From NCBI RefSeq assembly GCF_003325355.1, contig NZ_CP030850.1:6275001-6339000 (forward strand): a stretch of DNA of 64,000 nucleotides, read 5' to 3'. Of the stretch, positions 1-64,000 are shown piece after piece. The notes under the pieces are model-generated. The model saw only the letters and a program-made list of their open reading frames with translations, did no database searches and had not been told where the DNA came from. Source of the stretch: Runella rosea (GTDB lineage Bacteria > Bacteroidota > Bacteroidia > Cytophagales > Spirosomataceae). The number at the start of each line of letters is the position of its first letter. The first letter of the stretch is position 1. A program made the position numbers and the translations under genes.

Positions 1-466
1 ATATTTGAAGAATATTGACCAACTCCATCAACCGTTCGAACGGGGGTAAGCCCAGCAGTTTTTTGAGCCTTTGTTTGACGTAAATTTTGGTTTCTCCGTG
101 AAAACATATCCCAAAATGAGAACGCTCAAAAAGCCGTTTAACGGCTTTCATTTCGGGCATTTCCAAAAAATGTTCGCCCAATAAATTTTCTTTCAACTGC
201 ACCACGATTTCTTCATGTGGCCCGACGGCTTCCTGACCAAAGCCTGAATGCGGCACGTTGGGGCCGATAAACACCAAATCTCCGTCTTCATAGTGACTCA
301 AATGCATACCTACGTGCCGACGACCTGAGCCGTTGAAGACACAGACAATTTCGTATTCGGGGTGATAATGAAATTGCCACCGGAAAAGCTCCGGTAAAAC
401 AACGTTGTGAAGGATGCGAAACGAGCTCCCTTCATCGGGACGAATGACTTCAAATTCGGTTTTCAT
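1..466 (-). CDS. AraC-family transcriptional regulator, N-terminal part (cut by window edge)
   Basis: The open frame begins at an ATG whose complement is at 464-466 and runs leftward out of the window, so about 155 N-terminal residues are seen. The start reads MKTEFEVIRPDEGSSFR. A cupin-like sensor segment follows: an FHYHPEYEIV stretch, a GRRHVG segment and an FIGPNVPHSGF segment, as in the arabinose-binding-like N-terminal domain of AraC regulators of sugar genes. The DNA-binding HTH half would lie outside the window. It is divergent from the sugar transporter/trehalase genes and may control them; that is inference from position. The family call rests on the N-terminal half only. Confidence 0.7.
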   Translation of the reverse strand, partial: MKTEFEVIRPDEGSSFRILHNVVLPELFRWQFHYHPEYEIVCVFNGSGRRHVGMHLSHYEDGDLVFIGPNVPHSGFGQEAVGPHEEIVVQLKENLLGEHFLEMPEMKAVKRLFERSHFGICFHGETKIYVKQRLKKLLGLPPFERLMELVNILQI

Positions 467-575
467 CGCCTGTGTTAAGCTATTTGTGCCAAAAATAGGG
501 TAAAAAATCTTAATACAGGATAAAAAGTGCGCAATAGAAGCCTATTTTTTTTTAAGATAAAAGTAGAACTTTGTC

Positions 576-614
576 ATGAAAAAATTGTCTTGGCTTTATC
601 TCGCTTCCCTATGA
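576..614 (+). CDS. putative 12-residue leader peptide upstream of the transporter/trehalase genes
   Basis: A short open frame, MKKLSWLYLASL then TGA, ends only 5 bases before a GC-rich hairpin with a T-run (620-650). No gene lies upstream on the same strand, so this hairpin has no obvious transcript to end except one that starts in this gap. The layout of short hydrophobic peptide, terminator and then the transporter resembles an attenuator. Four of the 12 codons are leucine codons. It could equally be chance or the remains of a signal peptide; no alternative antiterminator pairing was identified. Confidence 0.25.
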   Translation: MKKLSWLYLASL

Positions 615-619
615 TGATT

Positions 620-650
620 GAAGAGCGGGCTCTGTCCCGCTTCTTTTTTT
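620..650 (+). terminator. Rho-independent terminator-like hairpin ahead of the MFS gene
   Basis: Stem AGCGGG/CCCGCT with loop CTCTGT, extended to GAAG/CTTC past one bulged A, followed by seven or more T. It lies between the divergent AraC-like gene and the transporter and points toward the transporter, so it would stop transcripts before they reach that gene. Confidence 0.6.
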
Positions 651-720
651 ATAAGCCTCCGACAACCTGTTTCGTTCCTTGATTCCCAATTCCCACTTCC
701 ATCGTTTTAACCTAAACCCT

Positions 721-1977
721 ATGCAATCGTATTGGAAAGTAAAGCTTTCGATATTTCTGAATTATTTTGTTTTTGCCATTCTGCTCAATAGTGTCGGCAC
801 CGTGATTTTACAAGTCCAGAGTACCTACAACGTCTCCGAAACCTCAGCTTCTATTCTGGAGGCGTTTAAGGATTTAAGCATTGCGGGGGTGTCTTTTTTA
901 ATAGCTTCTTATATCAACCGATTGGGATATAAAAATGCCATGCTCGTGGCATTGGGCTTCAATGCGCTTATCTGTTTGTTGATGCCATCCATTCATTCTT
1001 TTGGCATGACCAAAGTCGTTTTTGCGGTTGCGGGAGCAGGCTTTGCGCTCATTAAAGTTTCGGTATACGGCACCATCGGGTTGGTTACAGCCGACAAAAA
1101 AGAGCACATCAGCCTCATGAATTTTATCGAGTCGTTTTTTATGGTGGGGATTTTGGCTGGATATTTCTTATTCAGCGGATTTATTGATGATTCTACGCCA
1201 ACCGCTTGGCTGAAAGTATACTATCTGTTGGGAGGAATCGCCTTGGTTGCTTTTATCTTGTTGCTGTCAACTCCGCTGGATGAGTCATCGTTGAAAATAG
1301 ATACCGCCAAGCCTTTTACCGACGATTTTGCCGAGATGTTTCGCTTAATGATTCTGCCTCTGGTGTTGGTATTTGTCATTTGTGCGTTTACGTATGTTTT
1401 GATTGAACAGAGCATCATGAGTTGGTTGCCTACGTTCAATAGCAAAGTGCTTCATTTGCCCAATGCATTGAGTATTCAGATGGCGAGCCTGTTGGCCATT
1501 GCCACGGCATTAGGACGATTTTTGGCGGGAGTGTTATTGAAAAAACTCAATTGGTTGTTTGTATTGACTGGCTGTTTGGTCATTTCGGCTGCTTTGGTGT
1601 TGGTCGCACTGCCTTTGGCCCAAAATGCCGCCACGAGTGGGGTAACTGGATGGGGTAATGCGCCGTTGGCGGCTTTCATTTTTCCCATGATAGGGTTGTT
1701 CTTAGCGCCTATTTACCCAGCCATCAATTCTTTGATATTGAGTTCATTGCCTGTAAAAAAACACGGGCTGATGTCGGGGTTGATTGTGATTTTTTCGGCT
1801 TTGGGAGGAACCACTGGTTCGCTGATTACGGGCTATGTATTTGAACATTACGGCGGGCAAACTGCCTTTTACTTTTCACTGATTCCCATCGGATTGTTGA
1901 TTCTAGTATTGATTTTATTCAGCCGTTTGCAGGGAAAAAATGCAACGGTTGAAATCAGCTCGGTGGGAGGACATTGA
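721..1977 (+). CDS. MFS sugar transporter
   Basis: Major facilitator superfamily permease of 418 residues with about 12 hydrophobic segments. The frame is open from a TTG at 679, but the ATG at 721 (MQSYWKVKLSIF) places the first membrane helix right at the N-terminus, as usual in this family. A conserved short loop after TM2 reads SYINRLGYKNAM, the MFS loop 2-3 position. The trehalase gene starts 39 bases downstream on the same strand, so the likely substrate is trehalose or a related disaccharide taken across the inner membrane; this is inferred from context. Substrate specificity cannot be read from the sequence. Confidence 0.85.
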   Translation: MQSYWKVKLSIFLNYFVFAILLNSVGTVILQVQSTYNVSETSASILEAFKDLSIAGVSFLIASYINRLGYKNAMLVALGFNALICLLMPSIHSFGMTKVVFAVAGAGFALIKVSVYGTIGLVTADKKEHISLMNFIESFFMVGILAGYFLFSGFIDDSTPTAWLKVYYLLGGIALVAFILLLSTPLDESSLKIDTAKPFTDDFAEMFRLMILPLVLVFVICAFTYVLIEQSIMSWLPTFNSKVLHLPNALSIQMASLLAIATALGRFLAGVLLKKLNWLFVLTGCLVISAALVLVALPLAQNAATSGVTGWGNAPLAAFIFPMIGLFLAPIYPAINSLILSSLPVKKHGLMSGLIVIFSALGGTTGSLITGYVFEHYGGQTAFYFSLIPIGLLILVLILFSRLQGKNATVEISSVGGH

Positions 1978-2016
1978 GCAAACATGGATTGTTTTTGTTA
2001 AAACCGTTGATTACGA

Positions 2017-3534
2017 ATGACTTTACCCGAAACTCAAATGGCAGACCGTATCCTTGCGGAAAATTTTCAGACGTTGTTTGATACGGTGCAACGCAGTTCT
2101 TTATTTTCTGACTCCAAGACGTTTTCTGATGCCATTACCAAGGTGTCGTTGGCTCAAATTTTGGATAGTTATCATCAGCGAAAAAATGTGGCTGACTTTG
2201 ATTTAAAAGCTTTTATTGAACAAAATTTTATTCTTCCTGCCGAACAAGCCAGCGAATATCAAAGCGACCTTAATAAACCGATTCAACAGCATTTAGATGA
2301 TTTGTGGGAGGTATTGACCCGCCAGCCGTCTACCTCAGAATCACAAGGCTCGCTTATTCCACTTCCTTTTAGCTATGTGGTGCCAGGGGGGCGTTTTCGG
2401 GAAATTTATTACTGGGATTCGTATTTCACGATGTTGGGTTTGCAGGTTTCGGGGCGTGAAGCATTGGTGGAAAGCATGGTTAACAACTTTGCTCACTTGA
2501 TTGATACGCTCGGGTTTATTCCCAACGGAAACCGTACTTATTATTTGGGTCGGTCGCAACCGCCTTTTTTTGCCTTGATGGTCAATCTGGTGGCCGAAAG
2601 CCAAGGAGAACAAGTTTGGCAACGTTATTTACCCCAATTAGAAAAAGAATACGCCTTTTGGATGCGCGGATGCGAAGAGTTATCGCCTAATCAAACGGTA
2701 AAAAATCGCGTGGTGAGGCTGCCCGACGGGAGCATTTTGAATCGGTATTGGGACGATATTGCGTTGCCCCGGCCCGAAGCCTACAAAGAAGACGTAGCAT
2801 TGGCCGCGCAGGTGCAGGATCAATCTCCCGAAGAAGTGTATCGACACCTTCGGGCCGCTGCCGAGTCGGGTTGGGATTTTAGTAGTCGATGGTTTAAAGA
2901 TAGCCAAACCATGCAAACCATCCATACCACTGACCTGATTCCGGTCGATTTGAATTGCTTGCTTTGGTATCTTGAAAAAAGGTTGCAACGCGCCTATGAA
3001 TTAGGGGGAAATGTACTTTTAGCCAACAGATATGAGGAAAAAGCAGCGCAGCGACACACGGCCATTCAAGCTTTTTTCTGGAACGAAGCGGCGGGGTTTT
3101 ACTTCGATTATGATTGGAAACTGAAACGACAAAAAGATAACGGCACCTTGGCGGCCGCGTTCCCCTTGTTTTTCTCCCTTTCCACCTCAGCGCAAGCGGG
3201 ACGGGTGGCGCAGGTATTGGAAAAAAAGTTTTTGCAGAAAAACGGTTTGCTAACCACGCTCCAATTTACACATGAGCAGTGGGATGCCCCCAACGGTTGG
3301 GCACCGCTACAATGGATTGCTTATCAGGGACTTAAAAATTATCAACTCGATGCTTTGGCCACCAGAGTCAAAAACAACTGGATGAACAATAATGAGACTT
3401 ATTATGCCAAAACGGGCAAAATGATGGAAAAATACAATGTGCTGACGGATGATATTTCTGCCCAGGACGGCGAGTACCCCAACCAAGATGGTTTTGGCTG
3501 GACCAACGGCGTGTATTTAAAAATGAAGGAGTGA
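2017..3534 (+). CDS. treF: cytoplasmic alpha,alpha-trehalase (GH37)
   Basis: Glycoside hydrolase family 37 enzyme of 505 residues that splits trehalose into two glucose molecules. Both family signatures are present: PGGRFREIYYWDSY at residues 123-136 and QWDAPNGWAP at 421-430. No signal peptide is visible at the N-terminus (MTLPETQMADRIL), so the enzyme should be cytoplasmic like TreF rather than periplasmic like TreA. That fits uptake of intact sugar by the preceding transporter, with which it probably forms an operon. A start at the ATG at 2038 is also possible. A hairpin terminator follows 5 bases after the stop codon. Confidence 0.95.
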   Translation: MTLPETQMADRILAENFQTLFDTVQRSSLFSDSKTFSDAITKVSLAQILDSYHQRKNVADFDLKAFIEQNFILPAEQASEYQSDLNKPIQQHLDDLWEVLTRQPSTSESQGSLIPLPFSYVVPGGRFREIYYWDSYFTMLGLQVSGREALVESMVNNFAHLIDTLGFIPNGNRTYYLGRSQPPFFALMVNLVAESQGEQVWQRYLPQLEKEYAFWMRGCEELSPNQTVKNRVVRLPDGSILNRYWDDIALPRPEAYKEDVALAAQVQDQSPEEVYRHLRAAAESGWDFSSRWFKDSQTMQTIHTTDLIPVDLNCLLWYLEKRLQRAYELGGNVLLANRYEEKAAQRHTAIQAFFWNEAAGFYFDYDWKLKRQKDNGTLAAAFPLFFSLSTSAQAGRVAQVLEKKFLQKNGLLTTLQFTHEQWDAPNGWAPLQWIAYQGLKNYQLDALATRVKNNWMNNNETYYAKTGKMMEKYNVLTDDISAQDGEYPNQDGFGWTNGVYLKMKE

Positions 3535-3539
3535 TGACG

Positions 3540-3572
3540 AATCAGCGGAGAAGATTTTTTCGCTGATTTTTT
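3540..3572 (+). terminator. terminator of the transporter/trehalase operon
   Basis: Arms AATCAGCG and CGCTGATT around a 13-base loop, followed by a run of T. It begins 5 bases after the trehalase stop codon. Confidence 0.75.
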
Positions 3573-3575
3573 AAA

Positions 3576-3608
3576 CCTTGGCAAATTTCAAAGACAAACT
3601 TGCCAAGG
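3576..3608 (-). terminator. terminator for the DUF3127 gene
   Basis: Inverted repeat with arms CCTTGGCAA and TTGCCAAGG, extended inward by AAA/TTT pairs after one mismatch. Read on the minus strand it follows the DUF3127 stop codon and leads into a T-rich stretch. Confidence 0.65.
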
Positions 3609-3621
3609 CTTTTATCATTGA

Positions 3622-4002
3622 TTAGAACGGCAAATTGTCTTCGTCGCCGCTTTGGAACGTAGAAGGGAGTTCTGTAGTAGGTCGGGTAGAAGTGCTACCA
3701 GTGCCAGAAGCAACTGGAGCTGACTCATAACCGCCCGCACCGAGTGCGTCAATTTTCCACGCTTTTACGTCAGTGTACCAACGGCCGTTGTATTCGCGGC
3801 TTTCCACGTCAAACGAAACGTTTACTTCGTTGCCCACCTGCAAGGCACTTTCATTGATTTTGTCTCCCCACGCCGAAATACATATCTTTTTGGGATATTG
3901 CCCGTCGGTTTCAATCACAAAATCCTGCTTTTTCCACGTGCCGTTTTTGCCTTCACCCGTTTGTAAGGCCAATAGCTGAATGACTCTTCCTTTAATGTCC
4001 AT
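3622..4002 (-). CDS. DUF3127 family OB-fold protein with an SSB-like acidic C-terminal tip
   Basis: A 126-residue protein starting MDIKGRVIQLLALQTGEG. The first ~85 residues match the DUF3127 pattern common in Bacteroidota (GTWKKQDFVIETDGQYPKK, then VSFDVESREYNGRWYTDVKAW), predicted to be an OB fold. A flexible Gly/Ser/Thr/Pro-rich tail follows and ends in DEDNLPF, closely resembling the acidic tip (DDDIPF-type) by which single-strand binding protein recruits repair and replication partners. The frame extends upstream to 4098, but that part lacks family similarity. Cellular role is unknown; a nucleic-acid-linked function is inferred from the fold and tip. Confidence 0.85.
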   Translation of the reverse strand: MDIKGRVIQLLALQTGEGKNGTWKKQDFVIETDGQYPKKICISAWGDKINESALQVGNEVNVSFDVESREYNGRWYTDVKAWKIDALGAGGYESAPVASGTGSTSTRPTTELPSTFQSGDEDNLPF

Positions 4003-4128
4003 GATTAGTATATCGGAACGCCGATGCGATTTAAAGTTGCTTATAAAAAAATGCGAGCCATTGGATGTTTCCAATCGCTCGCTCTTTTCAACGTACAATG
4101 AGCATTTTCAGCTTTGTACGAATTGTAC

Positions 4129-4248
4129 CTAGTCTTTGAAGAATTTCTTGTAGTTGCGCTCTTGGCCTTCCAAAAGACTTCCAACCCAAAACGCGATTCC
4201 AAGCAACACAACGTAAAATATAATTGTACCAATCGTTCTTAAGTCCAT
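4129..4248 (-). CDS. 39-residue single-pass membrane microprotein
   Basis: A short frame starting MDLRTIGTIIFYVVLLGIAF and ending KKFFKD. It has one hydrophobic helix (about residues 6-24) followed by a charged tail (EGQERNYKKFFKD) that is probably cytoplasmic. The layout of short N-terminus, one helix and charged tail is typical of real bacterial microproteins. I do not recognise the family. It sits between DUF3127 and hisB on the same strand with a clear AT-rich leader. Conservation in related genomes would decide whether it is translated. Confidence 0.6.
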   Translation of the reverse strand: MDLRTIGTIIFYVVLLGIAFWVGSLLEGQERNYKKFFKD

Positions 4249-4345
4249 TATGTTGAATTTAAATTAGTGAAACCTTTCTTGTATTCCCTACAAAAGTAAG
4301 AATGTAAGGCCTTTCGCCCCAAACATAATGCGTTTTTTTTATGAA

Positions 4346-5467
4346 TTATAAAACGCCTTTGGTAGAGGGCAATACATCCAGCGCTTTTAAGTCACGTTTT
4401 ACCGCCATTTTGATGGCTTTGGCCCATCCTTTAAAGATGGCCTCGATTTTATGGTGCTCGTTGGAGCCGCTGCACTGAATGTTAAGATTGCACAGAGCCG
4501 TGTCGGAAAAAGACTTGAAGAAGTGATAAAACATCTCCGTTGGCATTTCTCCAATTTTTTCACGTTTAAATTCGGCATCCCACACCAACCACGGGCGTCC
4601 AGAAAAATCAATGGCCACTTGCGCCAACGCTTCGTCCATTGGCAACAGAAAGCCGTATCGACTGATGCCGCGTTTGTCGCCGATGGCCTTGCGGTAGGCG
4701 TCGCCAAGGGCCAGTGCGGTATCTTCGATGGTGTGGTGCTCGTCGATGTGGAGGTCGCCTTCGACTGTTATTTTTAAATCTGCGCCCGAGTGTTTGGCGA
4801 GCTGGTCGAGCATGTGGTCAAAAAAACCAATGCCTGTATGGATGGCTGAATGACCGTTGCCGTCAAGATTTAATTCAATTTTGATTTGGGTTTCGCGGGT
4901 GTTGCGCTCTACCGAAGCGATGCGGGCGGGTAAGCGTAAGTGTTCGTAGATTTCATCCCAATCGGTGCTAACGAGTGTAATGGCGTCGTTGAGTTCTTTG
5001 GGTAAATCTTTGGGCCATTCAGCGGCCAGAAAAATCGCTTTTGCGCCCAAATTTACCGCTAACTGTACATCCGTCAGGCGGTCACCGATGACGTAGCTAT
5101 TGGCCAAATCGTAGGCGTCACTGAAATATTCGGTCAATAGTGCCGTGCCGGGTTTGCGCGTGGGGGCATTTTCGTGCGGAAAACTGCGGTCAATGTGGAT
5201 TTTTTGAAACAACACTCCTTCGCCCTCCAGTGTTTGGAGCATTTTATTTTGGGCGGGCCAAAAAGTGTCTTCTGGAAAAGAATCTGTCCCTAAGCCATCC
5301 TGATTGGTGACCATGACAAAACCAAAATCGGTCTCCTCGGCCAAACGTCGCAGATTGGAAATCGCTTTGGGTAAAAACGCTAGCTTTTCTAATGAATCAA
5401 CTTGGAAATCGACGGGAGGTTCTTCAATGATGGTTCCGTCGCGGTCTATAAAAAGAAGTTTTTGCAT
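4346..5467 (-). CDS. hisB: bifunctional histidinol-phosphatase / imidazoleglycerol-phosphate dehydratase
   Basis: Two histidine biosynthesis enzymes in one chain of 373 residues. The N-terminal ~165 residues are a HAD phosphatase with the nucleophile motif FIDRDGT close to the start (histidinol-phosphate to histidinol). The C-terminal ~190 residues are imidazoleglycerol-phosphate dehydratase, with the metal-binding motifs [22 protein letters not shown] and SNEHHKIEA and the typical ending [10 protein letters not shown]. The ATG at 5467 is preferred over a TTG at 5476. It stands alone, with no other his gene in the window, so the pathway genes are dispersed. It is divergent from the M20 hydrolase. 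Confidence 0.97.
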
Positions 5468-5560
5468 TACTCTCAATGGTTTAAACCGCGAATATCGAAC
5501 ATCCCATCCCGAAATTTTATAAATTGCCTAAAAATTTTGTTAACCTCAACTAATCACTTC

Positions 5561-6904
5561 ATGAACAGACCTATCCTGTATAGCCTTGTGGCGGGATTGA
5601 GCCTCTCGACAGGCTTTGCCCAAAGCGGCCTCAAACCCGTTATTAATCAATCGGCCGATGCCCTCGAAAGTAAAGTCATTGCGTGGCGTCGCGATTTGCA
5701 CGAGCACCCTGAATTGGGGAATCAAGAGTTCAGAACGGCCAATATTGTAGCCGAACACCTGCGTAAATTGGGCTATGAAGTCCGCGAAAAAGTGGCGGTA
5801 ACGGGCGTTGTGGCGGTTCTCAAAGGAGGAAAACCTGGCCCAGTAGTAGCTTTAAGGGCCGATATGGATGGCCTTCCCGTGACAGAAAGGGTGGATGTAC
5901 CGTTTAAATCGAAAGTGCTGACGGAATTCAACAACCAAAAAACGGGTGTGATGCACGCGTGCGGCCACGATAGTCACGTCGCAATTTTGATGGGAGTAGC
6001 GGAAGTGTTTGCGTCAATGCAAAAGGATTTGGCAGGTACGGTTAAACTTATTTTTCAACCTGCGGAAGAAGGCGTTTACACAGGCGGAACCTTTGGTGCC
6101 AACCGAATGATTGAAGAAGGAGCGCTGGAAAACCCTAAAGTGGACGCTATTTTTGGGTTGCACATCAATTCGCAAACGGAAGTAGGTAAGATTCGCTACC
6201 GTCCGGGTGCCACGATGGCCGCTGTTGACCAGTTGACGATTAAACTCAAAGGCAAACAAACGCACGGGGCGTCGCCGTGGTCGGGCGTTGACCCCATCGT
6301 GACGGCTTCTCAGATTGTGATGGGACTTCAAACCATCGTAAGCCGGAATGTGGATATTACTGAAAACCCTGCCGTGGTAACCGTGGGTGCTATTCACGGT
6401 GGAATTCGCTACAACATTATTCCAGAATCTCTGGAAATGATTGGCACGATTCGCACGTTTGGAGACGCCCAACAGGCGTTGGTTCATCGTCGTATCAAAG
6501 AGGTCTCTACGCACATTGCGGAAAGCGCGGGCGCTAAAGCCGACGTAGAAATTGGTATCGGTTATCCTGCCACAGTCAATGACCCTGCGCTGACCGACAA
6601 GATGATTCCGACCTTGGAAGCATTGGCGGGAAAGGAAAATGTGATAATCTCTCCCGTGGCAACAGGAGCGGAAGACTTCAGTTATTTCCAAAAGAAAATC
6701 CCTGGATTTTTCTTCTTTCTGGGTGGTATGGCCAAAGGCAAAAGCCCTTATGACGTAGCCCCTCACCACACCCCTGACTTTTACATTGATGAAAGTGGCT
6801 TTACCTTAGGTGTGAAAGCCCTGAGCCATTTGGTGGTGGATTACATGGAAATGAACTCAAAACCCGTACCCACAAGTGCTAAGGCGAAGAAAGTAAGCAA
6901 ATAG
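5561..6904 (+). CDS. secreted M20-family amidohydrolase (IAA-amino acid/hippurate hydrolase type)
   Basis: Zinc-dependent amidohydrolase of 447 residues with an N-terminal signal peptide (MNRPILYSLVAGLSLSTGFA). M20D motifs run in order: WRRDLHEHPELGNQE, ALRADMDGLPVTE, HACGHDSHVAILMG (from residue 132), FQPAEEG, THGASPWSGVDPIV in the dimerisation lid, and TGAEDFSYF near the end. Family members cleave N-acyl amino acids or amide conjugates; the natural substrate is unknown. The frame is open from 5402, but the earlier part overlaps hisB on the other strand and the ATG at 5561 starts a clean signal peptide. The protein should act in the periplasm. Confidence 0.9.
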   Translation: MNRPILYSLVAGLSLSTGFAQSGLKPVINQSADALESKVIAWRRDLHEHPELGNQEFRTANIVAEHLRKLGYEVREKVAVTGVVAVLKGGKPGPVVALRADMDGLPVTERVDVPFKSKVLTEFNNQKTGVMHACGHDSHVAILMGVAEVFASMQKDLAGTVKLIFQPAEEGVYTGGTFGANRMIEEGALENPKVDAIFGLHINSQTEVGKIRYRPGATMAAVDQLTIKLKGKQTHGASPWSGVDPIVTASQIVMGLQTIVSRNVDITENPAVVTVGAIHGGIRYNIIPESLEMIGTIRTFGDAQQALVHRRIKEVSTHIAESAGAKADVEIGIGYPATVNDPALTDKMIPTLEALAGKENVIISPVATGAEDFSYFQKKIPGFFFFLGGMAKGKSPYDVAPHHTPDFYIDESGFTLGVKALSHLVVDYMEMNSKPVPTSAKAKKVSK

Positions 6905-6929
6905 TTTCTAGTAGTTTTATTGGTCTTAT

Positions 6930-6975
6930 AAACAAAGAAAGAGCGTCGGGTTTCCTCGACGCTCTTTCTTTGTTT
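6930..6975. terminator. bidirectional terminator between the M20 hydrolase and gltA
   Basis: A perfect 19-base-pair stem around the 8-base loop GGTTTCCT, GC-rich near the loop with A-rich and T-rich outer arms, so it can end transcripts from both convergent genes. Confidence 0.9.
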
Positions 6976-6992
6976 ACGCTTATGTTTATGAT

Positions 6993-8279
6993 TTATCTCT
7001 CACTCATCGGAACGAAAGACCGCAATGTTGCTCCCGTATAAATCTGACGCGGACGACCGATAGGCTCTTTGTTTTCGCGCATTTCTTTCCATTGTGCAAT
7101 CCAGCCTGGCAGACGACCTAAGGCAAACATTACCGTGAACATATTGGTAGGAATACCGAGGGCTCGATAAATGATTCCTGAATAAAAGTCAACGTTTGGA
7201 TACAAACGACGGCTTACGAAGTACTCGTCGTGCAATGCCGCCTCCTCTAATCCTTTGGCAATTTCCAAAACAGGATCGTTGACACCTAATTTTGCTAGTA
7301 CATCGTCGGCTGCTTTTTTGATGATTTTGGCCCGTGGGTCAAAATTCTTATAAACACGGTGACCAAAACCAAACAAACGGAAACCGCTCGTTTTGGCATT
7401 TTTGGCCATGTCGACGTATTTGGCTACATCGCCGCCGTCGGCTTTGATGTCTTCTAGCATTTCGATTACTTCTTGGTTGGCACCGCCGTGGAGTGGTCCC
7501 CACAATGCACATATACCCGCCGAAATGGAAGAATAAATGTTGGCTTTTGACGAGCCAACCAAACGGACGGTCGAGGTCGAGCAGTTTTGTTCGTGGTCAG
7601 CGTGAAGAATCAATAATTTATTCAACGCCTTAGAAACCACAGGGTCTACTTTGTATTCTTCAACTGGCAACGCAAACATCATATGAAGGAAGTTTGAGCA
7701 GTAATCCAAGTCGTTTTTGGGGTAATTGACAGGATGGCCTTGTGATTTTTTGAACGACCACGTAGCAATCGTTGGCAATTTTGCCATCAATCGAATGATA
7801 TGCGTTTCGGTGCTGTCGGGGGCCTTATCATCGTAAGAATCAGGATAGAAGGCGCTCATGGCACTTACCAATGAAGACAAAACGCCCATGGGGTGCGCAT
7901 TGACGGGAAAGCCTTCAAAAATCTTGCGCATGTCTTCGTTGACCAGCGTATGCGTCCGGATTTCGTGCTCGAAGTTTTCGTATTGAGATTGGGTCGGCAA
8001 TTCACCGTAAATCAACAAATAAGCCACTTCTAAAAAAGTAGCTTTTTCGGCCAATTCTTCAATGGAATAGCCACGATAGCGCAAAATGCCTTCTTCACCG
8101 TCCAAAAATGTGATGGCACTTTTGGTGGCTCCGGTGTTTTTGTATCCACTATCAATGGTAATATAGCCCGTTGAATCTCTTAATGAATTAATATCAATTG
8201 CTTTTTCCTGCTCAGTTCCTTGGGTGGTCGGAAATTCATACGTTTTTCCGTCTACTATGAGTTGGGCTTTATCTGACAT
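6993..8279 (-). CDS. gltA: citrate synthase
   Basis: Type II citrate synthase of 428 residues, the normal family length. It condenses acetyl-CoA and oxaloacetate to citrate at the entry of the TCA cycle in the cytoplasm. Family motifs seen are FLDGEEGILRYRGYSIEELA near residue 60, the catalytic histidine region LWGPLHGGANQEVIEML, the second active-site segment GFGHRVYKNFDPRA, and the C-terminal FVPMSER. It is a single-gene unit flanked by a strong terminator on one side and a ~190-base AT-rich gap on the other. Confidence 0.97.
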   Translation of the reverse strand: MSDKAQLIVDGKTYEFPTTQGTEQEKAIDINSLRDSTGYITIDSGYKNTGATKSAITFLDGEEGILRYRGYSIEELAEKATFLEVAYLLIYGELPTQSQYENFEHEIRTHTLVNEDMRKIFEGFPVNAHPMGVLSSLVSAMSAFYPDSYDDKAPDSTETHIIRLMAKLPTIATWSFKKSQGHPVNYPKNDLDYCSNFLHMMFALPVEEYKVDPVVSKALNKLLILHADHEQNCSTSTVRLVGSSKANIYSSISAGICALWGPLHGGANQEVIEMLEDIKADGGDVAKYVDMAKNAKTSGFRLFGFGHRVYKNFDPRAKIIKKAADDVLAKLGVNDPVLEIAKGLEEAALHDEYFVSRRLYPNVDFYSGIIYRALGIPTNMFTVMFALGRLPGWIAQWKEMRENKEPIGRPRQIYTGATLRSFVPMSER

Positions 8280-8467
8280 ACAGTGGTGGTAGGTTAAAAT
8301 ATTCGATGGATTTGGGATAAAGGTACAATTTTCATAAAAAACTTTTTTCTATGAAACTTTATGGGGTAATTATTTCAAAATTTCTTGTTAAAAAGAAATA
8401 GACGATGGTTAAACAACTCAAAAATAAAAGACTTACTTAGGGTGTTTTTAACCCATAGGGGCAACTA

Positions 8468-9784
8468 TTATTTCGCAGACTTTGGGCTAAGATTGGGTTC
8501 ATTATGAAAGATTTCTCCATTTTTCATCACAAATTTTATCTTTCTGACGTCACTGATGCGCTCTTCTGGGCGGCCTTCTACCGCGACCAAATCGGCCAAA
8601 AAGTTGCCTTTAATGTTTCCTAATTGGCTCAAATGAAATACGTTTGCATTGATAGAAGTGGCGGAGCGCAGCACGTCAAGGGGCTTCATGCCATAGTCGA
8701 CCATCATTTCCATTTCGCGGGCGTTGTCGCCGTGAGAAAATACCCCCACATCACCGCCGAAGCAAATCGTTACGCCCGCGTCAAGTGCCTGCTTAAAAGT
8801 AATCCGTTTGTTCTTGATGCGTTCAGGCTCTGGTTCAACGCCTTTTTTCCAGCCTCGGTATTGGCTGACGGCATCGCCTGCCGCTAAGGTAGGGCACAAA
8901 GCCACGCCTTTCTCGTGCATGAGCGAAAAAATTTCAGGCGTACCCGCGTCGCCGTGTTCGAGGGTCTCGCAGCCGCCCAAAATAGCTCGCCTCATTCCTT
9001 CGGCACTGCCCGCATGGGCGATGGTGGGGCGGCCACTGCTGCGGGCAGTTTCGACGATGAGTTTTATTTCGTCCACCAAAAAAGTAGGGCGGGCGTCGCC
9101 CATCAAGCCCCAACGGTAATCAGCGTAAATTTTGACCACATCGGCACCTTTTCCGATTTGCCGACGCACGGCTTGGATGAGGCGGTCGTGGCCGTCGGCT
9201 TCTTCGGCACCTTGAGGTACTTCAATGTCGGGGCTGAACCCTTTTGGAGCGTAGCTGCCAGTAGCAATGAGTGCTTTGGTAGCAATAACCATGCGTGGAC
9301 CGGGGATGATTCCTTGATTTATGGCCTGTTTAAGTCCTACATCATCAAATTCGGCCCCTTCCGTGCCCAAATCCCGAACGGTGGTAAAACCCGCCATGAG
9401 CGTTTGCTTGGCGTGTAGGGTAGCCCGCGCGGTGCGCAACGAACGCGCTTCTTTCAGCACTTGGTCGTCCCAAGTGGTTTCATTATAGGGATGTAAAAAT
9501 AAATGTGAATGTCCTTCAATAAAGCCCGGTAGTAAGGTGCATCCTTTCAAATCAATGATTTGTGGGGCGGATTTATCTGGCGTCTGTAACTTTTGGGCGG
9601 CATCCTCCACGTTTTTGGGCTCGCCAACGGCAATGATTTTTTCGCCTTGCACCAATACACGCCAACCTTCGTGGATGGCTGTTCCGTCAAAAACCCGGTC
9701 GGGCTTTAACAGGTACAATTTTTGAGTAAAACCATTCCCCTGAATGAAGAACAGGATTCCAATAAATGCGAATAATTGTTTCAA
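8468..9784 (-). CDS. secreted imidazolonepropionase-like amidohydrolase
   Basis: Metal-dependent amidohydrolase of 438 residues with a signal peptide (MKQLFAFIGILFFIQ). It carries the first metal site HSHLFLHPYN, the segments GFTTVRDLG and PTIAHAGS (second histidine), and a late aspartate in CFGGDVGVFSHGDNA. Relatives act on cyclic amides or proline dipeptides; the substrate here is unknown. The start codon is TTG, since no ATG lies upstream and the signal peptide fixes the N-terminus. It is divergent from the TetR gene and shares with it the gap carrying a perfect 11+11 operator, so it may be part of the same regulon. Confidence 0.85.
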   Translation of the reverse strand: MKQLFAFIGILFFIQGNGFTQKLYLLKPDRVFDGTAIHEGWRVLVQGEKIIAVGEPKNVEDAAQKLQTPDKSAPQIIDLKGCTLLPGFIEGHSHLFLHPYNETTWDDQVLKEARSLRTARATLHAKQTLMAGFTTVRDLGTEGAEFDDVGLKQAINQGIIPGPRMVIATKALIATGSYAPKGFSPDIEVPQGAEEADGHDRLIQAVRRQIGKGADVVKIYADYRWGLMGDARPTFLVDEIKLIVETARSSGRPTIAHAGSAEGMRRAILGGCETLEHGDAGTPEIFSLMHEKGVALCPTLAAGDAVSQYRGWKKGVEPEPERIKNKRITFKQALDAGVTICFGGDVGVFSHGDNAREMEMMVDYGMKPLDVLRSATSINANVFHLSQLGNIKGNFLADLVAVEGRPEERISDVRKIKFVMKNGEIFHNEPNLSPKSAK

Positions 9785-9871
9785 GCGAGTAAAGAGGGGG
9801 TTAAGTAAGCAAAGGTACTTAAGGACTCGTTATCCTGAACCGAAATGGAAGAAGAAAGTTTGAAGAAAATA

Positions 9872-9897
9872 TTTTACCAAACGTTTGTTTGGTAAAA
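9872..9897. promoter_or_regulatory. probable TetR operator
   Basis: Perfect inverted repeat with arms TTTTACCAAAC and GTTTGGTAAAA around a 4-base spacer. It lies 48 bases before the TetR-family gene and 87 bases before the start of the divergent amidohydrolase, the usual place for an autoregulatory TetR site. Confidence 0.7.
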
Positions 9898-9944
9898 CTA
9901 AAATTATCTCCAACTTTGTATTTCGAAACCGAATATACCTTACG

Positions 9945-10526
9945 ATGCCGATTCAAAAAGTAACTAAAGAAGAAGTAGTCAACCAAGCGCTTTTGCTGTT
10001 TAAAAAAAGGGGCTATCACCGCACAAGCATGGCCGATCTGGCGGAAGCTTGCGGTTTGTTGAAAGGAAGTTTCTATCACTATTTCAGCGGAAAAGAGGCC
10101 TTAATGAAAGAAGTGCTCGGGGCCGTTCATTCGTATTTTAAAGCAAAAATATTTGTGATTGCCTACGATGAAACGCTTTTGCCGCGCGAGCGCCTCGAAA
10201 AAATGCTCGCCAAGCAAATCCGCGTGGCTTCAAGCACGGAAGGCGGGTGTTTGATGGGAAACATGGCCATCGAAACGGCACTCGTTACGGATGAATTTCG
10301 GCCCGCCATGCGTACTTTTTTTGATGAATATTTAGACGCCCTCACGCACCTGTACTCATATAGATATGACGCCAAAAAAGCTAGACAAATGGCCGAACAG
10401 GCCATGGTCGAATACGAAGGTGCTTGGGTGATGGTCAAGCTGACGGATAGCTCCCATTATTTACAGGATGTGTTGGAGCGCGCCATGGTTCGTTTTGATG
10501 CGGCAGAAAGCAATAACGTTACTTAA
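9945..10526 (+). CDS. TetR/AcrR-family transcriptional repressor
   Basis: DNA-binding regulator of 193 residues. The N-terminal HTH is clear: EEVVNQALLLFKKRGY, TSMADLAEACGLLKGSFYHYF, then SGKEALMKEVL. The C-terminal half (segments SSTEGGCLMGNMAIE and FDEYLDAL) is the ligand-binding domain of the YxaF/LmrA-like group, which responds to small hydrophobic molecules. The ATG at 9945 is chosen because it starts the HTH domain; the frame is open from 9885 but that part overlaps the operator palindrome. The alpha/beta hydrolase begins 13 bases downstream, followed by a DinB protein, so the three form an operon probably repressed by its own product. Confidence 0.92.
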   Translation: MPIQKVTKEEVVNQALLLFKKRGYHRTSMADLAEACGLLKGSFYHYFSGKEALMKEVLGAVHSYFKAKIFVIAYDETLLPRERLEKMLAKQIRVASSTEGGCLMGNMAIETALVTDEFRPAMRTFFDEYLDALTHLYSYRYDAKKARQMAEQAMVEYEGAWVMVKLTDSSHYLQDVLERAMVRFDAAESNNVT

Positions 10527-10539
10527 AAACTATAAACCG

Positions 10540-11448
10540 ATGAAAGAGGTTACGGTAAACATCCCCACGCCCGATGGATTTGAACTGGCGGGCATCCTGT
10601 ATGAATACCACGGTGCGCCTAAAGCCGTGGTGCAGTTTAATATCGGAACTGGGATGCGAAAAGGATTTTACACAAATTTTGCGCGTTACTTGGCCGAAAA
10701 CGGCTTCATTGTTTGCCTCTGGGAATACCGTGGCATGGGAGAGTCGCGTCCTTCGGATAAAGATGATTTTGCCGCCATTACCATGCAAGACTGGGCGATT
10801 GATATGCGGGCCGTGCTTGACTTTCTGGAAACAAGGTATCCTGACTGGCCCAAATTGATGATAGGGCACAGCATTGGGGGGCAACTCGTGGGCTTGATGC
10901 CCAACCACCACGTTCTGAAAGGAATGGTCATGATTACGGCTTCGACGGGCACTTGGTGGCGTCATACTTTTCCTTATCGCCTCAAGTCGTATTTCTTTTT
11001 TAATATTTTGCCCGCGTTGACGGTTCCTTTTCTGGGGTATGTTCCTGTCAAAAAAATGAAAATTATGGAAGATTTACCAGGGGCATTGATGTTGGAATGG
11101 CGCGAATGGTGCAATTCCGAAAACTATCTGTTTGATTTTCTGGACAAAAGTATTCCTTATAATGCATACAACGAACTTGCTTTGCCCATTAAGGCGTACT
11201 GGACCACCGACGACCCGATTGCCAACGCTGTAACGGTGCCTGCTCTGCTTCGTCATTTTAGAAAAGCCGACATCATGACCGAAGCCATTCGGCCCGCCGA
11301 TTTTGGGGTGAAGCAAATTGGGCATTTCGGGTTGTTTTCTCGAAAACTAAAAACCCAATTTTGGACCAAAGTCGTGGCCGATTTGGAAGCGATGGTCTCC
11401 ACGACACTTACCTATAATAATCCCGCATTCAAAAAAACTACACTTTAA
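10540..11448 (+). CDS. alpha/beta hydrolase of the TetR operon
   Basis: Alpha/beta-fold hydrolase of 302 residues without a signal peptide. The oxyanion segment (FNIGTGMRKGFYTNFARYL), the strand WEYRGMGESRP and the nucleophile elbow GHSIGGQ are typical of serine-aminopeptidase-like S33 hydrolases; the late histidine is probably in KQIGHFGLFS. Substrate unknown, probably a small ester or lactone given the linked TetR regulator. The ATG at 10540 (MKEVTVNIPTPDGF) begins the fold; the upstream open frame overlaps the regulator gene. The DinB gene starts 5 bases after its stop. Confidence 0.88.
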   Translation: MKEVTVNIPTPDGFELAGILYEYHGAPKAVVQFNIGTGMRKGFYTNFARYLAENGFIVCLWEYRGMGESRPSDKDDFAAITMQDWAIDMRAVLDFLETRYPDWPKLMIGHSIGGQLVGLMPNHHVLKGMVMITASTGTWWRHTFPYRLKSYFFFNILPALTVPFLGYVPVKKMKIMEDLPGALMLEWREWCNSENYLFDFLDKSIPYNAYNELALPIKAYWTTDDPIANAVTVPALLRHFRKADIMTEAIRPADFGVKQIGHFGLFSRKLKTQFWTKVVADLEAMVSTTLTYNNPAFKKTTL

Positions 11449-11453
11449 CGGCC

Positions 11454-11990
11454 ATGAACAAAACTACCTTAATTGATTTCCTGAACGAAGGCGTAAACGA
11501 AGTTGTCGCTTTTGCCCACGCCAGCCCTGCGGAGGCTTTTTATTTCAAGCCCGCCGAAAATATCTGGTCGGCGGCCGAGAATGTGCAGCATTTATCACAA
11601 TCGGTTCAGCCACTGAATCGCCTCTTGGGTCGCCCTAAAACCTATTTTCTGGAAAAATGGGGGCCTGGCGCTCATCATTCGCGCTCCTACGAGGAGGTTG
11701 TCGGGGCTTATCATGCGGCATTGAACGGCCGCAAAGGAGCTGCAGGGGCATTTGCACCGCTGACGCCCACGCCCGACGCCGTGGCATTGGCGAGTGAATT
11801 TAAGCAGGATTATCTCGCTCTCATTGCGCACCTTTCAGAGTGGGATGAGCAAGAATTGGATGAACACGTGATTCCGCACCCTTTGATGGGACCGCTTACG
11901 GTTCGGGAGATGCTGCTTTTTACGGCTTATCATATCCGCCACCATCACCAAATTATGGTGAGCAGGGTGAACTTGGCGCCTCAATTTTAA
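11454..11990 (+). CDS. DinB superfamily metal-dependent protein
   Basis: A 178-residue four-helix DinB-like protein. The metal-site histidines are visible: one in NVQHLSQSV near residue 47 and two or more in the C-terminal YHIRHHHQIM. Bacteroidota relatives include hydrolases and thiol transferases of the bacillithiol-transferase fold, but no specific reaction can be assigned. It is the last gene of the TetR-hydrolase-DinB operon and may act on the same compound or on its toxic product. Confidence 0.85.
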   Translation: MNKTTLIDFLNEGVNEVVAFAHASPAEAFYFKPAENIWSAAENVQHLSQSVQPLNRLLGRPKTYFLEKWGPGAHHSRSYEEVVGAYHAALNGRKGAAGAFAPLTPTPDAVALASEFKQDYLALIAHLSEWDEQELDEHVIPHPLMGPLTVREMLLFTAYHIRHHHQIMVSRVNLAPQF

Positions 11991-12313
11991 TTGTCAAAAT
12001 GACGTTTTTGCACATTTTGGTTAGTGAACAGGACTTTAAATAGTTGTACTTTTTCTATTTTTGTTGTACTATTTAAAGAACTTTTCGTTTTTGTAAAAAA
12101 AATAATTGGACGGAACACAGCAAGGTTTGAATTTTCTGGTTGTATTATTTTAAGATTTGTACTATTTTGAGAAAAGGTTTAAATAGGGTATATGAATTTA
12201 ACAAGAGGGGGTTTTTGCCCTATTTTTTTGTAATTTAAAACCTCACACCTTTGCATTGTCAAAACGAAGTCATCACAGCTGGTGAGACAAGATGGTACAA
12301 AAACAATAAAACA
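11991..12313 (+). promoter_or_regulatory. AT-rich gap with an inverted repeat and leader of the secreted-protein gene
   Basis: No gene seen. An inverted repeat with arms CTTTAAATAGT (12034-12044) and ACTATTTAAAG (12068-12078) encloses two GTTGTAC motifs (12043-12049 and 12063-12069). It could be the terminator of the DinB gene or a regulatory dyad. TTTG (12250-12253) within CACACCTTTGC is a weak match to the Bacteroidota -7 element, giving a leader of about 55 bases before the next start. Confidence 0.4.
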
Positions 12314-12916
12314 ATGAAAAAGAACACAATGCTTCTGTCAATATTTGCCGCCATGTTTTTTGTAAGCACAGGAAACGCAATGGCCGAGAGTCACCTTTTC
12401 ACAAAAGACGTGAAAATCGTAAAACGCGACGCTAAGAAAGTAGAAGTTCGCGTCAACCAACCTAACGTTGGAATTTTGGATGTAGAGTTAAGAGACAAAG
12501 AAGGAGTACTTATATACGAGGGCGAGATCAAAGGTGGCGAAAACGTAGCGACTCAGTTTAACCTGAACGCTTTGCCAAGCGGTGAGTATACCTTGAATTG
12601 CTTCAACAACAATTTCTGGTCTTCTCAGCAACTTTCGATCTCAAACGGTAACATTGAAATCAACGAAAACAGCTACAAAGAGTCGTTGGCTCCTAAAGTT
12701 GAAATGATTGCAATCAACCGTTTTGAAGTATCGACCGTGGTGAAGAACGTAGCCGACATGGAAGTAATCATTGCTGACCGTGCGGGCGAAGTTGTTTACA
12801 AAGGTTATTTATCTACCGCATCACGTTTCAATTTGGGACATTTGCCAAGCGGCGAGTACTCTTTTGAATTTGTAGTAGCCGATAAATCTTTCAAGCAATT
12901 CGTTAATGTGAAATAA
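12314..12916 (+). CDS. secreted protein with two DUF3244-like repeats, function unknown
   Basis: A 200-residue exported protein (signal MKKNTMLLSIFAAMFFVSTG). The mature part appears to hold two similar beta-rich halves, each ending in an LPSGEY motif: LNALPSGEYTLNCF and LGHLPSGEYSFEF. This resembles the Por-secretion-tail or DUF3244 fold of Bacteroidota, in which LPxGxY is a hallmark. There is no catalytic motif. The ATG at 12314 starts the signal peptide. A strong terminator follows, so it is separated from the RiPP cluster. It may be a surface or periplasmic adhesin-like protein; that is a guess. Confidence 0.7.
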   Translation: MKKNTMLLSIFAAMFFVSTGNAMAESHLFTKDVKIVKRDAKKVEVRVNQPNVGILDVELRDKEGVLIYEGEIKGGENVATQFNLNALPSGEYTLNCFNNNFWSSQQLSISNGNIEINENSYKESLAPKVEMIAINRFEVSTVVKNVADMEVIIADRAGEVVYKGYLSTASRFNLGHLPSGEYSFEFVVADKSFKQFVNVK

Positions 12917-12985
12917 CTCATAATGTCGTCATTCATCAACAAATCACTATAACCACTCCATCTTGACAATTCGATTTTGCGAGAG

Positions 12986-13012
12986 CCCGTCAGAATATCT
13001 GACGGGTTTTTT
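12986..13012 (+). terminator. terminator of the DUF3244-like gene
   Basis: Perfect 9-base stem CCCGTCAGA/TCTGACGGG with loop ATA, followed by six T. Confidence 0.9.
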
Positions 13013-13119
13013 GTTGTTATAGCCTATAAAGTTGCCTATTTTCTTTCGAAAATCATTTATAGATATTTTTATCAAAAACAAGTTGTACACTTCTTATGGT
13101 TTATAAGAGAAAATATACC

Positions 13120-13127
13120 TATTTTTG
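13120..13127 (+). promoter_or_regulatory. candidate -7 element of the RiPP operon promoter
   Basis: TATTTTTG matches the Bacteroidota -7 consensus TAnnTTTG and lies 42 bases upstream of the precursor ATG. No clear TTTG -33 element is found at the usual distance, so this is a half-supported promoter. A GTTGTAC motif at 13082-13088 recalls those at 12043 and 12063. Confidence 0.45.
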
Positions 13128-13169
13128 CGGTTTTAGTCAGTTAATATCCCAATAAGCTCAAATTTTGTT

Positions 13170-13307
13170 ATGAAAAACCGCAAAACCTTAAACACAAAAA
13201 AGAGGTACCAATCTCCTAAGTTGAAAAAATTAGGCAACGTCAAAAATTTAACTGCAGCCGCTGGCAGTGGCGATGCCGATGGAATGACAGGTTTATCAGT
13301 TTGCTGA
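13170..13307 (+). CDS. RiPP precursor peptide with a lasso-type leader
   Basis: A 45-residue peptide. The N-terminus is Lys/Arg-rich (MKNRKTLNTKKR). Residues 13-28 fit the lasso leader signature Y-x2-P-x-L-x3-G-x4-LT (Y13, P16, L18, G22, L27, T28), the part bound by RiPP recognition elements. The core begins after LT and reads AAAGSGDADGMTGLSVC, with a single cysteine as last residue. If T28 is the penultimate leader residue, as in lasso peptides, D37 is core residue 8, a normal position for the acid that closes a lasso ring. The stop overlaps the next start (TGATG), so it is translationally coupled to the YcaO gene. Precursor identity is inferred from motif and context. Confidence 0.82.
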   Translation: MKNRKTLNTKKRYQSPKLKKLGNVKNLTAAAGSGDADGMTGLSVC

Positions 13308-15304
13308 TGATGAAATGGAATTCCTCTTTTTATTTATTGGGATTCAACAACAAGTCCTTTGTACTGTATGATGGTCATACCCAAAAGACATACAGCAATT
13401 CTGTACAGTACCGTATTTTATGTGACTTTTTCGGTAGTGAAGAAGTCACCCTCGACGGGTTAAGAAAAGCCTATCAAAATACGTACTCACTGCCCGAAAT
13501 ACTGGGCGCTTTTTATGGGTTTGTGCAAGATAAAATTATCATTGACAATGCTTTTTTAACGATTGCCATCGAATTTCCCGAAGACACATCTCTCAGAGAG
13601 AAAAGGGCAAAGCTTGAATTAACAAGGGTTCAGATGACCGCTGATCAGCCTGCATTGACGGTTTTTGTCGTTTCGGATGTACATCATTTACAAAGTGTTG
13701 AATTTGCAAAAATCAAGAGCAAACAGTTTACTGTTGTTTGGGCTTTTGCCAATGAATTGAAACTGTTTCCCGTTTTTGATACTTCAGAAACGGGGGCTTT
13801 TTTCTGTTTTCTTCATAGAATCAAAAGAGTCTTTTTCAGTCAATTGCTGACTTTGCGCCACCATCCTCTTTCGCTGAACGATTGTTTGTCTACGGCTTCA
13901 TTGTTGATGGTTTTGGATTACCTGCCCACCTTTATTGATTCCAATGAATCCCAAAATACCCTTTTGATTTTCGACCACGAAAGATTGACCATCGAACGCG
14001 CCTATCTATCCCCTCCGCTCTTTCGCTCATTTGCCAAAGGAACGTACGAAATACTTGATGCTCACCAAAAGCCGGCTAATATTCAGGCTGTTTTTGAGCA
14101 ACTTTCGTTTCACCTTGAAGCTCCATTGGGGTTGGTTGATAAGCTCACATCGCAACAAACACCCCTGGGAGGGTGGGTAAGTACTGGAGGGGTGATCTTC
14201 AGGTCTAATCAAATAAATGCTGAAATATTCTTTTCAAGAACAACGGCAAGTGGCAACGGCTTGACCAAAGACGAGGCCGAGGCCAAAGCTTTTTGTGAGA
14301 CGTTGGAAAGGTACGCACAGGTTTTTCGTGAACATGAAGATGAGTATATCATTGCTGCCTACAACGACTTGAAGCACAGGGCCATTCACCCCAACGAGAT
14401 ACTTCTTTACAGCCCGACGCAATACCGCCAAGAAAACGCCCGCAGTCATTCGGACGAATTATTAGTGGAATTTGATGAAAATACGCCGATTGCGTGGAGT
14501 AATGTAACGGACAGCGTCGATGACACGCCCCGATGCATACCTACTTTCCTGCTGTATCAGGGACGGCCCACTGAAGATGCCGCCTCCGAAACGTTTTTTA
14601 AATGGATCACAAACGGTACTGCGGCAGGTTCTACCCTTGATATGGCAAAGCTTTATGCGCTCTATGAACTGATTGAAAGAGATGCGTACGCAATATGGTG
14701 GTACAATCGATTGCCGTCCCAGGGCATTGATCTTGCGTATATTGACCATTTGGAGATAGTGAGTTTGGCCCTTGCGGAGCACCGGCGATTGGGCAAAAAA
14801 ATATACGTATTTGACATTACCCAAGACATTTCCATCCCGACGGTCGCCGTAGTGTCAGCCTATCTCGACGGCACCTACGTATTAGCCTGCGCTTCAAACA
14901 TCAGTTTTGAGAAAGCCTGCGAAAAGGCTTTTGGCGAACTCAATCAGCTATATGTTCGTCATTTGTCGAAAAAGACCCGTTTAGACGACGGTCAAATGCA
15001 GGACATAGCCACTGCATTGAATCATCATACCCCGCAAAAACCCGTTTGGTCTTTTGAAAAAAATGACTTAGCTCTTACCGAAGATCTAAAAATCGTTGAA
15101 ACGGAAATAAGAAAAAGAGGACTGAATATATACTATAGAGACCTCTCCCGAAGCGATGTTTTATTGCCCGTGGTGAAGGCGATTGTGCCCGGCATGAGGG
15201 ATTTGGATACCCGCTTTGCGCCCGGCAGATTGTATGATGTGGTCAGTGATCTCTACGGCTACGTTCCTGCCGAAGAATCTCTCCGGACTTTTAATCTGCT
15301 CTGA
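13307..15304 (+). CDS. YcaO-domain RiPP maturase with an extended N-terminal domain
   Basis: A 665-residue protein. The C-terminal half (about residues 300-650) is a YcaO domain, which uses ATP to activate peptide backbone amides for azoline, amidine or thioamide formation. Two ATP/Mg-binding helices are visible: ETLERYA at 331-337 and ELIERDAYAIWWY from 454, after NGTAAGSTLDMAKLYAL; FGELNQLYV and VKAIVPGM follow. The N-terminal ~300 residues are not clearly recognised; the first ~80 look like a winged-helix leader-binding element (inference), as in fused cyclodehydratase C-D proteins. The PxPxP tail of many azoline-forming YcaOs is absent. The ATG at 13307 overlaps the precursor stop; an ATG at 13310 is equally possible. 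The cyclase ATG follows its stop directly. Confidence 0.88.
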   Translation: MMKWNSSFYLLGFNNKSFVLYDGHTQKTYSNSVQYRILCDFFGSEEVTLDGLRKAYQNTYSLPEILGAFYGFVQDKIIIDNAFLTIAIEFPEDTSLREKRAKLELTRVQMTADQPALTVFVVSDVHHLQSVEFAKIKSKQFTVVWAFANELKLFPVFDTSETGAFFCFLHRIKRVFFSQLLTLRHHPLSLNDCLSTASLLMVLDYLPTFIDSNESQNTLLIFDHERLTIERAYLSPPLFRSFAKGTYEILDAHQKPANIQAVFEQLSFHLEAPLGLVDKLTSQQTPLGGWVSTGGVIFRSNQINAEIFFSRTTASGNGLTKDEAEAKAFCETLERYAQVFREHEDEYIIAAYNDLKHRAIHPNEILLYSPTQYRQENARSHSDELLVEFDENTPIAWSNVTDSVDDTPRCIPTFLLYQGRPTEDAASETFFKWITNGTAAGSTLDMAKLYALYELIERDAYAIWWYNRLPSQGIDLAYIDHLEIVSLALAEHRRLGKKIYVFDITQDISIPTVAVVSAYLDGTYVLACASNISFEKACEKAFGELNQLYVRHLSKKTRLDDGQMQDIATALNHHTPQKPVWSFEKNDLALTEDLKIVETEIRKRGLNIYYRDLSRSDVLLPVVKAIVPGMRDLDTRFAPGRLYDVVSDLYGYVPAEESLRTFNLL

Positions 15305-17176
15305 ATGAAAGGCATCATTGGCATCGTTGGAGGCATCAAGTCCAATGAATTGGAACGCATGAGCCGCTGTTTGTCTCATCGCGGGCAAGCTACCCTCAAA
15401 ACCAACGATGTCTTCAGTATAGGGCAGCTCAGTACTTGCTGGGGAGCTACCCTTTTTTATCAGGATGGCATTTCGGTCATCTCAGATGCCCGGATTGATA
15501 ATCAAGCCGAAATCTTAGAAAAAATCGGGCTTGCAGCGACCCTGAAAATGAGCGAAAATGAACTGATTTTCAGGGCCTACTCTAAATTAAGTATCAACTT
15601 TGTCGACTGTTTGGCGGGAGATTATTCCATTTTCATTGTGGATGAAATTCGGCAAAAAGTTTTCCTCATCAGAGACCATTTAGGGGTACGTCCGCTTTAT
15701 TACAGCTTCCGGAAGGGAGAGTTTATGGCTTTTGCCTCAGAACCCAAAGCCCTGCTTTTGCTCGATGATGTTTCTTCAGAGCCCAATGAAGAAAAGCTCG
15801 AAGAATATCTTCAATGGCCCACCGACCACAGGATTTATCCTAAAACGACTTTTTTTAAGGATATTTTCGCGGTACTTCCCGCTACTGTTTTAGAGATAGA
15901 CATGGATTTGCATCAATCCAAAGAAACCTTCTATTGGAAAATAGATCCTGAACAGTTCAGTCATTTAAACACCGAATCTTTGCTCATTGAAGAATACCGC
16001 AAAAGGTTTGAAAGGGCGGTAAGCAGGCGATTACAATCGCTCACGGGTGTTCAGGTAAGCGGAGGGCTCGACTCAAGCTCGGTGTATAAAGTGGCCGAAA
16101 GATATTTACCTACAGAAAACTTGTTCTCTGTGCATTTTTATCCCAAAGTTGAAGAAGCCGATGAGAGAGAATATACCCTGGAAGTCGTCCAAAACAACCT
16201 CCCAAATCATCATCAGATAGAACGAAGTGTTGTTTCCAGGGTAAGCATTGAGCAGGTTCAAATGCATATTGACCGACCGGATTTGAGTACCATACCAATG
16301 TGTGCCAAAATCCTTCCGGAGCTGATAGAATTTAAAAGAAAGGGAGTGGCGACCATTCTGACGGGGCATGAAGGCGATACCGTGGTGGATACGGGCTTAT
16401 TTTATCTTTTTTCGCTTATTTTTAACTTAAAATTCAAAGCGTTTGAGGAGACCATCGGAGGTGACCGTAAAACCACACGCGTCAGAAGGGTGTATCTTGT
16501 CAAACGAGCTTTTCATAAAAAATACGCGGAAGGCGGACTTTCAGCGGTAGTGCAATTGCTTGTTGCGGTTGTGCATCATCAAACCGTTTCATTCGTTGAT
16601 TTAATGCGGATAATGACCTCTTTCGGTCTTGGCGTAATAAAAAAAATGATTTTTAGAAAGAAAACGAAGGCCCCGGCGCAGTTGACAAACTATGTCCCGG
16701 AAACGCTTACGGGCGATATGCGGGAGCATTTCAGCCGTATTTGCTGTGCCGGAATCATTGATGCCAACGAAATACTTAATCTGGCCGGAGCGGCTTTTGG
16801 GATTGAATATGCGCATCCTTTTCTCGACAAAGATTTCATAGAGTTGAGTCTGATGGTGCCCGGTAGAATGAGAATAAGCCCTCAAGCAATGACGAGGTAT
16901 CATTTCCGACAGGCAATGACGGGGATTTTGCCAGAAAAAGTCAGGCTGAGGCAATCGAAGGTACTTTTTGCTAAACCCATTTGGCTCATCCTTGCGGACA
17001 TGACCAACGCGTGTATGGAGGAAAACGACTTAGACGCTGTCACAAAAGAAAAATTGGCCCTGATAAAAAAAGGCCTCCAAAATATGAATCATCAAAATTT
17101 TGATTTTGACAAAATCAGGAAATTTCAACGACAGCTATTTCTTCAAATGTGGAAAAATCAATTGCAATCTCATTGA
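15305..17176 (+). CDS. asparagine-synthetase-like macrolactam synthetase (lasso cyclase type)
   Basis: A 623-residue AsnB-family protein. The N-terminal Ntn-hydrolase-like domain (residues 1-200) keeps SHRGQ at 24-28 but begins M-K-G instead of M-C-G, so the catalytic cysteine for glutamine hydrolysis is missing, as in lasso cyclases of the McjC type. The synthetase domain has the pyrophosphate loop SGGLDSS at 252-258 and TGHEGD at 353-358, so adenylation of a carboxylate remains possible. The predicted role is ATP-driven amide formation in the precursor, for example joining an Asp side chain to the core N-terminus. It starts immediately after the YcaO stop codon. An amino-donor-free AsnB acting on another substrate cannot be excluded. 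Confidence 0.85.
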   Translation: MKGIIGIVGGIKSNELERMSRCLSHRGQATLKTNDVFSIGQLSTCWGATLFYQDGISVISDARIDNQAEILEKIGLAATLKMSENELIFRAYSKLSINFVDCLAGDYSIFIVDEIRQKVFLIRDHLGVRPLYYSFRKGEFMAFASEPKALLLLDDVSSEPNEEKLEEYLQWPTDHRIYPKTTFFKDIFAVLPATVLEIDMDLHQSKETFYWKIDPEQFSHLNTESLLIEEYRKRFERAVSRRLQSLTGVQVSGGLDSSSVYKVAERYLPTENLFSVHFYPKVEEADEREYTLEVVQNNLPNHHQIERSVVSRVSIEQVQMHIDRPDLSTIPMCAKILPELIEFKRKGVATILTGHEGDTVVDTGLFYLFSLIFNLKFKAFEETIGGDRKTTRVRRVYLVKRAFHKKYAEGGLSAVVQLLVAVVHHQTVSFVDLMRIMTSFGLGVIKKMIFRKKTKAPAQLTNYVPETLTGDMREHFSRICCAGIIDANEILNLAGAAFGIEYAHPFLDKDFIELSLMVPGRMRISPQAMTRYHFRQAMTGILPEKVRLRQSKVLFAKPIWLILADMTNACMEENDLDAVTKEKLALIKKGLQNMNHQNFDFDKIRKFQRQLFLQMWKNQLQSH

Positions 17177-17202
17177 TGAGAATTACCTTCACTCAAAATT
17201 TT

Positions 17203-17633
17203 AGCCATTGTTGGTGTTATCACCGCCCGGGCGGCCCCGCAACAACCCACTTCTCACTCTTTATGAGGCGATTTTACACAAAAGCCTAACATCAAAAAAG
17301 TTCTATATTTTCAAATAGATATGCCATAACGTTTGATAGCGTAATATTTTAGATAGATTTAAGTTGTTGGTGATAACACCAACAACGGCATCAAACAACG
17401 TCCCTCTTACTCTTTATCAGGATCATGCAAGTACTACAAAAGTCTAACGTCTAAAAACGGTATATTTTCGGTAGTTTTAAGTTGTTGGTGATAACACCAA
17501 CAATGGCGTCAACCCGCCTTTCACTCTTTGTCAAGCAAGGTATTACAGGAGTTTAACAACTAAAAGTTTTATATACCGATAGTTTTTACCAACTTTAGTC
17601 AAATAGATATGGCGTATAAGTAGGTTTTTAAAA
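17203..17633. repeat. array of palindromic repeat units downstream of the RiPP cluster
   Basis: Noncoding. Three units start with a palindrome of arms GTTGTTGGTG and CACCAACAAC (or near-copies) around ATAA/TTAT: 17204-17246 (inverted, interrupted), 17363-17386 and 17481-17504. Each is followed by shared blocks such as CTCTTTRT, AAAGTCTAAC-like and TCAAATAGATATG. Forward copies are followed by GGC(A/G)TCAA. The unit at 17203-17386 is repeated as a ~170-base copy at 18141-18308. The first palindrome is interrupted by a GC-rich 16-base insert (17225-17240). The array ends at the start of the small membrane protein gene. Confidence 0.85.
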
Positions 17634-17924
17634 ATGAAAAGAACAAAAATTGGTTTCTGGACGATTGGAATGGTTTTTCTATGCCTTCCAATACTTTGGT
17701 ACTTTTTCTATAAGTTCTATTATGCTTATATTTATTATAATAAATGGATAGCCTTATATTGTCTATTATTTTTTGCTCCTTGTTTATTCATGTATATATA
17801 TATTAATAAAGCACTTAATGGAAATAAAAAAGAAAGCCAATATATATTTACTACAGGAATAGTCTTAGGTATAGGTTGGATAGTATATCTAATTATAATG
17901 TGGTTAACTGGTGAATTTGTGTAG
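17634..17924 (+). CDS. small AT-rich membrane protein, unknown
   Basis: A 96-residue protein with three predicted membrane helices (about 8-28, 40-60 and 72-92) and a short charged loop NKALNGNKKESQ between the second and third. No family recognised. Its base composition and codon use (many ATA, TAT and TTA codons) are far more AT-rich than the neighbouring housekeeping genes, which suggests acquisition. It directly follows a palindromic repeat array and is followed by another, so it looks like a repeat-flanked cassette. Whether it belongs to the RiPP cluster, for example in export or self-protection, is unknown. Confidence 0.6.
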   Translation: MKRTKIGFWTIGMVFLCLPILWYFFYKFYYAYIYYNKWIALYCLLFFAPCLFMYIYINKALNGNKKESQYIFTTGIVLGIGWIVYLIIMWLTGEFV

Positions 17925-18140
17925 GTTTTTATTTGAATTTTAATGTAAATTTATTTTTAGTAATACTTCTTGTTAGGCGTAGTCTTCTAAGAGTTTAAAT
18001 CATTGTTTGTTGTTGCTATTTGGAAGACTACGGACTGAAAATAAATAAAATGTCTGTAAAAAACAAAATGGCTATACGTTAAATTAAAATAATGGTAAAA
18101 TGGAACTTTACAATCGTACCCGTGAATACTATAAGATATT
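17925..18140. repeat. gap with a separate inverted repeat
   Basis: No gene. An inverted repeat with arms CGTAGTCTTC (17978-17987) and GAAGACTACG (18023-18032) encloses a 35-base AT-rich loop. It may be the terminator of the small membrane protein gene or a mobile hairpin repeat. Confidence 0.55.
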
Positions 18141-18485
18141 TAGCCGTTGTTGGTGTTATCACCAACAACCCACTTATCACTCTTTGTGAAGCGATTTTCT
18201 ACAAAAGTCTAACATCAAAAAAAAATGTAAGTTTCAAATAGATATGTCATAACGTCTAACAGCGTATATTTTAGATAGATTTAAGTTGTTGGTGATAACA
18301 CCAACAACGGCATCAATTTTTATCCGTTGTTGGTGTTATCACCAATAACCTTTATCTTGCTCTTTATCAAGCAAAAGTCTAAGAAAGAATGTGTATTTCT
18401 GGTGGTTTTTACTGGCATCTTTCAAATAGATATGGCACAAAAGTTGTTGGTGATAACACCAACAATGGCATCAAAATATTTTATA
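18141..18485. repeat. second array of palindromic repeat units, upstream of the Imm26-like gene
   Basis: Palindromes at 18146-18169, 18285-18308, 18326-18349 and 18443-18466, alternating in the orientation of the loop and flank (loops TTAT, ATAA, TTAT, ATAA). The stretch 18141-18308 is a close copy of 17203-17386, including the inner blocks AAAAGTCTAACATCAAAAAA, TCAAATAGATATG and TTTTAGATAGATTTAA. The last palindrome ends 20 bases before the ATG of the Imm26-like gene. Confidence 0.85.
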
Positions 18486-18929
18486 ATGAAAAAGGTAGTT
18501 TATAAAGAAGGAGATATTTTTTTAATTTCTTTAGGTGATAAAATTTTTACTGGCTTAATTGTCAAAAGAAAGGAGAAAAGCAAGATATTATTGGGCTATT
18601 TTTGGCCAATTCAAATTAATACAGGGAATGATTTTTTGAATACAGTATTATCAATTCCCCCAATTTTGATAAGACAGTTTAGTGGTTTGGGATTTGATTT
18701 GGGTAGATGGAAAGTTATTGGGAGGCTCCTTGAATGGGACTCAAACAATTGGCCTGTTCCAGAGTTCAAAAAAAAGGACTTTTTTACCAATAATTATTAT
18801 GCTGTTCAATATGATGATGATTTAGAATTTATGAATGAACGGCTTATAACATTTAAGGAGGCTTCACATTTATTTGAGGATGGGCTCTCTGGGTTTGAAG
18901 CATTAGAAACAAGGCTTTTAAGCCTATAA
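18486..18929 (+). CDS. Imm26-like immunity protein
   Basis: A 147-residue protein starting MKKVVYKEGDIFLISLGDK. The pattern fits the Imm26 immunity family linked to polymorphic toxins: an N-terminal YKEGDIF strand, GYFWPIQ, the motif LGRWKVIGRL and a late YAVQYDDD followed by an ERL segment. The frame is open from 18327, but that part runs through repeat sequence, and the ATG at 18486 begins the family match. No toxin gene lies nearby, so it may be an orphan immunity gene against rival bacteria. It is AT-rich and repeat-flanked, suggesting horizontal acquisition. A role in RiPP self-immunity is possible but not supported by family knowledge. Confidence 0.7.
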   Translation: MKKVVYKEGDIFLISLGDKIFTGLIVKRKEKSKILLGYFWPIQINTGNDFLNTVLSIPPILIRQFSGLGFDLGRWKVIGRLLEWDSNNWPVPEFKKKDFFTNNYYAVQYDDDLEFMNERLITFKEASHLFEDGLSGFEALETRLLSL

Positions 18930-19072
18930 TATCAACTGGTGTGGGAAGATTACCTAAGAAAAAGAAATAAATTTCCTACAAACCTACATCAATCCAAAAT
19001 TGTGAAAGCTGCTCAAAGTAAGGCAGAAATATAACGGAGAGTAGCTTCTCAAAACTCCCCAAATCTTCAGCC

Positions 19073-19108
19073 AAAAGGGCCTGATTTTATCGAAAATCAG
19101 GCCCTTTT
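19073..19108. terminator. bidirectional terminator
   Basis: Perfect 16-base stem around the loop ATCG, with A-rich and T-rich outer ends, between the Imm26-like gene and the convergent holin-like gene. Confidence 0.92.
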
Positions 19109-19127
19109 TATATTTAAACGTACGCTT

Positions 19128-19466
19128 TTAGTCCAGAAAAATGCCAACAATGGCTTGCGCCAACGACAGTCCTAAGCTGAACAATAACGCGGCCAAAATG
19201 CTAGAAACACTGAAGCCATCTACCAGATAATCGCAGAGATAAACAATCAGGATGTTGATGACGAAATAAAACAAACCAAGGGTTAGAATGGTGATGGGCA
19301 ACGAGAAAAAGAGCAATATCGGTTTTATAAACGTATTGAGCAGTCCCATCACGATGGCAACCATAATGGCGGTTTGGGTGGTGTCAACATAAAAGCCCTG
19401 GAGCACGCGGCTGGCGGCTATCACCACAATAGTGCTTACAATGAGGCGTACAATCAGATTTATCAT
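19128..19466 (-). CDS. four-helix holin-like membrane protein (phage holin 4_2 / YvlD type)
   Basis: A 112-residue very hydrophobic protein with four membrane helices. The pattern (VRLIVSTIVVIAASRVL, MGLLNTFIKPILLFFSLPIT, LGLFYFVINILIVYLCDYLV) matches the mycobacterial-phage-holin-like/YvlD family, which is chromosomal and widespread and not evidence for a prophage. The NTFIKPILL..LP.T motif is the family hallmark. Function in bacteria is not established; some relatives respond to envelope stress. It is followed upstream by the ABC exporter gene on the same strand. Confidence 0.85.
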   Translation of the reverse strand: MINLIVRLIVSTIVVIAASRVLQGFYVDTTQTAIMVAIVMGLLNTFIKPILLFFSLPITILTLGLFYFVINILIVYLCDYLVDGFSVSSILAALLFSLGLSLAQAIVGIFLD

Positions 19467-19568
19467 AAAAGAAGAAAGGTTTGGTTTGAAAATGAATAAG
19501 GAAAGATTTTCGGTTGTAAAATTAGAAATACTCCCGAAAATCCAATGGACAAGTGTCGGGTATTTCCA

Positions 19569-21377
19569 CTAAACACCATCGACCAATTCAAATTGTAACT
19601 TAATCAGGCCCGCATACAGGCCGTTTTCGTTCATGGCCAGTTCTTCGTGGGTGCCAGACTCAAAAATGGTGCCTTCCTTGATGACATAAATGCAATCGAC
19701 ATTGCGGACGGTTGCCAGTCGGTGAGCGATGATGATGGTGGTGCGATTCTGCATCAAACGGTCGAGGGCATCTTGTACCAATTTTTCCGATTCGGCATCC
19801 AACGAACTAGTGGCTTCGTCGAGAATCAAGATTTTGGGGTCTTTCAAAATGGCCCGCGCAATGGCAATCCGCTGACGCTGACCGCCTGAAAGTTTGATGC
19901 CGCGTTCGCCCACGACCGTTTCCAATTGGTCGGGAAAAGATTCAATAAAATCGAGGGCGTTGGCTTTGCGGGCGGCTTCCCGAATCTCTTCGTGGGTAGC
20001 GTTGGGCTTTCCGTAAGCGATGTTTTCGCGGATGGTGCCGCCAAACAAAATGACTTCCTGGGGCACCACGGCGATGTTTTGGCGGTAAGCCGTAATATCA
20101 AAGGTCTGAATATCCTGTCCGTCTACCGAGATTTTGCCGCCCAACGGGGTATGATAACGCATCAAAAGTTGCACAATGGTTGATTTTCCAGCGCCGCTAT
20201 AACCCACCAAAGCTATTTTCTGACCGGCAGGTACGTGGAGCGAAACGCCTTTCAATACCTGCATATCGGGTCGGGTAGGGTAGGCAAATTGGACATTATC
20301 AAAAGCGATATTGCCGTTTACCGTAATCGGTTGTACTTGTTGGTGTACATCCACTTCTGATTTTTCGTCCAAAATTTCCAGCAACCGCTCCGAAGCCCCC
20401 AAGGTTTTCTGAATCTGGGCGTACATATCGCCCAAACCGCCAATAGAACCCCCGATAAACATGGTGTAGAAGATGAAGGTCATCAATTCAGAAAAGGGCA
20501 TTTCGCCGCTTTGCACCAGCGTAGCACCGTACCATACCACCCCGACGATGCCGCCAAAAAGCGCAAAAATGATGAATGAAACGAATCCGCCGCGAAAACG
20601 GGCCGCTTTTAACGAGGCCGTAATAACGCGAGAAAGCGCGTCGCCATAGCGGTTGATTTCGAGAAATTCATTCGTAAAAGCCTTCACGATTGTTACGGAT
20701 TGGAGCGTTTCTTCCACCACGACGTTGGCGTTGGCCAGTTCGTCTTGGGCTTTCTTGGAGAGTTTGCGGATGTAGCGCCCAAAAATCATGGCGACTACGA
20801 TAGCCACAGGAAACGTAGCCAACATAAAAATGGTCAGTTTCCACGAAATAAAGCAGATAATCACGATACCAACCACCACCGTGGCCAAAGAACGAAACAA
20901 TTCGGCCAACGTAAATGACAGCACATCTTGCAACGCCTGCACATCGGACGTGATGCGGCTCATGAGTTCGCCCACGCGGCGTTGTTCAAAAAAAGGAATG
21001 GGCAACGACACGATTTTGCCGTATAAAGTACGCCGAATATCTGCCATGCCTTTCTCGCTCACGATGGAGAAAAAGTAAATACGCCCAAACGAAAAGAGCG
21101 ATTGTAGCACCAGAATACCAATCAGAAAAAGAACCACCTGATTGAGTTCATAGGAGGATTTTCCTTCAATCACCGCCACGATTTCGCCAATCAATTTGGG
21201 GAAAATAAGGTTGGTCGTCAGTGAGAGAAGTAGGAAAAGGATTCCTACTAGAAACGTATTTTTATAGGGTAAAATAAACCGAAATATCTTGAGGGCTTTC
21301 GACAGACCTTCTTTATTGAGTTTGCGTTTTTTATCTTCGGGCGACAATTCTACGCCCGTTCCTCTTCCTTTTGCCAT
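19569..21377 (-). CDS. ABC exporter, fused permease and ATPase (MsbA/MDR type)
   Basis: A 602-residue half-transporter. Residues 30-330 form a six-helix type-1 exporter membrane domain. The ATPase domain follows, with Walker A GYSGAGKST at 392-400, Q-loop near VVPQEVILFGG, signature LSGGQRQRIAIARA, Walker B ILILDEATSSLD and switch histidine in IIIAHRLATV. It would act as a homodimer in the inner membrane, exporting lipids, drugs or peptides. No peptidase C39 domain is present, so it is not a leader-cleaving peptide exporter, and it lies about 2.4 kb from the RiPP genes beyond a terminator on the other strand. Substrate unknown. Confidence 0.92.
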   Translation of the reverse strand: MAKGRGTGVELSPEDKKRKLNKEGLSKALKIFRFILPYKNTFLVGILFLLLSLTTNLIFPKLIGEIVAVIEGKSSYELNQVVLFLIGILVLQSLFSFGRIYFFSIVSEKGMADIRRTLYGKIVSLPIPFFEQRRVGELMSRITSDVQALQDVLSFTLAELFRSLATVVVGIVIICFISWKLTIFMLATFPVAIVVAMIFGRYIRKLSKKAQDELANANVVVEETLQSVTIVKAFTNEFLEINRYGDALSRVITASLKAARFRGGFVSFIIFALFGGIVGVVWYGATLVQSGEMPFSELMTFIFYTMFIGGSIGGLGDMYAQIQKTLGASERLLEILDEKSEVDVHQQVQPITVNGNIAFDNVQFAYPTRPDMQVLKGVSLHVPAGQKIALVGYSGAGKSTIVQLLMRYHTPLGGKISVDGQDIQTFDITAYRQNIAVVPQEVILFGGTIRENIAYGKPNATHEEIREAARKANALDFIESFPDQLETVVGERGIKLSGGQRQRIAIARAILKDPKILILDEATSSLDAESEKLVQDALDRLMQNRTTIIIAHRLATVRNVDCIYVIKEGTIFESGTHEELAMNENGLYAGLIKLQFELVDGV

Positions 21378-21475
21378 TTTGTGGGTTAATTTTATGCTTT
21401 AACTACTTGTGTTCAAGTAATGTATTGAATGTTTTAGTCCTTGTGCTTGGTTCGAGTCCAAATGGAACCCCAAAG

Positions 21476-22459
21476 TTACTCTTCTTCTTTTTGCCCCTTG
21501 TATTTTGATTGCTCCAACAACTGCCTAACATTGGTATTGGCCATTAAATCAGAGAGTTTGGTGGATGGATTTTCGGTCAAATACCGATTGATAATGCGCC
21601 AACCTACCCAACGACCGATTCCGCCAGGGCAGTATTGACTTATCTCAGGCGTGGCGGGACGTTCGCTGATGAATCGGTCTTTTTCGGCATCGCGGGTTTG
21701 GTACAACAGCTTTCGGTCCAAAAAATACGCCCAAATGTCTTCTTGTGAAGCGTATACATCTTCGAGCTGCTCCTGCGAATAGCCGATAATGAGGCTGTCG
21801 GGCGTTTCGGGGGCTACGTGCTTGACAAACTCGAAGCCTTTGCCGTACCACATCATGTCGGCCAGCAGCGTTTGGTCGTTGTCGGGCACTTTGTTGTATT
21901 TCTCAGAAATGAAAAACAAAACGGCAGGCACAATGTATTCCTGTTGATAGCGACGGAGTTGATAATCAAATAGTTGGGGTCGGTACTTGGCTTTGGGCCC
22001 GCCGAAATAATCTAGTCCGATGACAATCACGCTGTCGGAAACGTACAAATCACTGCCCATAAAACCCGTTACGGTGGTGACTATTTGCGGGGCTTTAAAA
22101 TCGGGGAAATTGGCTTGAATCTCACCGAACGCCTGTTGCAGTTGCGTTTTTATGGGTGCTAAATCCCCAAATTGTGTTTGCAGGTCTTTGTTGAATTTCT
22201 GCAAATCAGGATTGGTGATATTGGCATACAATTGATTGACAATGAGGGAGTCAGGGATGCTTTTGTCTAGCCCAAAATACGCCCTTAGGTAAGGGTTTTT
22301 TTTGAGCAATCCCGCAATTTCGTCGGGATTTTTGGCCGCAAAAAGCTCGTTTTCTAAACGACGAACGGTAACGGGGATTTCTTTGGGCGGGGTATCACAG
22401 CCTGACGAGGCCATAAAAAGTGCCGCCGAAGCGAGAATAGAAAAAAAAATTGATTTCAT
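21476..22459 (-). CDS. gldB: gliding motility lipoprotein GldB-like
   Basis: A 327-residue lipoprotein: the signal MKSIFFSILASAALFMASSG ends at the lipobox cysteine followed by DTPPKEIPVTV. The body matches the GldB family of Bacteroidota, with the opening pattern VRRLENELFA, central FMGSDLYVSDSVIVIGLDYFGG and late GGIGRWVGWRIINRY. GldB is associated with gliding and the type IX secretion machinery and is also kept in non-gliding species. A TTG at 22471 would add four residues, but the ATG at 22459 gives the clean lipoprotein signal. A T9SS plug gene lies 1.2 kb away. Confidence 0.85.
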   Translation of the reverse strand: MKSIFFSILASAALFMASSGCDTPPKEIPVTVRRLENELFAAKNPDEIAGLLKKNPYLRAYFGLDKSIPDSLIVNQLYANITNPDLQKFNKDLQTQFGDLAPIKTQLQQAFGEIQANFPDFKAPQIVTTVTGFMGSDLYVSDSVIVIGLDYFGGPKAKYRPQLFDYQLRRYQQEYIVPAVLFFISEKYNKVPDNDQTLLADMMWYGKGFEFVKHVAPETPDSLIIGYSQEQLEDVYASQEDIWAYFLDRKLLYQTRDAEKDRFISERPATPEISQYCPGGIGRWVGWRIINRYLTENPSTKLSDLMANTNVRQLLEQSKYKGQKEEE

Positions 22460-22540
22460 GAAAGGAGGCAATGACCTACTTGAAACGCAGAAATATTGCT
22501 AAAAGTTTGTGGTTAACCGATTTTTAATGGATAACCTCCC

Positions 22541-23566
22541 TTACAACACTGCACTCTCCAAAAAGCGAATCGTGCCAGCATCGGCGTCCATTTCGGCTTC
22601 GATGCCTACGGGAATGGTGAATTTTTGACGGATGTGCCCAATCATCGCTCCCGAATACGCGGGTTTGTTGAGGGGACGAATGTGGTCGTTCCAAAGGTCT
22701 TCGAGGGTGAGTGAGCCGTAGCTGCCGTTACCAGGCTCGCAGTCGGTACATTTACCGAAAATAAACCCGTTGATTTCGTCCAAAATACCGCATAGTTTTA
22801 CCTGTGTTATCATGCGATCCATGCGGTAAGGTGCTTCGTCGACGTCTTCACAAAAAAAGAGCGAACCTTTCCAGTCGGGTACGTAAGGCGAGCCCAGTAA
22901 ATGACTCAAGACGGTCAGATTACCGCCCAAAAGTTTGCCCCGCGCTTTGCCCGAACCAATAGTAGAAATGCGGTCGGCTACTTGCGTGAGATTATCGCCC
23001 ACTATTTTCGGATTTTCGTAAAACACCGCTTCAGCGTCCGTCAATACTTTTCGGAAGTAACCCACCGTAAACTCATTCCAGCTTGCTGCACCTTCAGGAC
23101 CGTGAAATGTAATCAAACCTGTTTGGCTGTAAATTCCTAACAACAAGGCGGTTATGTCTGAATATCCGATAATTACTTTGGGGTTTTTACGAATGGTATC
23201 ATAATCCAACAACGGCAGAAGCCGCGCGCAGCCCCATCCGCCGTGAACGCACACGATTCCCTGCACCGAAGAGTCGGCAAAGAAATCATTTAAATCGGCG
23301 GCACGGTCGGCGTCTTTGCCACCCAAATAGCCGTAGCGCTCCCACATTCGCTTGCCTAATTTAACCTTAAAGCCCAGTCCCTGCATGGATTCTATGAGTA
23401 CCTGAACGGTTTGTTTGCTGTAGGCGGGAGCGGCAGGACAAACCAACCCAACGGTGTCACCAGGTTTGAGGCGCGGAGGTTTGATGGTTGGCTTGTTTTT
23501 TGAAAAAGAAGGGGTGGAAACGGCGGCAGTGGCGGCAAGCGTGTGCAGGAAATTTCGGCGATGCAT
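22541..23566 (-). CDS. exported LD-carboxypeptidase (peptidase S66)
   Basis: A 341-residue S66 serine peptidase that would trim the terminal D-Ala from murein tetrapeptides in peptidoglycan recycling or remodelling. The nucleophile serine is in IIGYSDITALL (S136), near the ITFHGPEG segment. The C-terminal half holds the Glu and His of the triad (FIFGKCTDCEPG; IGHIRQKFTIPVG). The N-terminus MHRRNFLHTLAATAAVSTPS has an RR motif and short hydrophobic stretch, suggesting Tat-like export, so the enzyme is probably periplasmic, unlike cytoplasmic LdcA. Confidence 0.9.
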   Translation of the reverse strand: MHRRNFLHTLAATAAVSTPSFSKNKPTIKPPRLKPGDTVGLVCPAAPAYSKQTVQVLIESMQGLGFKVKLGKRMWERYGYLGGKDADRAADLNDFFADSSVQGIVCVHGGWGCARLLPLLDYDTIRKNPKVIIGYSDITALLLGIYSQTGLITFHGPEGAASWNEFTVGYFRKVLTDAEAVFYENPKIVGDNLTQVADRISTIGSGKARGKLLGGNLTVLSHLLGSPYVPDWKGSLFFCEDVDEAPYRMDRMITQVKLCGILDEINGFIFGKCTDCEPGNGSYGSLTLEDLWNDHIRPLNKPAYSGAMIGHIRQKFTIPVGIEAEMDADAGTIRFLESAVL

Positions 23567-23663
23567 GAAAAGTCGTTTTTACATTTTTTGCTAATATAAA
23601 TAATTGCCAACATAAAATGTGCTCGGCATACGTTAGTTTTAAGCCATAAATGATGATGATTAT

Positions 23664-24962
23664 ATGATAACCCTACGGAGTTTGTTTTTGCTGTTCATGG
23701 TGTTGAGTGGTTCAGCGGGACTGTTGGCCCAAAAGTTCCCCGCGATTCGGTACGAAGACAAAACGTACGAAACCAACATCAAAACCGTTGGCATTTATCC
23801 AGCGCCCAACCAACTGCAAGACCCCGCGCGGACTACCTACCCGCCCGTCATCAGTTTGGACGCGGGTGCGCCGCTCATTGCCGAATTTGATGACTTAACG
23901 GCCCGTTTTCGTTCGTTTCGGTACAAAATTTTTCACTGCAATGCCGATTGGACGCCCTCCAACTTGAACGATATTGAGTTTACTTATGAATACAACGATT
24001 ACGCCATCAACAATTATCAGTCATCGTTCAACACCAAAATCCCTTATTTTCATTACACCTTGGAGGTGCCAAAACTGAAATTGTCGGGCAATTATGTCCT
24101 CGCAGTCTATGAAGATGTTCGCCCTGCCAAGTTGGTGCTGACGCGCCGATTTATGATGTATCAACCCCGCGTGAATGTATTTCCGCAAGTACGACTGTCG
24201 ACGGGCATTGCCGAGCAGCGCACCCATCAGCAGGTTGATTTTGACCTAGAATATCGAGGCTACGAAATTTTGTCGCCCGCCGAAGATTTGAAGATCGTGA
24301 TTCGTCAAAACTTCCGTTGGGACAAGGTTATTACCAAACTGCGCCCTACCAACGTGCGGATTTTTGACCAGCGGTTGGAATATCGCCCCTTTGATTTGTC
24401 CAATAATCTGTTGGCGGGCAATGAATTTCGGTGGTTTGATACGCGCCTTTCGAGGGCGTCGGGTATGAGTGTGAGTGATGTACAACAGCTTCCAGACCAG
24501 ACCATTGCGCATTTACGGCCTGATGTTTCACGTTTGGGCGGTGGGGCGAGTTTTCAGGCACAGGATTTAAACGGACAATACATTGTGCTAAACCAGGATG
24601 CCGCCAACAGTACCAACGAAGCCGATTATATCAATGTGGTGTTTACGCTCCAAAGTTCGCCGTACCCCAATGCGCAAGTCTACGTAGGTGGAGCATTCAA
24701 TCTTTGGCAGCGCGAAGATGCCAACCGTATGACCTATAACACTGAGCGTAACGCTTACGAAGCCAGTATTTATATCAAGCAGGGCGTAGCCAACTATTGC
24801 TATTACGCAGTTTTGAACGACGGACGCGTTGACGAGACTTCTTTTGAAGGTAGTTTTTCCAATACCGCCAATGACTACGAAATCTTCGTGTATCACCGTC
24901 CGCCCGCTGCCCGCGCCGATCAGTTGGTGGGCTACCGACTCGTAGAATTTGGAAGAAGATAA
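23664..24962 (+). CDS. type IX secretion system plug protein (DUF5103)
   Basis: A 432-residue exported protein with the signal MITLRSLFLLFMVLSG. The opening (KFPAIRYEDKTYETNIKTV), the RSFRYKIFHCNADWTPSNL segment and the ending YEIFVYHRPP...LVGYR are characteristic of the DUF5103 family, described as the plug protein that closes the SprA translocon of the type IX system. The C-terminal ~110 residues look like an Ig/CBM48-type domain (VYVGGAFNLWQREDANRMTYN). It would act in the periplasm at the outer membrane pore. Its presence implies a functional type IX system in this organism. Confidence 0.88.
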   Translation: MITLRSLFLLFMVLSGSAGLLAQKFPAIRYEDKTYETNIKTVGIYPAPNQLQDPARTTYPPVISLDAGAPLIAEFDDLTARFRSFRYKIFHCNADWTPSNLNDIEFTYEYNDYAINNYQSSFNTKIPYFHYTLEVPKLKLSGNYVLAVYEDVRPAKLVLTRRFMMYQPRVNVFPQVRLSTGIAEQRTHQQVDFDLEYRGYEILSPAEDLKIVIRQNFRWDKVITKLRPTNVRIFDQRLEYRPFDLSNNLLAGNEFRWFDTRLSRASGMSVSDVQQLPDQTIAHLRPDVSRLGGGASFQAQDLNGQYIVLNQDAANSTNEADYINVVFTLQSSPYPNAQVYVGGAFNLWQREDANRMTYNTERNAYEASIYIKQGVANYCYYAVLNDGRVDETSFEGSFSNTANDYEIFVYHRPPAARADQLVGYRLVEFGRR

Positions 24963-25051
24963 AGTAATTGTTGATTTCTGCGCCTCAAATCCCGATTTTT
25001 GCGCCATATACTTTTGCTTTTACACTTTTTGCCTTTTGGTTTTCCCAAAAA

Positions 25052-26074
25052 ATGCCCACTTTTACGCCCGAGCAAGCCCTCAAAGATATTCGTCAAAAAA
25101 AGCTACAACCGCTGTATTTTATTCACGGCGACGAGCCCTATTATATTGATTTACTGGCGGATGCTATCGAAAAAGTAGCGGTTCCCGAAGCTGAAAAAGG
25201 TTTTAATCAGTTTGTGTTGTTTGGCAAAGAGACCGACATCGGCACCATTCTCAACTACGCGCGTCGGTTTCCTTTTATGGCCGAGCGGCAATTGGTATTG
25301 GTCAAAGAAGCGCAGCAAATCAGCGGTTTTGACTCAAAAGAGAAAACGGCTTTTTTGGAAGACTACGCCTCGCGCCCTCCCGCTTCCACGATTTTGGTGC
25401 TGTGTTTTCAAGGAAACTTTGACATGCGCAAATCGCTGCCCAAAGTCTTTGAAAGACACGGAGCGATGATTCAAAGCAAGAAAATGTACGACAACAAACT
25501 GCCCGATTGGGTAGGGGAGTACGCCCGAAGTTTAGGGACTAAGATTAGCATCAAAGCCATTCAAATGCTGGTCGAAAATATCGGCAACGACCTCAAACGC
25601 ATCACGAGCGAGATTGATAAAATCCTGCTTAATCTCACCGCCAGTGAAGAAATCACGGCGGCAATTGTGGAGAAATACGTCGGCATAAGCAAAGAATACA
25701 ATGTATTTGAGCTCCAAAAAGCGCTTACGCAACGGGATATTCTGAAATCCAACCGAATCGCTAACTACCTGGCGGCCAATACCAAAGATAATCCTTTGCC
25801 GCAGGTATTAATTATACTTTATAACTTTTTTAGTAAGGTTCTGGTCGTTCACGGAACGCCCGATAAATCGGAAGGAAATCTGGCGTCGGTGCTGGGCGTT
25901 AATCCTTTTTTTGTCAAAGATTATCTTTCGGCCGCCCGTCAGTATTCGTTAGGCCATGTGGTAAATGTCATCAAGGCCATTCGTCGCGCCGACAACGCCT
26001 CCAAAGGCATTGAAGTAGGAAGCGTAAACGAAGAAGCTGTTTTGAAAGAGTTGATTTTCAGAATATTGCATTGA
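25052..26074 (+). CDS. holA: DNA polymerase III subunit delta
   Basis: A 340-residue clamp-loader subunit. It opens MPTFTPEQALKDIRQKKLQ, followed by the family motif PLYFIHGDEPYYIDLLADAI. The AAA+-like fold continues with ARRFPFMAERQLVLVKEA and a C-terminal collar helix domain ending EEAVLKELIFRILH. HolA opens the beta sliding clamp. The frame is open from 24968, but the hydrophobic extension there is unlike the family and the ATG at 25052 matches the normal start. It follows the T9SS plug gene by 89 bases, and the DUF4230 gene converges on it. Confidence 0.93.
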   Translation: MPTFTPEQALKDIRQKKLQPLYFIHGDEPYYIDLLADAIEKVAVPEAEKGFNQFVLFGKETDIGTILNYARRFPFMAERQLVLVKEAQQISGFDSKEKTAFLEDYASRPPASTILVLCFQGNFDMRKSLPKVFERHGAMIQSKKMYDNKLPDWVGEYARSLGTKISIKAIQMLVENIGNDLKRITSEIDKILLNLTASEEITAAIVEKYVGISKEYNVFELQKALTQRDILKSNRIANYLAANTKDNPLPQVLIILYNFFSKVLVVHGTPDKSEGNLASVLGVNPFFVKDYLSAARQYSLGHVVNVIKAIRRADNASKGIEVGSVNEEAVLKELIFRILH

Positions 26075-26089
26075 GAAAGTTTTGTGGTT

Positions 26090-26770
26090 TTACATTTCTT
26101 TCCCCGCCTCTCCTTCTCCCAATTCCTTCACTTCGGCTTTGACTTCTTCGTAGATTTTAAACTCTTCGAGCTTCTGCTGGTTAGTAGGAGGGAGTTGCAT
26201 ATCGACGTTCCAGCCCATTGAAGCCGCCAATTGGTACATCATAAACTGGACTTGGTTGTTGGCAATGCGCGGCAGGTCGCTGGTGAGGGCCTTTTCGTTC
26301 ATGGCTTGTTTGGCATCCACGAGCAGATTGGTATAATCTTCCTGATTGAAGCGATTCCAGAGGCCATTTTCAATGTCATAAAATTTGTAGTCGGTATCAA
26401 TCGACAAAACTTCTGGGTCAGGAAAGTATTCTACGACCATTTTGTTGGTTTTTTCGTCGATGCGGTAGCGCATTTTGGCAAAATCAAAACCTACCAACAC
26501 CTTTGCTTTGGCAATGACCAGTGCTTTTTTGGAATTTTTGAAGAGGTACCAATAGGTCTTATCATCTTTGTAATCAAAGATTTCGGTAAAATACCCCTCC
26601 GCCATCACCACTTTGAAGACTTTTTCGATGCGTTCGAGGAGAATGGTGGAAGATTGCACCAACTGCTTGTTAGCGTTTTGTTTTTGGGTCAGCACATAAA
26701 AGATGCCAAACCCTAAACTCCCGCCCAATACTAAGGTAATAATGAAAAAAATAAGTGAAGAAAAGCCCAT
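26090..26770 (-). CDS. DUF4230 family membrane-anchored protein
   Basis: A 226-residue protein with one N-terminal membrane helix (about residues 5-27, FFIITLVLGGSLGFGIFYVL). A soluble domain follows with the DUF4230 pattern: ERIEKVFKVVMAEGYFTEIFDY, KALVIAKAKVLVGFDFAKM and MVVEYFPDPEVLSIDTDYKFYD. The ending is Glu-rich (EVKAEVKELGEGEAGKE). Function of the family is unknown; the single anchor suggests a periplasmic domain. It is convergent with holA, 15 bases between the stops. Confidence 0.85.
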   Translation of the reverse strand: MGFSSLIFFIITLVLGGSLGFGIFYVLTQKQNANKQLVQSSTILLERIEKVFKVVMAEGYFTEIFDYKDDKTYWYLFKNSKKALVIAKAKVLVGFDFAKMRYRIDEKTNKMVVEYFPDPEVLSIDTDYKFYDIENGLWNRFNQEDYTNLLVDAKQAMNEKALTSDLPRIANNQVQFMMYQLAASMGWNVDMQLPPTNQQKLEEFKIYEEVKAEVKELGEGEAGKEM

Positions 26771-26909
26771 AATTGTCGGATTTTGCGAAAGTTAGGGAAA
26801 ATTTATGACCAATAGAATGTTGTCTGCATTGTGCAGTTACTTTGGCAGAATCATTGCTTGATTGAAAATAAAAGCGTTATTTTGAAAATAATATTTCGGC
26901 CTGATTCTT

Positions 26910-27362
26910 ATGAAAAAGATTTATACATGGGTACTGATGTTGAGCGTTGTGTTTGGTTTGACGCAATGCTCTAAAACAAGTAACGAAGAAGACCCAACTC
27001 CCGCCCCTGGCGTTACCAAAACTGAACTTTTGGCGGGAAAATCGCTGAAGACGTGGGTGATGACATCGTCTAAAATTGACGGAAAGGAAGTCTTTAATCA
27101 ATCGCTTGTTTGCAGCCGTGATGACCATACGGTTTATCGTACCGACAAGACTTATGAGGTCAACGAGGGCGACACCAAATGTTACTCACAAGACCCGCAG
27201 ACCTATGAAAAAGGAACCTGGTCATTTAATACGGATGAAACGGAGCTGATTATCAATAATGAGCAACGTTTTAAAATTCTTGAACTCAACAATACTACGC
27301 TGCGGCTTTCGATAAAAACGCTTTTTGGGGAAACCATCGAACGTACTTTTAAGAAAGTCTAG
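26910..27362 (+). CDS. lipocalin-like lipoprotein, unknown role
   Basis: A 150-residue lipoprotein with signal MKKIYTWVLMLSVVFGLTQ and lipobox cysteine followed by SKTSNEED. The body opens with LLAGKSLKTWVMTSSKIDGKE and carries KGTWSFNTDETELIINNEQRF, the layout of the Bacteroidota lipocalin-like family, in which a K-x-W motif starts a small beta barrel. No ligand can be named. It sits 59 bases upstream of miaA on the same strand and might be co-transcribed with it. Confidence 0.75.
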   Translation: MKKIYTWVLMLSVVFGLTQCSKTSNEEDPTPAPGVTKTELLAGKSLKTWVMTSSKIDGKEVFNQSLVCSRDDHTVYRTDKTYEVNEGDTKCYSQDPQTYEKGTWSFNTDETELIINNEQRFKILELNNTTLRLSIKTLFGETIERTFKKV

Positions 27363-27420
27363 CTCTTTAACAAGCGATTCTTCGAGGCGCCGTATTTACG
27401 GATAACTATTTAACAGTGTT

Positions 27421-28332
27421 TTGCAAAAACTTCTCGTTGTCATTGCGGGCCCTACCGCTGTTGGAAAAACTGACTTTTGTGTCCGATTGGCACAAATGCT
27501 GAATACCGAAGTAATCTCTGCCGATTCCCGACAGTTTTACCGTGAGCTTAGCATTGGTACCGCTAAGCCATCAGAGGCTGAATTTCAGGGGATTACGCAT
27601 CATTTTATCAATTCTCATTCCATCGGCATTTTGTACAGTGCGGGGTCTTTTGAGCGCGATGCTTTGGCGGTGTTGGATAAACTTTATGAAAAACAGGATG
27701 TCGTGATTTTAACGGGCGGCTCTGGATTGTACATCAAGGCCGTTTGTGAAGGTTTGGACAATTTGCCCGAAACCCCGCCCGAACTGCGGGCCGAGCTGAT
27801 GCACCGACTGGAGGTGGAAGGTCTTGAATCTTTGCAAACCCAACTTCGTGCCTTAGACCCCGTGTATTGCGAATCCAATGACCTTCAAAATACCCAGCGT
27901 GTGGTGCGGGCGTTGGAAGTTTGTTTATTGACTGGGAAGCCGTTTTCGTCCTTTAGAGAACACCAGCCTGCGCAACGTCCTTTCCGAATTTTGCAAATTG
28001 TGTTGGAAAGAAATCGGGAGGAGCTATACCAGCGCATTGACCGCCGGATGGAGCAAATGCTAGCGGCAGGCTTGGTCGAAGAAGCCCGTTCGTTGGTGGC
28101 GTATCGGGAGCATAATGCCCTGCAAACGGTTGGTTATAAAGAAGTGTTTGACTTTCTGGATGGCCAATATGATTATGAAGAAATGGTACGACTCCTCAAA
28201 CGCAATTCCCGCCGCTACGCAAAGCGACAAATTACGTGGTTCAAGCACCAAGGAAATTTTAAAGGATTTCAGGCCGATGATTTTGAGGGAGTGCTCACTT
28301 ATATTCAGTCAACGAGGGAAGCGCTGGAATAG
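27421..28332 (+). CDS. miaA: tRNA dimethylallyltransferase
   Basis: A 303-residue enzyme that adds a dimethylallyl group to A37 of tRNAs reading UNN codons. The P-loop GPTAVGKTDF lies at residues 10-19, followed by ISADSRQFYRELSIGTAKP, HHFINS, ILTGGSGLYIKAV and TQRVVRALEV, all family motifs, with QITWFKHQ near the end. The start codon is TTG: an in-frame stop lies 18 bases upstream (27403-27405), no ATG or GTG intervenes, and the P-loop is at its normal distance from this TTG. Length is normal for the family. Confidence 0.95.
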   Translation: MQKLLVVIAGPTAVGKTDFCVRLAQMLNTEVISADSRQFYRELSIGTAKPSEAEFQGITHHFINSHSIGILYSAGSFERDALAVLDKLYEKQDVVILTGGSGLYIKAVCEGLDNLPETPPELRAELMHRLEVEGLESLQTQLRALDPVYCESNDLQNTQRVVRALEVCLLTGKPFSSFREHQPAQRPFRILQIVLERNREELYQRIDRRMEQMLAAGLVEEARSLVAYREHNALQTVGYKEVFDFLDGQYDYEEMVRLLKRNSRRYAKRQITWFKHQGNFKGFQADDFEGVLTYIQSTREALE

Positions 28333-28378
28333 AAGAAAAGAGTTGATTTAACCTTTCCTGAATTATGAACGGATAAAA

Positions 28379-28412
28379 TGACAAAAACGAAGCCGAAACC
28401 CCGTTTTTGTCA
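28379..28412 (-). terminator. hairpin between miaA and yebC
   Basis: Arms TGACAAAAACG and CGTTTTTGTCA, 11 base pairs, around a 12-base loop. On the minus strand it follows the yebC stop and is followed by ATTTTA, so it fits best as the yebC terminator. Confidence 0.65.
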
Positions 28413-28418
28413 CTGAAA

Positions 28419-29132
28419 TTACTTCATATTGGTGTACACATTCTGCACGTCGTCGTCTTCTTCGAGGCGCTCGATGAGTTTGTCTACTTCGGCAATTTCT
28501 TCTTCCGAAAGTTCCTTTAATTCCGTCGGAATTCGTGTAAATTCTGCGCCTTTTAGTTCGTAGCCTTTTTCTTCCAAAAATTTCTGGATGGCTCCAAAAG
28601 CCGAGAATTCACCGTAAATGTTGATTTCGTTGGTTTCGTCGTCCAAAAATACCTCGTCACCGCCCAAGTCAATGAGTTCAAACTCAAGCTCTTCCAAGTC
28701 GATGCCTTCGTTGGCAATTTTGAAAAGACATTTGCGGTCAAACAAATAATCCAGCATACCCGAAGTGCCCAAGCTTCCACCCAATTTGTTGAAATAACTG
28801 CGGACGTTGGCTACGGTACGGTTGGTATTGTCGGTGGTAGCCTCGATCAAAATCGCGATTCCGTGAGGGCCTTTTCCTTCGTATACAATTTCTTTGTAAT
28901 CTTCCTGATCTTTGGAAATTGCCCGCTTGATGGCCCGTTCAACGTTTTCTTTGGGCATGTTTGCCGCTTTGGCGTTTTGGATAATGGCCCGCAAACGAGA
29001 GTTGTTTTGGGGGTCAGCTCCGCCAGCTTTTACGGCCATTACGATGTCTTTACCGATTCGGGTGAAGACTTTGGCCATCATTCCCCAACGTTTTAATTTA
29101 CTGGCTTTTCGGTATTCAAATGCGCGTCCCAT
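28419..29132 (-). CDS. yebC: YebC/PmpR family regulator (TACO1 type)
   Basis: A 237-residue protein of the YebC family, known as a transcription regulator and, more recently, a translation factor relieving ribosome stalling at proline stretches. Family motifs: ASKLKRWGMMAKVFTRIGKD in place of the usual KW..IK.KK start, RLRAIIQNAKAANMPKENVERAI, YEGKGPHGIAILIEATTDN, NRTVANVRSYF and KLGGSLGTSGMLDYLF. The ATG at 29132 (MGRAFEYRKASK) is the family start; the upstream extension in frame is not. It is single-copy in this window and separated from lysA by 106 bases. Confidence 0.93.
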   Translation of the reverse strand: MGRAFEYRKASKLKRWGMMAKVFTRIGKDIVMAVKAGGADPQNNSRLRAIIQNAKAANMPKENVERAIKRAISKDQEDYKEIVYEGKGPHGIAILIEATTDNTNRTVANVRSYFNKLGGSLGTSGMLDYLFDRKCLFKIANEGIDLEELEFELIDLGGDEVFLDDETNEINIYGEFSAFGAIQKFLEEKGYELKGAEFTRIPTELKELSEEEIAEVDKLIERLEEDDDVQNVYTNMK

Positions 29133-29238
29133 ATTGAATGAGTAAATGTGTGATTTTAATGAATTAGTAAAAAATGGCGTCAAATGTTGGGTCGATTGGC
29201 GTCAATTATTCGGCGCTCAACGGCCCCTTGGCGCGCGG

Positions 29239-30474
29239 TTATAGTTCCAAAAGTACTTGATTTTTCAGAATGTCTTCCATCGTTTCGCGTTGGCGAATGA
29301 TGTGTGCCTTGCCCTGATAGACCAACACCTCGGCGGGGCGAAAACGGCTGTTGTACTGGCTGCTCATCGTAAATCCGTAAGCACCCGCGTTGAGCAACGC
29401 AAGGGTATCATTTTCATGCACTTCCGTGAGTGGACGGTCGGTGGCAAAGGTGTCGGTTTCGCAGATATAGCCTACTACGTCGTAGGTCTTAAGTTGGGTA
29501 GAAACGGGATTTGAAACATTGACAATGTGATGGTACGCATCGTACATCATCGGACGAATCAGGTGGTTAAGGCCCGAATTGACCCCCACAAAAGTGCGAT
29601 TAGGGGTTGATTTTACCACGTTGGCGTTTACCAACAGAATGCCCGATTCGCTGACCAGAAATTTGCCCGGCTCAAACCACAATTGAAGCTTGCGGCCCAA
29701 TTGCTCGCTTAGAGCTAGAAAGGCTTCACTGAGTTTAGCGCCCAGCGCGGGCATGTCGGTGATAGGGTCCCCTTCTTTGTAGGCTACCTTAAAGCCTCCG
29801 CCTAAGTCGATGATTTTGAGGTTGGGAAAATCTTTGGCAAAGTTAAAAATTACGTCAGCGGCGCGTACAAAGGCATTGGCTTCTTTGATGTCAGAACCCG
29901 TATGCTGGTGCAATCCTACGACGTTGATGCCGTATTGGTTCACAATCCGCAGAATATCTTCGCGTTGCCGAATGTCAATGCCGAATTTAGAACCTTCGTG
30001 CGCGGTCATGATTTTGGCGTTTCCACCTGCGGCCACGTTGGGTTTGATGCGAATCATGCACGGTACAGTTCCACCAAAACGTTGCCCAAATTTTTCGAGG
30101 ACAATCAGGTTGTCTAGGTTGATGATTGAGCCTACGGCCACGGCCGTTTCGATTTCATCAAAGGAAACCCCGCTGGGAGTAAAAGTAATCTGTGAGCCTT
30201 CGTAGCCAGCGTGCAGACCTAGCTCCAATTCCTGCGGCGAAACTACGTCCAATTCCACCCCGTTTTGGCGCATTAATTTTAGGATGGAAACATTGGTTAG
30301 GGCTTTGCAGGCAAATTTTATCTTTAAATCGACCGATGAAAAGGCGTTACGCAACTGATTGATTTTATCGACTATCTTGTCGGCATCATATACATAGAGC
30401 GGGGTTCCGAATTGCTGCGCGATGTCTAAAACGGGTATTCCTTGGATTTCGTAACGGTCGTTTACTAATTGCAT
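29239..30474 (-). CDS. lysA: diaminopimelate decarboxylase
   Basis: A PLP enzyme of about 411 residues that converts meso-diaminopimelate to lysine, the last step of lysine synthesis. The PLP lysine is in KIKFACKALTNVSIL. Other family motifs are the HQHTGSDI segment, IIDLGGGFKV, FEPGKFLV and CETDTFATDR (active-site cysteine), and GAYGFTMSSQYNSR. Two ATG starts fit: 30474 (MQLVNDRYEIQGI), chosen as closest to the family N-terminus, and 30501 (nine residues longer). A further upstream frame extension has no family similarity. Confidence 0.95.
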   Translation of the reverse strand: MQLVNDRYEIQGIPVLDIAQQFGTPLYVYDADKIVDKINQLRNAFSSVDLKIKFACKALTNVSILKLMRQNGVELDVVSPQELELGLHAGYEGSQITFTPSGVSFDEIETAVAVGSIINLDNLIVLEKFGQRFGGTVPCMIRIKPNVAAGGNAKIMTAHEGSKFGIDIRQREDILRIVNQYGINVVGLHQHTGSDIKEANAFVRAADVIFNFAKDFPNLKIIDLGGGFKVAYKEGDPITDMPALGAKLSEAFLALSEQLGRKLQLWFEPGKFLVSESGILLVNANVVKSTPNRTFVGVNSGLNHLIRPMMYDAYHHIVNVSNPVSTQLKTYDVVGYICETDTFATDRPLTEVHENDTLALLNAGAYGFTMSSQYNSRFRPAEVLVYQGKAHIIRQRETMEDILKNQVLLEL

Positions 30475-30596
30475 GATGATTTGGGCTAATTCGCTGATCA
30501 TTATTCTCTTAACGCTTAAGAGGGCGGACGTCAGCGACAGAAAAAAGTTGATTGGTTGAAAATGAAGCCGCAAAGATAGTTGATGCTTCTGCTTTT

Positions 30597-31331
30597 TCAA
30601 ACCTCACCGAGTTGCGCAAAAACGGGAAATGTAACCAAACGAGTCGGCGAGCTTCCCCAAACACCGATTAAGCGGTCATGCAGGGCTTCAATGGGGTTGT
30701 AACCGTTGGCTTTTTCAAACTTGCGCACACTTGACCAAGTGTTGAGGTAGAGGCAGAGTTGCGTCAACGACCAATCGTAGCTTTGCAGAAAAACACTCTT
30801 TTTTATATTGCGATAAGGAAAAGGAACGTCAGCGTACTGGTTTTCAATGTGGCGGCGCTCGTCGTCCCAATAATCGCCGATGGTATTTTGGTAAAAATCC
30901 AGAATAATGGCATCCACTTCGGGGGAAATAGTGAGCAATTCATAGCCCCAAACTGCGATAATTGCGCCTTTTTTGGTCACTCGTTTTACTTCTTCGTTGA
31001 AAAGCTCAAAATCAAACCAATGCAGCGCCTGTCCGACGGTAATTAAATCAAATGTATTTGCGTCAAAGGGCGAGGATTCGGCGGGGCTTACTTGATAATG
31101 AATATTGGGTAACAAAACCGCCTGACTGAGTTGAGCTTGGCTGAGGTCTGTTGCTTCCACTTCGCGGAAGTGTTTTGCTAAAACGGTTGCTACCTGACCG
31201 TTGCCAGTGGCACAATCCCAGGCCTTATCAAAATGTTGGACATGTTGGAAAACCCACTGGTACAACGTATCGGGGTAGTCGGGGCGATAGCGGGCGTAAT
31301 CGGTGGCGTGGCCCGAAAAAAGGTCTTTCAT
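30597..31331 (-). CDS. class I SAM-dependent methyltransferase
   Basis: A 244-residue methyltransferase. SAM-binding motif I is DCATGNGQVATVL, followed by the acidic post-I strand EVEATDLSQAQL and the motif FDLITVGQALHWFD typical of the UbiE/methyltransferase-11 group. The N-terminal FSGHATDYARYRPDYPDTLY is the usual start of this group, in which some members methylate small metabolites. The substrate is unknown. It is upstream of lysA on the same strand, 122 bases from the chosen lysA start. Confidence 0.85.
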   Translation of the reverse strand: MKDLFSGHATDYARYRPDYPDTLYQWVFQHVQHFDKAWDCATGNGQVATVLAKHFREVEATDLSQAQLSQAVLLPNIHYQVSPAESSPFDANTFDLITVGQALHWFDFELFNEEVKRVTKKGAIIAVWGYELLTISPEVDAIILDFYQNTIGDYWDDERRHIENQYADVPFPYRNIKKSVFLQSYDWSLTQLCLYLNTWSSVRKFEKANGYNPIEALHDRLIGVWGSSPTRLVTFPVFAQLGEV

Positions 31332-31428
31332 AAGGAGATTAATTCACACAATCTTTACATTGAAAAAGATCAATGAAGCTACTGCTCAATGGATTGTTTT
31401 TTAACTTGCGTCAAAAATAACCATAACC

Positions 31429-32742
31429 ATGAGAAAACTGCTATTCGTACATTTCCTTCTTTGTTTTGTTACGTTTTCGCTTTTGGCCCAAATCCAATCA
31501 GGGCCGATGGTGGGCTATTCTGATATGCGTGAAGTGCTTTTGTGGGTGCAAACCAAGCAGCCAGCCAAGGTAAAATTTGTGTATTGGGAACAGGGAAACA
31601 TGGCGCAAAAATGGTCAACCGACGAAACCTTAACCGCCAAAAATACGGCCTTTATTGCACGTCTGATTGCCGACCAAGTGCAGCCTGGCAAAAAATATGA
31701 CTATGAAGTATGGGTGGATGGTAAAAAGGTAGCCATCACTTATCCGCTCAGTTTTCAGTCGCAGACCTTGTGGCAGTGGCGTACCGACCCGCCCGCGCTC
31801 AAATTTGCGTTTGGCAGTTGTACGTACGTCAACGATGCGCCTTACGATCGCCCTAATTCTTACGGTGGCGACTATGAAATATTTAAGAGTATTGTCTCTC
31901 AAAAACCTGATTTTATGGTATGGGGTGGCGATAATGTTTATACCCGTGAGCCTGATTGGAATACCCGTACGGGGGTTTTGTACCGCAACACGCATACGCG
32001 CTCGTTGCCCGAGATGCAGCCTTTGTTAGGCTCGGTACACCACTACGCGATTTGGGACGACCACGATTATGGCCCTAATGACTCCGACCGCAGTTTTGCG
32101 CACAAAAACGTTACTTCAGAAGCTTTTCGTTTGTTTTGGGGAAATCCCAATTACATTTTTGAAGGTGCTTGTACAGGAACCTTTGAATGGAGCGATGCGC
32201 AGTTTTTTATGCTCGACGACCGCTGGTTTCGTGCCCCCAACAACCGCGCCGACGACCGTACTTATTTCGGAGAAGCCCAAATCAACTGGCTGATTGATGC
32301 CTTGACCAACAGCAAAGCATCTTTTAAATTTATCGTAACGGGTGGCCAAGTCATCAACACCGCAGCAGTGTATGAAAACTACGCCATTTACGGTGAAGAA
32401 AGGGCCCGTTTTCTGCAAAAAATCGCCGATGCCAAAATTCCCGGGGTTATTTTTCTCACAGGCGACCGTCACCATACGGCCTTACACAAACTTGATCGTT
32501 TTGGTACCTATCCGTTGTACGATTTTACCATTTCGCCCCTGACTTCTGGTGCTGGAAAACCCATTGATGCCGAAAAAAGTGCTACCACTTTTGTTGAAGG
32601 AACAGTGGTGGGCAACACGCGCAATTTTGGGCTATTCGAAATCACAGGCCCAGCCAAAGAGCGTGTTTTGAAAGTAACCGTTTTTAACGCTCAAAATCAG
32701 CCACTTTGGACGCGTGAAATCAAATCAAATGAGTTGAAGTAA
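31429..32742 (+). CDS. PhoD-like alkaline phosphatase, exported
   Basis: A 437-residue phosphatase/phosphodiesterase with a signal peptide (MRKLLFVHFLLCFVTFSLLA). An N-terminal Ig-like domain (about residues 22-105) precedes the metallophosphatase domain: FAFGSCTYV, MVWGGDNVYTREPDW, HYAIWDDHDYGPNDSDRSF and VIFLTGDRHHTALHKLD, the metal-binding motifs of the PhoD family. It would release phosphate from esters in the periplasm. The ending FEITGP..RVLKVTVFNAQ is a typical added beta domain. The omega-amidase gene follows immediately, with an ATG overlapping this stop (TAATG). Confidence 0.92.
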   Translation: MRKLLFVHFLLCFVTFSLLAQIQSGPMVGYSDMREVLLWVQTKQPAKVKFVYWEQGNMAQKWSTDETLTAKNTAFIARLIADQVQPGKKYDYEVWVDGKKVAITYPLSFQSQTLWQWRTDPPALKFAFGSCTYVNDAPYDRPNSYGGDYEIFKSIVSQKPDFMVWGGDNVYTREPDWNTRTGVLYRNTHTRSLPEMQPLLGSVHHYAIWDDHDYGPNDSDRSFAHKNVTSEAFRLFWGNPNYIFEGACTGTFEWSDAQFFMLDDRWFRAPNNRADDRTYFGEAQINWLIDALTNSKASFKFIVTGGQVINTAAVYENYAIYGEERARFLQKIADAKIPGVIFLTGDRHHTALHKLDRFGTYPLYDFTISPLTSGAGKPIDAEKSATTFVEGTVVGNTRNFGLFEITGPAKERVLKVTVFNAQNQPLWTREIKSNELK

Positions 32743-32768
32743 TGCTAACTAAAGGGAACCAGATCGTT

Positions 32769-33542
32769 ATGGATTTACGCGTTGCGCTTATTCAAACTTC
32801 TTTACATTGGGAAAATCCAACGGCTAATTTGGCCATGCTGGAAGAAAAAATTGCGGCCTTGGAGCAGCCCGCTGACCTCATCGTTTTGCCCGAAATGTTT
32901 ACAACAGGCTTTACCATGAAGCCCGAAACCGTAGCCGAGCCCATGAATTTGACCACCTTCAAGTGGATGCGTCAAATGGCAGCGCAGACGGGGGCGGTGG
33001 TTACGGGAAGTTATGTCGTCAAGGAAAACGGCAATTATTTCAACCGCTTGCTATGGGTGCAGCCCGATGGTGAATTTGACGCTTACGACAAACGTCATTT
33101 GTTTCGGATGGGCAAAGAACATGAGCACTACGCGGCAGGGGAACGCCGCATCATCAAAGAAATCAAAGGCTGGCGGGTGTGCCCGTTGATTTGCTATGAT
33201 TTACGCTTTCCTGTCTGGGCGCGCAATCGGCAGATGGAATACGATTTGCTGGTTTACGTTGCCAATTGGCCCGCCGTTCGGCGTCAGGTTTGGAATACGC
33301 TTTTGCAGGCCCGCGCCATCGAAAATTTAAGTTACGCCATCGGCGTTAATCGGGTAGGAGAGGATGGAAACGGCCTGTATCATGCGGGAGACTCGGCCGT
33401 GATTGATTTCAAGGGCGAATTATTGAATCGGCGCAGTGCCAATGAGATTGTTATTGAACAAACGCTTGATTATGAAGCGCTACGGGCGTTTCGAGAGCGT
33501 TTTCCGGCGCATTTGGATGCCGATGAATTTGAGATAAAATAG
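32769..33542 (+). CDS. nitrilase-superfamily omega-amidase
   Basis: A 257-residue carbon-nitrogen hydrolase, probably omega-amidase (YafV type), which removes ammonia from alpha-ketoglutaramate or alpha-ketosuccinamate. The Glu-Lys-Cys triad is visible: LPEMFTTGF, AYDKRHLFRMGKEHEHY and LICYDLRFPVW. The N-terminus MDLRVALIQTSLHWENP is the family start, so the ATG at 32769 is preferred; an ATG at 32742 that overlaps the phosphatase stop would add nine residues and would give translational coupling. The enzyme is cytoplasmic. A GTCGTTGGTG/CACCAACGAC hairpin follows directly. Confidence 0.9.
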   Translation: MDLRVALIQTSLHWENPTANLAMLEEKIAALEQPADLIVLPEMFTTGFTMKPETVAEPMNLTTFKWMRQMAAQTGAVVTGSYVVKENGNYFNRLLWVQPDGEFDAYDKRHLFRMGKEHEHYAAGERRIIKEIKGWRVCPLICYDLRFPVWARNRQMEYDLLVYVANWPAVRRQVWNTLLQARAIENLSYAIGVNRVGEDGNGLYHAGDSAVIDFKGELLNRRSANEIVIEQTLDYEALRAFRERFPAHLDADEFEIK

Positions 33543-33567
33543 GTCGTTGGTGAAAAACACCAACGAC
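33543..33567. terminator. hairpin of the palindromic repeat family, used as a terminator
   Basis: Arms GTCGTTGGTG and CACCAACGAC around AAAAA, followed by GGCATAAAAAAAA. Arms and the GGC(A)T flank match the repeats at 17-18.5 kb. It lies between convergent genes. Confidence 0.7.
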
Positions 33568-33593
33568 GGCATAAAAAAAACAAAAAATCTATC

Positions 33594-34700
33594 TCAAAAC
33601 TCCACAATCGTATAGGCAGCTTGATGCGGTTGGCGGGTTTGGTCGCCGATTTTGGTGCGGTTGCGGTCGTCGTCGTGGATGACGAACAGACGGTTAGAAC
33701 CAACGGGCGTAAGGTCTTCGGCCTTATGGGTAAACTTTAAGGGCTGGCCAGTGGCGCGGTCTTTGACCAAATGAAGTTTACCACTTTTCAAATCGGCCTC
33801 GGTGGCCCACCAGAGGTAGGCGCTGTTGAGTTGGGTTTCGCTTTCCATGGAAGTCAAGACCCAAAAGATATTGCGTTTGGCGTCAAATTCGAGGCACGAA
33901 AGGGCCAACGGCTTGGGAAGGGAAGGCTCCAGCGTAGCAATGTCAATATCGGCCAGGGTTTGAAAGTCAGTCCCTGCCACCAACGAATCTTTTTCAAAAC
34001 GATACGAAATCGTCAACACTTTGGCTTTATATTTAAAATCATCGTACTTCTTACCTTCTTCCCGAATCCCGAAAAAGAGTTTATTGTTGGTAGCTGCAAA
34101 TCCTTCCACTTTAAAATAGGGCATGCCATCAGGAAACTCAGTAGAGCGTAAGGCTTTTGACAACGCATTCCGCAATCCCATCGAAAACTTCTCGCCCGTA
34201 GCTAAGTGAACTGCTTTGGGTTGGATGGTCTGCGGGCTGTCGCCATTAACGGGCCAATAAAGCAGCGCGTTGTAGCTATCCCATTCGGTACTTCCTTCTT
34301 TTACCCGGTCGAAGGCGGTGGTTAAAAAGGCCACTTTACGGTCGGGTGTCAGGGCGAAATCTTCGTATTTTTGGGCGGTTTTGAAAAGATTTTGGGTAAC
34401 ATACGTGGGCTTACTTCCAAAAACACCCGTTTCGGCGTAGGCCCAGTAAAAAATGGATGCATCGGTGCCTGGCATGTCTTTGTCGTTGGCCATTGAAATA
34501 TAATTTCCGTCGTTCAATACTGCCGAAGCTTCGCACCACACATCTTTCCCTGCGGCCTGAAGGCCCGCTTGAAAACAATCAATAAACCCCTCTTTTACGA
34601 TGATTCCTCCCGTTTGCAGTTTTGACGTAGGGCGTTGGCAGGCGTTGAATAATAAAAGAAAGCCTAACGCTAAGGCAGAAGAAAAACGAGTGATTTTCAT
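33594..34700 (-). CDS. lipoprotein of unknown function, possible beta-propeller
   Basis: A 368-residue lipoprotein with signal MKITRFSSALALGFLLLFNA and lipobox cysteine followed by QRPTSKLQ. The body is strand-rich with segments such as YFKVEGFAATNNKLFFGIREEG, LALSCLEFDAKRNIFWVLT and a late FVIHDDDRNRTKIGDQ. These recall propeller proteins of the DUF3616/esterase-like group, in which an EGxA motif and repeated short blades occur, but the match is not certain. No catalytic motif. It is cell-envelope located. Confidence 0.7.
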   Translation of the reverse strand: MKITRFSSALALGFLLLFNACQRPTSKLQTGGIIVKEGFIDCFQAGLQAAGKDVWCEASAVLNDGNYISMANDKDMPGTDASIFYWAYAETGVFGSKPTYVTQNLFKTAQKYEDFALTPDRKVAFLTTAFDRVKEGSTEWDSYNALLYWPVNGDSPQTIQPKAVHLATGEKFSMGLRNALSKALRSTEFPDGMPYFKVEGFAATNNKLFFGIREEGKKYDDFKYKAKVLTISYRFEKDSLVAGTDFQTLADIDIATLEPSLPKPLALSCLEFDAKRNIFWVLTSMESETQLNSAYLWWATEADLKSGKLHLVKDRATGQPLKFTHKAEDLTPVGSNRLFVIHDDDRNRTKIGDQTRQPHQAAYTIVEF

Positions 34701-34770
34701 GGTTTTGAGGCGGTTTTTAGGGAGAAGGAATATAGTTTGGCAGGTGGTATTTCAGCCGAGGCGAAAGTTT

Positions 34771-34803
34771 GACAGTCCGACGGTTTTAAACCGTCAGACT
34801 GTT
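34771..34803 (-). terminator. imperfect inverted repeat downstream of tpiA
   Basis: Arms GACAGTCCGACGGTTT and AAACCGTCAGACTGTT pair over 16 positions with two G-U type mismatches. It follows tpiA on the minus strand but lacks a strong T-run, so a terminator role is only probable; it may also be a mobile hairpin repeat. Confidence 0.5.
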
Positions 34804-34827
34804 AAAGCAAGCTATACTGCTCAAAAA

Positions 34828-35592
34828 TTACATCCGTGCTTTGATGATGTTGGTAAATTCGCGTGACTTGAGCGAGGCACCGCCAATGAGGCCACCATCT
34901 ACATCGGGACAAGCAAAGAGTTCGGCGGCATTTTTTTCGTTGCAGCTTCCACCGTACAGGATGGTGGTATCGTCGGCGACTTGGGCGCCGTATTGGCCAG
35001 CAATGTGCTCGCGCAATGCCGCGTGCATATCTTGTGCTTGCTGCGACGTAGCCGTGAGGCCCGTGCCAATCGCCCAAACGGGTTCGTAAGCAATCACTAC
35101 TTTTCCGAAATCTTCGGCCGACAGGTCAAAAAGAGCGGCGGTGATTTGGGCTTTTACGATGGCAATGAAATCTTCATTTTGGCGTTGCTCGAGCAATTCA
35201 CCGCAGCAAAAAATAGGTTTGAGGCCATTAGCTAAGGCGATTTTTACTTTTTCGGCCAATAATTCATCCGTTTCGCCAAAATATTGACGGCGCTCGCTGT
35301 GTCCAACCAGCACGTAGGGCGTGCCGAGGGCGGCAAGCATCGGGGCAGAGATTTCTCCTGTATAGGCACCAGAGGCTTTTTGGTGGCAATTTTGAGCTCC
35401 CAAAGAGATACGGTCTACTTCTTCAACGTATTTTTGTAATACCGGCAGATAGATGTAAGGGGTACACAGGATCACTTCCACGTCGCCACGTACTTCGTCG
35501 CGAACCATATTGACCACTTCTGAGGTAAGAATCAGCGCCTCTTCGAGGGTTTTGTTCATTTTCCAGTTGCCGGCTACTATTTTTTTTCTCAT
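34828..35592 (-). CDS. tpiA: triosephosphate isomerase
   Basis: A 254-residue TIM barrel that interconverts dihydroxyacetone phosphate and glyceraldehyde 3-phosphate in glycolysis. The active-site lysine is in VAGNWKMNKT near the start, the histidine in VLVGHSERRQYFGE and the catalytic glutamate in VIAYEPVWAIGTGLTA; the phosphate-binding YGGSCN and GGLIGGASL segments follow. Normal length. It is cytoplasmic, transcribed from its own AT-rich upstream gap. Confidence 0.97.
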   Translation of the reverse strand: MRKKIVAGNWKMNKTLEEALILTSEVVNMVRDEVRGDVEVILCTPYIYLPVLQKYVEEVDRISLGAQNCHQKASGAYTGEISAPMLAALGTPYVLVGHSERRQYFGETDELLAEKVKIALANGLKPIFCCGELLEQRQNEDFIAIVKAQITAALFDLSAEDFGKVVIAYEPVWAIGTGLTATSQQAQDMHAALREHIAGQYGAQVADDTTILYGGSCNEKNAAELFACPDVDGGLIGGASLKSREFTNIIKARM

Positions 35593-35841
35593 TGGAATAG
35601 AGGAGTTTGAATGAATATTGGGTTGATTTTATTTCGTATATTTAGGCTTTATAAACACTTTTTTACTGTTTAGATGCAAAATTCAAAATTATCTAAAAAC
35701 GTGCTTTTACCCGATAAGAAAGTGTTGCGAAATTAGTAAGAATATATTAATTCAAAACGGCACTTTTTTGGGTATATTTTTTGTTTTTCTAAGAAACAAG
35801 ATTATCTTTACCAACACCCAAACGCTTTTTTGGGTACAGCT

Positions 35842-37098
35842 ATGGCACGACGTCATTTACACTTGGCTCTATTTTTCTTTTTACCTTTTTTTATCTTCGC
35901 TCAAAAAAGCACCAAGAAAGAAGATAAGTTCGGATATTTTTTAACTGGGAATGCCAAATTTACCCGGATTCCCTTTGAATTGCACGCAAATCTCATTGTT
36001 GTTCCCCTCAAAATCAACAATTCTGATACCCTTCATTTTATTCTTGATACGGGTGTAAGTTCGCTAATCATTACTAAGCCCGATGCCATTAAAAACCAAA
36101 AACTACGGTTTACTCGTCGGGTACAACTGACAGGCGCAGGAGAAGGTGAATCGCTGAATGCGTCGGTGGCCATTGGGAATGTCATTGAAATGGGAAAGAT
36201 GCGGGCTACCTACCAAAACATCGTGGTTTTGGAAGAGGATGTACTGCAACTTTCAGAATACGTGGGGATACCGATTGACGGAATTTTTGGCTATGAAGTG
36301 TTCAATAATTTTGTGGTTACAATTGATTTTACCAATCGCGAACTCGTATTGATGAATCCTGAAAGCTACAAATACCGCCGCCGACATGGTGACCGTTATC
36401 CGATTATCATTGAAGATACCAAGCCGTACGCGGATGTTATTGCGCTGGTGGGGAACGGTACCGAGTTGCCGATTCGGGTTGTGATTGACACAGGTGCGGG
36501 TCATGCACTGTTGATTGATAAATCGTATGATAATAAAATCCAACTTCCCGAGAAAGTCCTTCGTGCCCAACTGGGACGCGGACTGAACGGCGTCATTAAT
36601 GGAAGCTTGGGCCGAATCGATAAAGTCCGTTTCGGCAAATATGAATTGGACAACGTGCTGGCTTCTTTTCCCGACAGTCTGGCTTTTGGGGTAAAATTTG
36701 CGGCTCGCAATGAACGACAAGGAAACATCGGCTGTGAACTATTGCGACGTTTTCGGGTTACGTTCAACTATGCAGATCGCTACATGGTGCTTAAACCCGT
36801 CAAGCGTCGCCTAAAAGAAACGTTTGAGCATGATATGAGCGGCATGGAGTTGCGGGCCAAGGGCACAGACCTCCGCAAATTCTACATCGACAAAGTCATT
36901 GAGGGCTCACCTGCTTGGGAAGCGGGGCTACAAGAAGGCGACGAAGTCTTGTTTATCAATAATAAATCTTCGGACGAACTGGTTATCAGTGAAGTATACA
37001 AACTTCTTCAAAAAGGAGAAGGAAAAGAAATATCGCTGCTTGTTCGTCGAAAAGGAGCCATCCAATTTGCTAGATTTCAGCTAAAACGAATGATTTGA
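35842..37098 (+). CDS. exported aspartyl protease (two retropepsin-like domains) with PDZ domain
   Basis: A 418-residue exported protein (MARRHLHLALFFFLPFFIFA). It has two retropepsin-like motifs: FILDTGVSSLIIT in the first domain (about residue 65) and VVIDTGAGHALLID in the second (about residue 215), so both halves of a pepsin-like active site come from one chain. A C-terminal PDZ domain (about 330-415) carries VIEGSPAWEAGLQEGDEVLFIN. The family is common in Bacteroidota and its substrates are unknown; periplasmic protein processing is inferred. The ATG at 35842 is chosen over a TTG at 35830. Confidence 0.88.
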   Translation: MARRHLHLALFFFLPFFIFAQKSTKKEDKFGYFLTGNAKFTRIPFELHANLIVVPLKINNSDTLHFILDTGVSSLIITKPDAIKNQKLRFTRRVQLTGAGEGESLNASVAIGNVIEMGKMRATYQNIVVLEEDVLQLSEYVGIPIDGIFGYEVFNNFVVTIDFTNRELVLMNPESYKYRRRHGDRYPIIIEDTKPYADVIALVGNGTELPIRVVIDTGAGHALLIDKSYDNKIQLPEKVLRAQLGRGLNGVINGSLGRIDKVRFGKYELDNVLASFPDSLAFGVKFAARNERQGNIGCELLRRFRVTFNYADRYMVLKPVKRRLKETFEHDMSGMELRAKGTDLRKFYIDKVIEGSPAWEAGLQEGDEVLFINNKSSDELVISEVYKLLQKGEGKEISLLVRRKGAIQFARFQLKRMI

Positions 37099-37123
37099 GG
37101 CAAAGTGGTAAGTTGGAATCTGG

Positions 37124-37155
37124 GGGAGGAAATGCGTTTTTCCTCCCTTTTTTTT
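37124..37155 (+). terminator. terminator of the aspartyl protease gene
   Basis: Arms GGGAGGAAA and TTTCCTCCC around a 6-base loop, followed by eight T. Confidence 0.9.
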
Positions 37156-37178
37156 GTTGCACTGTTGTTATTGTCTTT

Positions 37179-38375
37179 TTATGAAGGTAACGAAATTTTA
37201 CCCATTGATATGCTAGGCACACCTTCTCGGTTGCCAAAATCAGTGGGTTGGCCGCAGAGCGCTTCGTTGGCCAAAATGGCAAACAAGACGGCTTCTTTAG
37301 CATCTCCCACAATTCCCAATGAATCCGTGATATCCATTTCATAATCTGGTAATAATTCGCGTAATGCACCCACCAATACAGGATTATGCATTCCACCACC
37401 ACTTAAAAAAAGGCGATAACTTTCGTCTTTTTTACAAACCCTCAAGATGGACTCCGCAATGGTTTCGGCAGAAAACCGGGTTAGGGTAGCCATCAGGTCT
37501 TCGGGGGCCAGCGATGTTGTACCGCTGCGTTGCTGTGCCAAACGCACGTAATCGAGGCTGAATGATTCGGGGCCAGTGGTCTTAGGGAAAGGGGCGTCGA
37601 AAAACGCATCTTTTTTGAGGCATTTCAACAGTTCATCATGTACTTTTCCGCTTGCGGCAATTTTACCGCCTTTGTCATAGGGCAAGTTGAAGAATTTGCG
37701 CGCAAAAGCATCAATGAGGGTGTTTCCCGGCCCAGTATCGGTCACAAACACTTCTTGGGCGTTCAGATTGCCGGGCAAATAAGTAAAGTTGGCAATTCCA
37801 CCCATGTTGAGCATGATGCGATTTTCGTCCTTTTGGGAGAAAATAAAATAATCACCATATACGGCCAGTGGGGCACCTTCGCCGCCCGCGGCACAGTGTT
37901 TTTGACGAAAATCACTCAGCGTTGTTATGCCCGTTGTAACGGCAATGTGGTCGCCGTCGCCGATTTGAAGGGTCGCATTGGGATATTTTTCAATGCGATG
38001 GAGGATTTTTGGGGCATGAAAAACGGTTTGTCCGTGACTGGCTATGATGTCTATGTCGTTGGGAGTGAGATTGAACTTTTTCAGGCTATCCAAAATCATC
38101 TTGCCATGAAGTTTTCCAATCCATGCATTGAGCAGGCAGAGCAACTGAAAGTCTATTTCTTTTTTTGCAAATACTTTGCGTATTTCATCCTTAATATCCT
38201 CACCGAAAACAACGGTGTCGAAGTGTTCAAGTGTCACGTGGGTGGTGGAGCCACTTCCGCTAAAACGGCACACTGCAATGTCTAACCCGTCCATCGAAGT
38301 ACCTGACATCAGGCCAACGATTCGCCGCTCAGGTTTTTGGGCTATTTGAAAAAGTTTTACTAGGTTTGGATTCAT
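37179..38375 (-). CDS. anmK: anhydro-N-acetylmuramic acid kinase
   Basis: A 398-residue kinase that opens and phosphorylates anhydro-MurNAc during cell wall recycling. The ATP-binding opening RIVGLMSGTSMDGLDIAVCRF is diagnostic. Later motifs are ASHGQTVFHAP, TLQIGDGDHIAVTTGI, LNMGGIANFTYLP, VTDTGPGNTLIDAFA and LFLSGGGMHNPVL. The ATG at 38375 (MNPNLVKLFQ) is preferred to a TTG at 38390. The divergent fructosamine kinase-like gene begins 39 bases away, so both promoters share this short gap. Confidence 0.95.
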   Translation of the reverse strand: MNPNLVKLFQIAQKPERRIVGLMSGTSMDGLDIAVCRFSGSGSTTHVTLEHFDTVVFGEDIKDEIRKVFAKKEIDFQLLCLLNAWIGKLHGKMILDSLKKFNLTPNDIDIIASHGQTVFHAPKILHRIEKYPNATLQIGDGDHIAVTTGITTLSDFRQKHCAAGGEGAPLAVYGDYFIFSQKDENRIMLNMGGIANFTYLPGNLNAQEVFVTDTGPGNTLIDAFARKFFNLPYDKGGKIAASGKVHDELLKCLKKDAFFDAPFPKTTGPESFSLDYVRLAQQRSGTTSLAPEDLMATLTRFSAETIAESILRVCKKDESYRLFLSGGGMHNPVLVGALRELLPDYEMDITDSLGIVGDAKEAVLFAILANEALCGQPTDFGNREGVPSISMGKISLPS

Positions 38376-38414
38376 AGCGTAAGTAAACAATCAATGGGTG
38401 CTTAATTCTTGGGT

Positions 38415-39302
38415 ATGTGGGATGGACTTGATCAATATCAGTTTTTTGAAAGTATTCTTTTTGAAACCTTCGGCAAGGCGGTCGAAGTGAATGACGCTCG
38501 TTTTGTAGCGGGAGGGAGCATCAATACGGCGGCCCGTGTTCTTACGCCCGAAGGTACGTTTTTTGTCAAATTTAACCATGCCGAAAAAGAAGATATGTTC
38601 GAAAAAGAGGCGCGTGGTTTAGCCCTTTTACGAAATACAAATGCGATTCACATTCCCGAGGTATATGGTTATGGCAAAAACGGCGGTCGGGCTTATTTAA
38701 TACAGGAGTTTGTCGAAAATGGTGGACAGCACCCAAATTTTTGGCGGACTTTCGGCCAGTCGCTCGCCAAGTTACATTCGCACACGCAGCCTTTTTTTGG
38801 ATTAAACTTCGATAATTACCTTGGCTCGTTAGAACAGAATAATACTTTTTATGAAAATGGCATTGACTTTTTTGTAGAAAAACGCCTACGCCCTCAGGCA
38901 GGATTGGCATTGTACAATAACCTGATTGGGGCTGAATTGTACAATCGATTAGAGCGATTTTATCCGCTGCTTAAAAATTTACTTCCCACTGAAGCACCCG
39001 CGCTCATTCACGGCGATTTATGGTCGGGCAATTTTCTCATCAATGAGCACGGGAGAGTCTCCCTTGTCGACCCTGCTCCTTACTACGGATATCGGGAAGC
39101 TGAATTGGCATTTACGCATCTATTTGGTGGTTTTGATGACGAATTTTACGAAAATTACCAAGAATCATTTCCTTTTGAGCCTCATTTTGAAGCCCGTATT
39201 CCGATTTATAATCTCTACCCGTTACTGGTTCATGTTAATCTCTTCGGGAGAAGTTACCTACCCCCCATTGAGCGGCTCATTAAGCGTTATGTTGGTGTCT
39301 GA
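38415..39302 (+). CDS. fructosamine kinase-family protein
   Basis: A 295-residue aminoglycoside-phosphotransferase-fold kinase. The nucleotide-binding segment GGSINTAARVLTPEGTFFVKFN, the catalytic loop ALIHGDLWSGNFLINEHG and the metal site SLVDPAPYYGYREAELA are characteristic of the fructosamine/ketosamine-3-kinase family, which phosphorylates sugar adducts on protein lysines so that they fall off. The ATG at 38415 (MWDGLDQYQFF) is chosen; a TTG at 38409 is also open. It diverges from anmK. Confidence 0.9.
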   Translation: MWDGLDQYQFFESILFETFGKAVEVNDARFVAGGSINTAARVLTPEGTFFVKFNHAEKEDMFEKEARGLALLRNTNAIHIPEVYGYGKNGGRAYLIQEFVENGGQHPNFWRTFGQSLAKLHSHTQPFFGLNFDNYLGSLEQNNTFYENGIDFFVEKRLRPQAGLALYNNLIGAELYNRLERFYPLLKNLLPTEAPALIHGDLWSGNFLINEHGRVSLVDPAPYYGYREAELAFTHLFGGFDDEFYENYQESFPFEPHFEARIPIYNLYPLLVHVNLFGRSYLPPIERLIKRYVGV

Positions 39303-39367
39303 AATTTGAAGTTTTTGGTAAAAAATTGGATGAAATTTAGATGTATTTAAAATTGTATAATTTTTAT

Positions 39368-39395
39368 AATTATCGAAATTATATTTTCGATAATT
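39368..39395. promoter_or_regulatory. perfect inverted repeat overlapping the fbp promoter
   Basis: Arms AATTATCGAAA and TTTCGATAATT around a 6-base spacer. The right arm overlaps the -33 TTTG element, the usual position for a repressor site. The regulator is not identified. Confidence 0.6.
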
Positions 39396-39427
39396 TGATT
39401 TTAAAAATATAATATTTCGTAGTTTTG
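39394..39427 (+). promoter_or_regulatory. fbp promoter, Bacteroidota type
   Basis: TTTG (39394-39397) and TAGTTTTG (39420-39427), 22 bases apart, fit the TTTG/TAnnTTTG promoter of Bacteroidota. The start codon lies 41 bases downstream. Confidence 0.7.
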
Positions 39428-39468
39428 CACAAAAGCTCTCCCAACAACAATCTCAATGATGGTAAATT

Positions 39469-40467
39469 ATGGAAACGAATATTGACCAACACATTGCAGT
39501 ACCCGTAGGTGTAACGTTGGACCGTTATATCATGCACAATCAAAATGCTTTTTCGTTTGCAACGGGGGAGCTTTCTCAACTTTTGAGAGACATAGCGCTT
39601 GCTGGAAAAATTATTAACCGGGAAATTAACCGAGCGGGGTTGATTGATATTACGGGAGGGTTTGGAACCAACAATGTGCAGGGCGAAGCCCAACAGAAAC
39701 TCGATGTGGTGGCAAACATTCGATTTATCCGGGCGCTTATTAATGGAGGAGAAGTTTGCGGGATTATTTCGGAAGAAGAAGACGATATTATTCACACGGG
39801 AAACAATCAAAGTAAATACGTGGTAGCCATCGACCCGTTGGATGGCTCCTCCAATATTGACGTCAATGTATCTATTGGTACCATTTTTTCCATTTATCGG
39901 CGGGTAAGTCCGCTTGGTGAAAAACCTACCATTGAGGACTTTCTGCAAGGTGGCGATAAGCAGGTGGCGGCAGGGTATATTCTCTATGGCTCTTCAACCA
40001 TTTTGGTATACACTACGGGCAACGGTGTAGCAGGTTTTACGTATGATTTTTCATTGGGAGAATTTATACTTTCCCACGCCAATATTCGTAGCCCGCAGGA
40101 CGGGAAGATTTTTTCGTACAATGAAGGCAATTACAACAGCTACGAAAGCTTTGTACGAGAATACCTAATAGAATGCCGCAAACGCAGCTATTCGGCGCGC
40201 TATATTGGCTCATTGGTGGGTGATTTTCACCGAAACCTACTCAAAGGCGGCATTTACCTGTATCCGCCTACGAGCAAAGACCCCAAAGGAAAATTGCGGC
40301 TTTTGTACGAATGTTTTCCGCTGGCCATGATTGCTGAACAGGCAGGGGCCAAAGCGACCAACGGTTTTCAACGTATATTGGAGGTCGAACCAGAATCACT
40401 TCATCAGCGGGCGCCGCTTTATATTGGTGCCGAAACGATGGTCAATGAATTGATGAATTTGATTTAG
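39469..40467 (+). CDS. fbp: fructose-1,6-bisphosphatase class I
   Basis: A 332-residue gluconeogenic phosphatase. Metal-binding motifs [11 protein letters not shown] and [22 protein letters not shown] are those of class I FBPase, followed by the substrate-binding [23 protein letters not shown] and the late [21 protein letters not shown]. The enzyme is cytoplasmic. A strong promoter with an overlapping palindrome lies upstream, so expression is probably regulated by carbon supply; that is inference. Its stop codon overlaps the stop of the convergent beta-barrel gene by 4 bases. Confidence 0.96.
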
Positions 40468-42119
40468 AAACGACCCAAACGATAGCGGGCAGAAATAAAC
40501 AGGCCTGCGGTATTCAGTTTTATTTTTCCTAAACCCACTTGGGCCAAAGGTAATTTAAAATAAGGCTCTGCTTGCAAGGTAATTTTTTTGCCAATCTGAC
40601 GTTCAAAACCCATCGAAAAATTCAAAACTCCGAACCAATAACTACCCGTAGAACCCTCCCAGTCGGGCCATTTGATATTATAAGAATGTGGCGGATAGGT
40701 ATAGATGTATTTCTCGTTGAGCATTTTATAGCTCGTGATTCCCGTCGAAACAAACCAGCGTTTGTTGGTTGATTGAGTGATGTCATACCGCACGTTGAGC
40801 GGAATATCAAGCACTTTACAGGCGGCTTCGATGGCACTGGGGCGTGCTTTTTGAGAGTTCCAGACTTCGGGCCAAATGTACTGGCTTCCAGTGGCATCAT
40901 AGAGTTTCATGGCACGTAAAGCGCCCGCTTGAACACTTATTCTTTTGCTGAAACGGTATTCGAGCATGGCTCCCAATGTGGTTCCGGGTCGTTTCATTTG
41001 GTCAAACCCAATGTAACTCAAATCGGGGGCGACCAATATTCGCAGGCTTAGCCCTTTTCTGAAAAGTGGCCCCGCTTCGGCTTGCGTAGCTTTGGCTACT
41101 ACTGGTGGGGGCAGGGGAGAAGTATACGAAACCGTAGGGGAGGCATACGCTACACTGAGCAGATGCCAAGGATGGATGCTCAGCGTATTTGGGGTACTGA
41201 CCCGCAGCATTGGGCTTAGGTTTTCTTGATTTCCATTATTGTTAGGAAGCGAAATCGTGGCCGATGTTGACTCTTTTGAAACGGAGTTGGATGAAGCCGT
41301 AGAGCGTTCTGACCCAATGCCTGCTTGCTTTCTGTTGGTAGAACTGCTGTTTTTTGATGTCAATGGCTCAACAAAACTGCTTTGGGGGCTATTGCTGGTA
41401 TTTTGTGCCGATTTTGTACTAATTTTTGAGTCGTTGCTAGACGACAATGGTTTGCCAGAAAGCGCAAGGGATGGGCGGGTTGATTTATTCCGATTATCTG
41501 CCTTGTTTTTTTTGTTCGTTTCTCTAGCCGTTCGCTCATTAGATTTAGCGGGGAAGGACGGTGAATCGACACCAATGTTTTCTGGGTTGGTAGTACTATT
41601 ACCAATTTTACTGTCGCGTAAAACCGTTTTAGGTGCTCGGGCGTTGCCAGAAGTAAACTCTTCCCTTTTTGTTGAATTATCAGGTAAAACCGCTCCTGTT
41701 TCAACGGTATTTTTCGCTCCAGATTCAGGGTTTTGGTTAGAATTATTTAGTTCAGGATTGCGGGGATTATGTTCAGAAGCCGCTTGAGCTTGTTTTATTG
41801 TCTTGGGTTGATTGTCTGCTTCGGTGGTTGAGGTAGAACTTTGTTGAGTATCATACGGAGCAACGGCAGGTTTACTGGACAGCGGTGTGTTAACCCGAGG
41901 CCATAAAAGAACTCCGCCAATGATAACACCAGAGGATAACAAAAGTAATAGCACTAAAGGGAGGAGCGAACGTTTTTTCGGGGTTCCGTTAGTGTCAGTA
42001 CTGTCTAATTTTTTGCGCATTGCAGCCCATGCTTTAGGCTCAAATTCTGGCTCAAACTCCTCAGCAGATTTTCTGAAGAGGTCGTCCAGCGAATCATCTG
42101 GGAACTCTTGCATACTCAT
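40464..42119 (-). CDS. anti-sigma-like protein fused to an outer-membrane beta-barrel-like domain
   Basis: A 551-residue protein. The N-terminus (about residues 6-40) has the acidic pattern [20 protein letters not shown] seen in Bacteroidota anti-sigma proteins paired with ECF sigma factors. A membrane helix follows at about 51-72, after a KKR stop. Residues ~80-340 form a Ser/Thr/Asn-rich low-complexity linker. The last ~200 residues are strand-rich with aromatic-ended strands and finish [10 protein letters not shown], like outer-membrane barrels. The gene overlaps the upstream sigma factor gene by 26 bases, so they are co-translated. It probably holds the sigma factor at the membrane. The alternative start MQEF is two codons downstream. 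Confidence 0.8.
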
Positions 42120-42675
42120 TGCTTTTCTTTTTAGATAACATAACTCTTAAGTTTTCGCGGGCACGGGCCAAATTAGATTTGGAAGTGCCCTCACTTATGC
42201 CCAAACGCTGGGCTATTTCTTCGTGTGAATAACCATCAATGACGTATAAGTTGAATACGGTACGGTACGATGGGGTAAGCTGTTGAATAAGTTCAATCAA
42301 ATCTTCGTGCGCCAAGGTACTGTAGACGTTGTCGCTGTCAGCAGCGGCAATGGTATTTTCGGCAACACTGAGATCTGTGTTGTGTTGAAATTTTACATTT
42401 TGACGATAATGGTCCAGAGCGGTATTTATCATTATGCGCCTCAGCCATATTTTAAAGGGTTTTTCAGCGTCGTACATCTGAACTTTTTGGAATATTTTCA
42501 GAAAACCGTCGTTTACTACTTCTAGGGCCTCTTCGCGGTTCGGAACATAACGCATACAAACCCCCATAGCGTAACCGTAGAATTGCTTATACAGCAATTC
42601 TTGACACTTGCGGTCGTTTTTCAGACAGCCTTCAAGCAGTTCCGGCAAAGTTTTCAACGCACGAGAAAATAACAT
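42094..42675 (-). CDS. ECF-type RNA polymerase sigma-70 factor
   Basis: A 193-residue sigma factor with region 2 (QELLYKQFYGYAMGVCMRY, EEALEVVNDGFLKIFQKV, FKIWLRRIMINTALDHYR) and region 4 (LIQQLTPSYRTVFNLYVIDG, SHEEIAQRLGISEGTSKSNL). Regions 1 and 3 are absent, as in ECF factors. The gene overlaps the anti-sigma-like gene by 26 bases, and they form an operon. Bacteroidota pairs of this sort usually respond to envelope signals; target genes are not identifiable from the window. Confidence 0.94.
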   Translation of the reverse strand: MLFSRALKTLPELLEGCLKNDRKCQELLYKQFYGYAMGVCMRYVPNREEALEVVNDGFLKIFQKVQMYDAEKPFKIWLRRIMINTALDHYRQNVKFQHNTDLSVAENTIAAADSDNVYSTLAHEDLIELIQQLTPSYRTVFNLYVIDGYSHEEIAQRLGISEGTSKSNLARARENLRVMLSKKKSNEYARVPR

Positions 42676-42910
42676 CCGATAATTGTTTACGGAATTTTAA
42701 AATGATTGGTTGCGTCTATGGTTTCGAAAAGATAAGATTTTTTTTGACTAACTGGAATGTTGCCCACCTAAATTGAATACTTACGAAAGTCGATTTTTAA
42801 CTTCGACCCGCCAAAGATGTCTTTTGTATAAAATAATCTTTGAAAAATCAAGTATTGATTGCGTCTTGTTTACTTGTATTTCATTTAAAATGACCGAACC
42901 CTTACCGTCA

Positions 42911-43618
42911 ATGAAGAAGCGATACCTTTTTTTACTCGTTGTGTTTTCCCTGCAATGGACTCCAAGAAAGGAGATTGCAGACCCATCAACTTATATGAGT
43001 GACCTTAAAACTGAACTAACCAAAGAATGGCCTAAAAACAGGGCCATCAATCTGGTTTTTCACGGTCATTCAGTGCCAGCAGGCTACTTCAAGACACCCG
43101 TCGTTAATACTTTGGAAGCATATCCTTATCAGGTATTAAAACAATTGAAGGCGCTCTATCCGTATGCGGTCATCAACGTGATTAATACGTCGATTGGGGG
43201 CGAAAGTTCAAAAGGTGGTGCAGATAGATTTGAAACGGAAGTACTGGTGCATCGGCCAGATGTTATTTTTATTGACTACGCATTAAATGACCGTGGCATG
43301 GGGCTTGAGGAGGCCCGAAAAGCGTGGGTATCTATGATACAAAAAGCCGCTCAAAAAAAGATAAAAGTGATCCTGCTCACGCCCTCGCCTGACCAACGTA
43401 CAGCTTTGTTGGATCCAGAGAGTGCCTTAGAAAAACACCGAAAACAAATCATTGAGATGGCAAAAGAGCATAATCTGGGATTGGTAGACAGTTATGCCTT
43501 TTTTCAAAAAAAAATACAATCTGGTGAAATTATTTCTTCCTATATGTCGCAGGTAAATCATCCAAACGAAAAAGGACACCAGTTGATCGCCGACGGAATA
43601 ATGACCTATTTTAGGTAG
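42911..43618 (+). CDS. exported SGNH/GDSL-type hydrolase with altered motifs
   Basis: A 235-residue esterase-like protein with signal MKKRYLFLLVVFSLQW. Block I reads FHGHSVPAGYF, with GHS in place of GDS; block II has NTSIGGESS; block III has DYALNDRG; the last block is NHPNEKGHQLIADGI, in which the residue three before His is Gln rather than the usual Asp. The fold and remaining serine, glycine, asparagine and histidine support an SGNH hydrolase, such as a carbohydrate acetylesterase, but activity is less certain. The frame is open from 42773, but the ATG at 42911 starts the signal peptide. A terminator follows. Confidence 0.8.
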   Translation: MKKRYLFLLVVFSLQWTPRKEIADPSTYMSDLKTELTKEWPKNRAINLVFHGHSVPAGYFKTPVVNTLEAYPYQVLKQLKALYPYAVINVINTSIGGESSKGGADRFETEVLVHRPDVIFIDYALNDRGMGLEEARKAWVSMIQKAAQKKIKVILLTPSPDQRTALLDPESALEKHRKQIIEMAKEHNLGLVDSYAFFQKKIQSGEIISSYMSQVNHPNEKGHQLIADGIMTYFR

Positions 43619-43648
43619 TATTGTCTAGTCGTTTTTTAATGATTCACC

Positions 43649-43684
43649 AAAAGAGGTCTCCCACCAACGGAGACCTCTTTTTTT
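43649..43684 (+). terminator. terminator of the SGNH hydrolase gene
   Basis: Perfect 12-base stem AAAAGAGGTCTC/GAGACCTCTTTT with a 9-base loop, followed by more T. Confidence 0.9.
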
Positions 43685-44230
43685 GTGTATTGTTATGATT
43701 TTAGTTATGGTTTAAATATTTGATATTCAGTGATTTAATTATTGATTTTGTAGTTAATTTTGATTTTATTTTAACGTTTGATTTGGGAGCTAATGGGCTG
43801 TATTTAATACCATTTAAATATCAAAAAGTGCAAAAGAATGACCATTTTGAGCAAATACTATGCTTTTTCTTTGGATTAGATTTGTTAAATATAAACTCAA
43901 TATGTTTATATAAATGAAAGGATTTTAGCACTTATACCATCGTACTGTCAATCGCAAGAATCCTTGTCCATACTAAAGCACTTAGGCAGGCTAGTACAGG
44001 ATAAATTCAATTATGAATTGTATAGGAAAAATAAAAACTTACATGTAAGTTATTGAAAATCAGTTGATTGTTGCAAAGTAAAAAAGTGTTAAATTTTATT
44101 CATTCACCTAATTAATTTACCCTAAAAAAACACCATTTAATCCTATTCATCTATGTAGCTAACTATTCCATGACCATCAGTTTCAAAAGTTAATTAAACA
44201 ATTTAAACAACCCTTAACACAACCTTTATT
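43685..44230. other. AT-rich gap upstream of susC
   Basis: No convincing gene. A frame without a start codon is open from about 43895 to 44058 and contains a less AT-rich stretch (about 43928-44012, translating to ALIPSYCQSQESL and on), which could be a decayed gene remnant. A 65-residue frame at 43720-43917 is low-complexity and AT-rich. The gap must also hold the susC promoter, which I could not place. Confidence 0.4.
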
Positions 44231-47200
44231 ATGAGACAAATTCGACTTTTTATTCTTTGTATGCTGCTTGCCTTCAAGGGAGTGGCACAAGGAGTGCAAA
44301 TTCAGGGCAAGGTAACCACCGCCAATGGTTTGGGAATCCCAGGGGCAACTATTCTTGAGCAAGGAACAACCAATGGTGCAACGACCAACTCGGACGGAGA
44401 GTACAAAATTACAACTACAAAAACGAACCCGACATTGGTTTTTTCGTACGTGGGTTTGATTAGCCAAACCATCAACAGCCAAGGGCGGAAAACCATTGAC
44501 GTAACGCTCGAAGAAGACTTGAAAGCCTTGCAGGAAGTGGTAGTTGTGGGATACGGCTCGCAACGGAAGCAGGATATTACATCGGCGGTATCGGTCATCA
44601 ATATGAAAGATATTGGTGAGCAGCCCGCCAACAACATGAACCAGCTGCTTCAGGGCCGCGCGGCTGGGGTAGTGGTGAAGCAGAAAAGCGGTACGCCGGG
44701 CGGAATATTTGAAGTACGGGTACGGGGAATAGGTTCCTTGGGAGCGGGTAGTGACCCTCTTTACGTAATTGACGGGTTTGCCGTAGGTACTTCGGTTGGG
44801 CAAAACTTAAACCCCAACGACATCGAAAGCATCACGGTTTTGAAAGATGCCGCCTCAACCGCGATTTACGGAGCGAGAGGTTCTAACGGGGTAGTGTTGA
44901 TTACCACCAAAAGCGCAAAAGAAGGAAAAGTGAACGTGAATCTTTCTATTGATTATGGTATTCAGAATGTGCCAGATTCTAGAAGGGTAAAAATGCTCAA
45001 TGGGGTTGAATTTGCCCAGTTTAAAAAGGAGATTTTTGAAGATGGTATCCGTTATTTTCAGAATAGAGAACCGAGATTGGAAGAGGTACCTATTGGTTTC
45101 CGATACCCAGAGCAGACCAAGTATTCGACCGACTGGTTTGGGGCTATCATGAACAACAATGCACCTTATATGGACGTAAACCTGACGATTTCGTCGGGAA
45201 AAGGCCCGCTAAAATCAATGCTTTCGGTGGGTTATTTTAAAGAAGAAGGGTCTATTATCAAGACAAATTACGACCGGGTTTCTATTCGTAGTAATATCGG
45301 AGGTGAGGTTACTAAGTTCCTGACCGTTGGGATGAACGTAAACGGTAGCTATACCAAACAAAACTTAGCCAATACCGACGGTCGTAGCGCCTTGGTAGGA
45401 GGTGCGTTGTTGATGGACCCGCGCGAACCAATTTATAACGATGACGGTACGATGCGCCCTTACATTGGCGGGGTTGACGGAGCTTTTGGTTTTCCTAACC
45501 CTGTATTTGTACTTAACAATGTGATCAGAAGAAGAAATATCGGAGATGTACTTGCCAATGGTTTTGCAGAAATTGCCATTTTGAAGAACCTGAAATTCCG
45601 TACTTCGGTCAATGCAAAGATTAACTTCAATACGTTTAAAGAGTACGTGCCTTCGACTATCGGTTTATCGGTGGCTTCTGGTACAGCAGGCGCACCTCCT
45701 AGAATTGCGACGGCCCGGGATATAAACGAGCAGTTGCGCAATTATTCTTTTGACCAACTCTTGACCTACACGCCTAAAATCGGAGCTAATCAGTCCATGG
45801 ACTTTTTGTTGGGGGTAACTTCTCAGAAAGAAACTGTATACGGGGTAGATGGCTCAGGAAATACATTCCCGGATGATTTGGTTCCTTATTTGGGGGCGGC
45901 ATCTATTCGTTCTTCCAACTCCTATGAGTATGGTTGGGGACTGTTGGCGTATTTTGCCCGCGCCAATTATTCGTACAAAGATAAATACTTGTTTTCAGCG
46001 TCATTCCGTCGTGAGGGAAGTTCACGGTTTGGAGCTCAAAACAAATACGGAGATTTTCCTGCAGCTTCGGTAGGTTGGAGATTAACGGAAGAGTCATTTA
46101 TGCCTAAAGCTTCTTGGTTGACGGATGTGAAACTGAGAGCAAGCTGGGGGGTAACTGGTAACAACAATATCGGTAATTATCCAAGTTTGGCGTTTGTCGG
46201 AGCCAATAACTATATCCTCGGCAATGCATTTGCGGCAGGAAAAGTGATTAGTTCATTTGCAAACTCCAACCTGAAATGGGAGAAATCAAACCAGTTGGAC
46301 ATTGGTTTAGACGTGGCTACTTTCAACAACAAGCTGACCTTCACGTTTGAATATTATAGCAAAATTACCAACGACATGTTGCTGCCCATTTCTATCCCAG
46401 CGGTGTCAGGTTTTACTTCAAGTTTGGATAACATCGGAAAAGTGCAGAACCGTGGGGTAGAAGTAAGTGCTGACTTCAGAACAACCATTGGAAAAGTGAA
46501 TTTCCGGACCAATGCTAACCTTACCGTAAACCGCAGCAAAATATTAGCCATCAAAGGCGCGAATGATATGTTGTATTACGGCAGTTTCTATGGTGGCTAT
46601 AACGTACAAAAAGTAGGCCGCCCTATCGGAATGATTTATGGGTACCAAAAATTGGGTATCTTCAATACGCAAGCCGAAATCGACGCGTGGCCTAAGCAAG
46701 ACGGTGTGATTCCGGGCGGTATGAAATTTGCCGATACCAACGGCGACGGCGTAGTGTCGTACGACACACAAGACATGGTTGAAATCGGAAATCCAAACCC
46801 TGCTTTTACGTGGGCTTGGACCGTTGCGGCTGATTATCGTCGTTTTGACCTGAACGTTTTGTTTGTGGGAGCACACGACTTTGACATCTATCGTAACATC
46901 GAAGCATCGACCATGAACATGGACGGCGTGTTTAACGTATTGGACAAAGCGAAAGACCGTTGGAGATCACCTTCCAACCCAGGTTCCAATCCAAATGCTA
47001 AAAATTCACAGGGTGGAACCAACTACTTCAAATGGTCACGCGAGAGTAGTGAGCGTTACGTATACGATGGCAGCTATGTTTGGTTAAAAGCCGTAACCCT
47101 TGGTTATAACCTTCCTAAATTCAAATCCGTATTGAGCGATGCCCGTATTTTTGTAACGGCAAACAACTTGTTTTTATTTACTAAATACCCTGGCAATAAC

Positions 47201-47299
47201 CCTGATGCGGGTGTAAGAGGCGGCACGGAATTGAACAATGACGATGAGTCATATCCTGTTCCAAGAACGTTGGCGGTTGGTGCTAAGTTTAACTTTTAA
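44231..47299 (+). CDS. SusC/RagA-type TonB-linked outer membrane transporter
   Basis: A 1022-residue outer-membrane receptor. After the signal MRQIRLFILCMLLAFKGVA comes a carboxypeptidase-regulatory-like domain (VQIQGKVTTANGLGIPGATI, about residues 24-100), then LQEVVVVGYGSQRKQDITSAV, the start of the SusC plug, with IRGxxS/DPLYVIDG variants (VRGIGSLGAGSDPLYVIDG) and LKDAASTAIYGARGSNGVV. The beta barrel fills the rest and ends in VGAKFNF, with a terminal Phe as in outer membrane proteins. It imports an oligosaccharide or similar nutrient with SusD, using TonB energy. Substrate not identifiable; the neighbouring DUF1501/DUF1553 genes suggest an unusual locus. Confidence 0.95.
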   Translation: MRQIRLFILCMLLAFKGVAQGVQIQGKVTTANGLGIPGATILEQGTTNGATTNSDGEYKITTTKTNPTLVFSYVGLISQTINSQGRKTIDVTLEEDLKALQEVVVVGYGSQRKQDITSAVSVINMKDIGEQPANNMNQLLQGRAAGVVVKQKSGTPGGIFEVRVRGIGSLGAGSDPLYVIDGFAVGTSVGQNLNPNDIESITVLKDAASTAIYGARGSNGVVLITTKSAKEGKVNVNLSIDYGIQNVPDSRRVKMLNGVEFAQFKKEIFEDGIRYFQNREPRLEEVPIGFRYPEQTKYSTDWFGAIMNNNAPYMDVNLTISSGKGPLKSMLSVGYFKEEGSIIKTNYDRVSIRSNIGGEVTKFLTVGMNVNGSYTKQNLANTDGRSALVGGALLMDPREPIYNDDGTMRPYIGGVDGAFGFPNPVFVLNNVIRRRNIGDVLANGFAEIAILKNLKFRTSVNAKINFNTFKEYVPSTIGLSVASGTAGAPPRIATARDINEQLRNYSFDQLLTYTPKIGANQSMDFLLGVTSQKETVYGVDGSGNTFPDDLVPYLGAASIRSSNSYEYGWGLLAYFARANYSYKDKYLFSASFRREGSSRFGAQNKYGDFPAASVGWRLTEESFMPKASWLTDVKLRASWGVTGNNNIGNYPSLAFVGANNYILGNAFAAGKVISSFANSNLKWEKSNQLDIGLDVATFNNKLTFTFEYYSKITNDMLLPISIPAVSGFTSSLDNIGKVQNRGVEVSADFRTTIGKVNFRTNANLTVNRSKILAIKGANDMLYYGSFYGGYNVQKVGRPIGMIYGYQKLGIFNTQAEIDAWPKQDGVIPGGMKFADTNGDGVVSYDTQDMVEIGNPNPAFTWAWTVAADYRRFDLNVLFVGAHDFDIYRNIEASTMNMDGVFNVLDKAKDRWRSPSNPGSNPNAKNSQGGTNYFKWSRESSERYVYDGSYVWLKAVTLGYNLPKFKSVLSDARIFVTANNLFLFTKYPGNNPDAGVRGGTELNNDDESYPVPRTLAVGAKFNF

Positions 47300-47311
47300 T
47301 TCTACGCAGAA

Positions 47312-48814
47312 ATGAAAAAAATAACCTCTTTTATACTTATAACACTTGGCTTCGTTCAGTTTTCTTGTAACGATGATTTCCTGACGACCACTGACCCTAC
47401 CCGAATCAGTACGGATGTTTTCTACCAAAACCAAACCCAGTTTGAGCAGGCGCTCAACGGAGTGTATGGTCAGTTGCAGGGAATTACCAACACCGCGTAT
47501 TTGGGACAGGAATTTATGTCTGACAACACAACGCTTGATTTCAACCCCCTTGACCGTGGGGGAGCAGCTGGTTGGGAAGCATTTGAGTTTTCGACCGTTA
47601 ACCCTGGCAATGGTGAAATAGCGGCTTTGTGGAATAACCATTATTCCGCCATGTACAATATCAACTATGCACTGGAAAAGCTTGAAACAAGCACCATTGA
47701 TGCCGCCGCCAAGAGCGCCATTGGTGGTCAATTGAAATTCATCAGAGCTTTCCATTACTTTAATTTGGTTCGTTATTTTGGAGACGTCGTGCTGGTTACC
47801 AAAACGTTGAAAAGCCCTAATGAAGCTTTTGATTTGGTAAAATCTCCGCAGGCAGATGTGTACAAGCAAATCGAAGCCGACCTGAAAGATGCCGTCAACT
47901 TACTCCCAACTACCTATCCTGCTGCGGGCAGAGGACGGGTTACGAAAGGAGCCGCGTTGAGCTTGTTGGGTAAAGTTTATCTGACCCTGAAGCGTTATCC
48001 TGAGGCGGTTTCTACTTTAAAGCAGGTGTTGCCTTTGGGTTATTCTTTGTATGCCAACTACAAGGATAATTTTGACCCGACTAAAAAGAACGGTGTAGAA
48101 TCTGTATTTGAAGTTCAGTATCAGGGTGGCAACGACTTGGGCGAGCAAAGCAACTTTGTGTATTTATTTGCGCCACGCCTTTCTCAAGGAGCGGTGACAG
48201 GATTTGCTAATACCACTCCAAGCGGTCGTAATATCCCGACCAATGACATGATTGCGGCATACGAACCTGGCGACCTTCGCAAAGATATTTCTTTGCAAAC
48301 TAGCTACACCCTCAACGGTACGGTTGTCTCTATTCCTTTTATCAATAAATACCGCTACCCGCACACAATTACGGGGCGCTCGGACAATAACTGGCCAGTG
48401 CTTAGATACTCTGATGTGTTGTTGATGCTCGGCGAAGCCATCAACGAAGCTACCGGACCAGATGCCGAAGCATTGGGATATCTGAACCAAGTACGTAAAC
48501 GGGCAGGGCTGGCAGAATTGACTGGATTGACAAAAGACACTTACCGTACGGCCGTACTCAAAGAAAGACGCGTTGAGCTTGCTTTTGAGAACCATCGTTG
48601 GTTTGATTTACAGCGCACCAAAACGCCCGCTGAATTGGCGGCGTTTATGAATGCTTATGCGGCCAAAGAAAAAACAAGTCCAACGGTACCAAGAGGCGGA
48701 ATTGCTTTCAACGCGCTCGACTATGTGTATAGTGATTTTGAGTATTACCTACCAATTCCGGCACCGCAAATTTTGATCAACAGCAAACTCACTCAAAATC
48801 CCGGTTACCAATAG
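47312..48814 (+). CDS. SusD/RagB-type nutrient-binding lipoprotein
   Basis: A 500-residue surface lipoprotein; signal MKKITSFILITLGFVQFS followed by the lipobox cysteine and NDDFLTTTDPTR, the typical SusD start. Alpha-helical TPR-like segments (NIDALEKL-type: NYALEKLETSTIDAA, LKFIRAFHYFNLVRYFGDV) and the C-terminal LRYSDVLLMLGEAINEA, LKERRVELAFENHRWFDL and LPIPAPQILINSKLTQNPGY are hallmarks. It caps the SusC barrel on the cell surface. It starts 12 bases after susC and forms an operon with it. Confidence 0.95.
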   Translation: MKKITSFILITLGFVQFSCNDDFLTTTDPTRISTDVFYQNQTQFEQALNGVYGQLQGITNTAYLGQEFMSDNTTLDFNPLDRGGAAGWEAFEFSTVNPGNGEIAALWNNHYSAMYNINYALEKLETSTIDAAAKSAIGGQLKFIRAFHYFNLVRYFGDVVLVTKTLKSPNEAFDLVKSPQADVYKQIEADLKDAVNLLPTTYPAAGRGRVTKGAALSLLGKVYLTLKRYPEAVSTLKQVLPLGYSLYANYKDNFDPTKKNGVESVFEVQYQGGNDLGEQSNFVYLFAPRLSQGAVTGFANTTPSGRNIPTNDMIAAYEPGDLRKDISLQTSYTLNGTVVSIPFINKYRYPHTITGRSDNNWPVLRYSDVLLMLGEAINEATGPDAEALGYLNQVRKRAGLAELTGLTKDTYRTAVLKERRVELAFENHRWFDLQRTKTPAELAAFMNAYAAKEKTSPTVPRGGIAFNALDYVYSDFEYYLPIPAPQILINSKLTQNPGYQ

Positions 48815-48875
48815 CAGGCAGACTTTTATAAGTAGGATTTGATAAAGAGTCCGCTTTTATAAGTAGTACATTTAC

Positions 48876-48926
48876 AAGTACCTGTCGTAATCTAAAGAGC
48901 AATTTTGCATTCTACGACAGGTACTT
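48876..48926 (+). terminator. long hairpin after susD
   Basis: Perfect 14-base arms AAGTACCTGTCGTA and TACGACAGGTACTT around a 23-base loop, followed by a short T-rich stretch. Upstream, CTTTTATAAGTAG occurs twice in a row (about 48825-48865). The next gene begins 28 bases later, so it may only weaken read-through. Confidence 0.6.
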
Positions 48927-48954
48927 TCTTAACCAAATTTTACCACCCTTATTT

Positions 48955-51324
48955 TTGTTAAAAACCGTGCAGGAAACCACAGAAATCTTCTGGCTTTGGC
49001 AGTTTTTAGGCCGATTACACCCCTTGGTCGTCCACTTCCCCATCAGTTTGCTTTGCGTAGCGTTAATACTTGAAATTGTTGGTTGGCGGCGCAAATCAGT
49101 CGAATTGCGCGCTGGCATAACCGCCTTGGTTTGGATTGGGGCCATCAGCTCAGTGTTGGCTGTAGCGCTGGGTTTACTTTTAGCCAATCAGGACGAATAC
49201 GGCGGCGATACCGTCACCATTCACCAATGGTCGGGCATTGCCACCATGGTTTTTGCCTTAGGTTCACTGTTTGCCCTTCGTACGGGGCGCGCTTCGCTTT
49301 ATAAAACAATGCTTTTTATGACCGTAGGCGGCGTAACATTGGCTGGGCACTACGGCGCTTTACTGACGCACGGAGAAGATTATCTGACCGGCGTTTTACC
49401 TTTCAACAAAGAACAAAAAGAGAATACCGAAGGAGGTGCAAACTTTACGTTTGCCAATACCAATCAGCCCCTCACGCAGGAACAAATTGTGGAATTGAAC
49501 GTGGAAGTGAGGTCTATCTTGGCCCATAATTGTTACAGTTGCCATAGCGCAACCAAAACAAAAGGGGAGTTACGATTAGACAAAAAAGAATTTATCTTTA
49601 AAGGCGGCGAAGACGGGCCGATTATCGTGGCGGGAAATCCCGGCAAAAGTGAAATTATACGCAGAATCACCCTTCCAACAGGCCATAAAGAAGCGATGCC
49701 TACCAAAGGCAAGCGTCTCAGTGAGAAAGAAGTGGCTCTCTTGGAATTTTGGATAAAACAAGGTGCTCCGTGGCCCGATGGTCCCGAAAAAAGCATTTAT
49801 CGAGTGGCAGAAATGGCCCCCCGAATGCCAGAATTGCCCCCCGCAACGGCCCAATTTACGCAACCCGTTGACCGCTTGGTCAATGCGTATTTTCAGAAAA
49901 ACAAAATTGCTTGGAAGAATGTCGTAGATGACCGAACGTACATCCGCCGGGTTTATTTGGACGTCATTGGTTTGTTGCCTTCTCCCGAAAATATTCAGGT
50001 GTTTATCGAGGATAATCGCCCCGACAAACGGGAAATATTGGTCAAAAGCCTACTGGCTCGCAACGAAGACTACGCCCAGCATTGGCTTACGTTTTGGAAC
50101 GATGCCCTTCGTAATGATTATTCTGGAACAGGATACATCACGGGTGGGCGTTTCAATATCACAAAATGGTTGTATGCATCTCTCAAAAACAATAAACCGT
50201 ACAATCTGTTTGTCAAAGAGTTAATCAGCCCGACGAAAGAATCTGCAGGGTTTATCAAAGGAATTAAATGGCGCGGAACCATCAATGCTAGTCAGCGCAA
50301 TGAAATGCAAGCCGCCCAAAACGTAGCGCAGGTGTTTTTGGGACTGAACCTGAAATGTGCCTCTTGTCATGATAGTTTTATTAGCGACTGGAAATTGGAA
50401 GATGCTTACGCGTTTGCCAATGTTTTTGCCGATACTACGTTGGAAATACATCGTTGTGATAAGCCCACGGGTAAACTAGCTGGGCGCGGGTTGTTGTTTA
50501 AAGAACTAGGTCAAATAAAAGAGACCCCTGTGACCGAAGAACGACTTAAAGAACTGGCTGAGTTTTTGGTACAGCCAAAAGATGGACGACTTTATCGTAC
50601 GTTGGTGAACCGGGTATGGGCGCAACTCATGGGGCGGGGCATTGTTGAGCCGGTAGATGCCATGGATAATTTACCTTGGAGTCAGGATTTACTGGATTGG
50701 CTGGCGTCTGATTTTGCGGCGAATGGCTATGATATTAAGAAACTGATGTATACCATTCTGACTTCCAAAACGTATCAATTGCCTTCCATTGGCATCAAAG
50801 ATGCGGGCCTAGTGACAGCGCCTGACTTTGTATTTCAGGGAATGGTGCGCAGGCGATTAACGGCAGAGCAGTTTGCGGATGCGGTAAGTGTGGTTTTTAA
50901 TCCAATTTATGGAGATTCAGCGCTTGTTTTTAAGCAACTACCCGAAACCATCAAGCAGGAGATTCCTTTCACGCGTGCATCTCTGGTAAAAAGAGATCCC
51001 TTCTTGACGGCTTTGGGGCGACCAAACCGGGAAACGGTGAGCACAAGTCGAAACTCTCAGGCGAATCTTTTGCAAGCACTAGAATTGACCAATGGAACCC
51101 AATTTAATGAAGCCCTGAAAAACGGCGCAAAGATTTGGAAAGTCAAATATCCGACTTCCGATGCATTGGTGAAAGAACTCTATAAAAAGTCGCTGGGACG
51201 GGAGCCGTTGTCCAAAGAAATCGCGGCGGCTCAAAAAATCATTGGCCCCAAGCCCACCGACGAAGGAATTCAGGATTTGGTTTGGGCCATGACGCTGCAC
51301 CCTGAGTTTCAGTTGATTTATTGA
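48955..51324 (+). CDS. DUF2231 membrane domain fused to PSCyt1, DUF1549 and DUF1553
   Basis: A 789-residue protein. Residues 15-145 are a DUF2231-type four-helix membrane domain (LHPLVVHFPISLL; GHYGALLTHGEDYLTG). A planctomycete-type cytochrome segment follows with haem-binding CYSCH at 193-197, then DUF1549 (about 310-510; RTYIRRVYLDVIGLLPSPE, with a second CASCH at 468-472) and DUF1553 (about 530-780; RLYRTLVNRVWAQLMGRGIVEP). Such proteins are paired with DUF1501 proteins; the chemistry is unknown. The start is TTG at 48955 or GTG at 48967; no ATG fits. It follows susD, and the whole set may form one operon. Confidence 0.88.
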   Translation: MLKTVQETTEIFWLWQFLGRLHPLVVHFPISLLCVALILEIVGWRRKSVELRAGITALVWIGAISSVLAVALGLLLANQDEYGGDTVTIHQWSGIATMVFALGSLFALRTGRASLYKTMLFMTVGGVTLAGHYGALLTHGEDYLTGVLPFNKEQKENTEGGANFTFANTNQPLTQEQIVELNVEVRSILAHNCYSCHSATKTKGELRLDKKEFIFKGGEDGPIIVAGNPGKSEIIRRITLPTGHKEAMPTKGKRLSEKEVALLEFWIKQGAPWPDGPEKSIYRVAEMAPRMPELPPATAQFTQPVDRLVNAYFQKNKIAWKNVVDDRTYIRRVYLDVIGLLPSPENIQVFIEDNRPDKREILVKSLLARNEDYAQHWLTFWNDALRNDYSGTGYITGGRFNITKWLYASLKNNKPYNLFVKELISPTKESAGFIKGIKWRGTINASQRNEMQAAQNVAQVFLGLNLKCASCHDSFISDWKLEDAYAFANVFADTTLEIHRCDKPTGKLAGRGLLFKELGQIKETPVTEERLKELAEFLVQPKDGRLYRTLVNRVWAQLMGRGIVEPVDAMDNLPWSQDLLDWLASDFAANGYDIKKLMYTILTSKTYQLPSIGIKDAGLVTAPDFVFQGMVRRRLTAEQFADAVSVVFNPIYGDSALVFKQLPETIKQEIPFTRASLVKRDPFLTALGRPNRETVSTSRNSQANLLQALELTNGTQFNEALKNGAKIWKVKYPTSDALVKELYKKSLGREPLSKEIAAAQKIIGPKPTDEGIQDLVWAMTLHPEFQLIY

Positions 51325-51502
51325 TGAAAGAGAAGTAAAAGCGAGAAAAGAGAGTCTAAAAAAACAGTGAGTGTGCATCCCTTACAGGATTGGCGGTGAA
51401 AACACCACCAAAGGCCAAAAATCTCGCCAATGGCGAAGAATCAAAAAAGCCCCAGCGGGGGCGTAATCTTTGTAGAATTTTGTATAAACCGCAATGTTTA
51501 TC
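51325..51502. repeat. gap with a GCCCC-hairpin repeat
   Basis: No gene. GCCCC at 51449-51453 and GGGGC at 51458-51462 form a short GC-rich hairpin, embedded in AAAAAAGCC...GTAATCTTTGTAGAATTT, which resembles dispersed hairpin repeats seen in Cytophagales genomes (from general knowledge). It may separate the two genes. Confidence 0.45.
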
Positions 51503-52936
51503 ATGAAAAATAGATGGAATAGAAGAGAATTTCTTCAAAAAACCAGTGCCGCAACCTTGGCCGCTTTGGCCGCAAGTGCTCCGATGCCAAGTCTGTTGTC
51601 TAGCTGTAAAAGTAAACTCGTAGGGCAGACGGATGGGACCGCCGATACGGTGATTTTGCTGTGGATGGCGGGCGGAATGGCCCATACCGAAACCTTTGAC
51701 CCCAAGCGATATACGGCTTTTGAAAAAGGAATGGAAGGGAACCGGGTACTGAGTACATTTAAACCAATCCCTACTGTTTTGGATGGGATCAATTTCTCCG
51801 AAGGGCTGCAATCTATCGGTAAGGTGATGGATAAAGGAACGCTCATACGGTCGTATGTGGCGGCAGATATGGGCCATATTTTACATTCACGCCATCAGTA
51901 CCACTGGCATACGTGTTATGAGCCGCCCCAAACGGTGGCTGCGCCCCACATGGGGGCGTGGATTGCCAAAGAATTAGGCCCCAAAAACCCCGTTATTCCC
52001 GCTTTTATTGACATCGGTCAGCGGTTTACCGTAGGAGAAGCCGAAGAGCTGAAAGCCTTTCACACGGCAGGATTTTTAGGCAATGAGTTTGGCCCGTTTT
52101 TCATCCCCGACCCTAGTCAGGGGCTAGAAAGTGTGCGTCCGCCCGTTGGAATGGATGCCAAACGCTTTGAACGCCGGAATCAATTGTACAATGATCTAAT
52201 TAGCAACAGCCCCGTGGGTGAGTTTGGCAGTGATTACCAAAAAGAATCGCTGAAACGCTCAATGGAGCAGGCCTATATGCTCCTCAATTCGCCCGAAGCT
52301 AAGGCGTTTAATTTAACCACGGAGCCGAAAGAAAGCTACGATATTTATAATACAGGTCGCTTTGGTTTAGGCTGTTTGTTGGCCAAAAGATTGACCGAGC
52401 AAGGTGCCCGTTTTATCAGCGTGACCACTGAATATGAACCTTTCTTTGGCTGGGATACGCACGAAAATGGCCATACGCGCTTGGTGGATATGAAAAAGCA
52501 GATTGACGGGCCTATTGCACAACTTGTGAAGGATTTGGATAAATCAGGGCATCTCGACCGCACCTTGATTGTCCTCGCCAGTGAATTCAGTCGCGATATG
52601 ATGGTAGAGGGCCGCCCCGAAGCTAAGGTACAGGAGCAGGTAAAACAACCTGAGATTTTGGACGATATCAAATTTTACGGAATGCACCGCCACTTTACGG
52701 ATGGCTGTTCCATGCTGATGTTTGGTGGAGGAATCAAGAAGGGGTTTGTATATGGAAAAACGGCCGACGAGCGTCCGTGCAAGACCATTGAAAATCCTGT
52801 AAAGATTGACGGTATTCATCAAACCATTTATCATGCGTTGGGGATTCCGCCTGATACTCAGTATGAAATCGAAAAAAGACCCTTTTATACAACACCCGAC
52901 GGTAAAGGGAAAGCCGTGATGGATTTATTGGCTTAA
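51503..52936 (+). CDS. DUF1501 family protein, Tat-exported, first copy
   Basis: A 477-residue protein. The N-terminus MKNRWNRREFLQKTSAATLA has a Tat-type RR motif followed by a hydrophobic stretch. The body matches DUF1501, an alkaline-phosphatase/sulfatase-like fold: TVILLWMAGGMAHTETFDPK near residue 55, HSRHQYHWHTCYEPP, PHMGAWIAKELG, WDTHENGHTRLVDMKKQ and LIVLASEFSRDMMVEG. It is always found with DUF1553 partners, presumably in the periplasm; the reaction is unknown. The ATG at 51503 is preferred; 51494 adds three residues. The DUF1553 lipoprotein starts 9 bases downstream. Confidence 0.88.
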   Translation: MKNRWNRREFLQKTSAATLAALAASAPMPSLLSSCKSKLVGQTDGTADTVILLWMAGGMAHTETFDPKRYTAFEKGMEGNRVLSTFKPIPTVLDGINFSEGLQSIGKVMDKGTLIRSYVAADMGHILHSRHQYHWHTCYEPPQTVAAPHMGAWIAKELGPKNPVIPAFIDIGQRFTVGEAEELKAFHTAGFLGNEFGPFFIPDPSQGLESVRPPVGMDAKRFERRNQLYNDLISNSPVGEFGSDYQKESLKRSMEQAYMLLNSPEAKAFNLTTEPKESYDIYNTGRFGLGCLLAKRLTEQGARFISVTTEYEPFFGWDTHENGHTRLVDMKKQIDGPIAQLVKDLDKSGHLDRTLIVLASEFSRDMMVEGRPEAKVQEQVKQPEILDDIKFYGMHRHFTDGCSMLMFGGGIKKGFVYGKTADERPCKTIENPVKIDGIHQTIYHALGIPPDTQYEIEKRPFYTTPDGKGKAVMDLLA

Positions 52937-52945
52937 CGATTCACA

Positions 52946-55279
52946 ATGAGAAAGATTTTCTTTTTTGGTATAGGTATTTCGGCAGTAATTGGTGGGTATT
53001 TGCTGTCGTGTACCAATAGCTCAACGACCCGGGCTACGCAGGAGCATATTCCTGACCGGGTCAGCTATAATTTTGACATTCGCCCCATTCTTTCGGATAA
53101 ATGTCTGACCTGTCACGGGCCTGATGCCAATAAAAGGCAAGCGGGCCTTCGGCTCGACGACCCAGAAAGTGCCTTTCAAGCCCTGAAAGAGCATCCGTCG
53201 GCCCATGCTATTGTGGCGGGCGAACCGCAACTTTCGGAGGTTTTCTTGCGCATAACGACCAAAGATACCGCCAAGCTGATGCCGCCGCCCGCGTCCAATC
53301 TCAAGCTGTCGTCGCACGAAATCGCGCTCATCGAAAAATGGATAAAACAAGGGGCTAAGTACGAGAAACACTGGGCGTTTGTGGCACCCAAAAAACCAGC
53401 ACTTCCTGAAGTAAAAAAGGAGGATTGGCCCAAAAATGAGATTGATTATTTTATTCTGCATAAACAGGAGCAAAAAGGGTTTAGTCCCAACGAGGAAGCC
53501 GATAAAGAACGCCTGTTGAAGCGCCTCAGCCTTGATTTGGTAGGGCTACCGCCTACCCTGAAAATGATGGACAGTTTTCTGGCCGATAAAAGCCCGAAAG
53601 CCTACGAAAAAGCAGTGGATGAATTGCTAAAAAATCCCGCTTATGGTGAAAAAATGGCGGTTTATTGGCTGGATTTGGCCCGTTATGCCGATTCACACGG
53701 CTATCAGGACGATGGCTACCGCACGCAGTGGCCGTGGCGAGATTGGGTGATTCATGCCCTGAACACTAACATGCCGTACGACCAATTTGTGACGTGGCAA
53801 TTGGCGGGTGATTTGCTCCCCAATCGCGATAATGAGGCGCTTTACAAACAGCAATTGTTGGCGACGGGCTTTAACCGAAATCACAAAATTACGGAAGAGG
53901 GTGGTGTTATTCCCGAAGAATACCGCATCGGTTACGTCACTGATAGGAATGACTTGTTTGGTAAGGCATTTTTGGGCATGACGCTCGAATGCGCCCATTG
54001 CCACGACCATAAATATGATCCTTTTTCCCAGAAAGAATACTACCAACTTTTTGCGTTTTTTAACAATGTCAAAGAAGTGGGAATTGAGTCGGTGATTGGA
54101 GGCCCCGAAACTTACGCCAAAAAACCGTTGATGGAAATCAGCAACGACGACGTAAAAAACATTCTGACGTTTATCAATAAGCCCGATACCAACCGCCTAA
54201 TTGTATCGGTGATGAGCGATTTGGACACGATGCGCAAAACCCACATTCTCCGTCGCGGGGCGTACGATGCGCCGGGCGATGAAGTCCAACCCAATACCCC
54301 TAATTTTATTCTGCCGTTCAATAAATCCTATCCCAAAAATCGACTTGGTTTGGCTAAGTGGCTGGTTGATAAGCAAAACCCACTCACAGCGCGGGTGTTT
54401 GTGAATCAGGTATGGCAGGAGTTTTTTGGCAAAGGAATCGTCAAAACCTCCGGCGATTTTGGAATGCAGGGCGAATTGCCCAGCCATCCCGAATTGCTCG
54501 ATTGGTTGGCGGTCGATTTTATGGAACATGGTTGGAATATCAAACGCCTGGTCAAACAAATGGTGATGTCGGCTACGTACCGTCAGTCGGCAGTTGTGAC
54601 ACCCGAAAAACTGGCCACCGACCCTGACAATATTTTCTTGGCCCGGGCACCGCGTTACCGAATTCACGCCGAATTTGTACGTGATGTAGTTCTTTCAAGT
54701 AGTGGATTATTGGTTCCCAAAATTGGTGGCCCAAGCGTTAAACCGTACCAACCTGCTGGATTGTGGGAAGGGGCTACGTCGGGCCGAGGATTGCTCTCTA
54801 TGTACGTCCAAGACCACGGCGAAAGCCTGTATCGTCGCGGCATGTATACGTTGATTAAGCGAACGGTTCCGCCACCCGCTATGAGTATTTTTGATGCCAG
54901 CAACCGTGATCTTTGTGAAGTTAAGCGCCTGAAAACCAATACGCCGTTGCAGGCATTGGTCATGATGAACGACCCGACGGTACTAGAAGCCTCGCGGGTA
55001 TTGGCCGCAAAGTTATTGCAAGAAAAAAGCTCCACGCAAGATAAAATTACGAAGGCTTTTCGACTCATTGTGAGCCGCAAACCCAGTGAAAAAGAAGTGT
55101 CGATATTGGCGGCTTATTACGACAAGGAGCTTAAAAAAATCACGAAGCCGAGTGCTGAAAAATTGCTGGCCGTGGGCGAATATCCCATTCCTGCCCAAGT
55201 AGATAAGACCCAACTGGCGGCGTTGATGCGCATTGTCAATACGATTTACAACTTGGAAGAAACGATTACAAAGTCATAG
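52946..55279 (+). CDS. PSCyt1-DUF1549-DUF1553 lipoprotein-like protein
   Basis: A 777-residue protein with a signal-like start MRKIFFFGIGISAVIGGYLL and a probable lipobox cysteine at 22. PSCyt1 carries CLTCH at 53-57, with KLMPPPASNLKLS, then DUF1549 (about 155-365; RLLKRLSLDLVGLPPT, ARYADSHGYQDDGYRTQWPWRDW, with CAHCH at 349-353) and DUF1553 (about 465-740; LARVFVNQVWQEFFGKGIV-type). Unlike the gene at 48955 it lacks the DUF2231 membrane domain. Haem-binding CxxCH motifs suggest electron transfer, perhaps coupled to a sugar or ester oxidation; that is inference. The next DUF1501 gene follows after 151 bases. Confidence 0.88.
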   Translation: MRKIFFFGIGISAVIGGYLLSCTNSSTTRATQEHIPDRVSYNFDIRPILSDKCLTCHGPDANKRQAGLRLDDPESAFQALKEHPSAHAIVAGEPQLSEVFLRITTKDTAKLMPPPASNLKLSSHEIALIEKWIKQGAKYEKHWAFVAPKKPALPEVKKEDWPKNEIDYFILHKQEQKGFSPNEEADKERLLKRLSLDLVGLPPTLKMMDSFLADKSPKAYEKAVDELLKNPAYGEKMAVYWLDLARYADSHGYQDDGYRTQWPWRDWVIHALNTNMPYDQFVTWQLAGDLLPNRDNEALYKQQLLATGFNRNHKITEEGGVIPEEYRIGYVTDRNDLFGKAFLGMTLECAHCHDHKYDPFSQKEYYQLFAFFNNVKEVGIESVIGGPETYAKKPLMEISNDDVKNILTFINKPDTNRLIVSVMSDLDTMRKTHILRRGAYDAPGDEVQPNTPNFILPFNKSYPKNRLGLAKWLVDKQNPLTARVFVNQVWQEFFGKGIVKTSGDFGMQGELPSHPELLDWLAVDFMEHGWNIKRLVKQMVMSATYRQSAVVTPEKLATDPDNIFLARAPRYRIHAEFVRDVVLSSSGLLVPKIGGPSVKPYQPAGLWEGATSGRGLLSMYVQDHGESLYRRGMYTLIKRTVPPPAMSIFDASNRDLCEVKRLKTNTPLQALVMMNDPTVLEASRVLAAKLLQEKSSTQDKITKAFRLIVSRKPSEKEVSILAAYYDKELKKITKPSAEKLLAVGEYPIPAQVDKTQLAALMRIVNTIYNLEETITKS

Positions 55280-55393
55280 GTCAGTAACCTGGAGCGAGAA
55301 AGCAGAAGTGAGAAATAAGAGGTACGAAGTAAGTAGGAACTTTAACTACTAATAAATAGAGTTTATTAGCAGATACATCAAAAACACTAAATT

Positions 55394-55405
55394 CCCCCAT
55401 GGGGG
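55394..55405. repeat. perfect 12-base palindrome upstream of the second DUF1501 gene
   Basis: CCCCCATGGGGG, followed by the GC-rich CGGCCCGCCGCAGCGGG. It lies 25 bases before the start codon, in an otherwise AT-rich leader, and could hinder or regulate translation, or be a piece of a dispersed repeat. Confidence 0.4.
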
Positions 55406-55430
55406 CGGCCCGCCGCAGCGGGTAGGGACT

Positions 55431-56885
55431 ATGGAAAAAGAATTTTTAGAACACGGTCTGACCTTTAACCGACGTCGTTTCCTGTCCACGATGAGTTTGG
55501 GATTGGGAAGCGTGGCGTTGGGGTCATTGATGATACCCAATTTACTTAATGGTGGCGAGGTAGACGAGGCTGGCTTTGTGCCAGGTATTCCTCATTTTGC
55601 TCCTAAGGCCAAACGCGTCATTTATTTATTCCAAAATGGCGCTCCTTCGCAGTTTGAAACGTTTGATTACAAACCCAAACTCTGCGAAATGGTGGGGCAA
55701 GAGCTGCCGCCTTCGGTGCGTGGTATGCAGCGACTCACGGGCATGACGGCCAATCAGGCGTCGTTTCCGTTGGCGGCTTCGTTTGTGGATTTTAAACAAT
55801 ACGGCCAATCGGGCGCTTGGGTGAGCGATTTGATGCCCTATACATCAAAAATCGTGGATGATTTGTGTATCGTAAAATCCATGTACACCGAGGCCATCAA
55901 CCACGACCCCGCCCTCACTTTTTTCCAAACGGGCTCCCAACAAGGCAATCGCCCCAGCATGGGTGCGTGGCTGAGTTACGGGTTAGGAAATGAAAACAAA
56001 AACCTGCCGGATTTTACGGTGTTGCTGTCGCGCGGCATCGGCAACGGTCAGGGCGTTTATTCCAAACTTTGGTCCAATGGTTTTTTGGATTCCATTCATC
56101 AGGGCGTACAGTTTAGCAAAGGCGAAGACCCCGTACTGTACCTGCGCGATCCGGAAGGCATGGACCGCGCTGCCCGTCGCGAGATGTTAGACAATTTATC
56201 TGAGCTGAATCAGCTTTCGTACAGTGAATTTGGTGACCCCGAAATTGCCGCCAAAGTGAAGCAATACGAAATGGCGTATCGAATGCAAACGGCCGTGCCA
56301 GAGGTGATGGATTTGTCAAAAGAGCCTGATGATATCGTAAAACTATATGGCCCCGATTGTTTGGTGCCAGGCACTTACGCTGCTAACTGCCTGTTGGCGC
56401 GTAAACTTTCTGAAAACGGAGTTCGATTTGTGCAATTGTACCACCAGGGCTGGGACCAACACGGCAACCTTCCGTTTGAAATCACCAGTCAGGCCAAAGA
56501 CGTTGACCAAGCGTCGGCGGCGTTGGTAACAGATTTAAAACAACGCGGTTTGTTGGATGAAACACTGGTCATTTGGGGAGGAGAATTTGGCCGTACGAGT
56601 TACAGCCAAGGAAAACTGACCGCCGACAATTACGGTCGCGACCACCATCCGCGCTGCTTTACCATCTGGATGGCAGGCGGGGGCATCAAGCCGGGTATGG
56701 TTTATGGCGATACCGATGAAGTAGGCTATAACGTCAGTCGAAACCCTGTCCATGTGCATGATTTTCAGGCCACCGTTTTGCATTTGTTGGGCTTAAATCA
56801 TGAAAAGCTGATTTTTAAACACTTAGGCCGTCGTTATCGTCTGACCGACGTATCAGGAAAAGTAGTGCGTGATATTATTAGTTGA
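55431..56885 (+). CDS. DUF1501 family protein, Tat-exported, second copy
   Basis: A 484-residue DUF1501 protein. The RR-type export signal is NRRRFLSTMSLGLGSVALG after a 12-residue N-terminal extension. Body motifs: AKRVIYLFQNGAPSQFETFD, CIVKSMYTEAINHDPALTFF, NRPSMGAWLSYGLG, WDQHGNLPFEI, DETLVIWGGEFGRTSYSQG and GRDHHPRCFTIWMAGGG. These fit the classic DUF1501 pattern better than the first copy, which has SEFSRD in place of GGEFGRT. It is paired with the upstream DUF1553 gene. Periplasmic; reaction unknown. Confidence 0.9.
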   Translation: MEKEFLEHGLTFNRRRFLSTMSLGLGSVALGSLMIPNLLNGGEVDEAGFVPGIPHFAPKAKRVIYLFQNGAPSQFETFDYKPKLCEMVGQELPPSVRGMQRLTGMTANQASFPLAASFVDFKQYGQSGAWVSDLMPYTSKIVDDLCIVKSMYTEAINHDPALTFFQTGSQQGNRPSMGAWLSYGLGNENKNLPDFTVLLSRGIGNGQGVYSKLWSNGFLDSIHQGVQFSKGEDPVLYLRDPEGMDRAARREMLDNLSELNQLSYSEFGDPEIAAKVKQYEMAYRMQTAVPEVMDLSKEPDDIVKLYGPDCLVPGTYAANCLLARKLSENGVRFVQLYHQGWDQHGNLPFEITSQAKDVDQASAALVTDLKQRGLLDETLVIWGGEFGRTSYSQGKLTADNYGRDHHPRCFTIWMAGGGIKPGMVYGDTDEVGYNVSRNPVHVHDFQATVLHLLGLNHEKLIFKHLGRRYRLTDVSGKVVRDIIS

Positions 56886-56892
56886 GAATTAG

Positions 56893-56917
56893 GTTGTTGT
56901 GTTTTTTCACCAACAAC
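56893..56917. terminator. hairpin of the palindromic repeat family after the DUF1501 gene
   Basis: Near-match arms GTTGTTGTG and CACCAACAAC around a T-run, followed by GGCTTC, as in the copies at 17-18.5 kb and 33.5 kb. The T-run is inside the loop, not after the stem, so termination is uncertain. Confidence 0.5.
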
Positions 56918-56963
56918 GGCTTCGAAGCATACCCTCGTGGCGACTTGTAGATTTTAGGATTAG

Positions 56964-59132
56964 ATGAATAGAAAGTTCAAAGACATAGCCGAGCAGGCCT
57001 TAATCGTTTCCACGATTTTTATCCTTTTTTTATTGCTTTTTGAGAGCAAATTGGTGGTGCCTGTTTGGCTACAACCCGCCGGAAGAATGCACCCGCTTTT
57101 TCTTCATTTTCCGATTGTACTCTTGCTTTTAGCGTTGGGGATGGAATTTTTTCGATTCAACCCCGCCAATACCGCCAATACCTTTTATCGTACCTTTTTA
57201 ACCAATTTTTGGCTAATTGGGGCTTTGTCGGCGGCCGTTACGGTCATTATGGGGATATTTTTGTCCAAAGAAACGGGCTACGAAGGAGAGACCTTGCCGT
57301 GGCATAAATGGACAGGCATTGCAGTTTTTTTTCTGGCCGCTATTGGCTATTGGTGCCGAACCATGGCGTGGTACCAAGCCCCCTTGGCCAAAGGCTTGGC
57401 AGTGATTACAACTTTATGCGTGGTTTTGGCGGGGCATTATGGCTCGGTTTTGACCCACGGCGACAATTTTATCACGGGCCCGATGCTCAAATCTGCACCT
57501 GTTCCGTTGGAAGAGGCCATCGTCTTTAATGACGTTATTCAGCCTATTTTTGAACAGAAATGCGTTAGTTGCCATAATCCTGACAAACTCAAAGGAGAGC
57601 TGATGCTTACCGATGCCAAGTCTATCCTGAAAGGCGGGAAAACGGGGAAATTGTTTGTGGCGGGTCAACCCGAAATCAGCCTATTGTTGCAGCGTATTCA
57701 CTTACCCTCGGAAGATAAAAAGCACATGCCGCCGATAGGTAAGTCGCAGCTGAATCCGCAGGAAATTGCGCTTCTGACGTTGTGGATAAAGGCCAAAGCT
57801 GATTTTACGAAGAAAGTGATTGATTTTCCCCTCAATGATTCACTAAGACTCATTGCCAGTACGTTTTTGTCGCCCGTTGAGCGAGAAGAAGAAAATTTTG
57901 ATTTTTCGGCGGCGGATGAAGAAACGATTCAAAAGCTGACAACGGAGTTTCGGAGCATTGCTCCACTGGCGCGTGAATCGCCAGCATTAGCGGTTAATTT
58001 CTTTAACAAAACCGCCTTCACTGCCGAGAAAATCAAGGAGTTGAAGGAGATAAAAGAACAGGTGGTGTTTTTGAATCTGGCCAAAATGCCCGTCAAAGAT
58101 GCGGATATTTCTCAAATCACCGCCTTTGAAAATCTGCAAAAACTAGATTTGAACTTTACGGATATTACAGGTAAGGGCCTGAAAGAGTTAACTTCTTTGA
58201 AACAACTCAAAAACCTGTCGATTTCGGGGACAAAAGTAACGGTGAAGGATTTGCAGGCCGTTATTCCGAATTTTAAAAACCTCAATACCCTCGTGGTCTG
58301 GAATACAGGCGTGACAATTGAGGAGGTTCGACAACTGCAAAAATCCCATCCGCGTATACGGTTCATTGAGGGCTTTAAAGACGATGGCAAAAATCCGATT
58401 AAGTTGAACCCGCCGCAGGTCAAAAATAAATCCACCGTTTTTAATGAACCCGTATTGGTTCAGTTGGCCCACCCCGTCAAAGGAGTTCAGATTCGCTTTA
58501 CGACGGATGGAACAGAACCCGATAGCGTAAAATCTGCCCTTTTTACGAACCAAACGGTCATTAAGGCAAGTACTAACATTCGGGCCAAGGCTTACAAAGA
58601 AGGCTGGTTTGGGAGCGATGAAGTAGCGTTCGACTTTTTCAAAAGAACCTACGTGCCTGATAGCGTACGTTTGCTGTTGCCACTCAACCGCGTCCACCAA
58701 GCAGAGGGTGCTAAGTCCTTTTTTGACGAAAAATTAGGCACTTTCAACGCCAATAGCCCCGCGTGGGCCAACAATTGGGCAGGGGTAAGAAACAATGATT
58801 TGGCGTTGATGGCTGAGTTTAAAAAGCCCATCCTGCTTTCGTCAGTAGAATTGCGCATCATGGAAGAAACCGAAACGGGGATTTTTCCGCCAGAAGCCAT
58901 TGAAGTATGGGGTGGAAGTTCGCCCGACCAACTGAAGAAAATCGCGGTAATCAAACCGTCTATTCCGACCAAGTACCGGACGCACTTATTGCAAGCAGTG
59001 GGAGGGAAGTTTAAACCGCAAACCGTCTCTTACCTGAAAATTGTGGCCAAGCCATTGTCGAAAATGCCCGAATGGCACGGAGGCAAGGGAAAACCTGCTT
59101 TATTGTTGGTCGACGAAATGTTATTCAATTAG
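56964..59132 (+). CDS. membrane cytochrome with DUF2231, LRR, CHB_HEX-like and F5/8-like domains
   Basis: A 722-residue mosaic. Residues 10-175 form a DUF2231-type membrane domain (MHPLFLHFPIVLLL; LAGHYGSVLTHGDNFITG). A PSCyt1-like segment follows with CVSCH at 200-204 and HMPPIGKSQLNPQEIALLTL. A leucine-rich repeat block (about 350-470; LQKLDLNFTDITGKGLKEL, NLNTLVVWNTGVT) precedes a segment like chitobiase C-terminal domains (IRFTTDGTEPDS) and a final discoidin/F5-8-like domain (about 600-722). It closes the Sus/DUF1501 island and may anchor the periplasmic cytochrome partners. Overall function unknown. Confidence 0.85.
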   Translation: MNRKFKDIAEQALIVSTIFILFLLLFESKLVVPVWLQPAGRMHPLFLHFPIVLLLLALGMEFFRFNPANTANTFYRTFLTNFWLIGALSAAVTVIMGIFLSKETGYEGETLPWHKWTGIAVFFLAAIGYWCRTMAWYQAPLAKGLAVITTLCVVLAGHYGSVLTHGDNFITGPMLKSAPVPLEEAIVFNDVIQPIFEQKCVSCHNPDKLKGELMLTDAKSILKGGKTGKLFVAGQPEISLLLQRIHLPSEDKKHMPPIGKSQLNPQEIALLTLWIKAKADFTKKVIDFPLNDSLRLIASTFLSPVEREEENFDFSAADEETIQKLTTEFRSIAPLARESPALAVNFFNKTAFTAEKIKELKEIKEQVVFLNLAKMPVKDADISQITAFENLQKLDLNFTDITGKGLKELTSLKQLKNLSISGTKVTVKDLQAVIPNFKNLNTLVVWNTGVTIEEVRQLQKSHPRIRFIEGFKDDGKNPIKLNPPQVKNKSTVFNEPVLVQLAHPVKGVQIRFTTDGTEPDSVKSALFTNQTVIKASTNIRAKAYKEGWFGSDEVAFDFFKRTYVPDSVRLLLPLNRVHQAEGAKSFFDEKLGTFNANSPAWANNWAGVRNNDLALMAEFKKPILLSSVELRIMEETETGIFPPEAIEVWGGSSPDQLKKIAVIKPSIPTKYRTHLLQAVGGKFKPQTVSYLKIVAKPLSKMPEWHGGKGKPALLLVDEMLFN

Positions 59133-59161
59133 GGGCTGTCTATTGAATCAGAATGTAGAAT

Positions 59162-59205
59162 AACCGCAAAGAATACAGAGCAAAATACGTGTATTCTTTG
59201 CGGTT
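59162..59205. terminator. bidirectional terminator between convergent genes
   Basis: Perfect 16-base arms AACCGCAAAGAATACA and TGTATTCTTTGCGGTT around a 12-base loop. Confidence 0.85.
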
Positions 59206-59234
59206 TAAATTTGTTTGCGTGATTGGGTAATGAA

Positions 59235-60995
59235 TTATAACCTCGGCGCGGTAGGTTTATTGGGTTTGTCCCACGCATTGGCCCCTTTTACCTTCACTTT
59301 TCGTTTGTAGACTTTATCGCCGCAAGTGGCAAAGAGAATGTCAAAGTTTTCACCGCCAAAGCAAATATTTGATACTTTTCCGTTGGGGGTTGGAATAATG
59401 GCATTCACGCGCCCCGCTTGGTCGCACACCTGAATACCCATGCGTGTAGCCACGTAAAGCCGCCCGTCGCGGTCAGTTTTAAGTCCGTCGGCCTGTGTGT
59501 CGTCGGCGGTATCGGGCGCATGAATCCAGTAATATTTTTGCTTGTTGGCCAGCGTTCCATCGGGTAGAATGGAATAACTGTACACCCAATGCGAACGCAT
59601 ATCAGCCACGTAAAGCAGCGTTTGGTCGGGCGAAAGCGTCACACCGTTGGCAAAGCGAAGCCCGTTGTCTACTTCTACTTTTTCACCATTGGGACGAATC
59701 AACCAAACCTTGCTCAGTAGATTGGCGTCGGTAGATGGATTGGTCACGTAGGCGTTACCGTTGTTGGCCACGACGATGTCATTTCCCGCAAAACCCTCAG
59801 TAAGGGTTCTGAATTTTCCGTCGGAGCTGTAAATGTTTGTCTTTTTGGCCGTCATGGCCGTGGCGTAAAGGTCACCGTTTGGCGCAAAGGCCTGACCATA
59901 TACATTACCGGAGTTTTCGGCGAATAGATTCACTTTTCCGTCCAAATTTACTTTCCAGATGTTTCCTGCGGGACCGTCATCGAAAAATACTTCCCCCTTT
60001 GAATTTGATGCAGGGCCTTCCGAAAATCGGTAGCCGTCGCCCACGAGCTTCCAGCCTTCGTTTGGCAACAGAATGTCGTTGAGCATTGGGTTTTTGGTCG
60101 CGCCCGTTTTAACAGGCAGTGGCCAATCTTTCCACAAATACCGCATGGCATCGGGAAAAATGGCGGTTCCATGTTTGCCATTGTGCGCCCCTTCACCCCA
60201 AACGTGCGCTACCTCATAGCCAGAAAATTGTAGTGCGCGCTCTATTGTTTGGTTGGCCATCCACCAATCACCTGCGTAGATATTGTTGTCGTTTATGCCA
60301 TCCTGCAAAAAAATGCGTAAAGGTTTAGGTTCGTATTTGCGTAGAAGTGTATGGTAGCGGTCAGCACCACGCAAGCCTACGTACGTTCCAATCGCGCTAA
60401 AAACGCGGCTAAAGGCATCGGGGCGTTCCCATGCCGCCGTAAAGGCACACACTGCCCCGCTGCTGGAGCCGCCAATGGCGCGGTCGTTGCCGTTTTTGGA
60501 AAGCCGAATCGCGCGCCCATTGGTGGTCTTTTTAGTCTCGACATCAGGCAGAAGTTCCTCCAACAAAAAACGGGCGTAATTATCTCCCAAGCCATCATAT
60601 TCAAAACTGCGATTGAAGCGGTCGAGGGCTTCGTCGGGTTTGGCCGTTTTTACGCGTCCGTGCATGACAAACACGCCAATGGTGACGGGCATTTCTTTTT
60701 GATGAATTAAATTGTCAAATACGGCAGGCGCCTGCCATTGCACGCCATCCTGATTTACGTACACGCAAGCGGGTTGGGAGGCATCATATTGGGCTGGTAC
60801 ATAGACCCAATATTCGCGCCACGTACCTGGGAAAATCTTGGAATTCTCAAAGGTAAATTTGAGAACTTCTCCTTTTGGAACACCCTCTTTTACCTGAGCA
60901 TCTGGATGGACAGGGTATTCTTCGGGTGTTTGGGCAAAAAGAAAATAAGGAAGAAGGAGAAAAGCAAAAAGGGTATAAGAGAGGAAGGGCTTCAT
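59235..60995 (-). CDS. exported esterase fused to SMP-30/gluconolactonase-like propeller
   Basis: A 586-residue exported protein (MKPFLSYTLFAFLLLPYFLFA). The N-terminal half (about 30-290) is an alpha/beta hydrolase of the enterochelin-esterase-like group: FPGTWREYWVYVPAQYD, nucleophile in AIGGSSSGAVCAF and a late GAHNGKHGTAIFPDAMRYL. The second half (about 310-575) is an SMP-30-like six-bladed propeller: YRFSEGPASNSKGEVFFDDG, FANGVTLSPDQTLLYVADM and DTQADGLKTDRDGRLYVAT. It may hydrolyse sugar esters or lactones from the substrate imported by the nearby SusC/D pair; inference. It is convergent with the island. Confidence 0.9.
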   Translation of the reverse strand: MKPFLSYTLFAFLLLPYFLFAQTPEEYPVHPDAQVKEGVPKGEVLKFTFENSKIFPGTWREYWVYVPAQYDASQPACVYVNQDGVQWQAPAVFDNLIHQKEMPVTIGVFVMHGRVKTAKPDEALDRFNRSFEYDGLGDNYARFLLEELLPDVETKKTTNGRAIRLSKNGNDRAIGGSSSGAVCAFTAAWERPDAFSRVFSAIGTYVGLRGADRYHTLLRKYEPKPLRIFLQDGINDNNIYAGDWWMANQTIERALQFSGYEVAHVWGEGAHNGKHGTAIFPDAMRYLWKDWPLPVKTGATKNPMLNDILLPNEGWKLVGDGYRFSEGPASNSKGEVFFDDGPAGNIWKVNLDGKVNLFAENSGNVYGQAFAPNGDLYATAMTAKKTNIYSSDGKFRTLTEGFAGNDIVVANNGNAYVTNPSTDANLLSKVWLIRPNGEKVEVDNGLRFANGVTLSPDQTLLYVADMRSHWVYSYSILPDGTLANKQKYYWIHAPDTADDTQADGLKTDRDGRLYVATRMGIQVCDQAGRVNAIIPTPNGKVSNICFGGENFDILFATCGDKVYKRKVKVKGANAWDKPNKPTAPRL

Positions 60996-61110
60996 GGAGA
61001 TAACGATTGATAGTTGTCTCTTTAAAGCCCTGTATTGCTTGTAATTACCTTTCTAAAATTTGAAAATGTATAAAAGCGCTAAAATGCGGAGACTTTCCAA
61101 ATTTTTAAAT

Positions 61111-61228
61111 CGGGGACGCCTAGTCGGGGACGCCCAGTCGGGGACGCCCAGTCGGGGACGCCCAGTCGGGGACGCCCAGTCGGGGACGCCCAGTCGGGGA
61201 CGCCCAGTCGGGGACGCCCAGTCGGGGA
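61111..61228. repeat. 14-base tandem repeat (8 full copies)
   Basis: Unit CGGGGACGCCCAGT repeated at exact 14-base spacing from 61111 to 61222, plus a partial ninth copy (61223-61228). The first copy has CGCCTAGT instead of CGCCCAGT. It is between two minus-strand genes and not a multiple of three, so it is not coding. GC-rich in an AT-rich surrounding. Confidence 0.95.
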
Positions 61229-61241
61229 AAGTCTAAAACCG

Positions 61242-62090
61242 TTATTCCCAATGATGCTTAATCACTTCCAATAGTTCTGTCTGAGCCGCACAACCCGCAA
61301 TGACATCACCGCCAAAGAGCCAATCCTGACCACCCGAAAAATCAGTGATTTGACCGCCTGCTTCCAATATGAGGAGCGCACCAGCGGCCATGTCCCAAGA
61401 GTTGAGATTGTACTCATAAAAGGCCTCAAAACGACCCGCTGCTACGTAGGCTAAGTCGATGGCTGCCGCGCCCATACGGCGTAGTCCGTGGCAACTTTGC
61501 ATGAGCGTTTCTAGTACTTTGAGGTATCGGTCCTGTTTTTCAAATTTATAATACGGAAACCCCGTTGCCAACAAACTGTCGCTGAGGGTAGTGGCTGCCG
61601 AAACTTTCAGGCGGGTTGCTCCCTGAAGAAAAGCACTGTCTAACGGTAATCCGCCAAGCATATAGCGTAAGCTGACGGTCCACGCGCCGCCGCCTTGCCA
61701 GCCGTAAAATAGCTCTTCGGTACCTAAGTGATAAATGACGCCTGCAATGGGTATTTTATTCTTGACCAGTCCCACACTAACGCAATACACGGGCAAGCTA
61801 TGGATGAAATTGGCCGTGCCATCGAGCGGGTCAATGATCCAATACAGTTCGTCGGGATTGGATTCTTCGCCAGCGGTGCCTTCTTCGGTGATAAAACCCG
61901 CTTCGGGCAGGATGTGGCGTAGGCCCGTCACCAACAGCTTTTCAGTTTCTTTGTCCACGTACGACACCAGGTTGTTGGCGGCCTTGTACTCGGTCAGCGA
62001 ACGGTCAAACTTGGCGGCTTCGTGTTTGATAAAAGCTCCCGCTTCGCGGACAATTTCTATGGTTTGGTGGGTGATATTTTCGAGATTCAT
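61242..62090 (-). CDS. inositol monophosphatase-family phosphatase
   Basis: A 282-residue Mg-dependent phosphatase. Metal-binding motifs: GFITEEGTAGEE near residue 65, WIIDPLDGTANFIHSLPVY near 85 and NSWDMAAGALLILEAGG near 225. This is the SuhB/IMPase family, which dephosphorylates inositol or related sugar phosphates; CysQ-like activity is possible. The ATG at 62090 (MNLENITHQTIEIVRE) is the family start; the ORF extends upstream through unrelated sequence. The DUF4105 gene ends 29 bases upstream of this start. Confidence 0.9.
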   Translation of the reverse strand: MNLENITHQTIEIVREAGAFIKHEAAKFDRSLTEYKAANNLVSYVDKETEKLLVTGLRHILPEAGFITEEGTAGEESNPDELYWIIDPLDGTANFIHSLPVYCVSVGLVKNKIPIAGVIYHLGTEELFYGWQGGGAWTVSLRYMLGGLPLDSAFLQGATRLKVSAATTLSDSLLATGFPYYKFEKQDRYLKVLETLMQSCHGLRRMGAAAIDLAYVAAGRFEAFYEYNLNSWDMAAGALLILEAGGQITDFSGGQDWLFGGDVIAGCAAQTELLEVIKHHWE

Positions 62091-62119
62091 GGTATTTATA
62101 ATTGATAAATTGGCATGGC

Positions 62120-63310
62120 TTAAACGCGTTTGCGGAGAAAGTTGAGGCGTGCAATGAGACTTATAATGAAAACGCTTGCGCCCGAAGGGATAGCGGAATC
62201 TCCCACTAGAAAATTGTCGAGGACTGAAAAAACAACTGCAAGGATAGCAGCAATTAGACTTATCGTAACAAACTTTTTTCCTATGGGATGTTTGAGGAAA
62301 AAGATAAGTGGCAAATGAAACGGAAATACCCACAGCAAGTTTACGTTCCAAGCGGTTACTCCGTGGTCAGTAGCAATCCATAGTAGCAATAAAATCCAAC
62401 CAGCTAAACCGATAAGGCCAAAGAAAATCTTGTCAAATAGGAAGGTTACCTTTGGTTTTTTTTGTTGTAGGTTGGTAAAAAGAAGGATTAAAATTCCCAA
62501 AAGAGCGAAGATTGTTATTGGACTGTAAAGCATCTCCCATGTGTTGGAATTCGCTTCTTTCTGCAACTTGGTGAATAAACTTTTATATTCCAATACAGCT
62601 TTTTGTCCGCCAATGGTGGCTAATTCTAAGTGCAGTTTCAAATTATCAGGCAAGTACATTTCTTCTTGAACGAGTGCTTTTCTATCGGAAGGTAGACCAA
62701 TTGCGAGATTCATTCCAAACTTTGCCCAAGGTTTTTCCCCTAAATACTTGTTCATCCACCACCGAAAGCTTTTTAGCATACCCTCTTTTTCAATAGTGTT
62801 ACGGCTGAAAACCAAACTATCCCCGCAGGCGGCTTTTAGCGCATCCCGCAGGCGCGTCGCACAGTTGTCGTAAAAGAACTTGTAGGCGTACTGTCGATTT
62901 TGGGGCAGATAATTGTTCTCCAAGTAATCGTACAGTTTCTGTTTTTGGTTTTGCGAAAGATTCAATACCTGTTCTGTCACGCTGCGATTTTCGGCTTGCG
63001 CGCCATACATCGTGTAATACATCGGCGAAACCGACAACTGATAGGGGAGGGTACCGCGCATAAACTTGATATAAAATCCCTCGGTTCTAAAATCAAAAGT
63101 GCCATAATTATAGACTTTATCAATGCCTTGCATAGGGTCAGAAACCCAAAGCGCATTATGGCCAAAGCTGCTGTATAATTCTGCTCCTGGAGAGACCGTG
63201 ATGAGACTTACCTTGGCGTCTGGGCTCAGGGATTGGGCAAAGAGGGAGTAAGCAGTAAACAGTAGGCAGTAGGCAGTGAGCAGTAGGCGGTACACGGCGG
63301 TCCGTCGCAC
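62120..63310 (-). CDS. DUF4105 (Lnb N-terminal periplasmic-like) membrane protein, start uncertain
   Basis: About 396 residues. After the export signal (VYRLLLTAYCLLFTAYSLFA) comes the DUF4105 domain: LITVSPGAELYSSFGHNALWV, NYGTFDF, FMRGTLPYQLSV and FYDNCATRLRDAL, which includes the conserved His and Cys region. At least three membrane helices fill the C-terminal third (FALLGILILLF, GLIGLAGWILLLLWI, TISLIAAILAVVFS). No ATG exists in the N-terminal part. GTG at 63310 (MRRTAVYRLL) or 63295 (MYRLLLTAYC) fits best, both within a low-complexity repeat. Family function is unknown in Bacteroidota; relatives act on envelope lipids or proteins. Confidence 0.8.
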   Translation of the reverse strand: MRRTAVYRLLLTAYCLLFTAYSLFAQSLSPDAKVSLITVSPGAELYSSFGHNALWVSDPMQGIDKVYNYGTFDFRTEGFYIKFMRGTLPYQLSVSPMYYTMYGAQAENRSVTEQVLNLSQNQKQKLYDYLENNYLPQNRQYAYKFFYDNCATRLRDALKAACGDSLVFSRNTIEKEGMLKSFRWWMNKYLGEKPWAKFGMNLAIGLPSDRKALVQEEMYLPDNLKLHLELATIGGQKAVLEYKSLFTKLQKEANSNTWEMLYSPITIFALLGILILLFTNLQQKKPKVTFLFDKIFFGLIGLAGWILLLLWIATDHGVTAWNVNLLWVFPFHLPLIFFLKHPIGKKFVTISLIAAILAVVFSVLDNFLVGDSAIPSGASVFIISLIARLNFLRKRV

Positions 63311-63455
63311 GGCGGTCTGTAGTACAGTAGGCACTGAGGGTCGTAGACTGTCAACTGTGTACTCCGAACTGCCCAATATAAACTGTGAACTGAGGACTGC
63401 GTACAGTGGAGTGGAACGACGCTCGCGGCCAACTGCCAACTGCCGACTGTAAATT
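63241..63455. repeat. degenerate CAGTAGGCAGT-type low-complexity repeat
   Basis: Irregular copies of CAGTAGGCAGT, GCAGTGAGCAGTA, CAACTGCCAACTGCC and related short words fill the sequence between rsmI and the DUF4105 gene. Part of it encodes the signal peptide of that gene. Similar repeats are scattered in intergenic regions of many bacteria. Confidence 0.8.
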
Positions 63456-63461
63456 GAGAAA

Positions 63462-64000
63462 CTATTTCCCTGCAACAACGATAACGATTTCACCTTTGAT
63501 TGTTTTTTCGGCAAAATAAGCAATAATTTCTGTTAAAGTCCCACGGATGGTTTCTTCATAAAGTTTTGTTAATTCCCTTGAAACCGAAGCCTGACGGTCG
63601 GCACCGAAGTACTCCACAAACTGTTGGAGTGATTTGAGCAGGCGGTGTGGCGATTCGTAAAAAATCATCGTGCGCTCTTCTTCTTTTAGTTCAGTGAGGC
63701 GCGTTTGGCGGCCTTTTTTGTGAGGCAAAAAACCTTCAAAAGTAAAGCGGTCGGTGGGCAGTCCTGAATTAACCAAGGCGGGTACAAACGCCGTAGGTCC
63801 GGGCAGACATTCGATGTCGATGCCGTTTTTGAGGCATTCTCGTACCAGCAAAAAACCGGGGTCAGATACCGCTGGCGTACCCGCATCCGAAATCAGGGCC
63901 ATGGTTTCACCTTTCAGAATGCGTTGAATGATCCGCTGCACGGTTTGGTGCTCATTATGGATATGGTAGCTCTGCAAGGGTTTGCTGATACCCAAATGTT
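63462..64000 (-). CDS. rsmI: 16S rRNA (cytidine-1402-2'-O)-methyltransferase, partial
   Basis: The C-terminal ~178 residues of RsmI; the N-terminal part lies beyond the window end. The first visible residues LGISKPLQSYHIHNEH match the stretch after the usual DTR motif. SAM-binding and active-site motifs: ALISDAGTPAVSDPGFLLV, CLPGPTAFVPALVNSGLPTDRF, FYESPHRLLKSL and VSRELTKLYEE. It methylates C1402 of 16S rRNA with RsmH. The gene ends at 63462 and is followed by the low-complexity repeat. Confidence 0.95.
   Translation of the reverse strand, partial: HLGISKPLQSYHIHNEHQTVQRIIQRILKGETMALISDAGTPAVSDPGFLLVRECLKNGIDIECLPGPTAFVPALVNSGLPTDRFTFEGFLPHKKGRQTRLTELKEEERTMIFYESPHRLLKSLQQFVEYFGADRQASVSRELTKLYEETIRGTLTEIIAYFAEKTIKGEIVIVVAGK

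Follow-up and report, generated by a model that had tools for sequence, protein, structure and literature searches.

The window, a 64,000-nucleotide stretch of the Runella rosea genome, carries on its + strand a precursor peptide gene (13170-13307, 45 aa), the gene of a YcaO protein (13310-15304, 664 aa) and the gene of an AsnB-like protein (15305-17176, 623 aa). The coordinates bear out the tight unit of three genes in series described in a first-pass annotation of this DNA. An ATG at 13307 does overlap the precursor stop TGA as TGATG, as read there, and the start kept in relatives of the YcaO protein (M-K/V/R-W-N) is the in-frame ATG at 13310; also as first described, the AsnB-like gene begins (ATG at 15305) at once after the YcaO stop (15302-15304). 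No B1, B2 or exporter gene was found at the trio locus, and no TfuA or radical SAM gene was noticed beside the trio when the gene lists around the trio loci were inspected by eye. An ABC-transporter-like gene (19569-21377) was considered as the exporter and is not supported in that role: it is near the trio in locus L017 and was not seen in the stretches examined for L019-L021.

The precursor divides into a leader of residues 1-29 (13170-13256), YQSPKLKKLGNVKNLT, and a predicted core of residues 30-45 (13257-13304), AAGSGDADGMTGLSVC, the boundary and hence the putative cleavage site being set by the Tyr(-17)/Thr(-2) rule. The lasso leader signature Y-x2-P-x-L-x3-G-x4-LT, proposed earlier for this peptide, can be read in the translated leader. 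According to the excerpted text of PMC10368454, lasso leaders are spaced as Tyr(-17), Pro(-14), Leu(-12) and a penultimate Thr, and 6/6 trio precursors have all four residues at these positions. The conservation of Tyr and Pro is partly circular, because precursors were chosen by adjacency and a Y/F-x2-P-x-L-type motif; Thr was not a criterion. Asp occupies core position 8 in all six precursors, where it is the sole acid among positions 7-9; with the numbering taken from the leader Tyr, as for known lasso leaders, it would close a standard 8-residue ring. The six cores are 15-17 residues long (16-17 in the five intact copies); the available sections of a 2026 review give known lasso rings of 7, 8 and 9 residues and cores of 13-33 (PMC13352647). 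With 24.1 bits (cut-off 33) and 18.2 bits (cut-off 19), the precursor fell short of both NCBIfam thresholds, and Pfam gave no match to it. Between the window and genome G050, it shows no synonymous and five nonsynonymous differences, four of them within the first 30 codons. Within Runella the precursor thus gives no sign of the purifying selection on the leader whose absence the first-pass annotation had named as counting against its reading, though the leader motif residues are kept across genera.

Each of the five intact cores contains one Cys, always as the last residue (codon 13302-13304 in the window), and the core of the copy with a frameshifted YcaO gene has none. None of the 43 YcaO-less lasso cores recognised in the family (40 of them distinct) contains Cys, against 5/5 intact trio cores (Fisher p 8e-7), in a comparison set where 40 of the 82 YcaO-less cyclase loci yielded no recognisable precursor. 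The constant presence of this C-terminal Cys in the intact precursors makes it a likely YcaO target, and we consider it probable that the YcaO acts on it. Three further ORFs meeting the loose precursor pattern were dropped as chance matches; those of L178 and L197 carry Cys in their later part, and in L197 it is the last residue.

A search of Bacteroidota genomes for a conserved trio with divergent cores had been suggested as a check, and such a trio does recur, in 6 of 200 family genomes (genera Runella, Arundinibacter and Dyadobacter), with one decayed copy. Beyond the window, the same gene order was found in two more Runella, one Arundinibacter and two Dyadobacter-genus genomes, and outside Runella the trio enzymes are 48-58% identical. 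An azoline RiPP that merely happens to have an AsnB gene beside it was rejected, as this order is kept in three genera despite different flanks. At E 1e-60, with at most three candidates scored per genome, the trio was detected in at least 4 of 390 genomes of the order, all from the same family, and in at least 1 of 395 genomes of the phylum, namely the source genome. A scan of one genome per species (84,980 species) found the same gene in 4 of the best 80 of 299 related stretches; because it works from two peptide patterns, the scan may miss trio forms that have diverged. The cyclase was not found beside other YcaO genes across 76 distant YcaO loci (L040-L115, E 1e-5), and among plasmids 63 records had distant matches, none covering 80% of the query. 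The five intact copies belong to a single cyclase clade and do not count as independent cases. Genome G134 is a metagenome assembly of 83% completeness in which no B2 was found.

The AsnB-like protein matches Asn_synthase (104 bits) and GATase_7 (61 bits) in Pfam. Its second residue is Lys, in agreement with the initial description of an AsnB-like enzyme devoid of the catalytic Cys, and the M-K-G start with no Cys2 is common to 5/5 copies. The best-scoring model was the lasso cyclase NF033535; together with the missing Cys2, this ruled out an ordinary asparagine synthetase. Its score of 255 bits is under the cut-off of 525 bits for that model, but other cyclases also fall short of it: one from a lasso cluster located elsewhere in this genome reaches 480.5 bits, and an orphan one in the family 213.6. 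Sequence motifs are common to the trio cyclase and other lasso cyclases, and its dN/dS (window against G050) is 0.18. In the tree, the trio cyclases form one clade (SH-aLRT 100) that groups with the lasso cyclases of the family, on a long stem of 1.4 changes per column. Judged by its sequence, the protein is a relative of lasso cyclases. The long stem and the score under the lasso cut-off would also suit a product that is not a lasso, in which the ring is closed but unthreaded or the enzyme carries out some other activation of a carboxylate. We regard this as very unlikely, as the leader, the ring position and the best-scoring family are all of lasso type, and the predicted product is with high confidence a lasso-type macrolactam.

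The YcaO protein has a Pfam YcaO match of 239 bits, and its nearest solved relatives are the cyanobactin heterocyclases LynD and TruD (745.7 and 720.1 bits with profile A3; PDB 4v1t, 4v1u, 4v1v, 4bs9). Like them, it unites an RRE fold, an E1-like middle, here a remnant, and a YcaO domain in one chain, as seen by alignment and fold; it is 664 aa long against 775-781 aa. Residues E330, E333, R334, E453, E456, R457 and D458, which presumably have a role in ATP use, are invariant in 30/30 aligned YcaO proteins, and dN/dS (window against G050) is 0.12. The RRE-fold domain (residues 1-82, 13310-13555) was assigned from its fold, and profile comparison of this N-terminus with lasso B1 gave no sequence-level signal (probabilities of 0.9% and 0.1%; shuffled controls 0-0.2%), so that a sequence-level match to B1 was rejected. 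The related TOMM RREs matched B1 at 41.9% (E 4e-5), and the trio N-terminus matched a TOMM RRE at 0.9% (E 0.027). The RRE-fold matches in Foldseek had E-values of 0.03 or worse, none below 0.001. Overall, the protein is a LynD/TruD-like fused heterocyclase that shares with lasso B1 the RRE fold of its N-terminus.

Two features set it apart from its LynD/TruD-type relatives. Four cysteines, which we take to be a zinc site in azoline-type YcaO proteins, are present at all four columns in 25/25 relatives and as a set in no trio YcaO, although two trio proteins have Cys at one of these columns. Also, Pro is absent from the last ten residues of the trio proteins, whereas the relatives finish with one or two Pro. 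In none of the 30 YcaO proteins, relatives included, was a strict PxPxP C-terminus found. These absences make azoline chemistry less sure. They are consistent with a lasso peptide whose last amide is converted to an amidine or a thioamide, or attacked by an outside nucleophile, instead of forming a thiazoline. Such a change appears unlikely to us, since the last residue never varies from Cys, which is the classic substrate for azoline formation, the closest solved structures are those of heterocyclases, and neither TfuA nor radical SAM genes accompany the trio in the lists inspected. A thiazoline is somewhat favoured as the YcaO product. The loss of parts of the TOMM architecture, combined with a B1-like RRE fold at a locus with no B1, could further indicate a plain lasso peptide for which the YcaO is inactive or a leader-binding chaperone, the Cys serving, for example, in a disulfide or a metal site. 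We judge this improbable: the seven motif residues are invariant, the dN/dS is low, and Cys is missing from every recognised YcaO-less core.

According to the first-pass annotation, the trio would operate without a McjB-type protease. This stands for the locus, with no B2 match within L017-L021, and fails for the organism, whose genome has two B2 genes (at 1961479 and 5734052 of its contig C1), both outside the window. Each has a PqqD-like gene nearby, recognised by family match in L030 and by alignment only in L029. A B2 gene is present elsewhere in the genome for 5/5 intact trio copies, and at 70 of the 101 lasso-type cyclase loci found in the family no B2 lies within 15 kb. By genome, cyclase and B2 co-occur strongly (70/74 against 29/126, p 4e-25) though they are mostly unlinked. 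With lasso genes so often scattered and B2 elsewhere in all intact trio genomes, the protease is not missing, and B2 quite probably acts in trans. The absence of B2 from the locus could otherwise mean that the YcaO is (also) a leader peptidase resembling MusD, a close structural match (701.8 bits; E 1e-30), and that the trio is self-sufficient. Lasso formation without leader and peptidase has reportedly been claimed for pseudomycoidin. In the excerpted text of PMC10885120, MusD is a YcaO with ATP-dependent backbone cleavage that takes off C-terminal residues rather than a leader. LynD and TruD outscore it, all six precursors retain Thr(-2), the residue that B1/B2 read in known systems, and the C-terminal Cys would be left unexplained; with B2 in every intact trio genome, a YcaO peptidase is a very poor candidate.

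We tentatively propose that the trio makes a split-locus lasso peptide with a YcaO-modified C-terminal Cys, most likely a thiazoline, B1/B2 being supplied in trans. The YcaO protein would bind the YxxPxL leader through its RRE domain, and its YcaO domain, using ATP, would activate the amide preceding the C-terminal Cys (Val-Cys or Pro-Cys). The B1/B2 pair encoded elsewhere would then cleave the leader one residue past Thr(-2), and the cyclase would adenylate Asp8 and link it to the new N-terminus. For the core of the window, the calculated monoisotopic masses are 1410.5755 (linear), 1392.5649 (macrolactam) and 1374.5544 (macrolactam with an azoline). Cys as the substrate, its thiazoline, the action of B1/B2 on this precursor and the threading of the 8-residue ring are what we infer from these genes. 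A wider reading, which we hold with more reserve, is that of a natural lasso-azoline hybrid: an RRE-heterocyclase reads the leader first, the tail is capped by a thiazoline, and a shared B1/B2 module then serves several precursor-cyclase cassettes dispersed within one cell. The trio would be in that case a plug-in cassette of a modular, scattered lasso system.

The trio is like the lasso peptides behind NF033528 (leader) and NF033535 (cyclase) in leader spacing, Thr(-2), ring acid 8 and cyclase family, but differs from them by the absence of B1, B2 and exporter at the locus, by the YcaO gene between precursor and cyclase, and by the C-terminal Cys of its intact copies. Unlike that of LynD/TruD, its YcaO has a lasso cyclase as neighbour and a leader of lasso type. 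In the excerpted text of PMC10352776, an ItfB-type YcaO works on the final residues of a precursor from Bacteroidetes, the site of action that we propose here, although its product is an amidine and the last residue Phe. A laboratory-made fusilassin with a daptide-type C-terminus (PMC12338566, excerpts) resembles our proposal in combining ring closure by lasso enzymes with a second RiPP pathway that changes the C-terminus; it is man-made, with daptide enzymes and no YcaO. The reviews consulted gave no instance of lasso peptides tailored by a YcaO or with azoles: PMC9266682 mentions no YcaO, thiazole or heterocycle and PMC13352647 no YcaO, thiazole or azoline, and PMC8498205 refers to a thiazoline enzyme a single time, in connection with man-made hybrids of other classes. 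Among the matches listed from the open-licence PMC literature, as far as their excerpts go, there was no natural YcaO-lasso hybrid.

If true, a natural pairing would blend two peptide-making systems, put at hand a system for making lasso peptides whose C-termini are altered, and provide a test of how one leader is shared between two modules that bind it. It would also point to lasso peptidases that act for precursor-cyclase pairs encoded away from them, and such pairs could be overlooked or misfiled when genomes are mined by gene cluster. A split lasso operon has reportedly been described for the cebulassopins (cited in PMC13381572 and PMC13352647). In the family of the trio, precursor and cyclase are often apart from B1/B2, and the trio adds a YcaO; 29 genomes carry B2 without a detected cyclase.

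The three genes lie head to tail in the window: a precursor ORF of 45 residues (13170-13307), a YcaO protein of 664 residues (13310-15304) and an AsnB-like protein of 623 residues (15305-17176), with one overlapping stop/start and one direct stop/start junction. This YcaO was the single match in the 7.16 Mb genome of the strain. Among 200 genomes of the family, YcaO matches were detected in 15; six carried the same gene, namely our strain, two other Runella (G050, G134), an Arundinibacter (G011) and two genomes sharing the genus label Dyadobacter (G183, G141), and the remaining nine had other YcaOs scoring at most 53.2 bits. A lasso-like precursor directly upstream and an AsnB-like gene directly downstream were present in 6/6. 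The first-pass annotation had named a conserved trio with divergent cores as a result that would support it, and this is what we found (6/200 genomes, same gene order, differing core sequences). Identity to the window was 96% (G050), 58% (G183), 55% (G011) and 49% (G141) for the YcaO, and 92, 56, 52 and 48%, respectively, for the cyclase. The flanks are common within Runella and different between the Runella, Dyadobacter and Arundinibacter loci. At E 1e-60, matches came from 4 of 390 genomes of an order sample, every one from this family, and from 1 of 395 genomes of a phylum sample, our strain itself. Among the matches listed in named species, the same gene was present in Runella sp. CRIBMP, a Runella metagenome assembly, Arundinibacter roseus and Dyadobacter tibetensis. 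Upstream of the trio, the window (12311-12916) encodes a 201-residue secreted-type protein with a DUF3244 match over cut-off and weak T9SS sorting-domain matches; it was also seen in G050 and G134 (L017, L018), and not at the other trio loci (L019-L021).

A published study places the Tyr of a lasso leader at -17 (PMC10368454). With Tyr set at this position, Pro(-14), Leu(-12) and Thr(-2) appear in all six precursors, in agreement with the lasso-type leader annotated at first. Core position 1 is A, G or S in all six, and Asp falls at position 8 in 6/6 with no adjustment of the count; the lasso rings described so far comprise 7, 8 or 9 residues, within cores of 13-33 (PMC13352647). The predicted cores are AAGSGDADGMTGLSVC (window), GTSGSSGDGIATWDPC (G183), ASGSGDSDGSTQQFPVC (G011) and SNGSLDADGMGNWDPC (G141), and judged by sequence the precursor is lasso-like. 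Between the window and G050, dN/dS was 0.12 for the YcaO and 0.18 for the cyclase; the precursor, which offers too few sites for a verdict, had 0 synonymous and 5 nonsynonymous differences, with no sign of purifying selection at this divergence.

The AsnB-like enzyme had been read as a lasso-cyclase relative devoid of the catalytic Cys. Indeed, Cys2 is absent from the trio proteins, and among NCBIfam models the lasso cyclase NF033535 scores highest (255 bits, E 1.4e-75), though under its cut-off of 525, followed by asparagine synthase TIGR01536 (174 bits). Nor is this cut-off reached by two other cyclases, one from a lasso cluster of the same genome (L030, 480.5) and one that is an orphan within the family (213.6). 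A tree of 87 cyclase-like family proteins, built by a quick method and rooted for drawing only, unites the five full trio cyclases in a single long-stemmed clade (SH-aLRT 100).

A profile of 30 YcaO proteins (5 trio, 25 distant) matched LynD (745.7 bits), TruD (720.1) and MusD (701.8) in the PDB, structures also matched by the AlphaFold2 model (pLDDT 81.4, residues 633-664 under 50). MusD carries out ATP-dependent cleavage (PMC10885120), and the trio YcaO may instead act in this MusD-like way. Residues 1-82, modelled alone (pLDDT 92.4), form three strands then three helices, like a leader-recognition domain (RRE). Foldseek placed TbiB1, a lasso B1 (PqqD-like leader-binding) protein with leader peptide, and LynD at the top (E 0.03-0.04, probability 1.00), with no E under 0.001, and VIA-align gave Z of 9.8 for a bacillamide BmdB/BmdC complex chain, 9.1 for LynD and 8.8 for TbiB1. 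Profile comparison of the N-terminus with lasso B1 proteins yielded no match, which counts against the RRE likeness. The set of four cysteines common to 25/25 relatives is missing from the trio YcaO, as is the relatives' Pro-containing end; none of the 30 aligned proteins ends in a strict PxPxP. The trio YcaO is a derived relative of putative chemistry.

Each of the five intact trio cores has exactly one Cys, as last residue. The comparison set consisted of 82 cyclase loci from the family that lack a YcaO, 81 of them a selection from the loci retrieved in the cyclase searches. Lasso precursors could be recognised at 42 of these loci (43 in total, 40 distinct), and all of their cores are free of Cys; the other 40 gave no recognisable precursor. 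The contrast (5/0 vs 0/40) has a Fisher p of 8e-7, uncorrected for shared descent. Three loosely matching ORFs at YcaO-less loci, two holding a late Cys, were discarded as chance. In G134, the trio is decayed (L018 5822-9076): the YcaO is frameshifted, the precursor has Glu as last residue and no Cys, and the cyclase is cut by the contig end, its remainder lying on another contig. As G134 is a metagenome assembly, the YcaO frameshift may be an assembly fault; the precursor change is separate from it. The simplest reading is that the YcaO acts on the C-terminal Cys. The RRE would guide this action, the leader would then be removed by B1 and the McjB-type protease B2 in trans, and the ring would be closed at Asp8. 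YcaO-linked additions of other kinds are known at C-termini, and a publication is reportedly devoted to peptide-nucleobase hybrids. The product may instead be a C-terminal amidine, as made by ItfB (PMC10352776). No natural YcaO-lasso hybrid was found in searches of open-licence literature; a lasso peptide carrying a second RiPP modification at its C-terminus has been made in the laboratory (PMC12338566).

The trio had been described as having no McjB-type protease, which holds at the locus and fails for the organism, whose genome has two B2 genes elsewhere. One (L030) sits in a lasso cluster together with precursor, cyclase and PqqD-like B1 genes, and the genes around it look kinase-like and transporter-like by eye; the other (L029) accompanies an AsnB-like gene in a region resembling, by eye, a glycosyltransferase cluster. 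B2, AsnB-like and PqqD-like genes share such an apparent region in two Runella genomes (L029 8891-12210, L032 9395-12696), with no recognisable precursor at either. A single B2 is present in each of G050, G183 and G141, and two in G011; none was found in G134 (83% complete). In G183 (L035), G141 (L033) and at one G011 locus (L031), B1 and B2 form a cassette with two further genes, one HPrK-like (supported by a family hit in G183) and one without family hit. By eye, the cassettes L031, L033, L035 and L164 (Arundinibacter, Dyadobacter) lie between housekeeping genes, and no cyclase was found beside them in the fetched stretches. At E 1e-30, with 6 of its 10 candidates scored, G183 shows no cyclase match other than that of the trio.

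Across the 200 genomes, B2 exceeded the cut-off in 70/74 with a lasso-type cyclase vs 29/126 without (p 4e-25), yet 70/101 lasso-type cyclase loci had no B2 within 15 kb, and the two were never within 15 kb in 40 of the 70 genomes having both. The trio loci are part of these figures, in which the split G134 cyclase appears twice; they derive from at most 6 scored candidates per genome and are uncorrected for descent and contig ends. Co-occurrence by genome with loci mostly unlinked points to dispersed lasso genes, with B1/B2 supplied in trans, an arrangement that seems usual in the family; the 29 genomes with B2 and no detected cyclase weaken this argument for any single genome. Cebulassopins, with a split lasso operon, are reportedly already in print. 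Many cyclase loci without nearby B2 are bare precursor-cyclase pairs, and the trio looks like such a pair to which a YcaO has been added. These pairs (L146-L163, L166-L225) are common in the family, and many of their cores, if placed by Thr(-2), would begin with Lys and carry Asp7.

Shortly after the trio on its downstream side, positions 17364-18465 contain six copies of the near-palindrome TTGTTGGTGATAACACCAACAA, five of them exact and the sixth with a single mismatch, set among longer imperfect repeats; the rest of the genome holds one further copy (at most 1 mismatch), and in G050 (L017) the degenerate form is found twice downstream of its trio.
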